64,000 nt of DNA from NCBI RefSeq assembly GCF_000740895.1, contig NC_025263.1, forward strand, positions 434,001 through 498,000. Direction: 5' to 3'. This DNA is from Theileria orientalis strain Shintoku. Lineage: Eukaryota > Apicomplexa > Aconoidasida > Piroplasmida > Theileriidae. Both the position numbers and the translations under genes were made by a program. Positions within the stretch are counted from its first letter, which is position 1. The number at the start of each line of letters is the position of its first letter. Below are positions 1-64,000 of this stretch, in pieces. The notes below the pieces were generated by a model. It made no database searches, was not told where the DNA came from, and saw only the letters and a program-made list of their open reading frames with translations.

Positions 1-383
1 TTTATATGTATTTAACAATATTTTTAATATTTTAATTATTATATCGATTGACCAGAGTATTAACAATATGTTTAATAAAAAATAGAAATCGGTGCGTATA
101 AATAAACAAAATTAAAATAGTTAAATTACAACCATTTTGATTAAAAAAATTATATTAAAAGTGATTTTTGAATTAATTATAAATAAAATAATAAAATGAT
201 GAATATAAATTTAGAGCACACCAAGACAACACATTATCATACAAATACATAATTTACATTTATTTACATTAATTTATCATATTTAAAGAATAATAAATTA
301 AAACTAATTTTAAATAATATTATTTTAATATATAATGTGCCCTACTAATATGTTATTATTAATATTCTATTTTTAATTCAAAA
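1..383. other. AT-rich upstream region, no gene seen
   Basis: Almost pure A/T sequence with no open frame of useful length and no tRNA-like fold recognised. It ends at the start codon of the mS35-like gene and presumably holds that gene's promoter and 5' UTR. Confidence 0.5.
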
Positions 384-1418
384 ATGAGTTTGATTTTAAA
401 AGAATTGATTAATCATTCTAGATTATACAATAACAATATTACTCATATATTTGAGAGTAACCCGTATATATTTACACATGTTATGACCAAGAAGAAAAAA
501 AGGAAGGTCGAGAAGGTCGTTAAAACTGAAGAGCAGAAACAAATATCTTCCAGGTAACACTTACATATTGTTCATCGTCTATTTAGCAACGTACTTCGAC
601 GCCAAGATCTCATTGGAAACCCTGAAACTTCTGATTCAATGTCCAAGACCATTAAGAAACAGTTCAATCTCGTCTCTGCCGGATTTGTCACGAGGAAACA
701 CATCGCAAGATTCCGTAAATACAAGGTTTTTATTATTTGTTGTCATAATAACTCAGGCGCTTCGCGAAATTTCTAGGACTCATGACAAATCCTTCTTTAA
801 CTCCTATGCTTTTGTCACTCCTCTCACCAAACTACAACATGAATCTAATTTGCCGAAAACAATAAGTTTGTGACACATGTTTAATATATTTTCAGACCAC
901 TCACGACACGACTTTCCTCATTCACTTCATTATAAGGTCGATTGGTACGGCTCATCTTCTCCAGCTCCTCACCCTTCGGACACCTCATTCTACATTTCAT
1001 TCAATTTGAGGGAACTTAACCTATCACCAGTGTATTTTTAATTAAATATTACTCGTTTGATCAAATAATGCATTCATCATCTAATAACTTTTTCAGCCAA
1101 ATCGATGGCCTTAAGGGAATCATAGGACCCAATAGATACGACTCAGACAGTGGCTTTTGTGTTATCGAGTCGAATATTTTCAACTCTTTGAACCAAAACG
1201 CCTCATACCTAGGTATTCCTAACTCAAATACACCTTAAATCACTTCTGATTAACCATTTAGTAGATACCTACTACTATTCACTTCCATTATCTAATTTTA
1301 ATTTATTCTAATAGTAGTAATCTTTATAATTAAACGTCAACGCACATAAATCGTAACAATTATCAAATTAGGCGATGTCACTGAGAAACTCATGAAATTC
1401 ATCAATCGGTTGCACTAA
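384..1418 (+). CDS. Mitochondrial small ribosomal subunit protein mS35 (MRP-S28/S35 family)
   Basis: A gene of six small exons (about 230 residues) assembled through introns with good GT-AG ends; the last intron runs 1213-1371. The C-terminal half contains NLRELNLSPVQIDGLKGIIG followed by GPNRYDSDSG and a final FINRLH. This is the typical layout of the MRP-S28 domain of mS35: a helix, a GPRYN-like turn, then a short acidic strand. The protein would sit in the mitochondrial ribosome small subunit. The N-terminus has a KKKKRK stretch at about residue 36 and is not an obvious targeting peptide. The upstream exons are less certain than the C-terminal ones. The next gene is convergent, 129 bp away. 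Confidence 0.65.
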
Positions 1419-1547
1419 CATTCTGCTTTTACGATCCACATTGATACGATCAATGATTTCTGATTTAACTACCACTTCACTCTAATGACTTATCATTTAC
1501 TCGTGTGACTTGTGCTTTACTGTCCACGTACTTACAAAGCCCCGTGG

Positions 1548-2476
1548 TCAATTTGCATTTCCCAATCTGTATGAAAAGATTGTATTCATCTTTTCGTTAT
1601 CGTAGTTGAGCTGTGCGAATATGCTTTTCACTGTTTGTAGGTCCTCGTTCGACAGCCTGCTCGTTACCATTTGATCGCTAAGCAGATCTAACAGCTCCTT
1701 GTGCCTGTATCCGAACCTGAATATTTGCTATTTTCTACTTTCTCTTACCTCGAGTACGAATTTAGGAACTTCATTATCAGGTTTGGCTGAATGGTCACTC
1801 CCGACTTAATGTTCTTCACTATGTCACTTGTCACCATCTCGAACAGCGGTTTGCTGTCGAATCCGCACTTTGCGTACGCTCCCACCAGGTGTATGTATGA
1901 GACTGTGTCGCTCGTGTTTTGTCTAATGTGTGTGTTCGTAGACTTCGACTCAGCGTGCGTGTTGTTCAGCCTGTTGTTGATAGCCGACTCCAGCTCCTTC
2001 AACTTTCCGACTTCGTGCCTGCAGGAGATTGTTTTTACGATCGAGTTCATGAGTGCGATTGGGCAGATTGAGAAGTACGAGAACGAGAGTGCCAGTATGG
2101 AGAGCTCCTTGAGGGACAGTGCGTTGAAGTCATAGTCCAGCTGCTCAAGGGCTATATTGTACAGATTTGCGTTTCGAATTTTAATTCTCTTGTATATGTG
2201 GATCAACTTTACCCAGTCAGACGGCGTGAACGACTCTTTTGACTCGACTGCCAGGTCGTTGATCTGATTCCAGAATGCTACGTCAAATATTTGAGACTTA
2301 AGACCTTTGTTTGCCACTTTAAGTATAGCACCAGGCGCGTGCTTTCCAGTTTCGGAAAAGTTATTTATGATTAAAGCGTCGACGTTGGACCAAGAGGTGG
2401 TCTTGTTGAACACGTCTTGTATTAAAGACGAAAAATGATTTTTGTTTGTTAGTAGTCTCGAGGTAAATCTAATCAT
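1548..2476 (-). CDS. Heptatricopeptide/OPR-like mitochondrial RNA-binding protein
   Basis: Two exons (1749-2476 and 1548-1716) joined across a 32-nt intron give about 298 residues. The sequence is mostly helical, with repeats of the form LSxKELSILALSFSYF, IHLVGAYAKCGF and FLNSYSRFGYRHKELLDLL. These resemble the 37-residue heptatricopeptide or octotricopeptide repeats that apicomplexans have expanded for mitochondrial RNA handling. I see no C-terminal RAP domain, which many relatives carry, so it may be a repeat-only member. The N-terminus (MIRFTSRLLTNKNHF) is basic and hydroxylated, fitting a mitochondrial presequence. It is divergent from the downstream dehydrogenase gene. Confidence 0.55.
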
Positions 2477-2877
2477 ATATGATTATTTTAATCAATAAAA
2501 CAAGAATATTAGTACACATTTAAACAATATTTGCAAAATAATTGTTTAAAAGATGAATTGCTACGTTGTAATGGTAGTGTTTGTATATAAAAATTGATTA
2601 AGAAAGTGAGTTATAACAATAATAAACTAATAGTCATGTTGATATACTTAATACAAATACAATAAAATGAATAAATCCTGAATATTCATATCTTTATGAA
2701 CAAGTAGTACAATCATGGGGTCTAGCATATAAGAGACTAATACACAAATCATATACTATCATTTAATTAAATATTTTGTTGCCTTTTAGGGTGTGTTAAT
2801 ATTTCTAAATACATTATACAATATTGTTTTGTCGTTTTTAATATATTAATATCAATTCATCCAAATAAATTTTTACG
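2477..2877. promoter_or_regulatory. Divergent intergenic region, presumed bidirectional promoter
   Basis: A 401-bp AT-rich stretch between two head-to-head genes, both for proteins expected in the mitochondrion. I see no open frame or RNA gene. It must contain both start-site regions; no motif stands out. Confidence 0.4.
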
Positions 2878-4578
2878 ATGATTTCTAAACTGTGTACCAT
2901 TAATAATACACTTGTTCGGAGGGTTAGCCTCGCTTCAGTAAGCCGTGCTAATTGGAGATTCCAAAACGTTTCCGTTACCTCTTTTGCAACCTCTCACAAG
3001 AGACCTGAAAATCCAAAATTTTTCAACGACCCTTCCGAAGTTAAGCCTTATGTTTTGGGACTGCGCTACACTGAGTTCACAAAGGACCTCTACATGGCCA
3101 CTGATTCTCCTGTTATTCCTATTTTCCAGGTTATGAAGACGGATGGCACTCTTCACGAAGGACACACCAACCCCTTTGAATCAGACGATAAGGTTAAAGA
3201 GCTACTTAAGACCATGGTGCGACTTAGTGTTTGGGATAACCTCTTCTACAACATACAGAGACAAGGTAATTGCGTATATCATATCGATTACATATACACA
3301 CTTTTTCTCAATATATCTGACATTTCAATAGGGAGGATATCTTTTTACATCCAAAACCAGGGAGAGGAGGCTCTTCAGTTGGCCGCAGGACTCGCTCTTA
3401 AGCATCAGGATCACCTCTTCTGCCAGTACAGGTACGGGCATTATTTTAACTATATTATAGGGAGATGGGAGTTTGCTTTGCCAAGGGTTGCTCAGAGGAT
3501 GATTTCCTGGCACAACTCTTCTCGTAAGTTTTTCTCGATTAAATTATTCTTTAGCACTCACAGGGATGAGGGCAAGGGGAGACAGATGCCAATTTCGTAC
3601 TCTAAGAGGAGCGTTAACCTGCACACAATCACAACTCCTCTCTCCTCTCAGATTCCTCAAGCATCCGGTACAGGCTACGCGCTGAAAATGGCAGGAGAGG
3701 ACGCAGTATCAATAGTGTTCTTCGGAGAAGGCGCAGCCTCAGAGGGCGATTTCCATGCTGCGGTTAACTTCGCAGCAGTTCGTCAGAGTCAGACGATCTT
3801 CGCCTGCAGAAACAACTCGTACTCCATCTCTACCCCCGTTAGGGACCAGTACATTGGAGATGGAATTGCAATCAGAGGTCTAGCGCTTGGAGTTCCGTCT
3901 CTTAGGTAACCTTAAACTGACATGACGTTTATTTAGAGTCGATGGCAACGATTTGTTTGCATCGTACATTGCAAGTAAACACGCCAGGGAATACTGCGTT
4001 AAACACTCGACACCAGTCGTGATTGAGTACATGACCTACAGGTAAATCCCACACACATGATAACCTCAACTTTAGAATTGGGCACCACAGCACTTCTGAC
4101 GAGTCATCACAATACAGAGGAAAAGGAGAATTTGAGGCTTGGGCGAAAGATGGAGTTAATCCGATAAGTATGTAATATTTTATCTTTTAATCAATTTGAC
4201 TTTTTATTCTAGAGCGCGTCGGACTCTATCTTGAATCAAAGGGCATGTGGTCAAAGGCCGAGGAAGACGCTTTGAAGAAGGAAGCCACCTCCTATATGCT
4301 CAAGAAGATAAAGGAATACGAGAACCTCAGCGCCGTCGACGTGGTCCCAGGACTCTTCGACGACGTTTACGACAAAGCACACCCACAACTCGACGTAAGA
4401 ACCATTATATACACTATTTATGATTGTTTACACACAGAATAATCATTTTATATCATTGCGTTAATTAATATGTGTTTTAATTTATATTTGTAGCAACAAA
4501 GGGACGAGTTGAGGTCACACCTTGAGAAGCACAAGGACAAGTATGACATGTCCAAGTTCAAAGACGTAGGAAAATAAG
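2878..4578 (+). CDS. BCKDHA: Branched-chain 2-oxo acid dehydrogenase E1 component, alpha subunit
   Basis: About eight exons encode a full-length E1-alpha. Landmarks in order are a mitochondrial-type basic N-terminus, FYIQNQGEEALQLAAGLAL, the thiamine-diphosphate motif FFGEGAASEGDFHAAVNFAA ending in RNNSYSIST, and the regulatory loop YRIGHHSTSDESSQYR. GEGAASEGD (rather than GDG) and the HHSTSD loop are those of the branched-chain enzyme, not of pyruvate dehydrogenase. With E1-beta, E2 and E3 it decarboxylates 2-oxo acids and forms acyl-CoA in the mitochondrial matrix. In Toxoplasma and Plasmodium this complex supplies mitochondrial acetyl-CoA from pyruvate, and the same role is likely here. 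Introns at 3266-3331 and after NLHTITTPL-containing exon 4 interrupt the frame without loss. The last exon ends in FKDVGK. Confidence 0.93.
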
Positions 4579-4955
4579 CAATCCTTCATATTCTAATTCA
4601 AATTGTTTTTCACACGAACAAATATACAATGTGATTTAAAAATGTGTTGATTATCCTATCACCACGTATTTTATATTCACACAGAGACATTTGCATATAT
4701 GTATATAAAGTTTAACTTATAAAATTAAACAATTTTTAATGTTTTATTTTTGTAACGTTTGTTTCTTTTAATTATTTTTATATAGATATTTTAATAAAAA
4801 TTGTCTCAAATAGGTTGTTTTTTCATAAAAGATAATGTATTTGTTTACAAAATTATTTTCAATTGATATATTGTATTTATATAAATTAATTACAGAAATA
4901 ATTTTTTTAACATTAACATATAAAAAATTATAATTAAGTTTAAACATTAATCCTT
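4579..4955. other. Convergent intergenic region, nothing recognised
   Basis: A 377-bp AT-rich gap between the 3' ends of the E1-alpha and SNARE genes. It contains only runs of T and A expected of 3' UTRs and polyadenylation sites. Confidence 0.4.
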
Positions 4956-6206
4956 TTAAAAGAGATACGATCCCTTAGAGCTCTTTAGGTAGTCTATGAA
5001 CAGGAGAAAAACTGATAATCCGACTAGCGCTGTGCAAAGAATTCTGTGATAGAATGGGAGGCTCTCCTTGCTGGTTTTCTTTAATGAGTCTTGCGTTTTT
5101 TCTATGTTCGTTATCGATTCCTGGACGTTGGTGTTGATAATTTGGTGCAGTTCGTTCTGCTGCTCTACAGTTCCCGTTAGCTTCACGAACATTGAGGAAA
5201 TTTCAGTCAGTCGCTCCTGCACAGAGTTTATAGCCTGAAGCTCGTTTGCTTTTATTTGTTCGTTTATGCTATTCACTGTCCGTGCGTGCTCCTGTTCAAG
5301 TGTGTCTGACACCTGTTGTGTATCAAGCTCAGAATGGTCTATGTAGTTGCTCGATATGTTGTATGCTCCCCTTTCGTATGTGAGCGATCCTTGTGATAAG
5401 CGTGAATTATTACCAACAAAGTCTTTATTTATAATATTATTGTCCGATCGTAATGTGTATTTTTGATTTGATGATGTTGATACCCCTAGTATGTTTGGAT
5501 CTGGAGATGAGTATTCTGAGTTATCTGAAATTGATTGTGACATTTGTTTTTCAGATAAATCACAGTCAGATTGAGATTTGTTACATGTTTTAATAAAATG
5601 CGATAAGTATGTATTTGGTATAGAGTCGTTGCTTTTCGATGAATCAATGTTCCTAACTTCACTGAGGTTCTCCGTCATCACCTTAACTGTGTTAATAACC
5701 GACGATTCGAACTTTAACTTTAGCCTTTGGTAGTTCTGAACGTCATCCTTTAGTATTTGGAACAAGTATTTTAAGCATGAGTTGATCCCTTCTCTATGCT
5801 TCCTAAGTGAATTTGATTTGTTAGATTTGTTTGTGTCATTGACTAATGATTCATCCATTTGATTTATCATTTCTCCTAATATCATTGTGTCATGAACTAT
5901 AGATTCTATTCCTATTTTGTTGAACAAAAGTCTCTTTGACGTGACAAATGTGTGCAAATTATTGGTATTAGGTAAAGTTAAAATACCAAATTTATTAAAC
6001 TTAAATGATTGTTCATCATTGAAAACTGTGTAAGGTGATAAAAGCGATTCCAAAGATAACAATCTATTAAACAACAAAGAAGATAACATAGAGTATCTAT
6101 CTATTGTGGAATCATCGTTATAAAAAGTGTTTAAATTATCGGAATCAGATTTAAGTACGGAATTCCAGTAAAGGGACTTACGCTTAAACTCATAAGATTT
6201 GTCCAT
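4956..6206 (-). CDS. Syntaxin-18/Ufe1-like Qa-SNARE, C-terminally anchored
   Basis: A single-exon 416-residue protein. The C-terminus shows a SNARE heptad region (about residues 325-385, including ELQAINSVQERLTEIS and VEQQNELHQIINTNVQ). A single membrane helix follows (about residues 393-409, ILCTALVGLSVFLLFIDYL) with only a few residues after it, so it is tail-anchored. The wording of this region, with a Gln pair at the expected zero layer and a final FLLFIDYL, is closest to syntaxin 18/Ufe1. That protein mediates Golgi-to-ER retrograde fusion at the ER. The long N-terminal part fits the helical domain of that group plus a low-complexity Ser/Asn linker (about residues 200-290). Other Qa-SNAREs remain possible. 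Confidence 0.7.
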   Translation of the reverse strand: MDKSYEFKRKSLYWNSVLKSDSDNLNTFYNDDSTIDRYSMLSSLLFNRLLSLESLLSPYTVFNDEQSFKFNKFGILTLPNTNNLHTFVTSKRLLFNKIGIESIVHDTMILGEMINQMDESLVNDTNKSNKSNSLRKHREGINSCLKYLFQILKDDVQNYQRLKLKFESSVINTVKVMTENLSEVRNIDSSKSNDSIPNTYLSHFIKTCNKSQSDCDLSEKQMSQSISDNSEYSSPDPNILGVSTSSNQKYTLRSDNNIINKDFVGNNSRLSQGSLTYERGAYNISSNYIDHSELDTQQVSDTLEQEHARTVNSINEQIKANELQAINSVQERLTEISSMFVKLTGTVEQQNELHQIINTNVQESITNIEKTQDSLKKTSKESLPFYHRILCTALVGLSVFLLFIDYLKSSKGSYLF

Positions 6207-6396
6207 TGTGTATATATTATAATTAATAAAAATTATTTTTATATATCATTTTACAAAAATAAAAATTAATTAATTGAAAGAATCAATAAAATTTTAAATT
6301 GCAACCTATACACTACATTATTTATATAAATATCATGTTATTTATTTAATATTAATCCTTTTCAATTTAAATTTATAATACAACTATCAACAATTA

Positions 6397-7236
6397 ATGG
6401 GTGAATATAATGATCAAATTGATGATACTATTAAGTCTTTTCATGACCTTAGTATTTCTGATAAATACTCTTTTAATTCTTCACTAGTAAAGATCGTCGA
6501 CGTTACTGTCCACACAATTCGGCAAGTTTGGGTAATCCTTCGAAACTCACTTCCTTATGAACTCGATAATTACTTATCTAACGATTACAAGTTCCCTCAA
6601 TTCGACTGTATGAACCAATATGTCAATTATTCTTCAATAGGTTAGTTTTAAATCATATCATTATTATTTAGCATATGTGTCAATATATTCCGCTGGAGCT
6701 ATCATTTGTCAAGTTACTAAACCTGACCCTAAACCGCCGAGCCCTAAGTTAATCCCGTTCAATCGATCTTCCAAGTCAAAATCTAAGAACGAACAGCCAT
6801 GTGTAGTCATTATCGCAATATCTGTTTTAAAAAATCACACAGGACTAGGGTTGTGTAAGTTAATATTTAATATAAACCATTTTATTTATTATATTTAATA
6901 TATTTAAGATATACTTATTATTTGAATACAAACCTAATAATTCTATATACATATATATATAAAAATATATATAAATCCATTAAATCATTTGTAGCTCTTA
7001 AACTCTATGACCACACTATCAACAAGCTGAAGTCTGATGGCATTAAGGTCGTTTACGCTCTCGTCGACGAGAACTCTGAGTGCACAGTCGACTTTTACAG
7101 TAGACGAGGGTTTCACAAGTCTAACACCAAGTTTAACCTACTCACTTCTAACTTGAAAGTTGAATGCTCCAGGTCTCCCGTTCCTCCGTCGTTTGTTATA
7201 ATGGAAATGGCTCTTGGCTCTGAGCTTACCAAGTAA
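6397..7236 (+). CDS. GNAT-fold N-acetyltransferase
   Basis: Three exons (introns of about 30 and 130 nt) give roughly 200 residues. The core reads SIYSAGAIICQV, then VVIIAISVLKNHTGLGL, then KSDGIKVVYALVDENSECTVDFYSRRGF. This is the GNAT order: strand 4, the acetyl-CoA loop NHTGLG in place of the usual R/Q-x-x-G-x-G, then helix and strand 5 ending in FYxRxGF. The pattern is nearest to NAA50/RimI-type protein acetyltransferases, but the substrate cannot be told. Asn at the usual Arg/Gln position of the CoA loop is atypical. It is divergent from the SNARE gene across 190 bp. Confidence 0.62.
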
Positions 7237-7407
7237 TTGAGGGTATATTGTACAATATTCAAGTAAACTTACAATAACTTAAATGTAGTAAATATTTTTA
7301 ACTGTGCAAAAATTAAAAATATTTATCAACACAAATAACTCTGATTGTATGATATATCATATGGTATACCTATACGTGTGTGCTATTGAGATTATGGACG
7401 CTGTTGG

Positions 7408-10400
7408 TCAACTCATTAAATCAGTAACGAACTTAACAAGGTACTTATTCCTCAAGAATTCGTTTACTCGATCCTAAATACGTATGTTTAGTGCAAATAC
7501 AATATCCCATTAATAGATGATGTAAGTATTATCTTACCGGATCCTTTTTCAAATACTCTTTAGACCAGTTTTTCAAGTAGTTGGGATCAAGTTTGTTGTT
7601 TACTGTTTTGCATATGAAAATAGATCCCGTCTTCGCATAGTGGTTATACAAAGCTGACCAGTGCTTATGGTCAAGAAGGTATCTGGGATTTCCTAAAAAG
7701 AGTGATGGTGTGAATATATTAAAAGGTAAAGTGTGTAAAGATAATTTGAGATAATGTGAAATCACAAATAGGACTCAGGATCTAAGGACGTGAGTTTTAT
7801 ACTTACCGACTATTAGGAGGTTACTGCATGCCCTGGTTATCGCTACGTTGATTCTTCTCCTGTCGGCTATGAAGGAGGCGTCGATGACGTTTGCGGTCAG
7901 GTCTGGCGTCTTCTTCGCTATCTTGGTCAGGTATTCCTGGGTTAGCCTTTTGAACTTCTTCACTTCGTTCTCGTCGTACGGCTCTGCGTCTATTGTTAGG
8001 ATCGACTGGGACGTAAGGTCCTCTATTCGCGCGTTCAGCGCCTTCTTGTTACCGACGTAGTTAGTTCTCACTGCGCTGAATATGATTATGTCCTTTTCCA
8101 TGCCCTGGAATCCGTCGACTGTGCTTACGTATATTTGATTCGTCTTTGACGGCGTAATCTTAGAGTAATCTGGCACGTTCGTCTGTGGATTTATTTTAAT
8201 CCTCTGCGAAATCGTCGACTTTAGTATTTCAGCCTGCGCAGCATAGGGACTGATAACTGCAATCTTTCTCGCGATTTCCTCCGCTGTAATTCCCGGAATC
8301 GTTGACATTATTTCTATCAGCATTTCCAGTAGCTGGCACACTAGATCCACTTCCATTTCGTTCACATATGACGTGTCATTCCTAGACTCGTGCGAGTCTA
8401 TGGCAAAGAAGACTGTCGGCCTGAACAGAGGGAACTGGCGCCAGTCCTCCTCCGGCTTCGATAGTGACTTTTTGGCGTTAATGAGCTGATTCTGATAAAA
8501 GTACATCGAAGGGAACCTCGTTATCAATGGGTCCATTCTATACTGGAGCTTCAGGAAGTTCACCGGGTACCCGCACAGCTGCAGCCTCTTGAAGAGCGAC
8601 TGGTCGTAGTTCAGCTGTATCGCCACCTTCGAACAGACCGTCGCTGATAGCTGACATGGGTCTCCCACCAGAATCGCTCTTTTGCATCCCAGGTTGAATG
8701 GGATCAGCGTCGACAGCTCCACTGCCTGCGTCGCCTCGTCTATGATCAGCGTGTCGAAGCAGTTTATCAGGCCGTACAGCTCCCTCGAGCCGCATCCTGA
8801 CAGCGTCGAGCACACGATCTCGCTGTTGAGCAGTATGTCCATGATTATCGTAGGCCTTTTCGCTGTGTTTCCTCTGTCTCCCTTGAGGTGCGACAGGTTG
8901 TTCTTAGACAGCCACTTTTTAAGCTTCGTCTCCAGACTGTACTCCTTCAGGTCCTCGTGGAAATTCGGGCCAACTCTGGTCACTGTTGGATTATATCTGT
9001 TTCCCTGCGGGTCGAATATTCCTCCGTCCGGACTCACCAACCTCTTTACGATCTCGTCGATTGCTGCGTTTGAGGGTGCACAGATGAGTATTCTTCTGTT
9101 GCTGTGGTTCTCACTCCCCAGGTGTACTACATTGTTGTTCTTTATTTTCTGAGTGTTGAAACAGCTGTAAATGTTATAATCCGAGTTTGAAAAGTAGTCG
9201 TATTTATCTCCCGAGACCAGGTCGTCAAATGTTATCTTTTCATCCTCAGTGTCATCTCGTGAGTACAGCCAATAATTCTTAATTTTACGATTCGTTTTTG
9301 AATCCTTTTTACACTTTTTAACTGCCTTTTCATTATTATTTGATACTGTGTTTGACGAATATAGAATCAAACTGACAATTCCCATTATGGTCGTCGTCTT
9401 TCCAGTTCCAGGGGGCCCTTGTATTAGGGATATGCCTTCCGTCATTAGACTGTTAGATACTGCTGATAGCTGTCCTGAGTTATAGTTTTCTTCAATTGTT
9501 CTCTTCAATCGTGGTGGAACTTCAAAATCTACTATAAGCTCATTTGTTGTATCTGGGTCCAATGTATTCTTTCTCTCTGACATTACTGTCAGTAATGAAT
9601 CCTTTAGCGGCATATTGCTCAACATACACAGTCCCTTAAACTCTCGCAGTATTGTTGTTAATGATATCAGCTTTGATACGTACCAGCATTCCGAGTCTCC
9701 CTTTACTGCGTGTGATTGTCTAGGCGAATATATATACCTCAGTTGATTTTGTATTGACATGAGCCTATCCAAGTCTCTATCGTCAAAGGTCTCTGGCGTT
9801 GCAAAACTCGGTGGCAATAGCAATATTTTCAACACTATTCTATTTTTAAGGATTGATACTAAGTATCCTATTGCGTGGTTTATAGAATCTTCGTACACTG
9901 GATGCGATAAGCTCATTCCGTTAGATCCAGAATATTTATCAATTCCATATCCCAGAACTGTACTTATGTCCCTTTTATTTGAAACGAAATTATGTTTGCG
10001 TAAAAATAAACACACAAGATCTCCTGGTGAGAAATCCGGAAGTGGATGGCTGAATGAAAAGGTAACATAACCAAACACACCAGAAATGTTACAAGATATC
10101 TGAAAATAATAATATTATATATAGTCATACCGGCTCTAAAGGTGACGGAATAGATAAATCGTTGTACTTTGATTGCGATATAATCTCGAGGCACTCTATC
10201 ATAAAGAGTGAAAAGAAAGAAGCATGGTATTCTTCTACTGAAGATATTTTATACGGCAATGGAACTAGAGGAGAGTCCCATTTTATTCTTTTTTGTATTT
10301 GCTTTAAATTATCATTAGAATCTTGAACCAAATCCCTGTAAAAATCTAATGATAAAAGCCTTTCAAGAATATCATCGATAGATGAAAGAGTTGGATTCTT

Positions 10401-10409
10401 AGAAGTCAT
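7408..10409 (-). CDS. SEN1-like superfamily 1 RNA/DNA helicase
   Basis: Four exons (10131-10409, 7807-10099, 7538-7692, 7408-7473) join in frame to 930 residues. Upf1-like SF1 motifs follow in order: Walker A GPPGTGKT, ICAPSNAAIDEIV, LIIDEATQAVE, LVGDPCQLSATV, LKLQYRMDP, STVDGFQGMEKDIIIFSAVR and the final RRINVAITRACSNLLIVG. The combination matches Sen1/senataxin helicases, which unwind RNA-DNA hybrids and help terminate RNA polymerase II transcription. A lysine-rich insert lies just after Walker A. An in-frame stop exists at 7529 if the last intron is retained; a GTAAGA donor and TTTAG acceptor support the extra 21-residue exon. A short antisense frame at about 7394 is treated as noise. Confidence 0.85.
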
Positions 10410-10665
10410 AGAATTAATAAATATTAAAATATAACAAAATTAATATATATGAATTGATATAATAAACAAATGCGATACTGAATATACAATTTAAGTATTG
10501 TATTGCGATATATTTAGAGTAAATATGTTCCCCATCAATTAATTAGTTTAAAAGATTATATTTTATTCAATGTGTATTATATTTGTTAATTCATAACAAT
10601 TAATTTGTAATATTATTTTAGTTTTTGTATTTTATTGTATATTAATAAATATCTTTTATATTAAA

Positions 10666-11362
10666 ATGGATTGTGTTTTTACTGATGAAGAGTGCTGTAT
10701 TAAATGCCAAAACTCTCTCAATTTGCTAAATATGTGGTATTACTTGGTATGTTTATCTATTTTAATTTATTTTAGGACGATTTTGGAAACCAACAAGGCC
10801 CCTTTGATAGTTTTTTTATTCTGTATTATATTTACTCTGGATATTTTGACGAAGGATCTGTATTTTTTTCTCATGATAAATCCAACGGTGGCCCGTCCAA
10901 CTATAACACACTCAACAACGTATGTTTCCCTTTAATGCACTTTTCATATATATATTTTAGTATTTGGACAAAATAATTGAGGACGTTAACGACCAGGCTG
11001 AGAATATTTTTCCATGTACACACTTTATGGAATACCTCTCCTCCTCTAAAGACGATCAATCTGTTTCAGAGGACGTTCAGATGCCTGACGGTTTGTATAA
11101 TTTAAGGGGTTCCAAAGAGATGCTAATTCCTGGCGAAAATATCTACGAGTCAGCTTTATCTAATCCCTCAAGCAAGGAATTTGAGAGGAATCCGCAATCG
11201 TCTGACGAAACAACCGACGACCCCAGTGTTATGAGCAGCGCTAACATTTTGAAGAAACGGATCATTAACAACTTAAAGGAGGCAGACGCTCACTTAAACC
11301 GAGTTAACTCGAGGCGTGTGAGCACCATGCTTGAGAGGAACTTATATAAAGAGCCCCTTTAA
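10666..11362 (+). CDS. Small GYF-domain protein
   Basis: Three exons encode about 205 residues. After an N-terminal Cys cluster, the segment WYYLDDFGNQQGPF (from residue 24) followed by YIYSGYFDEGS matches the GYF domain: W-x-Y-x-D, G-x-x-QGPF, and the Gly-Tyr-Phe signature at about residues 49-51. GYF domains bind proline-rich ligands and occur in splicing (CD2BP2/Lin1) and in translational repression proteins (GIGYF). The rest is acidic with a basic C-terminus and no second domain, so which class this belongs to is open. It is divergent from the helicase gene across 256 bp. Confidence 0.65.
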
Positions 11363-11504
11363 AATACTTATTTTTATACTCCTCATATTATGATTTTCGA
11401 CTACGCTAAATTTATATAAATGGCCCTACTCAACACTCATTTAACTTGGCTTCCTATAACATTATGATCACATGCACTTAAAATGGTTGTTTCCACTCAG
11501 GCTT

Positions 11505-13897
11505 TTACACATCGAGCATCGATCTTAGGCCAGATACGACCTCCTCATTCAACTCTTTGAACATCTTCACGTACTCTTCATCTTCCAACCTTGGGTCCGT
11601 GAACTTCAGTCTCGTGATCTTGTTGATTGTGTCCCTCATGAGGTTGTAAATTGTACTCCATGTAACGGGGTTCCCCTTCTTATTGGTTTCTATAATCCAT
11701 TTGTTATGATTATATAAATAGTATCGCATTTAATATTATTGACATATTACGATGTGTAAACATTTTAAATATGAAATCATAACATAGAATAGCATGAACC
11801 ATTCTCACCCGTTATAACCTTTAGGCTTTCGTTGTACAGTGTCACCAGCGTCTCCATCATCCCAAAGGTCTTATAGAGTGGGCACTTGAAGTCGTAGTCT
11901 GTGAATGAATTTTGCTGTAGAAAGTCCTCTCTTATCATCTTCGCTATCTCCAGACACAGCTTCTGATCTTCAGACAGCGAGTCCTTTCCCACCAGCTGCA
12001 CTATCTCCGACAGCTCAGACTCTTTCTGCAACAAGGACTTAAACATTTCCACCAGGTATCCGAACTTTGGCATTTTATCTTCAAAATATGTTTCTAGCAG
12101 CTTATCGTATTTTGTAAATGAGCTTGTCCAGTTGACTGATGGGAAGTGCTTTCTCTGTGCCAACTTCTTATCGAGTCCCCAAAAGACGTGCACGATCGAC
12201 ATCGTCGCTGCTGTTACTGGGTCCGAGAAGTCTCCTCCTGGTGGCGATATTGCTCCAACTATTGTTACAGAACCGGTTCTATCCGATGAGCCTAGACATT
12301 GCGCAACACCTATCAAGTTGTTTGTTATATTGTTGTATAATGGTTAAATTTAATGTAATTAATGAAATATGAAAGTGTATGATTATTAGACGTTTATACA
12401 TAGATACTTTAAAATAGAATGTTAGATATAATTCATAGACTAGATATATTTATACCTGCTCTCTCGTAGAATGCTGACAGTCTCGATGATAAATATGCTG
12501 GGTAGCCAGAGTCTGCTGGCATCTCTCCCAGACGTCCTGATATCTCCCTCAGTGCCTCTGCCCATCTGCTTGTTGAATCTGCCATCATACATGCGTTAAA
12601 TCCCATGTCTCTAAAGTACTCGGATATTGTAATTCCTGTGTATATGCTCGCTTCTCTTGCTGCGACAGGCATGTTTGAAGTGTTTGCAACGAGGCAGGTT
12701 CTTCCCATGATTGGAACATCTTTTCCGTTAAACTTGGTCGTCAGGTGTGGGAACTCCTTCAGAACTTCTGCAATTTCGTTACCACGTTCTCCGCATCCAA
12801 CATACACTGTGACATCAGTGTTACTGTACTTGGCTAAAGCCTGAAATATATGTGTTATATATTTCAATTAAAACGTGTTATTGAAATTATAATATATATA
12901 ATTAATTTATAATGATATTCTAATTAAACCATTTTATGTGAGCGTTGTACATACATGAGATATACATGTTTTGCCACATCCAAATGCTCCTGGAATTGCG
13001 CAGGTGCCACCTTTAACCGACGGAAAAAGTGAGTCTAAGACGCGTTGGCCTGTTAACAGTGGCTCCTATATATTATTAATGTTTTATATACTTACGCGTC
13101 CTTGTATTTTTTTTAATATTGGTCTTGGTTGCCTAACGGGCCATATTTGTATCATGTTACATGTAATTTTTTTATCCAAGTAGTCAATTTCAAGCAACTT
13201 CTCCTCGACTGTGTATTCGCCGGCCGGTGCCATGAAGGTTATACGTCCGTTTAAGTTTGGAGGCAACATTATACTACATGTAATGCTTATGAATGCTTAC
13301 TTACTGATGGTTTGGAAATATTTCCGTTTCGTATACCGTTCCAAATATATCGCCGCCTGTAATCAGGTCACCTACGCTAAAGTTTAATGACGGCTGATAT
13401 TTCCACAATTTATTCCTATCAAGAGGTGGGAGATTTACACCGACGGGAACATAATATTTTTGAAATGTGTCTCTAATTTTAATTAATGGTCTCTGTGTGC
13501 CATCGAATACAGAATCCAACAGTCCAGGACCTAGCTCTACCGATAAAGGCTTTCCTGTATTCTTTACAGGATCACCAACTCTCAATCCGGCTAAAAATTG
13601 TTATTTTAAAATTAATGTGAATTGGAAATAGCTAAAATTAAGTTATTAGTTATACATGTGTCTTCGTAAACTTGAATATAAACGGAATTTCCTTCTATTT
13701 GTATAATCTCTCCAATAATATTATTATGGCCGACTCGAACCAATTCAAACATCTTTGTTCCAGGCATATCGCTGGCAATAACCACTAAAAATAATAATGA
13801 GTGAAAAACGCAAATAAATAAATAAATATATTAACATACATGGTCCAGATACTCTGTAAATAGTACCATGGATGTTTTCAGTTAATAATGGATCCAT
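11505..13897 (-). CDS. V-type H+-ATPase catalytic subunit A
   Basis: Eight or nine exons reconstruct the catalytic A subunit, starting [19 protein letters not shown] and ending RSMLDV. Key segments are the A-specific non-homologous region ([21 protein letters not shown]), the nucleotide loop [12 protein letters not shown] (split by an intron), [36 protein letters not shown] and [13 protein letters not shown]. The A subunit hydrolyses ATP in the V1 sector to drive proton pumping into acidic organelles. Length and motif order match the family and nothing appears missing. Introns are 28-120 nt. Confidence 0.95.
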
Positions 13898-14667
13898 TAT
13901 AGAATATATATTATATATATGTAATCATTACACAACAATGTAGTTGGTAATAATAAATTTATAATTATTATTAATAGATTATTAATTGTATTAATTTATT
14001 AATATTAATTTAATTTATACATTTATTATAAAAATGAATTTGAATTATAAATTTATTATACACATTTTATCATATATATATTGATCATTTTTTATTTAAC
14101 AAACTAACATCATATATGTATAAATTAAATATTAAATATCAATATATATTGTTTTATTAAATTGTATTAAAATTTTAATAACAATTTACTTATATTTAAT
14201 AAATTACACATATACATTATATTATATTTAATAATTACAATTATTTCAATCTAATTTATATTAAATGTGATTTAAAACACATTTTATAATTATATTTAAA
14301 TGAATATATTTATTTAATTTAATATTTACAGATTTTATAATTTTTATGAGACCTGAAATGATAATGTATGTTATTTTAATGATTTAAATATTATTAAAAC
14401 AATAGGCCATTATTAATTATAATTTATGTAATATTTTTTAATTATATGTAATATTTAATAACAAATTACAATAAAGTTAATTTGATATTTTAATGGTGTC
14501 AATATATAAACATTATACAATTATTTTTAATAAAATAATTATTTTATTATATATTATTAATAATGATTTTATATTTTTAAATAATGATTAATGATCCATT
14601 AATACTTTGATTTACTTTCATTTAATTTCTTACATCATTTACTTATTTTAATATTTTTATCTTTATA
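13898..14667. promoter_or_regulatory. Very AT-rich divergent intergenic region
   Basis: A 770-bp region of nearly pure A/T between the V-ATPase subunit A gene and the CaaX-protein gene, transcribed away from each other. I see no open frame, hairpin or GC island. It is presumably the two promoters and 5' UTRs. Confidence 0.4.
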
Positions 14668-15555
14668 ATGGCAAATATATCTCACGAGTCATTAATATTA
14701 TCTGAGTTGAACTCTTCAGAACTTAAAAGAATTCAATCGTGTAGTGTTTACAAATCTTCTGATTTTGATAACTCGATTGTTATCGATAGTTATAAAGAGG
14801 TACCAGATCGCTCATTATCTAGTTCAAGAAGGAGGTCTTCAAGCGTTCACGCGGTTTACAACGATTCAGACGACGAAAAAGATAACGATACAACCTTGAG
14901 TTACATTTACAAGAAGCTTGCGGCCTTTTTCTTTGTATTCAACCGGTTCACCTTCTCAGATGGATCCAATATAATTAGGAACAGTATTTCTAACGATAAT
15001 GATCAGCAAATATCACACGATTCGCCCTTTTTTACTAATAATATTGCTCCCTTCGTCAGGTCATTTAGTATTCTCTACGATTTAAGGCTGAAGGATAAGA
15101 TTTACGACACCGTCGACTACTTAATCAAATACAATCGCAGGGCCACCGACAGGATCGTTGCAATGTTTACTAACGTTCCTCTCAATTTGGACAAATTTGA
15201 TTTTTCCAAGTATTTATCGAACTTCGAGATTAGTTTATCAGAAAGCTTCGCTTTGTTCATTGAACAGCCTGCAGAGTCAGACTCGAATAACATCGCCTCT
15301 ATCGACGACATCCCAAACGATTTAAAGTGTGAAGTTGTCAATAAATATTCGAGAGAAGTCATTTCAGAGTCAGGCCCATACCACTGTGTTTATGAGCACA
15401 AGGTTGACTCTATTGGTGAAAATTCGATTCTCGATGAAATGCTTTACGGCGTACCCGTTAAGAAGGGCAAGGTTCGTTTTTTCCAAAAGATCAAAAGCCT
15501 TACTAAAAAGGAGTCTGATAAATTCAAATCAGGTATTGTTTATCTAAACTTTAGT

Positions 15556-15593
<38 letters not shown>

Positions 15594-16018
15594 ATATTTG
15601 CCTATATTATTTGATATATTAATAATAAACCATTTTTTAGTAATTCGTATAATTTTATTAAACAATTTTATTCTAATATTAAATAATTTATTTATTAGGT
15701 TCTGACGAATCTTTTAATGAATATATAAAACACCGTTTCGCCACTTTCAGCGAATACTTGTCGAAGAGGAGTCACTACTCTGACGACCCCAACTCGAATA
15801 AATGGAAGCCGAGGACCTATTTTAATGTTTTCTCCAAAAGGCGTGAGGAAAGTCCGACCTACACCCTCGACGAGACTGCTCGTGAGCGTTTTGAGGAGCA
15901 CATCAGGGTTCACACACTACACTGGGACGAGGTCCAATACGACGACATAGAAATTGTACTCAGGGACAACAATGACAACTCTGTTGTCAAGTTGCCTTAC
16001 AGTTGTACAATTATGTAA
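14668..16018 (+). CDS. Unknown protein ending in a CaaX prenylation box
   Basis: I do not recognise this protein. Two exons, split by an intron of about 160 nt containing a (TA)15 tract, give about 390 residues. The N-terminal 90 residues are Ser/Asp-rich (including SSSRRRSSSVHAVY, a likely phosphorylation cluster). The middle is helical (RLKDKIYDTVDYLIKYNRRA) with alternating hydrophobics. The C-terminal exon is charged and basic. The final four residues, CTIM, form a CaaX box; Met at the last position favours farnesylation, so membrane attachment is plausible. There is no signal peptide or clear membrane helix. Confidence 0.7.
15561..15590. repeat. (TA)15 microsatellite inside an intron
   Basis: Uninterrupted dinucleotide repeat of fifteen TA units within the single intron of the CaaX-protein gene. 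Its length is likely to vary between isolates, which would make it a usable length marker. Confidence 0.9.
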
Positions 16019-16100
16019 AGAATATAATTGTGTTATTTATGCACATGTTCATTAAAAATTACTTGCTCAATGGTAGTTTATCCTTTTTAGATAATAGTGG

Positions 16101-16686
16101 CTATGGTTGGCTTTGACACTCTTTCAGGATCTCCTTTCCGTACTTGCCTTCGTAGTTGAGGTCGCGCAGGAAGTGCACAATGTCAACTCGGTCTTGGAAT
16201 TTAGGGAGTCCAGAGAAGTTCATTCCGATTTTAGCATCAACAAACATGGTTGGATTCTTCATGTATCTAAAGATTATAATGATTAAAGTGGTGAATTATC
16301 AAACCTCATGAGATTTGCCTCGTTCCACACGATTCCTGACGACTGCATTGTGTTTGTCATCATATTAAGGCCTCCAACGTTCTGTATTCCAGAAGTGCGG
16401 CCATATACGTTAAACAACGTTGGACCTATTGAGCTAAATCCTAAAAATATATTGTATATTTTTATCATTAATTCCATAATGTGTAAATTCCCATAGATTA
16501 TATTAATAATTATTCAAAATATATAAAATGATTAATAAATAAATTACCTGACGTTTGTCTGTTATCTGGTCTCATTGAATGGCATTGTCTGCAGTGTTTC
16601 TTGAATAATTTAGCACCTCTATCTGCAGATCCACTTGGAAGAACAAAGTCGTCAGGAATATCGTCCCAATCTCTATTTCGAAACAT
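16101..16686 (-). CDS. Cytochrome c, divergent
   Basis: Three exons give 146 residues. The haem-attachment motif CRQCH (Cys32, Cys35, His36) follows ADRGAKLFKKH as in mitochondrial cytochrome c. GPTLFNVYGRTSG and GIVWNEANLMRYMKNP are also conserved. The carrier moves electrons from complex III to complex IV in the intermembrane space. The normally near-invariant loop before the axial methionine (YIPGTKM in most eukaryotes) reads FVDAKIGM, leaving Met107 as the likely axial ligand. There is an insertion around LNMMTNTMQS and an extra tail of about 20 residues ending KECQSQP. The N-terminal MFRN start at 16686 was chosen over an upstream in-frame Met because the upstream residues are AT-noise. 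Confidence 0.85.
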
Positions 16687-16852
16687 ATATATATTAAAAA
16701 ATATCAATTATATTATTTTTTATAAATTAATGTATAATATATATTTTTATATTAATACAAGTAATAAATTTTGATAATGTAATATATTGTGGTTATTAAT
16801 AATAAAATTTATAAAATAAGTATTTTGATTGAGGAAATTACGTTTCAACTGA

Positions 16853-17203
16853 TTAATCGAAGAGTGAGAAACCCATATCTTCTTCCTCTTCTTCCTCCTT
16901 TGGTTCTTCCTTCTTTGATTCCTGGGCTGCTGGAGCTGCTTCTGCTGCCGCTGCTGCGACTGGAGCTGCTCCACCGCCTGATCCTACTGCTGAGAATAAT
17001 GCGCCAAGATCCTTTCCTTTCAGTGCTCTTGCAAAAAGCATTGGCGTAAATGGCTGTATGTCCCCCTTTGCTGCCTTAACGAGTTTAAGTATGTTCTCTT
17101 GCGTTACATCTAATCCATCGTCGTGCAAGACTAGAGAGGAGTAAACGCACATTAATTCCTCTCTCTGTTCCTTTGTCAACTGACTAAGTGGTACCGAAGA
17201 CAT
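16853..17203 (-). CDS. RPLP1: 60S acidic ribosomal protein P1
   Basis: A 116-residue single-exon protein. Helical N-terminal dimerisation domain (about residues 1-65, with LVLHDDGLDVTQENILKLVK), Ala/Gly hinge (about 72-95), then the signature tail ending EEEDMGFSLFD. P1 pairs with P2 on the ribosomal stalk and recruits elongation factors. Length and tail match the family exactly; the GLDVT stretch points to P1 rather than P2. Confidence 0.96.
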   Translation of the reverse strand: MSSVPLSQLTKEQREELMCVYSSLVLHDDGLDVTQENILKLVKAAKGDIQPFTPMLFARALKGKDLGALFSAVGSGGGAAPVAAAAAEAAPAAQESKKEEPKEEEEEEDMGFSLFD

Positions 17204-17631
17204 ATTCGAAGTAATTCTTATACTGTAAAATATATTATAATTGAAATTAAATTATTATTATCGTAAAATTTAAATAAAATTAAATGTAAAATAAAATATC
17301 AGAATAATGTATATTAAATAGAATGAATGAATAATGATAATGTTAATATTCATAAATTAAATAGGTATTATTTATTCATTAATAAGTTACCTGAATATTA
17401 CGATTTTTAAAAAGAATATAAATGAAGTAGAAATATTAAATTGAGTAAAGAATTTATAAATTTATTTTGGATTAAATATATAATCTATAGAAATTTTTTA
17501 AACCGCCCCATGTTTAATATAAAATGATTGCACAATAACACACATATAATTATTTTCATTTAATTCATTAAGTTATGATTTAAATGATATCTCTATATCT
17601 TTATTTTAATTAAATGCACTAATTTTTTATC
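17204..17631. promoter_or_regulatory. Upstream region of ribosomal protein P1
   Basis: 428 bp between the P1 start and the 3' end of the DEAD-box gene. It is AT-rich throughout except for a short GC block (AACCGCCCCA at about 17502-17511), about 300 bp upstream of the P1 start codon. No gene is visible. The block could be a promoter element, but the evidence is only its contrast in composition. Confidence 0.3.
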
Positions 17632-19696
17632 TCAATTAATTGGATGAATATTAATATTCATCTGTTTTTGCCATGATTGCAAGATTCTATTAAACATTAT
17701 TTCTTTAATTGACTTTAATACCTTATATTTTCTTTTGAATCGATTGTAATACATTTTCCTACACTCGAACACCTTCCTACTCTTCCTACACATCTATATC
17801 ACTATCCACAGTACCTGATATGTGTATATATTCATTTACATTCCTCGGTCTTCCTATTATAAAAACACTTTCAAGCTATGAATATTTGATAAATATTAAT
17901 TTTTACATACCGATGGTATGTGAATTCCCCTTGCTGAATCTGATGATTCGATTAATATCGTATTATCTGTATTAATAATGTTATTAATAATAAATTTACC
18001 ATTTTCATCATTAAATTTATTATTAAAATTTTCAATTATATTATAAACATCTTCATTTGATTTCCTTTTAGTTTTATTAATGTTTTCATTTATATCATCA
18101 TTAATTCCTAGTTCATGATGCAATATTTTACACTAAATTTATTTTATTTTTTATGAAATCATACCTCAATATTATTCTTTTTTATTTCATTTTTAATTTT
18201 AATCAATGATCCGTTACTGACGAATATTATTGTTTTTGATGTATTATTTTTCAACAATTCAACCAATTTGTTTAGTTTAGAATCTATAAATTTTAATAAA
18301 TATCAATTAATCTATTACCAATTGAATTATCATGTGAATATGAGTAGTAATGTTTAACACTGTCAGGAATAGTGACGTATCTTCCTGTAACAGTCGCCTT
18401 AATTTTATTCCTATATTATCATTATATTAATAATAATTTTATTTACCTTATTAATGAAGTGCAGTTTCCGTTTCCTTTGCGATATAATTCAAACAATCTG
18501 TTTATTTTCCTTAAGTGTTTTCTTGTTAGAGAAGCAGACGCACACACAAATTTAACATTGTTAGGTGAAAGATTTAATATTGACTAAAATGTTATTATAT
18601 ATAATAATATCATTACTTCGCATATGTTATATGCGGATCCTGGATTATTGTATAACTTCTGTTTTTTATTTTCAGTTGAGTATTGATCTACATTTATAAT
18701 TATGATGATTACTTAATTACTTGGCACTTTAATTAGCCTATCAGTTTCGTCAAGAAAAACATAATCAATTGATTGAAGAATCGATCTTGTATTCTTTTTA
18801 TCAGTTTTCTAAGTTTTTTAATATAATTTTAGTTTAAATTACCAATAATAATCTTTCAAAATCATTGCTCGATCCAACTATGAATATGATATCCTGATTT
18901 CTAAAAATATAAAATTTCATATATTTATTTACATTTGAGATATATCGGTTTTATCATCGATAATAAGTTGAATTACTTTATCATCGTTATTTGAAAATTT
19001 AGAAATCTGAGCATCATTTATTAAATTTATAAATACCTGTTTAGCTGATTGAACAGCGAGCTCCTTAGTTGGACACAATATCAATACTCGTGATTTAGAT
19101 TTGTTATTTTTAATATTATGTTCATTCGAATAGTTTATTTCATTTAATGTTTTATAATTCTTAAATAATCCATTAAATTTATTTGATGTTAATATTTGAG
19201 GATTAATTCGATAATAATATTTAAGAACCATGTATAGCAACACAGCAAATGTTTTCCCAGAAGATGTGTAACTATGAATTATTACATCCATTCCTTTAGA
19301 TAATTGTTCAAATAACGATTTTTGATATTCATTAAGTTCATGGAATCCTTCATTAGATAGAACTTTATGAATTGAATTGATTAAAGGTTTATTATTAAAA
19401 ATAGAGTCAATATCATTATCAATGTCTTGAATTTTGTTTATAGGTTCATTTGTAAATGATTTTCCATAATGTGAAATATTATCATTATATGTAAAATCGT
19501 TATAAATATTATCCAATTTATTATCATATTTAACAATTTCTTTTAATCTTATATTTGAATCAAATTTTAATGTTGAATTAATAGAAAAAAAATTTGTTAT
19601 AGGTGTGTTTATAAATCTTGAGTTATGATGATGCTTTAATTGATTATTATGATTAGAAATGTATAATAATGAGTTAGATAATAAATTAAAATTCAT
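17632..19696 (-). CDS. Divergent DEAD-box-type RNA helicase with many mini-introns
   Basis: The first exon (255 residues) is followed by about ten small exons that keep one frame. Motifs in order: SYTSSGKT (motif I), LILCPTKELAVQ (Ia), DYVFLDETDRL (II, DETD for DEAD), CASASLT (III, SAS for SAT), IIFVSNGS (IV), ILIESSDSARGIHIP (V) and NEYIHISGRVGRCSSVGK (VI). The end is rebuilt from exons separated by 29-36-nt introns and finishes MNINIHPIN. The Asn-rich N-terminus with basic residues could be an organellar targeting peptide, since most departures from consensus also occur in mitochondrial helicases. The gene is far richer in Asn, Lys and Ile than its neighbours. Confidence 0.78.
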
Positions 19697-19814
19697 ATTA
19701 GACTAATTAATATGATATTATTTTTAATATTATTTAATTATTAAATATTAAATTTTTAAACTATGAATTATTATATGTTTTAAAATTATGTGTGGATCGA
19801 TGTTGTGTATGTTA

Positions 19815-22800
19815 TTAATAAATGGTTTTCTTATTATATGATGAAAACACAGTGTTTAGTTCTTCTCTCTTGTGCGATAGTGACTCCTCTAGCATTGATA
19901 TGTGTTCTTCCAATTGTTTGTAGCATTTAGTTTGAAGTAAGTCGTTCTGCTTTGCTACTATTTGAACCTTGAACTCTAGCTTATTTGTTACATCGAGAAG
20001 ATCGTTCATTTCATCTCCAAGGTCGTCGTGTAATGCAACTATGAACTTTAGCTTGTGTTTTCCTAAAGATTATGATTACACATTAAAGTACCTGATGAGA
20101 CAAACGATTTATTATATTCCTTAAATTTCTCAAACAAATTCATCGATTCACTAGCTGCTTTGGATTTAATTTCATTGGGTAAGAGGTCAAGTTGATTTTG
20201 TGTAATGCTCGTAATTTCTAGGTCGGAGTGTTTGAACTTTTCTTCAAGCTCATCGGGACCAGCGAACAAGTCATACTCAGTAGAATGAGTTCCAGGCTTA
20301 GAATAATCAGACTTGGGCCACACGGACCATAGGTGATAGAATATTATGTTTGTGAGCCATATTTTGAACGCCAGGCAGAGAGGATATAACAATAGTTCAG
20401 TTAGACTTTTATCCTTGAACTCTCCGAAGAACTGATGATCGTATAAAATGAGTCTTAGGCACCTCTTGAAGAACTTATTACCCTTGATGAACTCTAAAAT
20501 GGAATTATAACATAGAAAAATTACCTGAGAAATAGTCCTTAGAAATGAAATAGAAAAAGAAGAGATATGTGAAAACCATAACAAGGAAGTAGAAAATGAT
20601 GTTAGCGTAGAGGTACTTCATTTGGTATAGTACAGATATGCCTACGTATAGGTAGTGTCGGACTGTACGGTTCTTTAAGATAACGCCAAAGACTATGATT
20701 CCTGTAAGTAAAAATCCGATTGATGAGTGAATATAAAATATCTTTTTAGTGATGAGTTGATAATAATATCTGTAAAAAATGTCTTGAAATTCATCAATGT
20801 GTTTAATGATTATTGTACGATAAACAAGTATAGAAATGTAAAGAGTGAGTAAGCTCACGACAAAAGCAATGATGATAAGATCCAATAACCTTCTGACGTC
20901 GTTGAGATAGTACATGATAATCATGTGTACAGCATTAGATCGTGGATAATACATGAAGAAACCCTTTCTGAAATTATCTATATCCTTAATCAGTAGCCCA
21001 AGCAGAATCAGCAAAAACAAACAGGTACAGACAAGAATTGCATAGTAGATTATGTTTTTATTCTTCGGAGGAAGAAATATGGAAAACACGTTCTGGACCT
21101 TGACCTCGTGAGTCATCATTCCAGACTTCTCCATGTAAAACTTGATGTTAGCGTTGTAAATCTTGTTATGGAACTTTGAATCGACAACGATTATATCTAG
21201 CATAACCTTTTTAACAGTATCTGGTATTGTGTTGATCATGTTGTCGAAGAGGTTTTCAAAACCATGTACATCTTCATCAATCATCATTAATTGGTAGTAC
21301 CTGTCGTGAAAAATAGTCTTTTTCATGTTTGCAACAAGGTATTTTGGAGGAGTAATGTAGAAGTAAAGGCTGAAAAGAACAGGCATCTTATTAGGGTGTA
21401 GAAAGTATCTCGAATTAATTGCGATAATAGGAGAGTCACTTTGGGGAAGATCATCACGACCAGAAGTGTCTATACGTCTAAACAGTGATCTAACAGAACC
21501 AATGTTAAGCCAATAATAAAGATCATTGAATGTTGATATCATTGAGTCGGGAATTGTAGACTCGATAGTGACATCGGCATTGTGACTACTTGGAGGAGTG
21601 TCGATGACTTTAAGAAGTTCAGTGTATTTCATGTTATAGAGCTTCATTTCAAAATTGAACCTTTTGCGTGTTCTACGAATTTGTTCCTCTATGGTATCTG
21701 AAATGACCTTAGAAACCTTAGAGCAGTTATATTCATAGTATAAAAAGGCAATAATACAGCCAGCGAGTATAAAATAAGTAATAAATCTGAAGAAATTAAC
21801 CAAATAAAACCTGAACTTTGACTTTTTGTTATCGAATATGCTGGAGCTGTCACTTTCGTCGTCCTCAACCATGTTCTTTATAGGATCTGATTTTATTTTT
21901 GACCTTGTGTTCTGTATATGAATAGGCTTTGAATGAAATATCATAGATCCGATGAAATGCTTTAATTTATTATACAGGTTTGAAAACCTTTGAATGAACT
22001 TGATAAGCCTAAAGTTGTCATATTTCCAGGAAACAGCCCTTTTACTAAAGTTTAGTGACTTGTCGTTGTCGTCAAGCATGAGTAGAAGAGAGGTAACAAG
22101 AATAACAACTAAGTAGAACGATATGAGCAGAAGCATGATGAAAACGATAGAGTATATTACGCTATAGTTGTCAATGTACTTTAGCGTCGCATCGTTTGAA
22201 ATGCCAAGAATGAGGTTGAAAAGAGCAAAGAAGTTGTGAACGACGGAATGCGATGAAGATTTGAACATGTGAGCAACCGATGAGCTGAATAAGGCAATAA
22301 GCATAATAGAAAGTACAACGCCAACCGTCAGTGACACTAGTGGCATTTTGAGGTGGTAGTAGTACCTCTTATAGGTAAGAGACAGTTGATTATTCTTGTT
22401 AACAACCAGCCACGTTGATATGAAGGATGTAATGACGGAAAGCATGACGAAGAAGCACAGCAATCCAAAAACAATAATCGTAACCCTGATGCTGAATTTA
22501 AGTCTGCTGAAGGTTAGTTTGAGTAATTTTTCGTGGTCAAGTTTAACGTCGTAGTAGCCCAGAACGACGTCAGATATGCAGAAAGCCTTGTCGCAGGTAT
22601 TATTTGCAACTCTAGGGAGAGAGTAGTTTGCAAAAATCGCAATCGCGTTGAAGAAAACCAGCGAAAGAAATACTGATATTTTGAACACTGAGTCGAAAAA
22701 ATAGTCGAATATAAAAAATGATTTAGGATAAAGCTTGAACATGACAATTGTGTAGATTGTGTTTGCGATTAAGAGTGCGATGAGAATTGCATCCAGAATT

Positions 22801-23810
22801 AGTGGAAACAGACTTGTGTTTATCCGATACGATGAAACTATTACCAGAGGATCAATTACTGAGTCAACTACGTCAAGCCCGTTTACTTTCGTAGTTTTGT
22901 CTCTGATTTTAAAATTAATGTTTACTGAGCTAAAGACGTTGGATACTCTGTTGTTCGTAATGAAGTCAACAGAAATTTGATTTATCTTCTCGTTTGAAAT
23001 TATGGCATTTAGAGGAAAGTACGGTTCCCCGTTTAAGTAAGAAGTCCCCTGCATCAAAGAAGAGAGGATTTCGTCAATTGTTTCTCCATGTACAAACTGA
23101 TAGTTTGCAGATGTATTCGGGTCATAATTGTAACTGTAATGAATGTTTCGACCAGAATCAGTAGCAACAGAGTTATCCTTAGATGGTTTTGAGTGTAAAA
23201 GAACACTTGACTTTGATACAACATCAGAAGGGACATTGTATTTGTATATTTTTCCATTCCCAGTGAACGTTAAGAGAAGAGTGTTAGTAACCCAATTGTT
23301 AAATGTGTTTAAACCCTGAAATAGGTTAGGTATGAGTCCAAACTGTATCCACATTGCGATATCCGATCTAGTTTTTATCTGATCTATGTTGATAATATGA
23401 TTCGTGTGTTCCAGTGTCAAATTAACTGATTTAACGTTAGAACCAGAAATATTTGAATCAGATATTGTGCTAGACAGTAATTCAGTGCTATTATTGTTTA
23501 TTTTATCAATTATGTGTAAAAATCCATCTTTATTTGGGGAATATATTGAATTGATTGATTGGTCAAGAGACTTGTTGACCATGAAAACAGATTTTATGTT
23601 TACTGTTATTAAGCATAGCAGTACAAGTATTATCAAAATTAATGCAGTGAGACCTGTGTATGTAACTTTATGAGCTATAGGTATATCATGAGAAGTATCA
23701 TTAGATATATTGGAAGAGGAATCATCATCGTTTATAATGGGCTCGTAATGAGGGAATATACTGTTAACATAAGTGTTTAAAACGTTAGCAAAATTTAAAA
23801 CATCCTCCAT
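19815..23810 (-). CDS. Polycystin/TRPP-type cation channel protein with two tandem channel units
   Basis: A long first exon (about 1,096 residues) plus two small 3' exons give about 1,250 residues. First unit: membrane helix at about 50-73; large extracellular loop with MWIQFGLIPNLFQGLN and ISVDFITNNRVSNVFSSVNI, the polycystin-loop pattern; five further helices; and a pore-like HNFFALFNLILGISND before the last helix. Second unit starts near residue 640 with a new helix. Its own loop carries YYWLNIGSVRSLF and VMLDIIVVDSKFHNKIYNANI, followed by helices to about 1,090. The extreme C-terminus is a predicted coiled coil (KQLEEHISMLEESLSHKREE), as in polycystin-2. Two 6-helix units in one chain are unusual for this family. 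Ion selectivity and membrane location are unknown. Confidence 0.68.
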
Positions 23811-23930
23811 ATCGATTAATAAAACAAATGTGTATGTGAAATATGTATATTATTATAGTATTATAGAAATGTGTAGTGTGCAAAATAAATATTATGTAAT
23901 TTAAAATATGTTTATAAAAATATGAAATTA

Positions 23931-26900
23931 TTATAAATTCATATTCTTCTTAAAGGATTTAAATGAAAGAGTTTGTTTCAGGTCGGAATTTGAAATGTTT
24001 GCGACGTGGCCCAATATGAACAGACTGAGAGCGGCAGTTGAAAAATTCCTCAAAATGTCAATGCTAAGAGATAACTTTTCTCGACACATATCCGATCTGT
24101 TATTTATGATTTCAAAGATTGAGTAAAACCTAAATGTGTTTATTATTCTGTTAATCGTACCATTGGTCACACTCCCTTCCGGTTCTACAATTCCGGATAC
24201 ACATTTCACACAACTCATTCTTGCTATACACAGGGTCACCCAGCAGTAATAACTCTATCGATCTTAAGTCGTGGCCACTGAACAAATATATTATTGTGAA
24301 CTGTTACCTTCTTGGTATTATGTTGTTTTTAATTGAAACATGTGATGAAAAAGATTCGGCTTGTCTTGTTGCAACGTTGAAATTGCCACTTGGCAGCTTT
24401 TCAAATTGATTATTGTGATGAGTTCTAGGCCCTGCTGTTAACTGGCTTGTGTATTCACTGGATACTTGGCTCGCATATGCATTGTACAGCTTGTTTGCAA
24501 CAATCTATAACAAGTTATTAATTTAAGACTTACATAGCATTTGACAGTATCAAGAGATACTATTTTTAGTGTTAGGAATTGTTCTGCTACAAGCATAATC
24601 TTGGACTGGAATACTGCGGCATTATCAAGGTATATCTTCAGGAATGGATCTTCCAAGGAATTTAACACTTTATCACTTCCATGCTTTATCAGGAATTCCC
24701 TTGTTATATTTACGGAATATTTCAACTTTTGCATACTAAAAGCAGGATCGATTTGTCTGAGTATATCTAGAATGTTTTTATTGTTCTGTTCCGACAACTC
24801 GTAAAACTTGTCGAGCAAGGTCATATAGTAACACAGAGAATCACTAAGGAGATTTCTGTTTTCGACACAATTATTTGATTCTGATATCCTCTCCATTAGT
24901 ATATAATCGTTTTCAACCCATTGTCGTTCAATCTAAATTAATTGTAAATAAAACTGTTATTGTGCCAGGATAAAACAATTTGTTTTGTGTAAATGATGAT
25001 TTGTCTTAAAGCTGTTTTATATACAATTTAAAATCATTTTGGCTTTAGTAAATACGTACTAAGATTATTTCGTACTTACATTGTATGGTTTTTCACGATC
25101 GGATGTTCTCAAATAGAGATATGGATATAGGAAGTGCACGGCTCCAACTTGTCTATTTACCCATGCGGATATGTATAATCCCCTTAGATACTCCATTGAT
25201 GAATCGCTAAATTCTGCTTTAAGTTCTGACAATAATTGCGATGCTATCTCAATTGCCATTGTGTACTTGTTGGCCCTGAATATGTGATGTATTTTATTGC
25301 TGTTACCTTATTGTTGATTCAAGAAAAAGCCACTGGATGTTTATAATTGTGTAAGAAGGAAGATCTGTCGAGTTTACGTATTTTGAAAGCTGGTAACTAG
25401 TCACTAGTGATTCTTTATCTAGTTTCAACTCCTTCGTGCAACTTCCTATTAGTGACAATAGGAAGGTCGGAACCCATTCGTAGTTCTTAAGAGTGAAAAA
25501 CTGAATAATTGTTTAAATGGTTCTCAACATACATCTATGTAAGAGTCAATCGTATTTTCTATATTGGATAGGCACTTTTGATATTTCTTATTGATCCACC
25601 AGTAGTGCGATATTGTGATCAACAGCTGTAGCTTCAAGAAACCATTGAATGATTCAAAGTTCTCAAGCATATTGAACATATCAGCATATTCATTATCGAC
25701 AATTTCATTTTCGCCTGAACGTTTAAATCTTTGTTTGTAAATACCTGTTAATGTGTAACATTGTATCCTTAATATCCTCGATTCAATATTTAGAGGCGCT
25801 ATGTCACAAGTGTGTTCCACTAAGTATTCGGCTATCTTTAAAGCGTTAATGTAAAATCGATGCTGTAAAAACGAATATCCCAGAGTTATTAGTATTTTAA
25901 ATCTGGTTATATGTGAATATAGCAATTCAGATTCAACCAGAGCGTACAAATAAGCTCCAACAACAGTGTTATATAACCTGTTGCATAGGATTTCTGTGTT
26001 GTATTCACAAATAGGATCACACGGGTATCCTGACCCCAAAATCTTCGACTTCATATGTGCAGGCAATCCCATTAAAAGGCTATTTGAATTTATCAAAAAC
26101 CCATATCCATAAGGTCCTAAATCAGATTAGAACTGTAATATAAATTGGCACTATTAATTACTATCAGTGAATTATTATGATGAATTTGATAATGTATAAT
26201 AATACCTTCCTTGTTACACATCGATGATGCAGCTTTGTATATCTTAAGGTTATATTTCGGATATGTGACTGAGACTTTAGGATAAAACTGAGATTTATAG
26301 TCATCGGAAATGTCGTAAGAAAACAGAACAGGAGGTTCCAATGACTTAAAATCGTTGAATCCAATGGGCGTGTTTAGCATTTTCCCCTTTTCAAATTTGG
26401 TAAGTACGACTCCCAGGTTGTTTTCAATAGCAGTTATCAGTAGAAATTTGGGGATAGTATTGAAACTAATCGATTTTACGTCGAAAACATTGAAACTAAA
26501 GTTTGTGTAATAAAAAACTTACTTACTGGTTTGTTATTAGAGGATGTATTTTGTTTGACCAAAATGTAATTGAATACTCGCTAAACCCGAGGAACGCGTT
26601 TACCAAATCAAGGAATAGACTATTAATTATTATTTTTAAATTAGAATATTTGTGTAACTTACAAATCAATTTTGTCAATGCTCACATCTTTTGCTATCAG
26701 GAGGCTTTGAATTTCTGCCTCCCAAACGTGCTTAAACGCTCTCGACGCCATCTCTGCTCCGACAACATCACTTAGGGCACTCCTTTTTGACTTTTCATAA
26801 ATTATTCCGATATTTCTATGATAGTTGTTGTTAGAATGGGTTTGACTTACTTCATATTAATACCGAATGAATGCAACGTGTTGCTTAAGTCCCATGATCC

Positions 26901-28424
26901 CGTGATAGTGTTGAATTTATTAATGTTGTTTTTTATTAGGATTTGATTTTGCTCAATTGCCTCTTTAAACGTTTTATTGTCAAAATCGGTTTCAAAAACA
27001 GGCTGTGACTTTAGTGTGCATTTTAAATTCTGGTCGAAGTAGAATCTTATAAACTCTTCACGCAATCTGTACTGGTTTCTTCGCATAGATTCATACTCCA
27101 TCCATGGCGGTAGCACCTCTTGGGTATTGATGAAGTGCAACATTCCATTAGATTCTACTGCATTGCAATTGCTGTTTATACCATTATTTTTTTTATCATC
27201 AGAAGATGCAAACGGGAGTGGCAGTGAACATAACTTCATTGACTTCGACATAATATATAAATCATTGGAAAGCGTTTTGTTAGATACGATTCTGGTCATT
27301 ATTTTGTGGAAATCGTGATCGTCGGACTCGAAACCAACTAGTGAATCGAGGAAAAACCGCGTATCTTCACTATGAATTATTGGATTATCTATGCTCTATT
27401 ACCTTATTGGGATTAGCGGTTCTGCTACTACTCTGATTGACATGTAGTCGATAACGCAGCAGATCGGCATTGCGAAGTTTTTATTTTTTCCAAGACTGTG
27501 TATTGCGTGGCACAGTGCCTGCTTACCCTTAAAGTCATTGGAGTATGTCTTCTTGCACTCACTGTATCTGTGAATTGAAAACGTATCATTGTCTCCGATA
27601 ACCAACGTGAACACGATACCGTCATGTACAAACAGACGGTCTAAAAGCCTTTTAAAGTTTAAGTCTTACCATTTTTAAATTTTGGCTTATAGAATTTGTA
27701 AATATCTGGAAAGAACTCCTGAGTTATCTCAATGAACCCGTTTGGTAAATCTGATAGGTGTGAAGAGAGCAGTGATTTCAACAGGATTAAGCATGCGATT
27801 TTCGACTCCTTGTAGAACAGGCCCACCTGCCTAAATGGTTATATTTTTATTATTAAACTGACTTGAGAAAGCTGTGGTCCTGTTCGATATTGAAAACAGA
27901 TAATTTATCACCCTTGTCAAACAGCCATATGTTTCTATACGACGATTGAAGCCGGTTGTACCAATTCGTATTCAGCTGATAGCCCTCGACTCCTGGCAAC
28001 GATAGACTTGTTTTAAGTGGGTTTGTATCCGGCAAGTTCCAGCTTTCGTCGTCATCTTGGTTTGACGTTCCAAACAGGAAATTTTTCAAAATATTATCGT
28101 CAGTCGACAAGTCTGAATTAATAAATTAACTTATAGTAACTTACGAAACAGCTCATTGAAGTGTGAGTGCAACTCATCCTGGGAGTGAGATCCACCATCT
28201 TCCGTTAGTGTGTCTAGCCATGAGAACTTATCTCTAATTAAATTAGAGGGAGGATTGTCGTATTTCCACGAAAAATTTAAATAGTCTTCTACATTATCTA
28301 TGTTGTATATTTTTTCGCTATATAATCCTATGTTCGGGTTTGTATTTGAATTAGGATCGGGAATGTAAACAAGCTTTTTGAGGTTATCAGGCAATGACTT
28401 TGAAAATTCATTATTTATTATCAT
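23931..28424 (-). CDS. CLU-domain protein (clustered mitochondria/Tif31-like)
   Basis: About fifteen exons joined by 25-70-nt introns. The middle shows the CLU domain pattern: VHDGIVFTLVIGDNDTFS, PICCVIDYMSIRVVAEPLIPI (compare VVDYxGxRVxAQSIIPG), LSNTLHSFGINMK and SDVVGAEMASRAFKHVW (compare EMxARAxKHI). After it come a p135-like segment (NTIPKFLLITAIENNLGVVL) and a long helical, TPR-like C-terminus. CLU proteins bind mRNAs of nuclear-encoded mitochondrial proteins and influence mitochondrial distribution. The start at MIINNEF was preferred over an AT-encoded upstream Met. The sequence is clearly diverged from animal and fungal CLU. Confidence 0.62.
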
Positions 28425-28600
28425 TTTTAGATAAAATATATATTTTACAATAATATACAAGATTAATACTAAAATGTGTAAATAGGAACATTTAATATTT
28501 CTCAAATGTTCTCTCTAATGTGAGGCGTAAGAATAATTTAAAATTATTTTAAAAAATTAATTCCATTAAATCAAATATTATACACTCTTTTTGTTGAATT

Positions 28601-29440
28601 TTAAATTTTGTTCAAACTGTATTTTTTTGCTATTTCGCATATTGCCCTTGAAACTTTTTGTGCAGGAAGTCCTACTACATTAGAATATGATCCTATCATT
28701 TCCTCTACTACCGATTCTCCAAACATCGTTATCCTGTATGATCCTACAGCTCATTATACTTCAATTAAATCTAACCTGCTGACCCTTCATACTGGTGTGC
28801 GTCCAGTAGTGCTTCAACGTCTTTGTGTGTCATTTTCTGATATTTTACCTTTGTTAAATCATAGAATTTTGCTTCTGGCTTTTCAAATCCTTTGCTTCTT
28901 ACGAATATTGCCACCCCTGTGTATATTTTTTGGAATACTCCTGGGTATGAACTAATTTGACGCTTCGCATCGTCTCTGTCCACAGGTTTTTCATAATATT
29001 GTCCATTAACAAATACTAACGTATCAGCTGCAATTACAATTTGTATCTATAAATTTATTATTAAAATATATATATGTATTTATACATACCTTATCTGTGT
29101 CGAAATCTTCCTGTACGTTTCCATTCAGATTTGATAGAAGGCTTCTTAGTCTATTTTTAGACTCTATATCATTTGCTGTGAATATACTTTTGGCTACCAT
29201 CCGAGCCTTATTTTCGGCTGTATCTGCGCAGTAATCTCCAGCACAGTCATATTTACTTTTATCCAAATCTTCCTCGAACCCTGATCCCATAACCAACAAG
29301 TTCGTAATTCCAATGTGCTCTCTTAGTATTCTCGGTCTATGTGGAGACATTGATGCCATTACCACCCATACTTTATTTGGGTTGCTGAATAAGTCACGAA
29401 GTCCAACTGTTGTGTACACTGTATCCTCGTTCGTCGCCAT
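28601..29440 (-). CDS. Maf-family nucleotide pyrophosphatase (septum-formation/ASMTL-like)
   Basis: Three exons, about 255 residues. The N-terminal phosphate-binding motif is VVMASMSPHRPRIL (family: ASxSPRRxxLL), followed by IVIAADTLVFVNGQYYEKP (ADTxV with KP) and YTGVAIFV. The last exon supplies GSAGSYRITMFGES and IGSYSNVVGLPAQKV, the Maf end motif. Maf enzymes hydrolyse non-canonical or modified nucleoside triphosphates to keep them out of nucleic acids. About 40 extra residues separate the first two motifs. The start codon lies only 36 bp from the stop of the upstream TFIIIC gene. Confidence 0.85.
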
Positions 29441-29476
29441 ATATACTTATCTGTGTATTTATGTATTTTTAATATA

Positions 29477-32400
29477 TTATCTCACTAAAAGAATGCTTTT
29501 AAAGTTTATAAGAGCTGTACATGTTTCTTGTGGGTATAAAACCGTTTTAACACAATCGGTTTTCTTATTCGAGGAAAACAAATGATTCGGTTCAGATTCC
29601 ACATTTATTTCCTTGGATAATAATATTTTCCTCAATATCATTGAATCTACGAGCAGTTCGACTTCACACTCGTCCAATATTGCCATTTCGTTCCACAACT
29701 AAATGTTTTCATTATAATAACTTAATAATATTATGTTATATCATTGTGTGAATCTAATAATCTATTCTAGATTCGAATGAATTGACGTATATTATGAAAT
29801 GGCTATCTTCATAACAATTACTACTAACAATTGTCTTTCTATTGTTGCCTTACCTCGTGTACTGTTAGTCCTGGCTTCTCTTTTACTATTGAGTAAATTT
29901 TCAGTGATATGAATGCGACCATGTGAACGTTAAAGCATCCGTCCAGCACTGTGAACGGGCTGTATACTGATGATCCAAGAGCGTTCCTGTATCCTTCTAT
30001 GTCGTCTTCAATAACGTCCCGTATTAGGCTTGTGAAGTCCTTGAGGTCTTGAGGTATTTGTAAAGCGTTCTTTTGAAACATCAACCATAGTATTTCAGAT
30101 ATATAATCAGGTCTAGTTCTTTGTCCGTTTTCGATTGATTCGTTTGAAACGTTGGAGGCAGGTAATGTACTATTCTGAGTTGATTCCTCGCTGTTAATAA
30201 GTGTTTGATTCCCGCTTATCGTCGACTCATTACTGTTGACGTATTCGTTGTTATAATCATAATCGCAATTAAAATTTTCTTCATTGTAATGATTCGTGTA
30301 ATCGACGTTATAATGGTATTCGTTATAGTAATTTTGATATTTGAGTCTGTTCTGGGCACTATAATTATTTTCGTATTCATTAACATTTTCATCATCGTTA
30401 TCGGTATCATTGTCAGCTTCGTTATCTGAGCGTTCATCTTCATCTTCAGAAACTTCTCCATCAAGATCCTGTTCAACCGTATCATTACTTTTTCCGTCGT
30501 TTACTCTATCTGATATAACCTTATAACAAAAACATGGCGAGTTAATAATTATTTTATCGCTATGTAACCAGTAGAGGTAAATGAACTCTTGCCCATTTGG
30601 TATCATGAACATCAACCTGAGAATCAAAGCTGAACTGATCAATATCTTATAGAGCATATTGTTAACGCCGACGGTCATGTAATCGTCATTATTCTTGAGG
30701 TCTCTGGCATTCAAATAATCACCATTGATATTGTTTACTCTCCGATTCACGTTATCTCCATTGACATTGTTTACTCTGTGGTTCAGGTTATCTCCATTGA
30801 CATTTTTATGATTCTTGTTAGTGCATTTATAGATATTGTTGTAATCAGAGTTGTATTTGCGTCTCTTAAAATTTCGAGTGCTTTCACGTGATAAATCTTC
30901 ATGATTCAAACATACATCATAATCGCTTGAATTTAAATCCTCAATGATACTATTGCAATCGGTGTCACTTTTACATTTACAGTTTCCCATGGTCGTTATC
31001 AACTCTCTGTGTCGGATTCCGTGCACTCCTTTGCTTTTAACTGCTTTAACGAGTTTGTGGAAGCCCTTTTCCATATCCTTCAAGGTATAGTCAGCCTCGT
31101 ATATTTTCATAACGTACACCAACACATCTGATATTGTATTCATATTCTTCTTCGTGTGATCGTCTTGTATGCCATCATTTACAAGTCTACTTGAGTCCAG
31201 CGGGTCATTGCAAAACACAACTGGGTCAATTATATCGGTTCCTGCGTGGTCGCACACGTACGACTTTGGGACTTGTCTCAGAGTGTCCGGGCCTCTTTTA
31301 TATTGTTGCGTGTTTAATTTTTCCTGAAGGTCTGTGATATTTGCCTTAACTTGTGATACGCCTATGCTCGAGGTCAGCGCCTTGATGTGCTTCGATATCC
31401 CTCCGTCCATGAGTCTGAAGTACTTTGGCTGATCCACCTTCTGTGGGTGGAACGTCCATTTTATGTCAAATCCGATTTCGCCGAGGTTCTCGACGATGTT
31501 GTACAGGTTGTGTATGTCCAAATCCAGGCAGTTCCTTATGATCGACATCCTTTTATAGTTTGACACCAAACCAAACTCGCCCTGCCCTCCCATGACATAT
31601 TCGTTGACTGCTCCATTATTTCTATACTGTCGGTCGATTGAATTGAAGTCGTCGTGGTTGTTAAGATCAATGTATGAGAGCAGCTGGTTCGCGAAGAAGT
31701 TTATGTTCGTGTACTTTGGGAATAGCTTCATCTTCGACATCGTGGAGAGCTTATACACCTTCAGAATCATCGATTTCTTGCTGCACCTCACCAGCCACCC
31801 GTACTCGCACCACGTCTTCAGAATCTTCTTATGGTACTTTATGTCCTGGTGCACTGACACTGCTGCGCCCAGCCTCTTCGACGATGAAGTGAACATTGTG
31901 CACTTCAGCTTCAGCTTGTTGCTCAGGTACTCGATTTGGTTTTCTAACGGCCTCGGCTCATCTCCATTGAGCTTCGGGATCACCTTGGGGCTAGACGGCG
32001 AAGTGTTATATGAGTTCGCTATGTTCGAGTACGACTTCTTCGAAATGTAGCTTATTATCTCGCTAGTATTCAGCCTTCTGAGCTTGTTAAGCACTCTCAG
32101 GTTCAATGACGAGTTGTTGATGATGTAGTCAAAGATCGCCTTACATTCGTTAACGCTGTACTTGTAGTTGAAGAGTATGTGCAGGTACTTCCAGACGTTT
32201 GGCAGGACTCCCGTCGACTTCTTTTGTTCAAGTTCAGAACCATGACCATCACATATATCCGTACAATCACCGTTTTTAATGCTGCTTCCATCAGCGCAAT
32301 GCTCACTAATACCAATGGTACCCAAATCAATCATGTCCATTCTGCAATACTCCTCCAATTCGTCTATTCTCGGCAGCGTGTGCGGGTTTTTGCGCAAAAT

Positions 32401-35400
32401 GTTCAGAAATATTCTGTTCATTATCTTCTCCGCGATAACGTAGCGTGATATCCACAGCAGCTCCGTGCCCTTGTACATGTTCGACAGGATCTTGTTCAGG
32501 ATTTTATCGTCTTCGTCCTGCGACTCACACGAGGACGACCTCACCTTCGACTTAACGTGCATTTGTATTTGCGTCTTCGTCAGCGTAAAGCGGTCGCACA
32601 ACACTCTTAACACTTTGTTCGGTATGCAGCACAGCTTCGACAGACTCTTCACGTGAAGTCCGCTGCAGCACATCTCCATCCACAGCGCAATCACTCTGTC
32701 CAACTCCGACTTAACTATTGTGTTCAGGTACATTGCCTTTTTCCAGTTTTTCTTCGAGAACACTTCCTTCACTGGCAACAGTTCCGGCACACTCCCGTTT
32801 CCCGTGCTTACGTACTCGTCCACTTGCGCTTTAAAGTTGTTCCAGAACTCCTGGTGTTCTTTGAACATGTCGTACCTTTGCTTTTTCTCGTTGTTTACAA
32901 AGTCATACAGGTGCACGTATCTTATTATTTTCCACTTCAGCTCAGACTTGGGCCACACAACGTTATTCCATATCGATGGCTCACTGTTAACTTCTGACAG
33001 CTTTCTCTTAATACTTTGTGAAGCCCCCTTTTTATTTCTACTCTTTCTAGCAGAATTGACATATCCATTGACATTGTGATTATCCTCAATACAGCTAACT
33101 TCATTTGACGTCTTACTCGATTCCATTTCAGAAGAGAATGAGACCAGCTTTATTCTGTACAGGAAATTCAACTGATTGTTAAGTATGTTTATTGGATCTC
33201 TTTTCTTGTTCATCAGCACTTTGACGTGCTCTTGAGGCAGGTTTTCTATTCTCTCGTTCATGTACTCGCCGACGTTCGGTATTTGGTATCCGCATCCTAT
33301 CATCTGGTAGTAGTGTTCCAGCGTCATCTCCCTCAGCAGCTCCGACGTCGTGAAAGTCTCACTTTTGAACTTGTCGATAAGAAGGCCGTGCAGCATCTTC
33401 ACTCTCGTCATCACTGGGAAGACGTATCCGTTAAGCGACTGTCTTCTCTGGCTGAAAACCATTCCTTCTTCCATCCTCGCGGTAGAGTTCTGCTGGTTCA
33501 CTGACACGTCCTTCACGAGCAGTGGCATCTTCAGGTTTCCTACGTTCGAGCTTTCCGGGTACATTATCTCCACAGGGTCGTCTGTTATGTTGTTTACGTG
33601 TTCGGGGTTTTTAAAGTGGTCGTTGATCTTCGACTTCAGCTGTGCCGACTTTGAGCAGATAAGTATCCTCTTCTCGTTGATATCGTTCTTCAGGAAACTG
33701 TACGCCTCCACGTCCGTGAAGTGCCTCGAGTCATAAATCACCGTCAACGGCATGTTCGTCTGCTTTATTTCATCGCTGCAGAGCAACTTGAAATGCGTCA
33801 ATTTTTTCTGTAAATTTTCCAATATTCTAAACACCGACTTCCTATCTGGCCTCGTTCCTCTGCCCTCGATTTCCGAGATGAACTTTGACACATTCGTCTG
33901 CGTTGCTGCCTTAAAGTTCTCCAAATACTCATTCATCATTACCATTCTCTTCTTGAAGAGCGTCGTATTAAGTTTACTTTGCAAATACATTCCTCCGAAG
34001 CGATTTTCATACTCTCTCAGGTACACCGAGTCGTCGTAGTACTTTATCTTGTGTGCGTTTATGAAGTCTATGTACTTCGTTCCGTACAGTCCTGCGTTCT
34101 CAGTGTCCTCGTTCACTGGCGTCTCTGCTTGTGAGTTTTCCAACTTAACGTCTCCCATCTCATAGTGCGTCGATGAACTTGTGCACGATGCGTCTGACAA
34201 ATCTTCCGTTTTTATCATCGTCCTTCTACTATCATTTGAGTAGTATTTATACATAAACTTCTTCCCGTCTCTGTGCGTCTGCTTCCTTATCAGTCCCAGA
34301 TCTTCCATGATTGAAAGAGTCTTTAGCATCGATTTATACTTTGACGGTACGTGATCGTTGATTTCCTTGGCTGAAATTCCATCAGGCGCCGTTTTTATCA
34401 TGTAATACGCGTACTCTGCGATTGAGTGCCCTCTCAGGTCATGATTTATCACTTCTGAAACCTCCTCGACATGCTCTTCTTCGCTATGCTCCGTTTTCAT
34501 GTTTATCACGTGCACCATGCTCGTCCTCTTCAGCGTCAGTATGTTATCCTTCTGATTCTTCAGCAACATTATGCTTCTTTCGTACTTTTTCGTCTGCGGG
34601 CACCATGCGAATATCAGTGTAGTTTTATTTTTCGACTCAAGCGTCTTCCTAAGCGACATGTATGACTTTGTTATTGCGTTGTTGTCCGCTCTTATGTTAT
34701 ACTGGTTCAACTCTCCGAAGGCTGTGTTGAAGTACGCTCTTCTCCAGTCACTTTCCAGCATTATGTTGTTCTGTGCCTTTTCCAGCAACTCCAGCATCGT
34801 CGATTCACAGTTGTTTTTCACATCGCTGAAACATAGCGCCTTGATATTATCCGGTATCTTGTCAATCACGAAGAACTTATGAAAGAAACATATAGAGGCC
34901 GAGTTTTTTATTGACGAATCCTTATCTGTTTGCTGTGCTCCTTCGTTTGTATCATATTTAAAGTCAAAGTTATCGTTGATGCTATCTATTAGGTACTTAT
35001 ACAGGCTGTTTTGTGGTATCGTGAGCTTATACACCAATCCTAGTTTACACAGGCACGTCAGTACCGAAAATAAATCTTTAGGCGATATCTGTAGGTCTTC
35101 AACCAAATCTGATTGCCAGTATCCTATACATATTCATGTTAATATCTCTATTTAAAACATATTTATATATGAACTTAATCTTTATTACCTAAATATCTTT
35201 TAGATGCGATTGACATTAAAATTCGAAAGCGATCATTGCTTTTTACCACCTGTTCATATAAAGCCAGATTTAACTTTTTGACTCTAAAACTGTTTGAGCA
35301 TGTTAGCTTTGTTTTTCCGATGTGATCCTGGAGATGTGTTTCCGGGAACTCTGTTACGTCGACATCGTACAGACTATTCACTGTTGTTTTCCATTTTAGT

Positions 35401-35647
35401 GAATAGTTATATCTCAAATATTCATCAAATTGCTCGTTTGCAATTATTAGTATATCTGGGTTACAATAAAGACGAAGCCAGAGCTTGACCTAAATAAATC
35501 TTTTATATCAAGTTAACATACTGATAATTTATCAAAGTTTAAAGCATTCTCTTCAAATATTCTGGAATATAGCAGCTGATAATCTATCGGCTCTAATTGG
35601 GTTGAAATATATTCAAGCGCCAACTCTTCCAGTTTATTCAACTCCAT
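29477..35647 (-). CDS. TFIIIC largest subunit, B-block-binding (GTF3C1/Tfc3-like)
   Basis: Five exons, about 1,960 residues. The central exon covers 29839-35106; two small 5' exons start at 35647 (MELNKLEELALEYISTQLEP) and a last exon ends at 29477. The B-block winged-helix signature is rebuilt across an intron: ASKRYLGYWQSDLVEDLQIS, then FSVLTCLCKLGLVYKL. Further winged-helix modules include ISAKEINDHVPSKYKSMLKT, TRPDRKSVFRILENLQKKLT and a C-terminal KPGLTVHELWNEMAI. TFIIIC recognises the internal B-box of tRNA genes and recruits TFIIIB. Between the later modules lie a short 12-residue repeat and a long Asp/Glu/Asn/Tyr-rich stretch, probably disordered. Confidence 0.72.
30705..30810. repeat. 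36-bp in-frame tandem repeat in the TFIIIC gene
   Basis: Three imperfect copies of a 36-bp unit encode a 12-residue repeat of the form NxNGDNLNHRVN (variants NVNGDNVNRRVN and NINGDYLNARDL). It lies in a low-complexity linker of the TFIIIC subunit and probably arose by replication slippage. Confidence 0.75.
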
Positions 35648-35927
35648 TCTACATATGGAGATTCCAAAAAAAATGTTAATTTACATTAATCATGAATATA
35701 TGTAAAAACATAAATACAATACGAATTAAATAAAACAAAATTTTAAAACAACAAATAAAACACTAAATGTTCTTTCTCTATATCAATTTTTAATATATAA
35801 TTATGTGGAATGTACGTACACCATTCAGTGTAAACTTTTATTAAATAAATTTTAAAAAACAATTTATATTAATTTAATTAAATATAAAATTAATTTTAAT
35901 AATGTTTAATTTTGTTTAATTTCAATT

Positions 35928-36788
35928 TTATATACAGATTGATCTGTTATCGTAACCTTCTACACCATTCATTTTCGAATTAACTAAATAATTATTATTA
36001 CATTTTTTAATTTGCTCACAGCATCCACATTCATTTTCGTATTTTATTCCTTTGTTTTCGCAACACGAACATTCGCAACACATTTCATCTGATGTATCTA
36101 TACACTCGTCGTAGTACTTATCGCATACTACTATATCTCTTCTTGATTTTAGTTTTATGAAGCCTTTTAGTGAATAGGATATGTATATTGGCTCAGGTGT
36201 GCATTTTTCTGTATTCTTTGATGCTTCCTTGATTTCTTCTTTCGTTTTGCTCCTCACTTTCGTTAATGCTTTTTTCTCAACTGTTTCAGCCTTTGGCTTT
36301 GTTAAATTTTCCTTCTTTATGGTTGTACACCTTGCTGTAGGTAATTTTGTGGTTGATTGAATCCTTTTGGCATTTTGTTTCTTTATTGGTAACTCTTCTG
36401 TTTTATAAGTAACAGGCTTCGTTATCCTAGTCGAATAGTTCCATAAATTCTTTGAAATTATTCCCTTTTTGCTCAAATCTTGAACTATACTTCCTTTCTG
36501 TTCCGATAACTTGCTTTTACTCTTTTTTTTATCCTTGGATTTAGTTTCCATCTTCTTATATGATTCCTCTTTACACTCGGATTCTTTGATTTCACCTGTG
36601 TTCTTGGTTTCAGATTCTCTCATATATTTTAAGCTACACAATCTACAGCACCTATATTTATGTTGTTTCCTTTTATCTTCTTGACTATTTTCTTGTTTTT
36701 CTGTTATGTACACACCCTTGTTTATGTTACACTTTGACGAGTTACACTTGCACCTTTTTATTTTCTCAGACTTCTGTGATTCTATCAT
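35928..36788 (-). CDS. Unknown Lys-rich protein with Cys clusters at both ends
   Basis: I do not recognise this protein. Single exon, 286 residues. The N-terminus holds a cluster of seven Cys (positions about 13-51, including KRCKCNSSKCN and YRCCRLCSLKY). The central 140 residues are dominated by Lys, Glu, Thr and Ser without hydrophobic core. The C-terminal third has a second, denser cluster, MCCECSCCENKG followed by ECGCCEQIKKC. There is no signal peptide or membrane helix. The paired Cys could bind metal, but the spacing fits no zinc-finger family I know. Confidence 0.6.
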   Translation of the reverse strand: MIESQKSEKIKRCKCNSSKCNINKGVYITEKQENSQEDKRKQHKYRCCRLCSLKYMRESETKNTGEIKESECKEESYKKMETKSKDKKKSKSKLSEQKGSIVQDLSKKGIISKNLWNYSTRITKPVTYKTEELPIKKQNAKRIQSTTKLPTARCTTIKKENLTKPKAETVEKKALTKVRSKTKEEIKEASKNTEKCTPEPIYISYSLKGFIKLKSRRDIVVCDKYYDECIDTSDEMCCECSCCENKGIKYENECGCCEQIKKCNNNYLVNSKMNGVEGYDNRSICI

Positions 36789-37017
36789 CTACATTTTATG
36801 GTAATGGTCATGTTTATCATCAAGTTTCCTCCTTTTTAAACTTACTTTTTTATTTCAACACTCACTTGGGACTACACATTAATTACGTTATCATTAATTC
36901 TAATTTTGCATGTTCTTATTTTCCAATGCAATTTTTAGACTCACTCGTTAACTAGTGTGTATATTCAACGTGATAACACATTGACTTAAACCTCCTTTGT
37001 TTTGGCCCTTTGCGCTT

Positions 37018-38383
37018 CTAGTGTCCTACTGTTCTGAATTCAACTCCTGCGTACTTCGCCTTTTCGCCCAGCTCCTCTTCGATGCGCAGCAGCTGGTTGT
37101 ACTTCGCGTTCCTTTCGCTTCTGCAGGGCGCTCCTGTTTTGATCTGGCCTGTTCCCAGTCCCACAACCAGGTCCGCTATGAACGTGTCCTCCGTTTCTCC
37201 TGACCTGTGCGAGACCATCACTCCCCAGTGGTTTTTGTGTGCCAGCAGGCATGCCTCCATTGACTCCGTGACTGATCCAATCTGATTCACTTTGAGCAGC
37301 AGTGCGTTGCACGCCTTCTTTTCCAGCGCAGTTTGTATCCTCTTCGGGTTTGTCACCAGCAGGTCGTCTCCCACTATTTGCACCTTCTCTCCCAGCTTAG
37401 TCGTCAGCTTGTTGTAGTGTTCCCAGTCATCCTGGTCGAAGGGGTCCTCTATTGACACGATTGGGTACTTTTCGCAGAGCTCTGCGTAGTAGTCCACCAT
37501 CTCCTCTCCTGTCTTCAGGACCTCCTTGTCCGACTTGAATCCCAGGTTGTACGCTCCCTTCTCCTTCACGAAGAACTCCGACGCTGCCACGTCCATTCCA
37601 AACTTAACTTTTCCCACGAAGCCTGCCTTTTCCACTGCGTCCACCAGTAGATCCAGTGCCTCTTCTGCCGAGTTAATGTTTGGTGCGAATCCTCCCTCGT
37701 CTCCTACGTTAGTCGCGTCCTGCCCGTACTTCTTCTTCACCACTCCCTTAAGTGTGTGGTACACCTCCGCTCCCATTTGCAGCGCCTCTCTGAACGTGCT
37801 TGCTCCTGTGGGCAGGATCATGAACTCCTGCATTGCCAAGTTGTTTCCCGCATGTGATCCTCCGTTGATTACGTTGAGGCAGGGTAGTGGGAGCACAAAC
37901 TTGTCCGTGGTCTTTCCAGCCAGCTTGGCCAGGTGCACATACAGCGGCTCACTCAGGTGCGCTGCCGCTGCTCTCGCTGCTGCCATCGAAACTACCAGGA
38001 TTGCATTCGCTCCCAGTTTCGACTTACAGTATCCCCATTCGTTCTGCGTTCCGTCCAACTCCTGGACCATCAGGTTGTCCAGGTCCTTCTGTTTTGTTGG
38101 ATCGAGTCCAACGACTGAATTCCGTATGACTGTGTTAACATTTTCTACGGCTTTCAGTACACCCTTCCCCAAATAGCGTTTTTTGTTGCCGTCGCGGAGT
38201 TCAAGGGCCTCGTAGACTCCTGTCGAAGCTCCAGAAGGGCAAGCTGCACGAAACAACCCGTCTTCTGTCAATAGGTCTACCTCAACGGTAGGATTCCCTC
38301 TGGAATCTAAAAATTGATTTTTATAAATTAATCATATACTTACCTAATACTTCACGCGCTTTAAGAGATGTTACACTAACCAT
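37018..38383 (-). CDS. ENO: Enolase
   Basis: Two exons (38344-38383 and 37018-38306) separated by a 37-nt intron encode 442 residues, the usual enolase length. Motifs: [50 protein letters not shown] and [18 protein letters not shown]. Metal ligands (Asp in the FGMDVA strand, Glu in SIEDP, Asp in VGDDLL) and the catalytic Lys of LLKVNQ are present. It converts 2-phosphoglycerate to phosphoenolpyruvate in the cytosol. [13 protein letters not shown] contains the plant-like five-residue insertion (EWGxx) seen in apicomplexan enolases and absent from animal enolases. Codon use is GC-richer than in most neighbours, consistent with high expression. Confidence 0.98.
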
Positions 38384-38703
38384 TTTGATTTATTAAACTA
38401 CGTTTATTGATTGCTTAAAGATCTAATAATATCTGAATAAATGTTTAATGATAAAAAATTATTATATGAGGCTATGGGATGTTTGTTGGAAATAATTGTA
38501 GCTGTGTATTTTATAATTACTCCATATTTAAGATATGTTACATATATAAACATATTTGTTTGATTTAAAATGTTATAAATTATAAATCCTTTGATTTTTA
38601 CTATTTTTAATTTTTAACACTTAATAGTCATTATTCATTAAAAAATTAATTTGTCAACACATTAAATCCATTCATAATTTATTTTTTATACATATATATA
38701 ATT
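38384..38703. promoter_or_regulatory. Divergent promoter region between enolase and SMNDC1 genes
   Basis: 320 bp of AT-rich sequence between two head-to-head start codons. I see no gene. A strongly expressed glycolytic gene and a splicing-factor gene would share it. Confidence 0.4.
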
Positions 38704-39896
38704 ATGGATCAAGCAGAGACTGTAGAAGATCTTCAGGTATTTATTTTGATGAAATTTAATGTTATAGGCAAATTTAGACGAATATAAAAAGCAACTTTCT
38801 TCCGTTGAAGATGCTCTTAAGGATGACCCTGAAAACCAGGAGTTTTTGTCCCTTAAAAGGGATTTAAACGAAGTCATTGTCTTGACAAATGACCTAATTA
38901 AGTATAAACAATCAAATGATGGTACTAACGATATAGCTTAACCGTGCTTTAGAACTCATAAAACAGGGTGTTATACACCTTGAGGATATCAAGGATGTTG
39001 ATATATCAACGTCTATTTTTGTTGGTTAGTTTGGAAAATTAATAGGATTTTTAGGCAGGACGTGTGTAGTACTTTATAATGGCAAACAGAAGTATGGAGA
39101 GGTGGTACAAGTTATGGGCGACCAGGTACGAGTTTATAGTCGATTAATAAGTTTAGCCTACTGATTTGACAATTATCGAATTGCTTGGATCGAGAGAAAA
39201 GTGTAGCCTCGCCCTCAAAGATTTGAGGCTTCTGGAGCCACCACTACCTGTACAGTGTAAACCAGGATCTCTGGTACAAGCATTATATGCAGATGACGGG
39301 TAACGACATAATCCATAACATGTTTTTAGTCGTTGGTACGACTGTATAATTAATCGCCAAACTGAAAAGGGATATGTTGTAACATATAAGGACTACAATA
39401 CCTCAGAAGAGGTCAAGAGAGATAGAGTAGGTAGTTATAGTTCACACATTTCTGTAGATAAGACTGAAGATAAGAAATGAGATTAAAACAACGGATGTTA
39501 AAGAAATTGTAACGCCTGCTGGGTACGTGATACCAGAGAACTTGATAATTAAAAAGACCGATAACGAGAAGGAGAAGCTGCGGAAGAGGAAGTTGGTCCA
39601 GAGCCTGAAAAAGCAGCAGAAAACCATGAAAGAGCACGAAGACTCATATAAAAGAGCCAGTAATTGGAGAAAATTTCAAAAGAAGGTAACACATTTATAC
39701 ATTGATCCATGATATGTTTTATTAATCGCTATTATAGTCTGGCATGAAGAATAAGGCAGGATACATGACCGGGAAAAGGGACACATCGATATTCAACACG
39801 GATGAACCTGCATCGAATGTGTCAGGAATTGATCAAAATGTGTATAATAGCTTTATTCCGAGGAAGAAGTTTGATTACACATCAGAAATGTTCTGA
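38704..39896 (+). CDS. SMNDC1: Survival-motor-neuron-related splicing factor 30 (SPF30/SMNDC1)
   Basis: Eight or so short exons give about 270 residues. The N-terminal helix pair (LQANLDEYKKQLSSVEDAL, then PENQEFLSLKRDLNEVIVLT) is characteristic of SPF30. A Tudor domain follows (GSLVQALYADDGRWYDCIIN, then KGYVVTYKDYNTSEEV) with the aromatic residues expected of a dimethylarginine cage. The C-terminus is basic and coiled (KEKLRKRKLVQSLKKQQK) and ends SFIPRKKFDYTSEMF. The protein acts in U4/U6.U5 tri-snRNP recruitment. The next gene starts 66 bp downstream on the same strand. The window also holds SART1, another tri-snRNP factor. Confidence 0.88.
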
Positions 39897-39962
39897 TTGT
39901 AGTGCATATCGCAATGACATAATTTTATTGTTTAATTTGTATATTTTTGTATTATACTGGTT

Positions 39963-42178
39963 ATGGTTGAGTTTGAATACGAAAACGTTCAGTTGGATGG
40001 TGTTGATGGCACTTGTGTTTTGAATGATTTTGACTTGCTCTTCAGTGTTTCAAATTCAGTTTATAAATGGTCGCTTTCAAACTGGACCCGGTCAGAAAAA
40101 TCTAAAAAAACAGCAAAAGTTAGACTGACCTTTAAGGAATCTTCGGTTAGACTATCTCCAGGTATCTGCAACTATTTGTACACACTATTATGTTTTGTAG
40201 AATCCTCGGATTTCGATTCGCTAATAAAGCCAATTATCATCGTCGATTTTAACGAAAACAGGGATAAGCTAGAGCAGTTTTGCGATTTCATAGCAAATGT
40301 CTCCAATAAATCGAGGAAGGTTACGTATGAAGCGCAGTCGCCACAGGAAGGTTTGGGATCTCAGTCAAATGACTTCTCAAGTCAAATTTCAACGTTTGAA
40401 AAGATCGTGGCAGATGAAATAGACCAGTCGAAGAGGGTTCTGTTAAATTCAAGCGTACACCTTTCAACTTTGTATAACACGTTGATATCGCCGGTCAGTG
40501 ACTACCATGGTTACATTACGCCCAAGGACTTCTGGGACCATCATAAGCTTGAACTCACGTCTAAATTTGTTCAGCCACTAGGTATGAGAGTGTTTGTGAT
40601 AAATGTGTGTAGCAAGGTCTAATTTGGAAGGATTTGTCGCAGTTCCCCCTGCCAGTACAGTCGTTAACTCGCAGAACGTGTATAACTACACGCCGGAATT
40701 GGTGGAAGCGCTTCTGACCGAGGACGAAACGATTCGCCATTTGCACAAAAAACTGGTTGTGGAAAAGAATTTCCCCGAGGAGAACTTTTGGAAGAGGATG
40801 CTTCAGTCACGCTACTTTTACAACCTCATCGGAGAAAAGGTACCGGAGAACCAAATAGTGTACGACGACATAAAGGGGATACCCATTAAGAGGACGCTGA
40901 AAAGAGTGGACACGAATGAAGTGTTAACCAGCTCAGATCTCTCAAGTGAGCTTATTACGTTCCTCGACTCGAAGAAGAGTACGTTTACACTCTAATAATA
41001 CAACTGTTGCTTTAGCTAAGAGGAATAACAAGTTCCTCAACATAAAGCATAAATTTGGAAAGACCTTTAAGCCAGATGATACCAGAGAGTTGCTGGTTCA
41101 GAGGTTCAACCGTCACTCGTACAATATAATCAGAGATTCGCAGTCCAACGTCTCTGATTTCAGCAATTCGGCGAACAATGGAGCGGATTCCAATTCACTT
41201 GAATCTGAGGGTATCATGAAATTAACGTATTTAATAACATGAGCGATATAGTTAAATAATGATTGATTCTGTTACTAATGATTGGTTGTAGTCGAAAAAC
41301 ATCGCAAAATTAAACTGTTGGACGTTTCAGAAAAGGATTTACAGGTGCCCATTCACACTCGTGTTTGTAATGTTACTTTTAGGAAAAGGACCGGCAGGAA
41401 TTAATCAGTAACCTCTGTATAATAACTTCTCTGTCTATGCCCGGTCAGACGCAACAGCAGGCGAAGCACCTTGTGAAGTCCGAATCGACTGAATCCGTGA
41501 ACAAGATACAGTTTAAAATTCGCCAGTCTAGTTTAACTGAGGCTGCAAGATGGGTCAACGACCTGAGGCATTTTGATGTGTCAAAATATTTGAGCGTTCG
41601 TTCACTGTTTTATTTAGAAGCTTAGCTTAGTTTATTCTAACCGCAATGTAGGATTATAAAAACGACGATTTGGTCAACAGGAGAATGTTTGTCCTTAATA
41701 CTAAGCTGTGTCAATCTGAGAAGTTGATGCAATTGGCACAATGTATGTTCTCAATTACCAGTGTTGTAGCTCAGCCAGACTTATGTGCACTCACTATGTT
41801 TCATTTAATTATTCCATATTATGATATTATATTAAATTATATCATGGGTTTTTAGTCGATTATGACCCTAGTACTGTCAATCGCATGAAGGAGATTCAGA
41901 AGGAGATTGTCGAGATTTTACAAATCTACTATCGGACTCTGATGCCCGAGGAGGATAAGAGGGGCCGGCTTTTGACTGTACTGCGGAGCATTAAGCAGAA
42001 GATAGAATCCATGAACGTTAGTCTGTTTCCCAATTATGTCCCTTAGGATGCTGGCATTTCTTCACACACTGCCAAGGCTCTACAGTCGAGTCTTCTTGAT
42101 CAGATCACTGCTGTAGAGGCCTACGACATGAAGCTCAGATCTTATTTGTCAAGCCTAAGGTCTCAAAGGGCCAAGTGA
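39963..42178 (+). CDS. TFIIH core subunit p62/Tfb1
   Basis: Seven or more exons, about 620 residues. An N-terminal PH-like region (strands around FDLLFSVSNSVYKWSL) is followed by two BSD modules: ITPKDFWDHHKLELTSKF, and DETIRHLHKKLVVEKNFPEE leading to NFWKRMLQSRYFYNLIGE. FWxxxLxSxYF is the BSD signature. The C-terminus ends in a helical tail (KLRSYLSSLRSQRAK). p62 anchors the TFIIH core used in transcription initiation and nucleotide excision repair. Some small exons in the second half were placed only by frame and splice consensus, so the region 41240-42050 is the least certain. Confidence 0.78.
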
Positions 42179-42328
42179 CATTCAAGTTCTTATTTTTTAC
42201 ATACACATACATAGATATCTTCATGTAACTGCCTATGTGTGCTTGTGTGTAATTGTATATTTTGGCATTTCTGTGTGCACCTATGTATGAATGGTTGTAT
42301 GTGTGTGGACGTTGTTGACAGCATTTTA

Positions 42329-44662
42329 CTAATTGTTATTTCTGTTTCCGGTTAATACCAAGTGCGTCGTCTCTTCTTTGGCCTGATGACTAAACAATGC
42401 CTTCATTGTTGGCAGGCCCTCAACTGGGTTTTGACGAGCTAGCCGTTCTAAAAAAACAATTAAACACTTGAACAGTTTTTAATAGCAAGTCTCACAATAT
42501 ACTAATTTATACTCTACATTGATACTTATAACTGTAACTACATCTTATGACAATTTATCTATATATGTTTACTTATCTGCCTATAGAATATGGTCATGAT
42601 CTATGTTTATTTGTTACCTCTTTCCATTCTTCTGACTTTCCTTTCTATTTTATTCATACTTGGCTTTTTACCATGGAAGATCCATGATATGTGTCGAAAG
42701 GCTTCTTTCGGCGTCTACATATTATTTTTAAAAAATATTTAATGTCTAAACGTACCATTTCATTTCCATATGAGTCTAAATAGTTAAGTTGGACTTCCTT
42801 TGAACGCGCATCTGCCTTCTTCTCTATAAAGTCTCCCCTTTGTTTAATATACGATAATGCAGCTGAGATTCCATCGCCCAGCGGTACCTCCTATATCAAT
42901 AATTAGTATGTTTAATGATTAGTTGCCATGTTTGTTCATTAACAGATTTGTAATTTACACCGTTAACTAATTAACTAGTCAACTAATTGATAGAGTAGTT
43001 GTTTAAATAATTAATACCGCTAGTGTATTTGGATCCTCGTCTTTAACTTCGTGATCACCAGTACTTAAATTATATTTAGGCTCTGATTCCTGATCCATTA
43101 TTTTTTCCATTGGCGTCTTAACAACGTTAATAAACTCGGTCGTTGCTGTGATTTCAATGGCTTTGCCTAAATATTTATGTGTTTATACGTTTATTTATGT
43201 TTGTAAGTGTAAAAAGCATTTGTGTGTTTTCATAGATGTTTATATTTGTGTGTGTATGTGTCTAAGTAAACGTGTGTGCTTCCAATGTACTATAACCTTT
43301 TCACTTACCCTCATTCGTTGTATCTAATTCCACATACGGCTTTACGTCCGTTGTGTCTTCTGATTTTACTTCTTTGATCTTAACTCTTCTGCGATGACTA
43401 AATATTTGTTATAAATATTTGTTATAAATATTTGTTAGAATGTTTCAATTATATATTTATATAAAATTTATATATATAATCAATAGGTATTAGTAGTATC
43501 AATAATTATTAACTGTCACCATTATAAAATCGATTTAATCTAATATAAATATTTAATACTGACTATGTTCTTACTTTGATATTTTGTTGTATAGTTGATC
43601 GTCATCGTCGTCATCCACTGTTGCTATGTCCTTCTTAATCTTCGTCGGTACAATATTCGATAGATCAAACTCCACAACGTCTTCCTTTGTAAATATTTTG
43701 TCCCAGTTCATCTGCTTTGTCTTCCTTTTTAGTTTATTTTTCTTTTGTGACAATGTCATAAATATATCAGTTTCATCAACTAAATCATTTTTACTTTTAC
43801 TTTTACTAATTGTTTCATATGTTTTATTTTCGTCTTCTAACTCTCTTTCTATATTTTCCTGCTCATTGATTTTAATAAAGAAGCCGTCATCTTCGTTTGC
43901 CAGTGAAGTCAACTTCAACCCTTGTGTTTCCTTTATTTTATCATCGTAGTGTTTTAGGAATCCTGTATTAAGCCCATCGTCCTCTTCGTATGGCACATAA
44001 TTCCCGTACTGATTTCTCATCTTCTGTTCCATCTTCTTTTTATCCTTTTTCATATCTACCAACTCCACGTTTTCAAGGAAGTCCAAATCCGAGATTCCTG
44101 CCGCTTCTGCTTCTAACACACCAACATCTTTCAATGTCAACGTAACTCCGTCTCCCTTTACCAGGTCTAGTTCATTAATTTTATGCAGCACTTTAATTTT
44201 TGATGAGTCTCCTTTATCTTTAGTATCTTTCGATTTTAACCCACTCCTCTGGTCTCCATCTTTTTTATTTGTTTCCTCCTCTTCATCGCTGTAAGTAACT
44301 TCATTTTCTGCCTGGGTTATTGTTCTTTTTGACACACTACCCATCTTTTTGGACCACGTTAGTAAATCTAATGTATCAACTTCTTCTGTTTCATTTGCGT
44401 ATTTTTTACGTTTGTTCGATATTGACTCTCCTTTCCTTATAGAGTCTGCGATACTCCCTCCCTTTATGAGGGATTCTCTGGCTCTACGCCTTCTAACTTC
44501 ATTTAACCGTTCTATAACCTCCTCCGTGTCTTGGCCAGTGTTTTCAGGCTCCTTTTTTGTTTCCGGAGTCGATGTTATTAGAGGTTTTAATCCAAGTTTT
44601 GCTCTAAGTTCATTTGTTTGGTCAACGGTAAATGATGTGATTGAATCATCATCCGTTGGCAT
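42329..44662 (-). CDS. U4/U6.U5 tri-snRNP-associated protein SART1/Snu66
   Basis: A long first exon (363 residues) and several small 3' exons. N-terminal VDQTNELRAKLGLKPL is the Snu66 hallmark (TNxLRxKLGLKPL). LTLKDVGVLEAEAAG and LENVELVDMKKDKK follow. The C-terminal exons carry PLGDGISAALSYIKQRGDF, KEVQLNYLDSYGNEMTPKEA, FRHISWIFHGKKPSM and a final THLVLTGNRNNN, all matching SART1. The protein joins the tri-snRNP to the spliceosome. An acidic Asp run ends exon 1. It converges with the TFIIH gene across 150 bp. Confidence 0.9.
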
Positions 44663-45044
44663 GGTGATAAATTAAATTTTATTATCAAAACACAAATAAA
44701 AGTATACACCCTTTATAATTAATATTATATTAAAAATACTTATTAGTATTATATTGTATAAAGTAGGAAGAATTAACACATAAAAAAGAAGATTTATATC
44801 AAATCAAAACTATATTTTAAAATTTGTAATATATGTAAGTTAATCTAATATTGTATTCGATTGTAAATTAGTTGTTTTTAAGATAAAATATTGGATCATA
44901 TAAATCTATATTAAAAATAATTATAATGATGACCCAACAGGGGAATTCTATTACATTTTATCATTTATTTTTATTTTATATTTTTTATTTATTCATATCC
45001 AATCACCATTTATATAATGATATTTTGAAATATAATGTAGTAAA
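44663..45044. promoter_or_regulatory. Divergent AT-rich intergenic region
   Basis: 382 bp between SART1 and the next plus-strand gene, head to head. AT-rich, no open frame, no recognisable motif. Confidence 0.35.
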
Positions 45045-46200
45045 ATGCTTGGATCTTCTGAAAGTTCAAAAAAGAATTTGGAATCAACTGGTCTTTTGAA
45101 TAAAAAAACCCAAAATAAGGATAATGATAAGCAAGAGCCTATGGGTGACAAAGGTTTAGTGGAAAAGTTCAATTTGGAATCCTTGGCAGAAAAACTTGGC
45201 AACATTTCTGTTAAGCCTACACCCAGTTTTGATGATGAGAAATGGTCAAAGATCTGTAAAATAACGAAAAACCTTCTAACTGCAAATGCGAAAAAGTATA
45301 CAGAAGCTTCCGTTGAGAATACACTATCTACTTTGGACCCCGTCGTTTTATCAGATAACCTGAAATTGCCTAATGAATTTAGTGTTTCTGACCAGAAGAC
45401 GTCGTTCCCTCTGTGGAACACAAACACTCTAGAATTTATTTCTCTTGCATCTCTAAACAGGCCCTCTAAATTCACATTTTGCTTTAAGATGGTAGATTCT
45501 ATTCAAACTAGGCCCAAATATGTTGACACTACACATACGAAGCATAAGATTGTTAATAAGGTTACACCGATAACAATCCAGGGGAAACAGTTAAAATACG
45601 ATTCTACGTACGTTTTTTAGTTTTCAAATGCTTCAGGCAACTTATATCTCTAATTCAAAAGACCCAAAGGCAAAACGTGTCCGAGAAGATGAACACAACT
45701 GAGCATAAGGGAAGAGTATTGGAAAAGTTTAACTTGAAGACTGAAGTAAAAATTCCCCCGAACTGGGACAAGAAGGTCGGCTATGATCACAACAAGTGGG
45801 ATAATCCAAGTTACAATAGTCGGAGCATATTCTCACTAGGCCCCCTCGAGGAGAGAAAAGGTACTTTTGAAGACACACACTTGCCCTTAGCATCCAAAGG
45901 AAATTCTGAATTGCAGTCGGCTACCGGTGCTTTGAAGAATCTCTCGTGTTTGGTTCAGGACTTTCAGGTCGGAAAGAAATCTCAAGCTGAGGGAAGTGGA
46001 GACGACTTGAGCAATTTAAACATAAGTGACATAAACAATTTTGCATTCGTGGACGAAGACGTCGATGTAGGTAGTCCTTGAAGTAATTTTTATGTAGGAT
46101 TCCTTAAAGTGCTCGAAGTTTAGCAAGTTCTTCAAGGTTTTGAAGGATCAACAGGTTTGTAGGTTAACTCCATATTTGTGATTAGGATAATCCACATTAA
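45045..46200 (+). CDS. Unknown protein, possibly an eIF4E-interacting/4E-T-like factor
   Basis: I do not recognise this protein with confidence. Exon 1 runs to about 45613 and is joined to a second exon (from about 45645) by an intron of about 31 nt. A third and fourth mini-exon then follow (46098-46154, 46186-46200), adding CSKFSKFFKVLKDQQ and a short end. If those introns are retained the protein stops at 46081. About 350 residues, hydrophilic, with two copies of an EKFNL motif (VEKFNLESLAEKL; LEKFNLKTEVKIPP). The C-terminal SKFSKFF resembles the SRFSRWF motif of 4E-T-type proteins, but this is a short match. There is no membrane helix. Confidence 0.45.
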
Positions 46201-46328
46201 CATAAGAAATAATTTGATTTTCGTCATTTTATTTGTTAAATAGTATGTGTGATTGAATGAGTGTGTTACTTGTAACGTTTTAGTAAGATTCCACGTTTAC
46301 TCAGTGTATAATAATTTTAATTTAAAGG

Positions 46329-48320
46329 ATGTATTTTATGGTACAGTTTTTTCTTATAATTGTAACAAATATTATCTTTATTAATATTGGAGTTTTTGGA
46401 GCAGATTATGAAGGTACTTTTATTATTAAGTATGATAATGTGTTGGTGTAGAATCTCAACGGAATTTAATTCTGAGGAAGGCGTTACACATTAGGTATTA
46501 ACATGAAATAATAAAAAAAAATGTGTTAGATATGGATCTGAAACTAGAAAATCTGACCCTTATTCAGCAATTCCTTTGTTTGAGATGGTAATGTTTGGTA
46601 TATAATAATTTTATGTAGCTCTCTGACTCACACAATGATAAAATCGCAATCGAATCACTATATCAACTAGGGAACATATATCTTTTTGGTTTGTTGAATC
46701 ACATTTTAGGAAATTTATAGGTTACAGGAGGTATTGGATGCACAGATATGACGTCGCTAGGGCTACGGAGTATTATTCTAGGTCAGCCGAAATGGGCCAT
46801 CCTTTATCGCAATATATGATGGCATTTTTATTCTCATTCGATGTCAAAAATGGTCCAGGATTAGACAAGCATAGAGCTTTGAAGTATCTGGAGGATTCTG
46901 CCAAGGGTAAATACACACCTGCACTGTTGGCACTAGCGTACCACTATCTGTACCATCCAACCTCGCCAGATGTAAAATATGCAATTAAACTATATAAACA
47001 GGTTATAAAGGATGATGCGTCATTTTACTCTAAAACTATCTTTGCCATAGATGATCTGAAGGTGTCTAAGACTAACATTGATAAATACAAGGAGGTTTAT
47101 AAGGAATATTTGAGTGAAATGGAGTATCAAAATAAAAAGAAATCTCAAAGGCAACCTGGTACAAATGACCCTGATTATGATAAAAAACGAGGTTGTGGAA
47201 GCTGTAAATCTGGCCCCAAACCGCCTACTGAGACTATGAACAAAGTCCAGAAACTTATGAATAAGCATGAGAACAGTCCAGAAAACCTTGCGCCATACCT
47301 TATAGAACTCGCATTGATGTATATTAATGGGATAGATTTGCCTAAAAACTATGAAAACGCCGTAAAGTTGCTCGAGAAGGCTGTTTCTCTTGGGAGTGCT
47401 GAGGCTGCCAATATTTTGGGTAATATTTTCATGTTTGGGCTTGACGATCCGGATCAGGGGAGTCCAATTCCTGTGAATCGTCAAATGGCCCTAAAGTACT
47501 TTAAAATGTCGGCATTAGATTACAACCCAGAATCCCTGTATTTTTTGGCCGAGTTGGTCGCATCGGAAGCCTTGGCCAAGGGCACTTCGTACTTTTACTC
47601 GCAGCTGGAGTACAGCTATAAGCTCTACAGGCTGTCAGCAGACTACGGGTACCCGGCTGCATATTTAAGGTGCGCTCAGATGCTGGAGGAGGGGCTTGGA
47701 GTTCAGCATGACTTAGAAAGGGCAGTTCTAAACTACAAAACACTAGCTGAGCACTTTTACCACAACAGCAGCCAATACGACGGCACCTTTCACTGTGTTA
47801 TGGAAGGACATTTTCATGAAGCAACTATATTCAGTTACTTGTCGGCATTCTCGGGAATACAAGTAAGTTGACATTTGCCTATGCCACTCATATTGATGCA
47901 TTTCTTTAGACTGGTCAATGGAACGCCGCAATGCTATTGAAGGATAAAAAATGTGGAATTTTCAACAAGAGCGACTTCAAAACTCACCTTAGTAACGCGC
48001 TTTTACAGGGAGAGACTGATGCACTTTACCACTTGGCAAAAATAGCTGAAACGGATGGAAAGGGGCCACTTTCGCAGGAGCTGTATCTAAACGGATTTAA
48101 TTCAGGAGATATGAGGTGCATTGATCCTTTAATTAAAGCGTATTCTAAGACTAATGTGAATAAGGCCATTGGCCTGGTCGAATATAAAATGTACAGAGAT
48201 GCCATTGATCTGAATAACGGTAACCAACCATTGGTCACAAACTATTATAATAAGATGTCCTCCAAAAGAACCTTGGCTTTTCTTAAAATGAAGAGACTGC
48301 TGTATAATATGTTTAGTTAA
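46329..48320 (+). CDS. Sel1-repeat protein, HRD3/SEL1L-like ER-associated degradation factor
   Basis: An N-terminal signal peptide (MYFMVQFFLIIVTNIIFINI, cleavage likely near GVFGA) leads into many Sel1-like repeats: RATEYYSRSAEMGHPLSQYM, HRALKYLEDSAKGKYTPALL, NAVKLLEKAVSLGSAEAANI, YSYKLYRLSADYGYPAAYLR and ALLQGETDALYHLAKI. About six exons, roughly 580 residues. Repeat number, spacing and lumenal entry fit HRD3/SEL1L, the partner of the HRD1 ubiquitin ligase that selects misfolded ER glycoproteins. A small Cys/Gly linker (KRGCGSCKSGPKPP) sits between repeat blocks. No C-terminal membrane anchor follows the last repeat, unlike yeast Hrd3, so the protein should be soluble in the lumen. Confidence 0.75.
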
Positions 48321-48434
48321 TCTATCCATAATTTAGTTTAATTACACTTATTCACACCCTTTTATTATACATATGTATATACTTGTATTTATGTGTTGTG
48401 TGTGTACACATACATGTGATCAATATATTACACG

Positions 48435-49238
48435 TCAGCTTTCTTTAAGGCCTGTTTCTAGCTCACTCGGGGCATAAATGTAGTTTGATGAACAGTATTT
48501 TATCAGTTCTTGGTCGTTTTTAAGATGAGATGAATTACCTTCTTCAGGGTAATCTGACTTATCAATTAAGTTATCCGGTTCTACTTCATTATTGTAAGTG
48601 TGTGAAGTTTTGGGCTCAACAAGTCCTTTGAACGACTCGGAAGGATCTCCGTATAGGCTTGTGGACAGTTTATAAAAGGGGAACTTCAGAAGCCCGTATA
48701 AGTCTCTCGACTTTTGGATATCTTGATGCTTAAATGGGAATTGAATCATATGATTTCTCAACACAGATGGAAAGTATGGCTTAGGAACATTATCCTTATC
48801 ACTGTTTATTCTTTCTATCATCCATTTTACCGATGGATTTGCGTTAATGATGTCCTAAATAGAATATGAATGTGCATATCTAACCTTTACTGATGGAAGA
48901 TCTAGAATTTCTTGGGACACACAATTTATTTGTGAATTTACGTAGTCGGAATGTGAATTATAGTCCCTTGGTAGCTTATTTATGATTGAATTTGCCCATA
49001 GTGAGACGAAGTCGTTGAACGGTTTTGTTCTAAGTATGCGGCATTCCTCCTGGCCCATACCACCAAACCTAGATAATATTCTAGATTTAATTTGCAGTTT
49101 TAACATATTATGAAACAATGTGCGATGAGAATCGCTTTTAAAGGCGAACATGTCTGTACTCAATATATAATGTGTAAGAGATGAAAATATTGAGTATAAT
49201 AAAAATTTGTTGAAAGAAGATATATATTTGTAAAACAA
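48435..49238 (-). CDS. Unknown protein, two exons
   Basis: I do not recognise this protein. Exon 1 ends at a 30-nt intron near 48870, then SVKWMIERINSDKDNVPKPY begins exon 2. The core of exon 1 (KLQIKSRILSRFGGMGQEEC, then RTKPFNDFVSLWANSIINK) looks like a compact folded domain; the C-terminal half is hydrophilic and acidic. The N-terminal 30 residues (MFYKYISSFNKFLLYSIFSS) are hydrophobic and could be a targeting segment, or the true start may be the internal Met at 49151. Size is about 260 residues, or 230 from the inner start. Confidence 0.55.
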
Positions 49239-49901
49239 TGAAATGCATATAAAACTAAACTAAATTGCTTAAAATTTAAAGTAAATATAAACTAAAACAT
49301 AACATCATATTGGAATCATCAGACAAAAATTAAATAACACAAAAATATGAATATGTATACATAAACAATAGATTTATATATAAAACAATCTGAATCAAAA
49401 ATATCAGTGTCCAAAATGAGTCAAAGGTGTAAATAAAATGGGTCGATATCCATGGAATTAGCCATGGAAAAAAATAGGGTAGAGGTAGTGATGATAAATT
49501 AAGATAGAGGCCATAGCTCGGATTCACAAGGGAATCATAAATACGATTTTTAAAAAATTATAATTCTGAATTTGAGGAATCACATATTAACTTAATTTCA
49601 GGTCATTTCGGATCTGGGGGATCGCAACCTAACGATATAAAAAGTCCCGTTTTTGTGATTTCGGCTGGCTGTTTCCAAATACCAGTCATTTATTTCGATT
49701 TGAATTTATTTATAAAAATATAATTTTGATTTTGGAGACTAAAATTCGCATCTATTTGGTAGAAATCTATTATGCATTATTACCAAATTTTCATCGAATT
49801 TATAATATCTAAGATCACAATAATTTTGGCTGTAAATTTTGGTAAAAATTAATCGCATTAAATTTTTTTAAATTATGCTTTGAGATGTGACACTGGTAGC
49901 C
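49239..49901. promoter_or_regulatory. Long divergent region with a GC island upstream of the AP2-like gene
   Basis: 663 bp. Most is AT-rich, but 49600-49675 is distinctly GC-richer and contains GTCATTTCGG (49602-49611) and GTGATTTCGG (49655-49664), two near-identical decamers 53 bp apart. No ORF with gene-like composition is present. The hydrophobic 65-residue frame at 49330-49527 on the minus strand has AT-driven composition and is not called. Confidence 0.45.
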
Positions 49902-52900
49902 ATGTCTCTCAGTATGAAGCAAGCGTGCCCAGACGGCGGCATTGGATCCGAAAAAATATACATTACTTCAAATTTAGATAAGTATATGTCGAAGGATGCC
50001 AACAGCTCGCTTATCCCGTTCTTAAACAGAGCTGAAACGGCTTCTGAGTCACCGCTTATCAGGCAGGAAACCTATTACGAAGATTCCACAATTAGAGATA
50101 AATCGTCAGTTTCTGCAGGGCTGCTCGAAAATCTTGACACGATTGAGGATGAGGAGTTCGACATAGAGGAAATTAACGACAAGGGTTTCAATTACGCCCC
50201 AAAAACACTTCTGGAAGCAGTGGACACAATGCTGATCATTTTGGAGGATCTGGGCAACCGCTACAGCAAATGGAAGTACGAAAACAATGGAATATACAGG
50301 TTCTATTGCCACAAGTACAACCTGACGAACATAGACGCCTCCCGCCCTTACTACAGCAAGATACTAAACCAGTTGAACAACATAGATTCAATCTCACTTC
50401 ACCTCCTGTCAACTCACTATAAAGCGAAATCTGATTCTGCAGTATACACATCAAACGATTTAGTTGATAACATTCTATGTCAGCTAGATGAGCTGGTTAG
50501 TTGCTACTGTAGTAAGAAGTGTGCATTCGGCATTTCAAACGAAGTCTTTCACGTATGCTCCGACATAAGCGCACATCACACGAACCTGAAGTGGAAATAT
50601 CCAACCACAGCGGAACGGTTCCTGGCATTATCAAAGGCCACGACGTCTGAGCGATCAGTTCTCTCAGAAAAGATCAAGTCAATGGAAAGGAACCCGTCCC
50701 TCGAGTGGAGTAGACCACTCAGCAGGAGTTTATCTCTAGACCAGAACATACTTCATAGGCCGATTTCGACCGAGAGTGTCGCCGAAGCTGACGCACACTC
50801 AGAGAGGCCTAAACTCGAGGGAGTCCTGGAAAAATTGGAGAATGGAGCGAATGATTTAAACCACGACCTCGGAGAGTCGTGTTTCATTAGAGAGATGGGC
50901 GACTACAACAAGTGCGTGATGCTGTACTTCTCAGAGAGAGGAATCATGCACAACTTCAGCCAGCCGTACGTCAAGGGAGAGGAGGCGGTCCCAGTACACC
51001 CCTTTCTGAGAGCGGTAATATGCTATAACTGCGGCAAGTTCTGCAGATGCAGGTGCCAGAGGAAGATATTTAGAAAGTACACGACTGACGAGTCCCCAGA
51101 GCATTCGCAGTCGAGTGACGCGTCCGAGGCAGATTTCTACCCTCACATAGACGACAACCTCGATATTTTCGAGAGGAGATCTAAGGAGTTTATTAACGAG
51201 ATTTATCTCGACTTCCGCGGAAAGAGTAGATTGAACGAATTGTCATTCCTGCTTAAAAATAAGGAAAACGTGACTATATGCCAGAAGGACCTGCGTTCAA
51301 TACACCTGCACACAGTAAAAAGCGCCTGCGGAAGAATACAGTTCCTTACTTCGACCATTGAAAGCATGAGTCCGTCAAACAGAGAATCCGATGAGCAGGG
51401 AATAGAGGACACGAAGAAGAGGCCAGGCCTCATAAACACGAACATCACGAAGGGCTCCAAAATTGACGCAAGCATGGGCTCAGTGTACTACTCGAACCTG
51501 TTTAGAGGAAACGTCGCAAAGGTGTCTGCGAAGGAAATATTTGAGATAATCAACTCAGTGCCGTTCTCATGTGTGCCAGCGGAGCTGTTCAACGCCTACA
51601 AAAAGGCAGAGTGGTATGAAATGTACTCGTCAGTGTGGTGGAGGCTGGACACAAGGTTCGAGGAGGCGCAGCTGCTGGAAGACGAGGGGAGCCTCGAGCC
51701 GTACATCCTGAACGCACTCCACGCACTGGGGTACCTGGGAAACATAAGGTACGACCCGAGCCTTAAGGTGATCGGAGTAGGCTACTTCAGAAAGAAGAAC
51801 TGCTACTGGCGCTACTTCTACGTGAAGGACCTGTGGGAGAGCTTCAGGTGCGCAGTGGAGTACTTCATCCTCATAAGCACGCTGCCGAGCGAAGTGCACA
51901 TTGACCACAAGCTCCTGTGCTTCGTGGCGTCCAGGAACGGCGTGCAGAAGAAGTTCTCGTTTCACCCCTCGGTACTTAACGCGTACACGCACATGGTGGC
52001 CTTCGTTAACGGGAACGAGTACGGAAGGCCCTCGAGGTCGAGGAGCTACTCCTCGGAGAGAAGGTTCTACATAAAAAACCCATGCGGAGTGGACCACTTT
52101 GACCCCGAAAAGGTGGGAACGCAGAAGTGCACAGTGGCAGACGTGCTGGAGGTGTCTATCAAGAGGAAGCTGATATCACTGCCGGACGCCTCGGCGCCGA
52201 GAAGACACTACACGCAGAAGGCAGCCACCGCAACCCCAACGATTAAGCTGAAGCTTGACCCGCAGCTCATCTACCAGGGAATTTTCGTCTCCACGCCAAC
52301 GAGCTCGTCGAACAGCACGACGGCAACCAGCATATCGAACCAGAACCAGTCGCCACGAGCCCCGGGAAGCGGGACGAACAGCCGGGTAGACCTCACGCCG
52401 AACAACTCGTTCTATAGCAGCTGCAATGCGATACTCCCTAACCCAGCAACGCCCAGAGGAACCAGCAGTTACAACTACACACAATATAACAGCGTCAACA
52501 GCAGCGGAGGCCTTGATTCCGACACGACAATTGAAGGCCCGCACTCGAACGGCAACAACATAAACAGCAACACAATCTCAAAAGCCTGCTCAGAAGTAAA
52601 AGAAGGAATGACTGTGGATAACCTGTTTGATTTGAAACTGAACAACCTTAATATTATCCTTTCTTATTACCCAGATGTATGTACACAATATAATACGATC
52701 ATTAAGCAGGCTAATGACCTGAAGACACAACTGGCGCTGCTGTTGTCGGACCTGAAGTGCATAGTATTCGACCCTCTCCAAAACGGGGTTGAGCTGTTCC
52801 CGAACAACTTTAATTCGCAAAACGGAGAAGCTGGAGGACCAAAGCACGAATCCACTGACAATGCAAATGGCAACGCAGAAGTCAAGGAAGTCGCGGACCT

Positions 52901-54644
52901 GCTTAAGAAGAAGGCAGAAGCGGCGGGAGCGAAAAAGTACAAGTTGCCGATGTCGGACGTGTGCTACAACAGCGCCACAAGCAGCTGGGTGTGCTTCCTG
53001 GAGGTGATGCCGTGTCTGGTGTGCCCACTCGAGTGCGACAGGACCGGATCCTGCGTGTACTACACGCAGGGGAAGAGGCTGATCGAGTTGATCTGCAGCA
53101 AGATGAAGCCCTCGAGCGTCCAGTACGCGTTCCACCCGCACTTCAGCCCCGACTCGCACCAAAACCACCAGGACAAGAAGCAGGAGGTGGGCGTGGTCAG
53201 CTTCTCAGTAAATCAGTTCGGCCAGGAGCGAGCGAAGCTTCTGGCATCGCAGTTGAAGGCCACCTACAAGACTCAGGCGCTGAACACCATGCTGCACAGC
53301 GTCTCAAAGGACAAGAACGGGAACTCTGGAGACACGAAGAAAAGCAACGAAAGTGGCGGCGAGTTGCCCAATTCGTTCGAAATGAAGATCCTTCACAACG
53401 TAATCACGGCGCATTTGACGACACTGATGTCAATCCACTCGTACATTGTCTACGACGACGAGGAGTACGATGCGTTGGAGTCGAAGAACTTCAGAAGGAT
53501 TGACATTGAAAAGATTTTGAAGGGCCACCTTGGGAAGAACAGGGGCTCGAGCGACTCGACGAAGAAGGCCTTTTCGAAGGGGTACAGGTTAAAGACGTCT
53601 GAGCAGCTCAATGATCTGATTAAGGACAAGGTAAATGAGCTGAACAGTTGCAACATGTCAGAGGCTGGGGGCTTCAACTACTCCGATATAATCGATACGA
53701 TCCACGCTAACGGACCGCTGAATTGGCTCAAGAACGGGGTATTTAATCAGAACCACGGTGAAATGGACGGACGTCGCGGCAACGTTGCTAATAATAGCAA
53801 AGACGACGACGCCAATGTATCCAACAGCACGAGCAAGGCTGCTTTGATCAATGTGAATGACAAAGAAGTTATTAACAGGCTGGATGTTAACACCGATTCC
53901 GGAATAGGATACTATGAAAGCCTTTTGGACGCCCCTGATGATTCAGTTGACCTCAACGACGATTGCGATGCCTCAAGCTCCAGCACTGAGGATTCATACC
54001 GGGAATGCTTCTGCTACTACTACGGAAACCACATTCGGGGGAGCGAGGGGGACCTTGAAGTCTGCAATGTCGTCAGATTCAACGAAAACCTGTACACCTT
54101 CTCAAACATCTTCGAGATGAGCCGGCTCATTCAGCTCAACTCGAGGAAGCTGCATTACTGCCCGCGCCACTGCTGCTTCGTCACCGTGTGGAAGGACGCC
54201 ATCGACCAGACGCGCATCATGTTCCACCCGATTGAGCGGTTCATCCCCTTCAAGAGCTTCGACGCCTACGTGAGCAAGTTTAAGCGCGACTGGCCCGAGG
54301 CGGTCAGGATTCACAACCTCCACTCGCGCTCCCGTGACTCCGCCGAGGGCTCGAAGATGGTCGCGAAGGTCAACGCGATCCTCTGTGAGTGCTTTGGGAA
54401 CCTGCTGAGTCTGCAGAAGATCATCAACGACGCCGTCGTGACCTCGATGACTCTTGCGATCCGCGCACTCTGCGACGCGTCGCAGGAGAAGAGCCTGCTG
54501 TCCAGGCTCTTTTTAATCAACGAGCACTTCCGCGTCTCCAAGGACGCCATGCGCAACGCGATGGTTTTCTCAAACGAAATCCTGTTCCCCTTCGGTGCTC
54601 TACACGACGAGGCTACACCACCCATCTCGGACGACGACTTTTAA
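49902..54644 (+). CDS. Giant AP2-like (ApiAP2-type) nuclear protein, single exon
   Basis: 1,580 residues without an intron; the first true ATG is at 49902. Around residues 1,013-1,030 MSDVCYNSATSSWVCFLEV looks like the start of an AP2 domain (GVxWxxxxxxW). After an insertion of about 60 residues, VVSFSVNQFGQERAKLLAS (about 1,096-1,115) matches the strand-helix end of ApiAP2 domains. Two further segments have a similar strand-strand-strand-helix look: KVIGVGYFRKKNCYWRYFYV near residue 620, and CCFVTVWKDAIDQTRIMFHP near 1,420. A Cys-rich patch (CYNCGKFCRCRCQRK) lies near residue 370. Apicomplexan AP2 proteins are sequence-specific transcription regulators. Linkers are Ser/Asn/Thr-rich. Codons are GC-rich compared with neighbours. 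Confidence 0.55.
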   Translation: MSLSMKQACPDGGIGSEKIYITSNLDKYMSKDANSSLIPFLNRAETASESPLIRQETYYEDSTIRDKSSVSAGLLENLDTIEDEEFDIEEINDKGFNYAPKTLLEAVDTMLIILEDLGNRYSKWKYENNGIYRFYCHKYNLTNIDASRPYYSKILNQLNNIDSISLHLLSTHYKAKSDSAVYTSNDLVDNILCQLDELVSCYCSKKCAFGISNEVFHVCSDISAHHTNLKWKYPTTAERFLALSKATTSERSVLSEKIKSMERNPSLEWSRPLSRSLSLDQNILHRPISTESVAEADAHSERPKLEGVLEKLENGANDLNHDLGESCFIREMGDYNKCVMLYFSERGIMHNFSQPYVKGEEAVPVHPFLRAVICYNCGKFCRCRCQRKIFRKYTTDESPEHSQSSDASEADFYPHIDDNLDIFERRSKEFINEIYLDFRGKSRLNELSFLLKNKENVTICQKDLRSIHLHTVKSACGRIQFLTSTIESMSPSNRESDEQGIEDTKKRPGLINTNITKGSKIDASMGSVYYSNLFRGNVAKVSAKEIFEIINSVPFSCVPAELFNAYKKAEWYEMYSSVWWRLDTRFEEAQLLEDEGSLEPYILNALHALGYLGNIRYDPSLKVIGVGYFRKKNCYWRYFYVKDLWESFRCAVEYFILISTLPSEVHIDHKLLCFVASRNGVQKKFSFHPSVLNAYTHMVAFVNGNEYGRPSRSRSYSSERRFYIKNPCGVDHFDPEKVGTQKCTVADVLEVSIKRKLISLPDASAPRRHYTQKAATATPTIKLKLDPQLIYQGIFVSTPTSSSNSTTATSISNQNQSPRAPGSGTNSRVDLTPNNSFYSSCNAILPNPATPRGTSSYNYTQYNSVNSSGGLDSDTTIEGPHSNGNNINSNTISKACSEVKEGMTVDNLFDLKLNNLNIILSYYPDVCTQYNTIIKQANDLKTQLALLLSDLKCIVFDPLQNGVELFPNNFNSQNGEAGGPKHESTDNANGNAEVKEVADLLKKKAEAAGAKKYKLPMSDVCYNSATSSWVCFLEVMPCLVCPLECDRTGSCVYYTQGKRLIELICSKMKPSSVQYAFHPHFSPDSHQNHQDKKQEVGVVSFSVNQFGQERAKLLASQLKATYKTQALNTMLHSVSKDKNGNSGDTKKSNESGGELPNSFEMKILHNVITAHLTTLMSIHSYIVYDDEEYDALESKNFRRIDIEKILKGHLGKNRGSSDSTKKAFSKGYRLKTSEQLNDLIKDKVNELNSCNMSEAGGFNYSDIIDTIHANGPLNWLKNGVFNQNHGEMDGRRGNVANNSKDDDANVSNSTSKAALINVNDKEVINRLDVNTDSGIGYYESLLDAPDDSVDLNDDCDASSSSTEDSYRECFCYYYGNHIRGSEGDLEVCNVVRFNENLYTFSNIFEMSRLIQLNSRKLHYCPRHCCFVTVWKDAIDQTRIMFHPIERFIPFKSFDAYVSKFKRDWPEAVRIHNLHSRSRDSAEGSKMVAKVNAILCECFGNLLSLQKIINDAVVTSMTLAIRALCDASQEKSLLSRLFLINEHFRVSKDAMRNAMVFSNEILFPFGALHDEATPPISDDDF

Positions 54645-54692
54645 ATTTGCATAATTTTTTGATTTGCCTGTTTATTTTTCATTTTTCCATTC

Positions 54693-55889
54693 ATGTTAGA
54701 TACTTGCGGCTCCATAGAAGTTCACGGTCTCAAGGAAGGCAAGTTTGGTGCTCAGGGCGGCAAGCCTAAGCAAGCCCTATGTTGCCTCTCAGGGTAGGCC
54801 TTTAGTTTACACATTTTTTTCAGCATCAGGAATCTGGTCGTAAATCGCATTTCCTTCCCCAAGAATCTGCCCAGGGGCTACAAAATAGACGCGAACGGGG
54901 AATTTTTGGTATACTTCAACGGCAGGGTCACTGAGGCCAACGACTACCTCAGGCCTTACAACCTCAGGTGCGCACACAAGTGGATCGGGAGCGAAAGGGA
55001 CCAGATATCGGTAATCCACATATACAGTACCTATGACAACGTGACTAGCGGGCCCTCGAGGGGGATGAAAGGCAACATTTATTTTCTGTTCAGCCATGGG
55101 AACAACACTGACGTCGGCCACATGTTTTTCATGTACACTCGCCTGTGCTGCTTCCTCGGAGTTAACCTCGTTTCCTACGACTACAACGGCTACGGACTCA
55201 GCTCAGGTAAGCCTTCTGAGATGAACTTGTACGAGAACGTCGTTTCGGTCTACAAGTTCATGCGGGACTCGCTCAAGGTCGACCCCAGGCACATCATTCT
55301 CTACGGTAAGTCCCTGGGATCCGCTCCCGCGTGCTTCCTTATCAGTCAATCGGAGCTTTACCCTGTAGGTGGGCTAATTTTGCACTCTCCTCTCGCTTCC
55401 GGGCTCCGCGTGTTCTTCAAGTCGATCATTAAGCACCGTTTCGACGCCTTCGACAATGCCGAGTTTCTCAAAAACTGCCCTCTAATCCCTGTGTTCTTGC
55501 TCCACGGCATCTCCGACGACCAGATTCCCATTGAGCAGGCTGTCGAGCTCACTTGCATTGTGAAGGAGAGTCACGAGGTCGTGATGTCAAAGCGCCTCAA
55601 TCAGAACAACAAGTTCCACCTCGAGAACGTTCCCAACCCCAAGGTCGACGCTGAGCACTCGCACCTCAACCAGGAGAGCATTGAGGTGATTCCCCGCGGC
55701 CGGTTCTCTCAGGTCATTCAGGACGCTCGCAAGATAAACCAGACTAACCAGTACGTCAAGACTTGGTGGATTGAGGGCGCCGGCCACAACGACATTGAGC
55801 GCATCTTCTCCGCCGACTACTACGACCACCTCTCCAAGTTTCTCCAGCTTTACCGCAAATGGCTCAAGGAGAATAACGGTTTACACTGA
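54693..55889 (+). CDS. ABHD17-type alpha/beta hydrolase (putative protein depalmitoylase)
   Basis: Two exons: the first starts at 54693 (MLDTCGSIEVHG) and splices across a 30-nt intron; the rest is one frame. About 385 residues. FLFSHGNNTDVGHMFF is the oxyanion strand. LYGKSLGSAPACFL contains the nucleophile Ser in GKSLG. LLHGISDDQIPIE holds the acid Asp, and EGAGHNDIE the His. The N-terminal LCCLSG is a Cys pair of the kind that is palmitoylated to hold ABHD17 at membranes. A Pro/Asn/His-rich insertion (about residues 270-320) lies before the His strand. The gene starts 48 bp after the AP2-like gene. Confidence 0.85.
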
Positions 55890-56006
55890 CTCACCGCTGT
55901 TTATGTAACGTAGAATGTAAATACACATGATTCTTAAAACATTAAATACAGATAGCATTAAACACAATGTTTGATTTTAAACTACATTAATGTACTGACA
56001 CCGTAA

Positions 56007-56317
56007 TCAGGCATTGATTTCCGATTTAGACTTTCTAAATTAATTTTAATTTTATGCTGGCTCTCACCTGTTATCTATGTATGTGTATATTACACAAGCT
56101 CCTGATACCACTAGGTGTACCTACAAATGGTCTTTTTACTCTTTTAACTTACCCCTGCTGTTACGAATGATGCGATTTTTGAGTTTTTTTTACGTTCCGG
56201 CGACACTTCGATTAGGTTCGAGTCGCTTGTCAGTGCAATTCCTACCACCAGCAGTATTGACGAACTGAACAAGGACGCTATTATTATTGAGATTAGGATC
56301 TTTCTTAGTTTACGCAT
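56007..56317 (-). CDS. 81-residue protein with two membrane helices
   Basis: Found by splicing rather than as one long frame: exons 56153-56317, 56068-56120 and 56034-56007 (32- and 33-nt introns, good GT-AG ends) total exactly 82 codons. The start is MRKLRKILISIIIAS. Hydrophobic helices lie at about residues 7-29 (ILISIIIASLFSSSILLVVG) and 48-70 (KIASFVTAGVHLVVSGACVI), joined by a short charged loop (SPERKKNSK). The C-terminus is short and basic. No signal cleavage site is evident. I cannot name the family; small two-helix subunits of ER or mitochondrial membrane complexes have this shape. It lies between ABHD17-like and phosphoglycerate mutase genes. Confidence 0.68.
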
Positions 56318-56603
56318 TTTTGATTACGTTTTACTGCATTTTTTGGTACTCTGCTACATGTTTTAGATTGGAATTTTTTCATTTAATACCCTCTCGCGAT
56401 GCATGCTGCTCTGTGTTACTTTTTTTGTTTAGACATCGTTCTCACACACTTTCGTTTAAATACTATGGACACATTCATTATAGATCTCTGATATATATAT
56501 TGTTGTAGATAAATTAACTATGTTTCCCTATTTTTGTTGTTTGTTTTGTAGGGAGGGTGGATTCCATAGTGAAAACCGACAATTCCATAGTTTTTTTATC
56601 TGT

Positions 56604-57643
56604 TTACTTTGCTGCCTGTTTTTTGATTGCGTTCTTCTCCGCTTCCATCTTCGCCTGTATAGATGTGTTTATGTTTGATCATCTTTCCAACTAACCTTTA
56701 GTGCTGCTTCATCCAATAAAAACTCCTTCGATTTAACGCTAAAGTCCTCGTTAAGTTTGTATAGTACAGGCACTCCTGTGGGAAGGTCGAACTCCATAAT
56801 TTGTGCTTCAGACATGTTATCCAACATCTTGATCAATCCTCTCAAACTGTTTCCGTGTGCTATAAGAAATATCATTATATATGCTTTTAGTAAATTATAT
56901 AAAACCAACAATACAGACATCTTGTAACTATTTATATGTTTATCAATACCTGCTATGAAAACGGGTTGTCCCTTTTTCAATTCTGGGACTATTGTTTCAT
57001 TCCAGAATGGCATAACTCTCTCGAGTGTTAATTTAAGGCTTTCTCCGTTAGGAAGCAATTCTCTCGGCACTACGTCAAACAGATGATTATTTTTAGGATT
57101 GTGTGGGCTATCCTCAGGTGCTTTTGGTGGTGGGATGTCGTATGATCTTCTCCACTGTTTAACTTGCGCCTCTCCATATTGTTGAGCAACTTCGAGCTTG
57201 TCGAGACCTTGCAATGCTCCATAATGCCTCTCGTTTAGCCTATGAACCGGTTACATATTTGATATATCTATTAATATGTCTATGTTTAATTGTTGATTTA
57301 TAGATAACTGTTAAATTAATACCTCCACGTTTTAGTTGAAGGAACATCCTTCTGATTCAGTCTTTCTAAAACTATTGAAGCTGTGTCATATGATCGTTTC
57401 AAAATAGAGGTGAAAACATGTCCAAAAGTCAAGTTGTGTTTACTGATCATATCAGCGGCATCCCTAAATGTTTTTAAAATAACCTATATTCTACCTTGCT
57501 TGTTGTTTTCCATTTTCACTCAAATCAACGTCAATCCAACCGCAAAAACGGTTTTCCTTGTTCATAACACTTTCGCCTATACAATAACATATATCAAATT
57601 TAATGTTCATACCGTGTCTCAATAAAACCAAAGTATACACCAT
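56604..57643 (-). CDS. 2,3-bisphosphoglycerate-dependent phosphoglycerate mutase
   Basis: About six exons, roughly 250 residues, rebuilt from [20 protein letters not shown]. His10 in LLRHGES is the phosphorylated nucleophile. [34 protein letters not shown] and [15 protein letters not shown] carry the second His and the phosphate-binding Arg residues. IPTGVP-like [13 protein letters not shown] closes the active site. The enzyme interconverts 3- and 2-phosphoglycerate in the cytosol, the step before enolase, whose gene is also in this window. The end is [15 protein letters not shown]. Confidence 0.95.
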
Positions 57644-58349
57644 TCTCGATATAATAATAGAAATAATATTTTTTTATGTAAATGTTTTAGTTATAATAAT
57701 ATCTAATAATAGATTTAATATTAATGATTCCATAACGAACATATGGGGAGTACATATGATAAAAAATAGAATAAAATAAATTTAAATTTATCAAAATACA
57801 ATATAAACATACTTGATTGTTAGATTGTAATTAGATTGAAGTTTAATGACTATGGTTTTTAATAATAACAAATTTTCAAACAAAAGTTAAATATAAGGGA
57901 TATAAACATAATAAATTATTTATTTACTAAAAATTATTATTAAATTATATTCTAAATACCTATAATTGATTATAATATTATATGTGTATATTATATATAA
58001 ATATAAATAATAGAAATAATATAATATTAATATAATCAAGGAATCAAAAAGAACAATAGTATAAAATTGTTTTGATTCTTATATTCAAACCTTTTGGATA
58101 TGTAATATTACTTTATTTTACACATTTTTCGTTATTACATATTATACCTAATATTTAGATCTTTTGGTTATATAACAAATCAATTTATATAATATTATTA
58201 TTTTCAATTTATATTAAATTCAATATAATTTAAAATATTTGCTTTTAGATCAATTTCTATTTACTGCCATACTTGTGTTCATGTAGTCGGGTATTGTACA
58301 TAATATTTTTATTAGCGTGTACTAATATTTATGTTATATAGATTTAAAC
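57644..58349. promoter_or_regulatory. Long AT-rich divergent intergenic region
   Basis: 706 bp of nearly pure A/T between phosphoglycerate mutase and the NAT8-like gene, head to head. I see nothing gene-like. It is one of the two longest gaps in the window. Confidence 0.4.
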
Positions 58350-59403
58350 ATGAATAAAATAAAGAATTATATGGATATTAAAAAGGGTAGAATACCCTCA
58401 ATAAAGACTACATCACCTTCACATAACGCACGTCGTAACAAATGTCCTTCCATTTTAATCAGAGAGATCGAGCTTCCAGATAACGTCCACGTTTGTAAAT
58501 TATTATTTGATCATTTTAGATCACTGACACTGCCGGCCATAATATACTGGCTTGTACAACATATTTATGACTTGGTCGCAATAGTCATAATCAACGCCTG
58601 TTTGCTGTCATTATCTAACCTATTTTACTTTTGTCTTTTGTTTTTAATATATTTATTCATAAGGGCTAGATATGAAATTGAGAAACATATTAAGGAATCC
58701 TGCCCTGATCTAGTTGATGTGTACAAGACTTATCGTAATCATAAAGGCTCAAATTTCTGGGTAGCTTACGTATCTGGAGATCACGGCCCAGATTCAGATT
58801 CCAGAAATGAATCAAAGAATGATCACAATGCTAGAAAGAATAGCAATGATAATCCTGATACGGTAGATAGGCCCTCTGAATCAGATGTGTTAAATGGATC
58901 TAAAAGAGCAACCGAAGGAAATGAAGTAAATGAAGATAATTTTAGTGAATCATGTCAAGCATATGAAATTTTGGGATGTGTTGGCATAACTCAATACAGA
59001 AATGTTAGCACGGTTGCTCAAATGGTTAGGCTCGTAGTAACAAGAAAGAGGAGGAACATGAAGGTTGGAACGAGGCTTTTGGAACACTTGGAACAGAAGG
59101 CGCTGGAGATGGGATACACCGAAATCAGGGTGTTCACAAACAACTTGAACACGGCGTATTTGCAGTTCCTGAAGATGCACAACTTTCAAATAATTCAAAT
59201 CATAAGAAGGGGTCTGATGAGAGGAGACTTGATAGTGTGGACAAAGCATCTAAAAGCAACGGAATCAGTAAAAGATGGTAAGCTACCTTTATATTTATAT
59301 AGTTTTGAATGTAAAAAGGCACATAAACGCAAATGTGTGGAATTTATAAATATTTTCAGCTCAAGATGCGGCATTTGGAAACGCAATGTTCATACCGGAG
59401 TAA
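58350..59403 (+). CDS. NAT8-like membrane-bound GNAT acetyltransferase
   Basis: An N-terminal hydrophobic hairpin (about residues 60-105: LPAIIYWLVQHIYDLVAIVI then LFYFCLLFLIYLFI) is followed by a hydrophilic Ser/Asp/Asn insertion (150-200) and a GNAT core. The core has GCVGITQYRN, MVRLVVTRKRRNMKVGTRLL (acetyl-CoA loop) and TNNLNTAYLQFLKMHNF. This matches NAT8-type enzymes of the ER membrane that acetylate Lys or Cys conjugates. A GTAAGC donor after ESVKD and a TTTTCAG acceptor remove about 82 nt and end the protein at 59403 with MFIPE. If unspliced it continues to 59444. I favour the spliced form because the retained piece reads like noise. Confidence 0.72.
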
Positions 59404-59591
59404 GAAGGCCACGAAGAGCTAATCGTTACTTTGTACACCTATGATTTTGGACAAATATTGTTTTGATCCAATATCGCAAATAAATGTCATTAGTGTAACA
59501 TATATTTTAGTTTACAGTGTTATTGTGTGGTTTAGGCGATGGAATCACAGCATATTTTATATTAATCTGGTTAAATGAAGCTTGTATTATA

Positions 59592-61630
59592 ATGTATATT
59601 ATTTTAAGGTTATATTTTATAATCATATACCTTGATTTCATAGTTAAAGTGTATTGCGATTATTATTCACTGCTAGGTGTTAAAAGGAATGCAACTGAGA
59701 GAGATATAGAAAAGGCCTTTAGGAAAAAGGCCAAAAAGTTACATCCGGACGTTAACCCTGGTAAAGAAGAGGAGTTTGCTAAAATTTCGAACGCTTACGA
59801 GACACTGAAGGATCCTTCCAAGAGAAAGATCTACGATCAATACGGAGAAGATGGACTTAAATCCGATGGGCCACAGGCACGCCCGTACACTCACTATTAT
59901 GGAGACGGACCTCAAACATTTTTTACATTTGAAGGATTTGATTTCGATGATGTATTTTCACAATTTAGCTTTGGAGGAGGCCAGGGCAGAAATCAGGGTG
60001 ATCGTGGTCCTAGGAGTAAGTTTGGATCTGTTAAACAACGGATTCCTTTTAGATAGAGTTATATTTAATTAAACAGATCTCTAATGTTGGTTATTATTAA
60101 GTAGTTTTTACGTGATTTTGGAATTGATGTTATTTTAGCCCAAGTCACATTCGAAGATACAATAGTGGAAGAAATGACACCAAAGGAGTATAATGATTCT
60201 ATTAAAAATGTGCGGGTGTTGAATTTGTATTATTTTTACTCTGCAAATAACCGTACCTGTAGCAATATACACAGAGGCTTTATTGAAACCGTCACTAAGT
60301 TCAAAGGAGCAATAAAAATATATCGAATAAATTGTGAAAAATACAACAACTTTTGTCAAAAAAATACGAAATCGATCCCTCAGATTATCGCATATAAAAC
60401 AAACTCTTCAAACCCGTTCGTATTTGACAAGGAAGATTACACAATGAAACTTGAGATTTGGCTAAATAAAATAATGCCATCAGAGCTGGTTGAAATAAAA
60501 GATTTAAAGCACCTGCAAACATTTATAGAAAACCAGACAATGAGTCACGTAGGTTTTAGTTATAGTCAAGTTATTGTTTAGGTCGTGTGTATAGTTAAGA
60601 AGTCGCTCTTTTTGACTATACTTAAATCATTGTCAGTGTACGTAAAGTCAAAAGTAAAGATCGGGTTTGTAAGAGCCAGCAATAGAGAGCTGGTAAATCA
60701 TTTTAAACGGAACAGAACAGAAGGAGCTAAATTGTATTACTTACAAGATTTTGATACAATGGAAGGTAAGGAACTGTATACTTTATAGTGTGTGTTGATA
60801 TTATTAAGAATAGATACTGTACGCATAAAAGGGATTATTTGAACACTGTCGGATTGATAATTTAATGTTAGGGAAATCAATTGAGTTGACACTCGATAAT
60901 TTCTCAGACGTCCTTTTGTGGTTAAACTTGAGGCAGAACGAGGTAAGATGGTGTGATTATGTGACGACGATTTTAGTTTAAAAAGATGAATGTTGGTATA
61001 TATAAAGAGTTGACAAGCAGGCTTCTGGAAGCAGGAGAATGTGGTCCGAAGGACAATCAGTTTTGTTTCATATTTATCAAATATGGAAACAGAGTTGAAT
61101 ACACACTACACAGAGAGTTATCGAATATTTCAAAAAGATACTCACAAGACTCAGTAAAAATAAGATACATTAATGCCACTAATCAGGTGTGTTTTCCATG
61201 AAAATAAGATTAATCGTATATAATAATGGAGATATTGAATTAATAGTTAACAATGAGTCGCATAATTAGTTAAATACAGTAAATTAGCACCCCTAAAGAT
61301 AATTTAGATATTATTTTTTTCTTTATGGCTAATAGATAATTAAATAATTGATGTTGATAATCTTGTTTTTAGCATAAGTTTGTCTCTGCTTTTGGACTAT
61401 CGTCAAGGTGCCCAGCATCGGAAGTTTGCTCTAAGCTCGTAGCATATAGAGGTAAAAGAGGAAAGTTCAAGGTACGGACTGCTGTTAATATTGGATTTTA
61501 GATCATGGAAATGAGTCTCACGCAGCAAAATGTACAAAAGTTCATTGATGATGTCATCACGAATCTGGTCACACTCAACAGACCACTACTACACGATTTA
61601 AAAATCATCGACTACTCTGATGAATTTTAA
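59592..61630 (+). CDS. Secretory J-domain protein with degenerate thioredoxin-like domains
   Basis: The start at 59592 gives a hydrophobic signal-like N-terminus (MYIILRLYFIIIYLDFIVKV), preferred over upstream non-ATG frames. The J domain follows at once: DYYSLLGVKRNATERDIEKA and KKLHPDVNPG with the HPD motif; then a Gly/Phe stretch (DVFSQFSFGGGQG). After the second intron comes a thioredoxin-like module (VRVLNLYYFYSANNRTCSNI, then KSIPQIIAY with the expected cis-Pro). It lacks the CxxC pair, so it should not be an oxidoreductase. Several further small exons (about 60590-61630) continue a similar fold. About 500 residues. The architecture resembles DNAJC16/ERdj5-like ER chaperones. Confidence 0.72.
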
Positions 61631-61686
61631 AATTATGATTTGTATTTTTACTCAATAATACACTGTTTTGTACATTAGTTATATAA

Positions 61687-63135
61687 ATGGACGACGATGA
61701 TGAGTACAATATCTCCGAGGAGTTTCTCAAGGAGCTCACTGAAAAGTACGCGGACATTGAGCATCCGCTTTTCATGGACGAGCTTCCCAGTATTTTGGGT
61801 TGATTAATCCTTATTTATTAGGCGATATGTCGGCTAATCCGGACCTGGAAGCTCTACACAAGCTGTTGGCAGAGGGTGAGACCAGAGATTCCATAGCTCA
61901 AAAGTATAAAGTGAGTGTATTTGAGAGATGAACACAATTTAATGTAAACATATGTAATCATTTGGCAATTGGTTTCATTATTTTACACACAGGAGGTCGG
62001 AAATGGATACGTTGCTGACGGTAAACGGTTCTACGAAGCAGCCATTTCCAGTTACACTGATGGAATTGCTGCTGAAAGTAGGGATGATGTTCTAAATTCG
62101 CAGCTGTATTCAAATAGAGCATTGGTCTATCTGAGACTGGGTATGATATCCGCTATTCATTTTCATTTAGGGGAATATGTAAAGTGTGTAAACGATTGTA
62201 GGCATAGCATTAAGTTTGACAAGTTTAACTATAAATCGTAAGCTTGTTTTGCCTTAAAATGACATGTTCAGGTATTACAGAGGCTCTATGGCGTCCTTTA
62301 ACCTGTCACTCTATAAGCAGGCTCTACTTTTTTGCACAGAGTGTGTGAAGGCAATAAAATCTGATCCTAACATGAATGTATCTGGAGGTGAAAACGAAGA
62401 TTGTTATAAGCTTCTGTCTCTTGTTGATGTTAATTTTTCTGCGTTTTACAAGAAGGTTTTAAATAAATACACTGAGTTTGAGTTGGAGAAGAGGAAGCGT
62501 GATCAAGCTGAACACGAGGAGAAACAAATGGTTTGACTTTTTTACTTAGGCAATATATTTGTTTAGAAAGCCTCCAAGGAGAGTGAACTTACTGAGTATT
62601 TGAAGTCCAAAGGTAGTTTTATACAAATTAGTCTTTGAATGACTGACATTCACCATTATCATTAGGGCTTACGCTGTCTGAAGATCTGTTCAAAATTCCT
62701 GAATCACAAACCGTTGTTTTCTCCCTCAAGGACGGCACTCTTCACACGTCATGTTTATTTGTGTATGTATATGATTGTTGTTATTCCGACACGTCTTTTC
62801 AATTCGTTCATTTTTACCTTAGTTATGATCAAATGGAGCTGAGTGACTACATTCTTGATTTTGACTACGCCACTTGCATTGCTGATCACCTAGAGGTCAT
62901 GTTCGCCAATAAGGCTCTCTTTAATCCCTCAAATTCGCTTTGTTTTTATCAGGTAATCTCAGTTTCTATTTATACTTATCACTTAAATCCTTAGGTGTCA
63001 GAGTACGATGTCATGAAATTTGATGTAAACGAGCCCTTTGAATCCGTTGTCTTCAAATCTCACCTAGTTTTCAAGGTTCCAGTTGTACACATAGTAACTT
63101 CCACAGATTCTTTACGCCAATACACTGTAATTTGA
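61687..63135 (+). CDS. TPR co-chaperone TTC4/Cns1 homologue
   Basis: About nine exons, roughly 370 residues, starting MDDDDEYNISEEF. The N-terminal motif (DIEHPLFMDELPS, then MSANPDLEALHKLLAEGE) matches the TTC4 leader, with TPRs next: KRFYEAAISSYTDGIAAES, SNRALVYLRLGEYVKCVND, and YYRGSMASFNLSLYKQALLF. The C-terminal wheel-like domain has PESQTVVFSLKDGTLH and a final HIVTSTDSLRQYTVI. TTC4/Cns1 bridges Hsp70 and Hsp90. It starts 56 bp after the J-domain gene; both are chaperone genes, probably by chance. Confidence 0.85.
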
Positions 63136-63353
63136 ATCGGTTTTATATACACATTGTATATACATATCTATTTATATATATTATAATTGTATAACATGAG
63201 CTCTGTATTATGAATATACGTGTGTGTATACACTATTTACATAGTATGTATTAAATGATTGTGTATATTTGCATAAATATACTTGTATTTGTATTTATAT
63301 TTATATTATCGTGTATTAAATATTCCATTATAAAATTATTTTGTTCCTCAATT
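63136..63353. other. Convergent AT-rich gap
   Basis: 218 bp between the ends of the TTC4 gene and the short minus-strand gene. It is alternating A/T with TATA-like tracts; no gene is visible. Confidence 0.35.
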
Positions 63354-63823
63354 CTATATAAAATAGATCCCATTGAAGTATGTGTTTACAAATTTATCAA
63401 AGTGCACTAAATGAGCATTTATTCAGAATTAATAGTGTATCTTGATTTATGATTGCGTGTGTAAAAATAACTATACTCACGTTTCGACTCAGAGAGTGAT
63501 GATTTGTTATTGTTACTGCCGTTTACGTAGTGGACTTCCCTATATGTTCTTATTTTAATTAACTTTTACCTGTAGTTGCTGTATTTTGTGTTAACCCAGG
63601 TTGTTTTCGTTTTAACGTGTGCGTTGAGCAGCTGATCTCTTGAGTTGTTTATCATACTGTGTAGATCATATATTATTGACAGCTGCTCTATTGCTTCCCC
63701 GTTTAAATTTTCAAATCCAACACTGCAAATTTCCTTTAATATAATTTTGTCAACACACCTGTTTATGCTTTTTGACAGCCTATTCAGTCCAAAAAACTTC
63801 GTATTCGTTAAAACCCTAGGCAT
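63354..63823 (-). CDS. Unknown 121-residue protein, three exons
   Basis: Exon 1 (from MPRVLTNTKFFGLNRLSKSI) runs to a GTAAAAG donor near 63569; two more exons follow with introns of about 30 and 70 nt and the frame ends at 63354 with NTYFNGIYFI. About 121 residues. The N-terminal half is helical with regular hydrophobic spacing (DKIILKEICSVGFENLNGEA, then IEQLSIIYDLHSMI), fitting a small subunit or mitochondrial protein. I cannot name a family. The two 3' exons are supported by splice signals and frame only. Confidence 0.5.
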
Positions 63824-64000
63824 GATTTTATTACCTTTTTATACGATTTATTCATCAACTTACGGCAGTTTCGATAACTTTTCCTCTAGTGTCAACAAAT
63901 TTACTTTTAGTTTATTCATATATTCATATATTGAATTTAGCACCTATATCAATATTCCTTATTATAAATCACTATGAAAATAAATACGTATGGTTATCTC
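63824..64000. other. Window edge, no gene assigned
   Basis: 177 bp upstream of the last minus-strand gene. The plus-strand frame here overlaps the promoter and start of that gene and has AT-driven composition, so it is not called. Confidence 0.35.

Follow-up and report, generated by a model that had tools for sequence, protein, structure and literature searches.

A candidate tandem polycystin-type channel subunit encoded by a single gene of Theileria orientalis

Theileria orientalis encodes, within a stretch of 64,000 nucleotides (the window), a protein of 1,311 amino acids with twelve predicted membrane segments. The segments fall into two groups of six, here called units 1 and 2, and in each unit a large loop follows the first helix. 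The predicted fold of unit 1 ranks with the polycystins. The reading that we favour, at slightly better than an even chance, is that this is a tandem polycystin-type subunit with 12 transmembrane segments (TMs), probably the product of an internal duplication, two copies of which would together form a pseudo-tetrameric cation channel.

The gene and its splicing

The interval 19815..23810 is exactly one coding sequence of three exons on the minus strand, which begins with the ATG at 23810 and runs to the stop codon at 19817-19815, stop included. The original prediction had placed a single protein between these same ends. Exon 1 (20525..23810) stays open through all of its 1,095 codons, without a stop, and carries the complete unit 1, the linker and S1 to S5 of unit 2, that is, both units except the unit 2 pore and S6. 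Exon 2 (20092..20493) encodes the pore helix, filter and S6 of unit 2 and the start of the C-terminal region, and exon 3 (19815..20062) encodes the remainder of that region, including a candidate coiled coil that starts near residue 1234. Both introns are GT..AG: intron 1 (20494..20524) is 31 nt long and separates S5 of unit 2 from the pore helix, and intron 2 (20063..20091) is 29 nt long. The position of the second pore behind the 31-nt intron had been omitted from the original prediction.

Two other T. orientalis proteins, P0002 and P0003, align over the full length of exons 2 and 3, with identities of 115/134 and 113/134, respectively, for exon 2 and of 64/82 and 61/82 for exon 3. As these annotated sequences run in step with the window protein through both exons, the splicing of both introns is supported. 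Apart from the pore helix, filter and S6 of unit 2, the layout is independent of splicing. The public T. orientalis model P0001, listed at 100% identity over 90% of the query, differs from the window protein at residue 1 and residue 512 (V/F); it reads into intron 1 and stops just short of the second pore. The T. annulata model P0004 has a tail similar to that of P0001 and, by this likeness, also appears to read through intron 1. In alignment A1, identity to P0002 is 79% for the window protein, 76% for P0003, 54% for P0004 and 51% for P0005.

Two artefacts were considered and rejected: a fusion of gene models, because a single exon spans both units, and a pseudogene, because there is no internal stop and the protein is conserved across other strains and species. 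The candidate coiled coil, at about residues 1234-1275 within the C-terminal region (residues 1151-1311), comes from a home-made heptad count in which 16 of 1000 shuffles were as good.

Membrane layout

A hydropathy scan gave 13 stretches; as two of them overlap, this makes 12 separate membrane segments, six in each of two groups. All features below are on the minus strand. In unit 1, S1 (23595..23651, residues 54-72) was defined by hydropathy and lies in a helix spanning residues 45-89 in the predicted model. It is followed by the TOP (polycystin-type) loop (22812..23594, residues 73-333), which has 261 residues and no cysteine and includes VDFITNNRVSNVFSSVNI (22917..22970, residues 281-298), located in two TOP strands of the model. 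The S2-S4 region (22428..22811, residues 334-461) comprises hydropathy segments at residues 334-352, 375-393 and 443-461, with Cys406 and Cys411 in the S3-S4 loop. S5, the pore helix and S6 (22092..22340, residues 491-573) were placed by hydropathy and the model, the S5 and S6 segments found by hydropathy being residues 491-509 and 555-573, and between them lies the filter LGISND (22191..22208, residues 535-540). The linker between the units (21831..22061, residues 584-660) is defined by position and would lie on the cytosolic side.

In unit 2, S1 (21738..21794, residues 673-691) was placed by hydropathy and the model, and is followed by a TOP-like loop of 231 residues (21045..21737, residues 692-922; from the model of a P0002 piece), which includes LDIIVVDSKFHNKIYNANI (21144..21200, residues 871-889). 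S2-S4 (20676..21044, residues 923-1045), with hydropathy segments at residues 923-941, 978-996 and 1027-1045, and S5 (20544..20600, residues 1071-1089) were likewise placed by hydropathy and the model. The filter position reads LYD (20438..20446, residues 1112-1114), and S6 (20339..20395, residues 1129-1147) contains Lys1139.

Each unit thus has the TRPP trait of six TMs with a large S1-S2 loop. Two six-helix blocks, each with a large loop after its first helix, had been predicted, and this layout is borne out by the 12 segments and the loops of 261 and 231 residues; the strings quoted with it, namely VDFITNNRVSNVFSSVNI, LDIIVVDSKFHNKIYNANI and ILGISND (LGISND from residue 535), are present. 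The two-block layout is more than chance, since both units, except for the pore and S6 of unit 2, lie in one 1,095-codon open frame, which is conserved.

Profile and fold searches

A profile comparison of each half with PKD_channel models, proposed along with the original prediction, gave no match in either half. PF08016 (PKD_channel) and PF20519 (Polycystin_dom) are absent among the families listed at E <= 10 for the window pieces and for five of five relatives, and the protein has no match to any polycystin or ion-channel profile in Pfam or NCBIfam. The Pfam matches listed are all to unrelated families and far under the cut-offs (best E 0.038). As there is no Pfam polycystin match, the protein is not filed as a formal TRPP member. 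A voltage-gated two-pore channel was also rejected, there being no Ion_trans (PF00520) match and the loops having 261 and 231 residues. In the parasite's own genome (9,010,364 bases, 6 contigs), searched in six frames, PF08016 gave 0 matches, with a control that matched weakly (1/14), and PF00520 gave 0 matches, with controls matching in 9/14; PF20519 matched neither the genome nor any control.

Two sequence searches of the PDB, taken to E 10, listed 17 and 16 entries, among them no polycystin or similar ion channel. The best, neurotensin receptor 1 (E 0.038 and 0.016, on S3-S4 of unit 2), was dismissed as chance, its E value being 0.77 with a profile. The profile of alignment A1 found nothing in the PDB up to E 10, and hhalign of the unit profiles against PKD2 gave nothing (probability 0.2% or less).

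The predicted folds were also compared with the PDB. The model of unit 1 has a mean pLDDT of 39.5 and that of unit 2 (a P0002 piece) a mean of 37.3, neither with any residue at 70 or more, and the fold-search tool itself warns that low-confidence models can give meaningless matches. With this unit 1 model (pLDDT 39.5), all 40 of the 40 Foldseek matches in the PDB at E <= 1e-3 are polycystins, the best being 7d7e_A, a chain of the PKD1L3/PKD2L1 complex named PKD1L3. By Foldseek, polycystins (E 1.3e-6) stand ahead of mucolipins (TRPML; E 0.077), and by VIA the two are tied. The order of elements in the TOP model is H148-167, E174-183, H195-205, E236-242, H245-253, H266-273, E278-287, E292-309, E312-319 and E324-330, so that the TOP domain fold, a TRPP trait, is seen in unit 1, in a model of the kind to which the tool's warning applies. 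The polycystin rows have TM-scores of 0.11-0.22 in the unit 1 search and of 0.09-0.16 in the unit 2 search. Overall, these predicted folds support unit 1 as polycystin-like, as had been predicted, and as more of the polycystin than of the mucolipin type.

For unit 2, polycystins occupy ranks 1-7 among 350,542 chains by Foldseek, at E 0.05-0.1 and individually not significant; no match reached E <= 1e-3 in the PDB search. Among the best 50 rows listed there are 15 CorA and 10 polycystin rows, and by VIA a phage protein, MRS2 and three CorA rows rank above the first polycystin. Helices and strands follow one another in the unit 2 model as they do in that of unit 1, each having been predicted independently. 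Taken together, these models suggest that unit 2 shares the polycystin fold, with a weaker case than for unit 1. The second polycystin-like unit of the original prediction therefore stands in its element order and Foldseek ranks and falls short in significance and in its place by VIA. By fold ranking, it is not one half only that falls with the polycystins; by profile, neither half does.

This difference between the units leaves room for another explanation, in which unit 1 alone is polycystin-like; the six-helix C-terminal domain joined to it, large loop included, would be unrelated, and unit 2 would resemble a polycystin through convergent topology. The mixture with CorA and the lack of a significant match for unit 2 would fit it, whereas the independently predicted element order and the seven top-ranked polycystins would not. 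Alignments bear on the same point.

Alignments of the units with each other and with PKD2

Ortholog-averaged profiles were aligned globally and z values were measured against local-shuffle controls; as a yardstick for this scale, PKD2 against NavAb gives z 7.5. At full length, unit 2 against PKD2 gave z 3.7 and 4.0 (1 and 2 of 300 shuffles as high) and unit 1 against unit 2 gave z 2.4 and 3.2 (9 and 3 of 300), whereas unit 1 against PKD2 was no better than shuffles (z 0.65 and 0.47; 72 and 80 of 300). Here, unit 2 is in the PKD2 register at S2, S3, the end of S4 (KNRT/FNRT) and the pore (RLILYD/RIILGD), and its loop is out of register with the PKD2 loop. The alignment of unit 1 with unit 2 is off register in the channel part, where the S4-S5 stretch of unit 1 falls against S3-S4 of unit 2. 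Given these shifts in register, little weight should be put on the z values obtained at full length. The parts were also scored separately.

When this is done, S2-S6 of unit 2 gives z 2.4 against PKD2 (5/500), -1.3 against NavAb and -0.7 against reversed PKD2, and the corresponding values for S2-S6 of unit 1 are 0.6, 1.3 and 0.0. The loops of the two units align with each other at z 2.7 (8/500), and neither gives an alignment signal with the PKD2 loop (z -0.2 and -0.7). S2-S6 of unit 1 does not score above shuffles against S2-S6 of unit 2 (z -0.4). With single sequences and shuffles, z is 1.1-1.2 for unit 1 and PKD2, 2.0-2.1 for unit 2 and PKD2 and 1.2-1.3 for the two units; with the T. annulata sequence the values are 0.3, 2.1-2.4 and 1.9-2.1.

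Using hhalign, unit 1 and unit 2 align only over a stretch at the loop start that ends where KTRSDIAMWIQFGLIPNLF is paired with STFNDLYYWLNIGSVRSLF (local E 0.019, probability 2.4%). The pieces listed by BLASTP of the halves, run without composition correction, include three of 28.1, 27.3 and 19.2 bits (E 7e-4, 0.001 and 0.40). In the 28.1-bit piece, S4-S6 of unit 1 lie opposite S3-S5 of unit 2, one helix out of register; the 27.3-bit piece, which is the same loop-start stretch as that found by hhalign, and the 19.2-bit piece are in register. Self-alignment of the halves, another check proposed at the outset, thus shows weak similarity, above shuffles for loop against loop but not for S2-S6, and with a low hhalign probability. 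The sequence signals are weak, come from several comparisons and none would suffice alone; those in register agree with the fold ranking.

As for convergence in unit 2, the S2-S6 result between units and the out-of-register best BLASTP piece would be expected under it. Against this, the loops align with each other, and unit 2 aligns with PKD2 at z 2.4-4.0, with negative NavAb and reversed controls. We regard convergence as unlikely.

The two pore positions

The PKD2 filter reads FRIILGD (letters checked against 5mke_A), and the LGD selectivity filter, a TRPP trait, is present in neither unit, which have LGISND and LYD at this position. The unit 1 pore reads LILGISND and is not canonical. Its filter follows the pattern G-[IV]-S-[NS]-[DE] in five of the five rows of alignment A1, so that the glycine is conserved, as is an acidic residue four positions after it. 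The unit 2 pore reads RLILYDHQ: the aspartate is kept and the filter glycine is absent. LYDHQ occurs in all three T. orientalis sequences that reach this position (window, P0002 and P0003). In addition, S6 of unit 2 carries a basic residue, Lys1139. The second pore had been called degenerate, which is apt for the missing glycine and for Lys1139, and less so in that S2-S6 of unit 2 is nearer to PKD2 than that of unit 1 (z 2.4 vs 0.6) and in that the unit 1 filter is itself non-canonical.

In PKD1 the pore is blocked and S6 carries basic residues. Both units of the Theileria protein might likewise be polycystin-like and yet form no pore, the protein acting as a PKD1-like receptor, a scaffold or a regulatory partner of another channel. 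Such a role would be consistent with the absence of LGD and the presence of Lys1139. However, S2-S6 of unit 1 is the part best kept between species (169/250 identical with T. annulata), with residues 478-581 at 72% with T. annulata and 74% with T. parva, and an acidic residue ends the filter in 5/5 rows. Nor was a partner candidate found in the parasite's own genome by protein search, PF00520 or PF08016, profiles that miss this gene too. A protein that forms no pore is considered quite improbable.

Relatives and distribution

Protein searches returned the same five relatives, all from Theileria: three in T. orientalis, one in T. annulata (53%) and one in T. parva (52%). Two of the searches scored only about 8,000 candidates sharing most words, and a third, using unit 1 pore words, scored 181; these searches, which require shared exact words, found no relative outside Theileria. 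Under the same requirement, no relative was found in viral contigs with the Theileria alignment or PKD2 as query, nor in prokaryotic contigs. By protein search of its own genome, the gene matches only itself, with no further copy. None of the titles and abstracts listed from an open-access library, which covers few subscription journals, concerns a tandem polycystin or a Theileria polycystin, and two TRPP-type units per chain go unmentioned in the available portions of the apicomplexan Trp literature examined.

A 2011 survey (PMC3194816) tabulates 11 apicomplexan Trp homologues. In eight of these the predicted TM count is 12-19 (P. falciparum and P. knowlesi 14 each, P. vivax 12, the T. gondii entries 14 and 19, and the Cryptosporidium TrpP entries 13, 17 and 13). 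Three further Cryptosporidium entries have 6, 8 and 8, Babesia bovis is given no Trp homologue and Theileria is not named in that text. TgTRPPL-2, as described in PMC8216714, is a Ca2+-permeable channel of the ER and cell periphery with 2,191 amino acids, 14 predicted TMs, one large loop (TM1-TM2) and one PKD domain. PF3D7_1313500 is named a putative TRP-ML in PMC9319510.

As eight of the 11 tabulated entries have 12-19 TMs, the two-unit layout may extend beyond Theileria. It could be the ancestral apicomplexan TRPP-like build, found also in TRPPL-1/-2 and PF3D7_1313500, with the Theileria protein as the piroplasm orthologue. The TM counts of the survey and of TgTRPPL-2 speak for this, and the Cryptosporidium entries with 6, 8 and 8 TMs, the missing Babesia bovis homologue and the single loop and PKD domain described for TgTRPPL-2 speak against it, as does the fact that the sequences compared here are all from Theileria. 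We give an ancestral layout, which is compatible with the tandem channel, a chance just short of even. PF3D7_1313500 is presumably among the Plasmodium homologues with 12-14 TMs in the 2011 table. A layout special to the Theileria lineage appears doubtful, and the Theileria protein may be the piroplasm form of a shared apicomplexan design.

The proposed channel and its significance

In the tandem channel that we favour, both units would probably stem from a TRPP/TRPML-like subunit that was duplicated internally long ago, and each consists of S1, a large TOP loop, S2-S4, S5, a pore helix and S6. The channel would be a dimer of such chains, a pseudo-tetramer like that of two-pore channels, in which units 1 and 2 alternate about a single pore. 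The ring of this pore would contain two Gly filters (LGISND) and two Asp filters without Gly (LYD), with a Lys in S6 of unit 2. The result would be a covalent analogue of the PKD2/PKD1-type heteromer, with its stoichiometry forced to 2:2. That it conducts cations or Ca2+ is something we infer, as is its cellular place, and a role in parasite Ca2+ release or entry is suggested by analogy with Toxoplasma TRPPL-2. In its fullest form, the proposal is that the units are duplicated and specialised, that the dimer forms a 2:2 pore from half-filters, with unit 1 contributing Gly and unit 2 Asp, possibly in all Apicomplexa, and that this was overlooked because gene models break at the 31-nt intron and profiles miss both units. 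This is put forward tentatively, at somewhat less than an even chance.

If true, the tandem subunit would mean that the two-repeat layout known from two-pore channels had been reached a second time, independently, and the order of subunits in a mixed polycystin pore would be fixed and testable. The piroplasms would gain a TRP-like candidate for apicomplexan Ca2+ signalling, in a group where the 2011 survey (PMC3194816) found no Trp homologue in Babesia bovis and did not name Theileria. It also suggests re-reading the Trp-like proteins of Plasmodium, Toxoplasma and Cryptosporidium with 12-19 TMs as possible tandem channels.

Comparison with known channels

The polycystin-2 family (PKD2, PKD2L1) has the same order of S1, large TOP loop and S2-S6, and in the Foldseek searches its members come nearest in the PDB to the models of both units, for unit 2 not significantly. 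It differs in its LGD filter and in that the TOP loop of Theileria unit 1 lacks cysteine. Known TRPP and group II TRP channels have one unit per subunit and assemble as tetramers, unlike the Theileria chain with its two groups of six segments. In the PKD1/PKD2 and PKD1L3/PKD2L1 heteromers, conducting units and units with a non-canonical pore are mixed at 3:1; these are separate chains, whereas the single Theileria chain would force 2:2.

Two-pore channels have two six-helix units per chain, as does the Theileria protein. They dimerise, and are of the voltage-gated type without TOP loops. Their two Ion_trans domains and short S1-S2 loops are not found in the Theileria protein. Among apicomplexan proteins, Toxoplasma TRPPL-2 and Plasmodium PF3D7_1313500 are TRPP/TRPML-like with many TMs, 14 being predicted in TgTRPPL-2 and 12-14 in the Plasmodium Trp homologues, which presumably include PF3D7_1313500. 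TgTRPPL-2 is the nearest studied analogue of the Theileria protein and, unlike the latter with its two units, is described with one PKD domain (PMC8216714).

Public models of the channel gene

When set against the three-exon model of the channel gene in the window (19815..23810, minus strand), all five public models appear, from their sequences, to be faulty. The first membrane segment, S1, of unit 1 is absent from P0001, P0002 and P0003 (the T. orientalis relatives), with P0003 also lacking the stretch that contains S3 of unit 2. P0001 additionally reads through into intron 1 (20494-20524), and the C-terminal tail of P0004, from T. annulata, resembles a read-through of the same intron. The T. 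parva model, P0005, diverges and then ends within S2 of unit 2.

Cysteines and the Ion_trans profile

The S3-S4 loop of unit 1 carries the motif CDKAFC (22578-22595), and Cys406 and Cys411 of this loop are conserved in all five rows of the protein alignment, A1. There are no cysteines in the TOP loop of unit 1.

A six-frame search with the Ion_trans profile, PF00520, gave matches in 9 of 14 control genomes and none in the T. orientalis genome (9.0 Mb). By this profile, the genome is without a recognizable voltage-gated-type channel, although divergent or intron-split genes could escape it.

Other open frames and genes in the window

An open frame of 1,586 aa (49884-54644), which has no Pfam matches at E <= 0.001, is situated in a GC-richer stretch, where GC is 0.48-0.52 across 50001-56000 versus 0.23-0.44 in the remaining 2-kb windows. 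Two helicase genes are also present: a DEAD-box N-terminal part directly behind the channel gene (18929-19702) and an AAA_11/AAA_12 helicase (7775-10114), which we take to be UPF1/SEN1-like.
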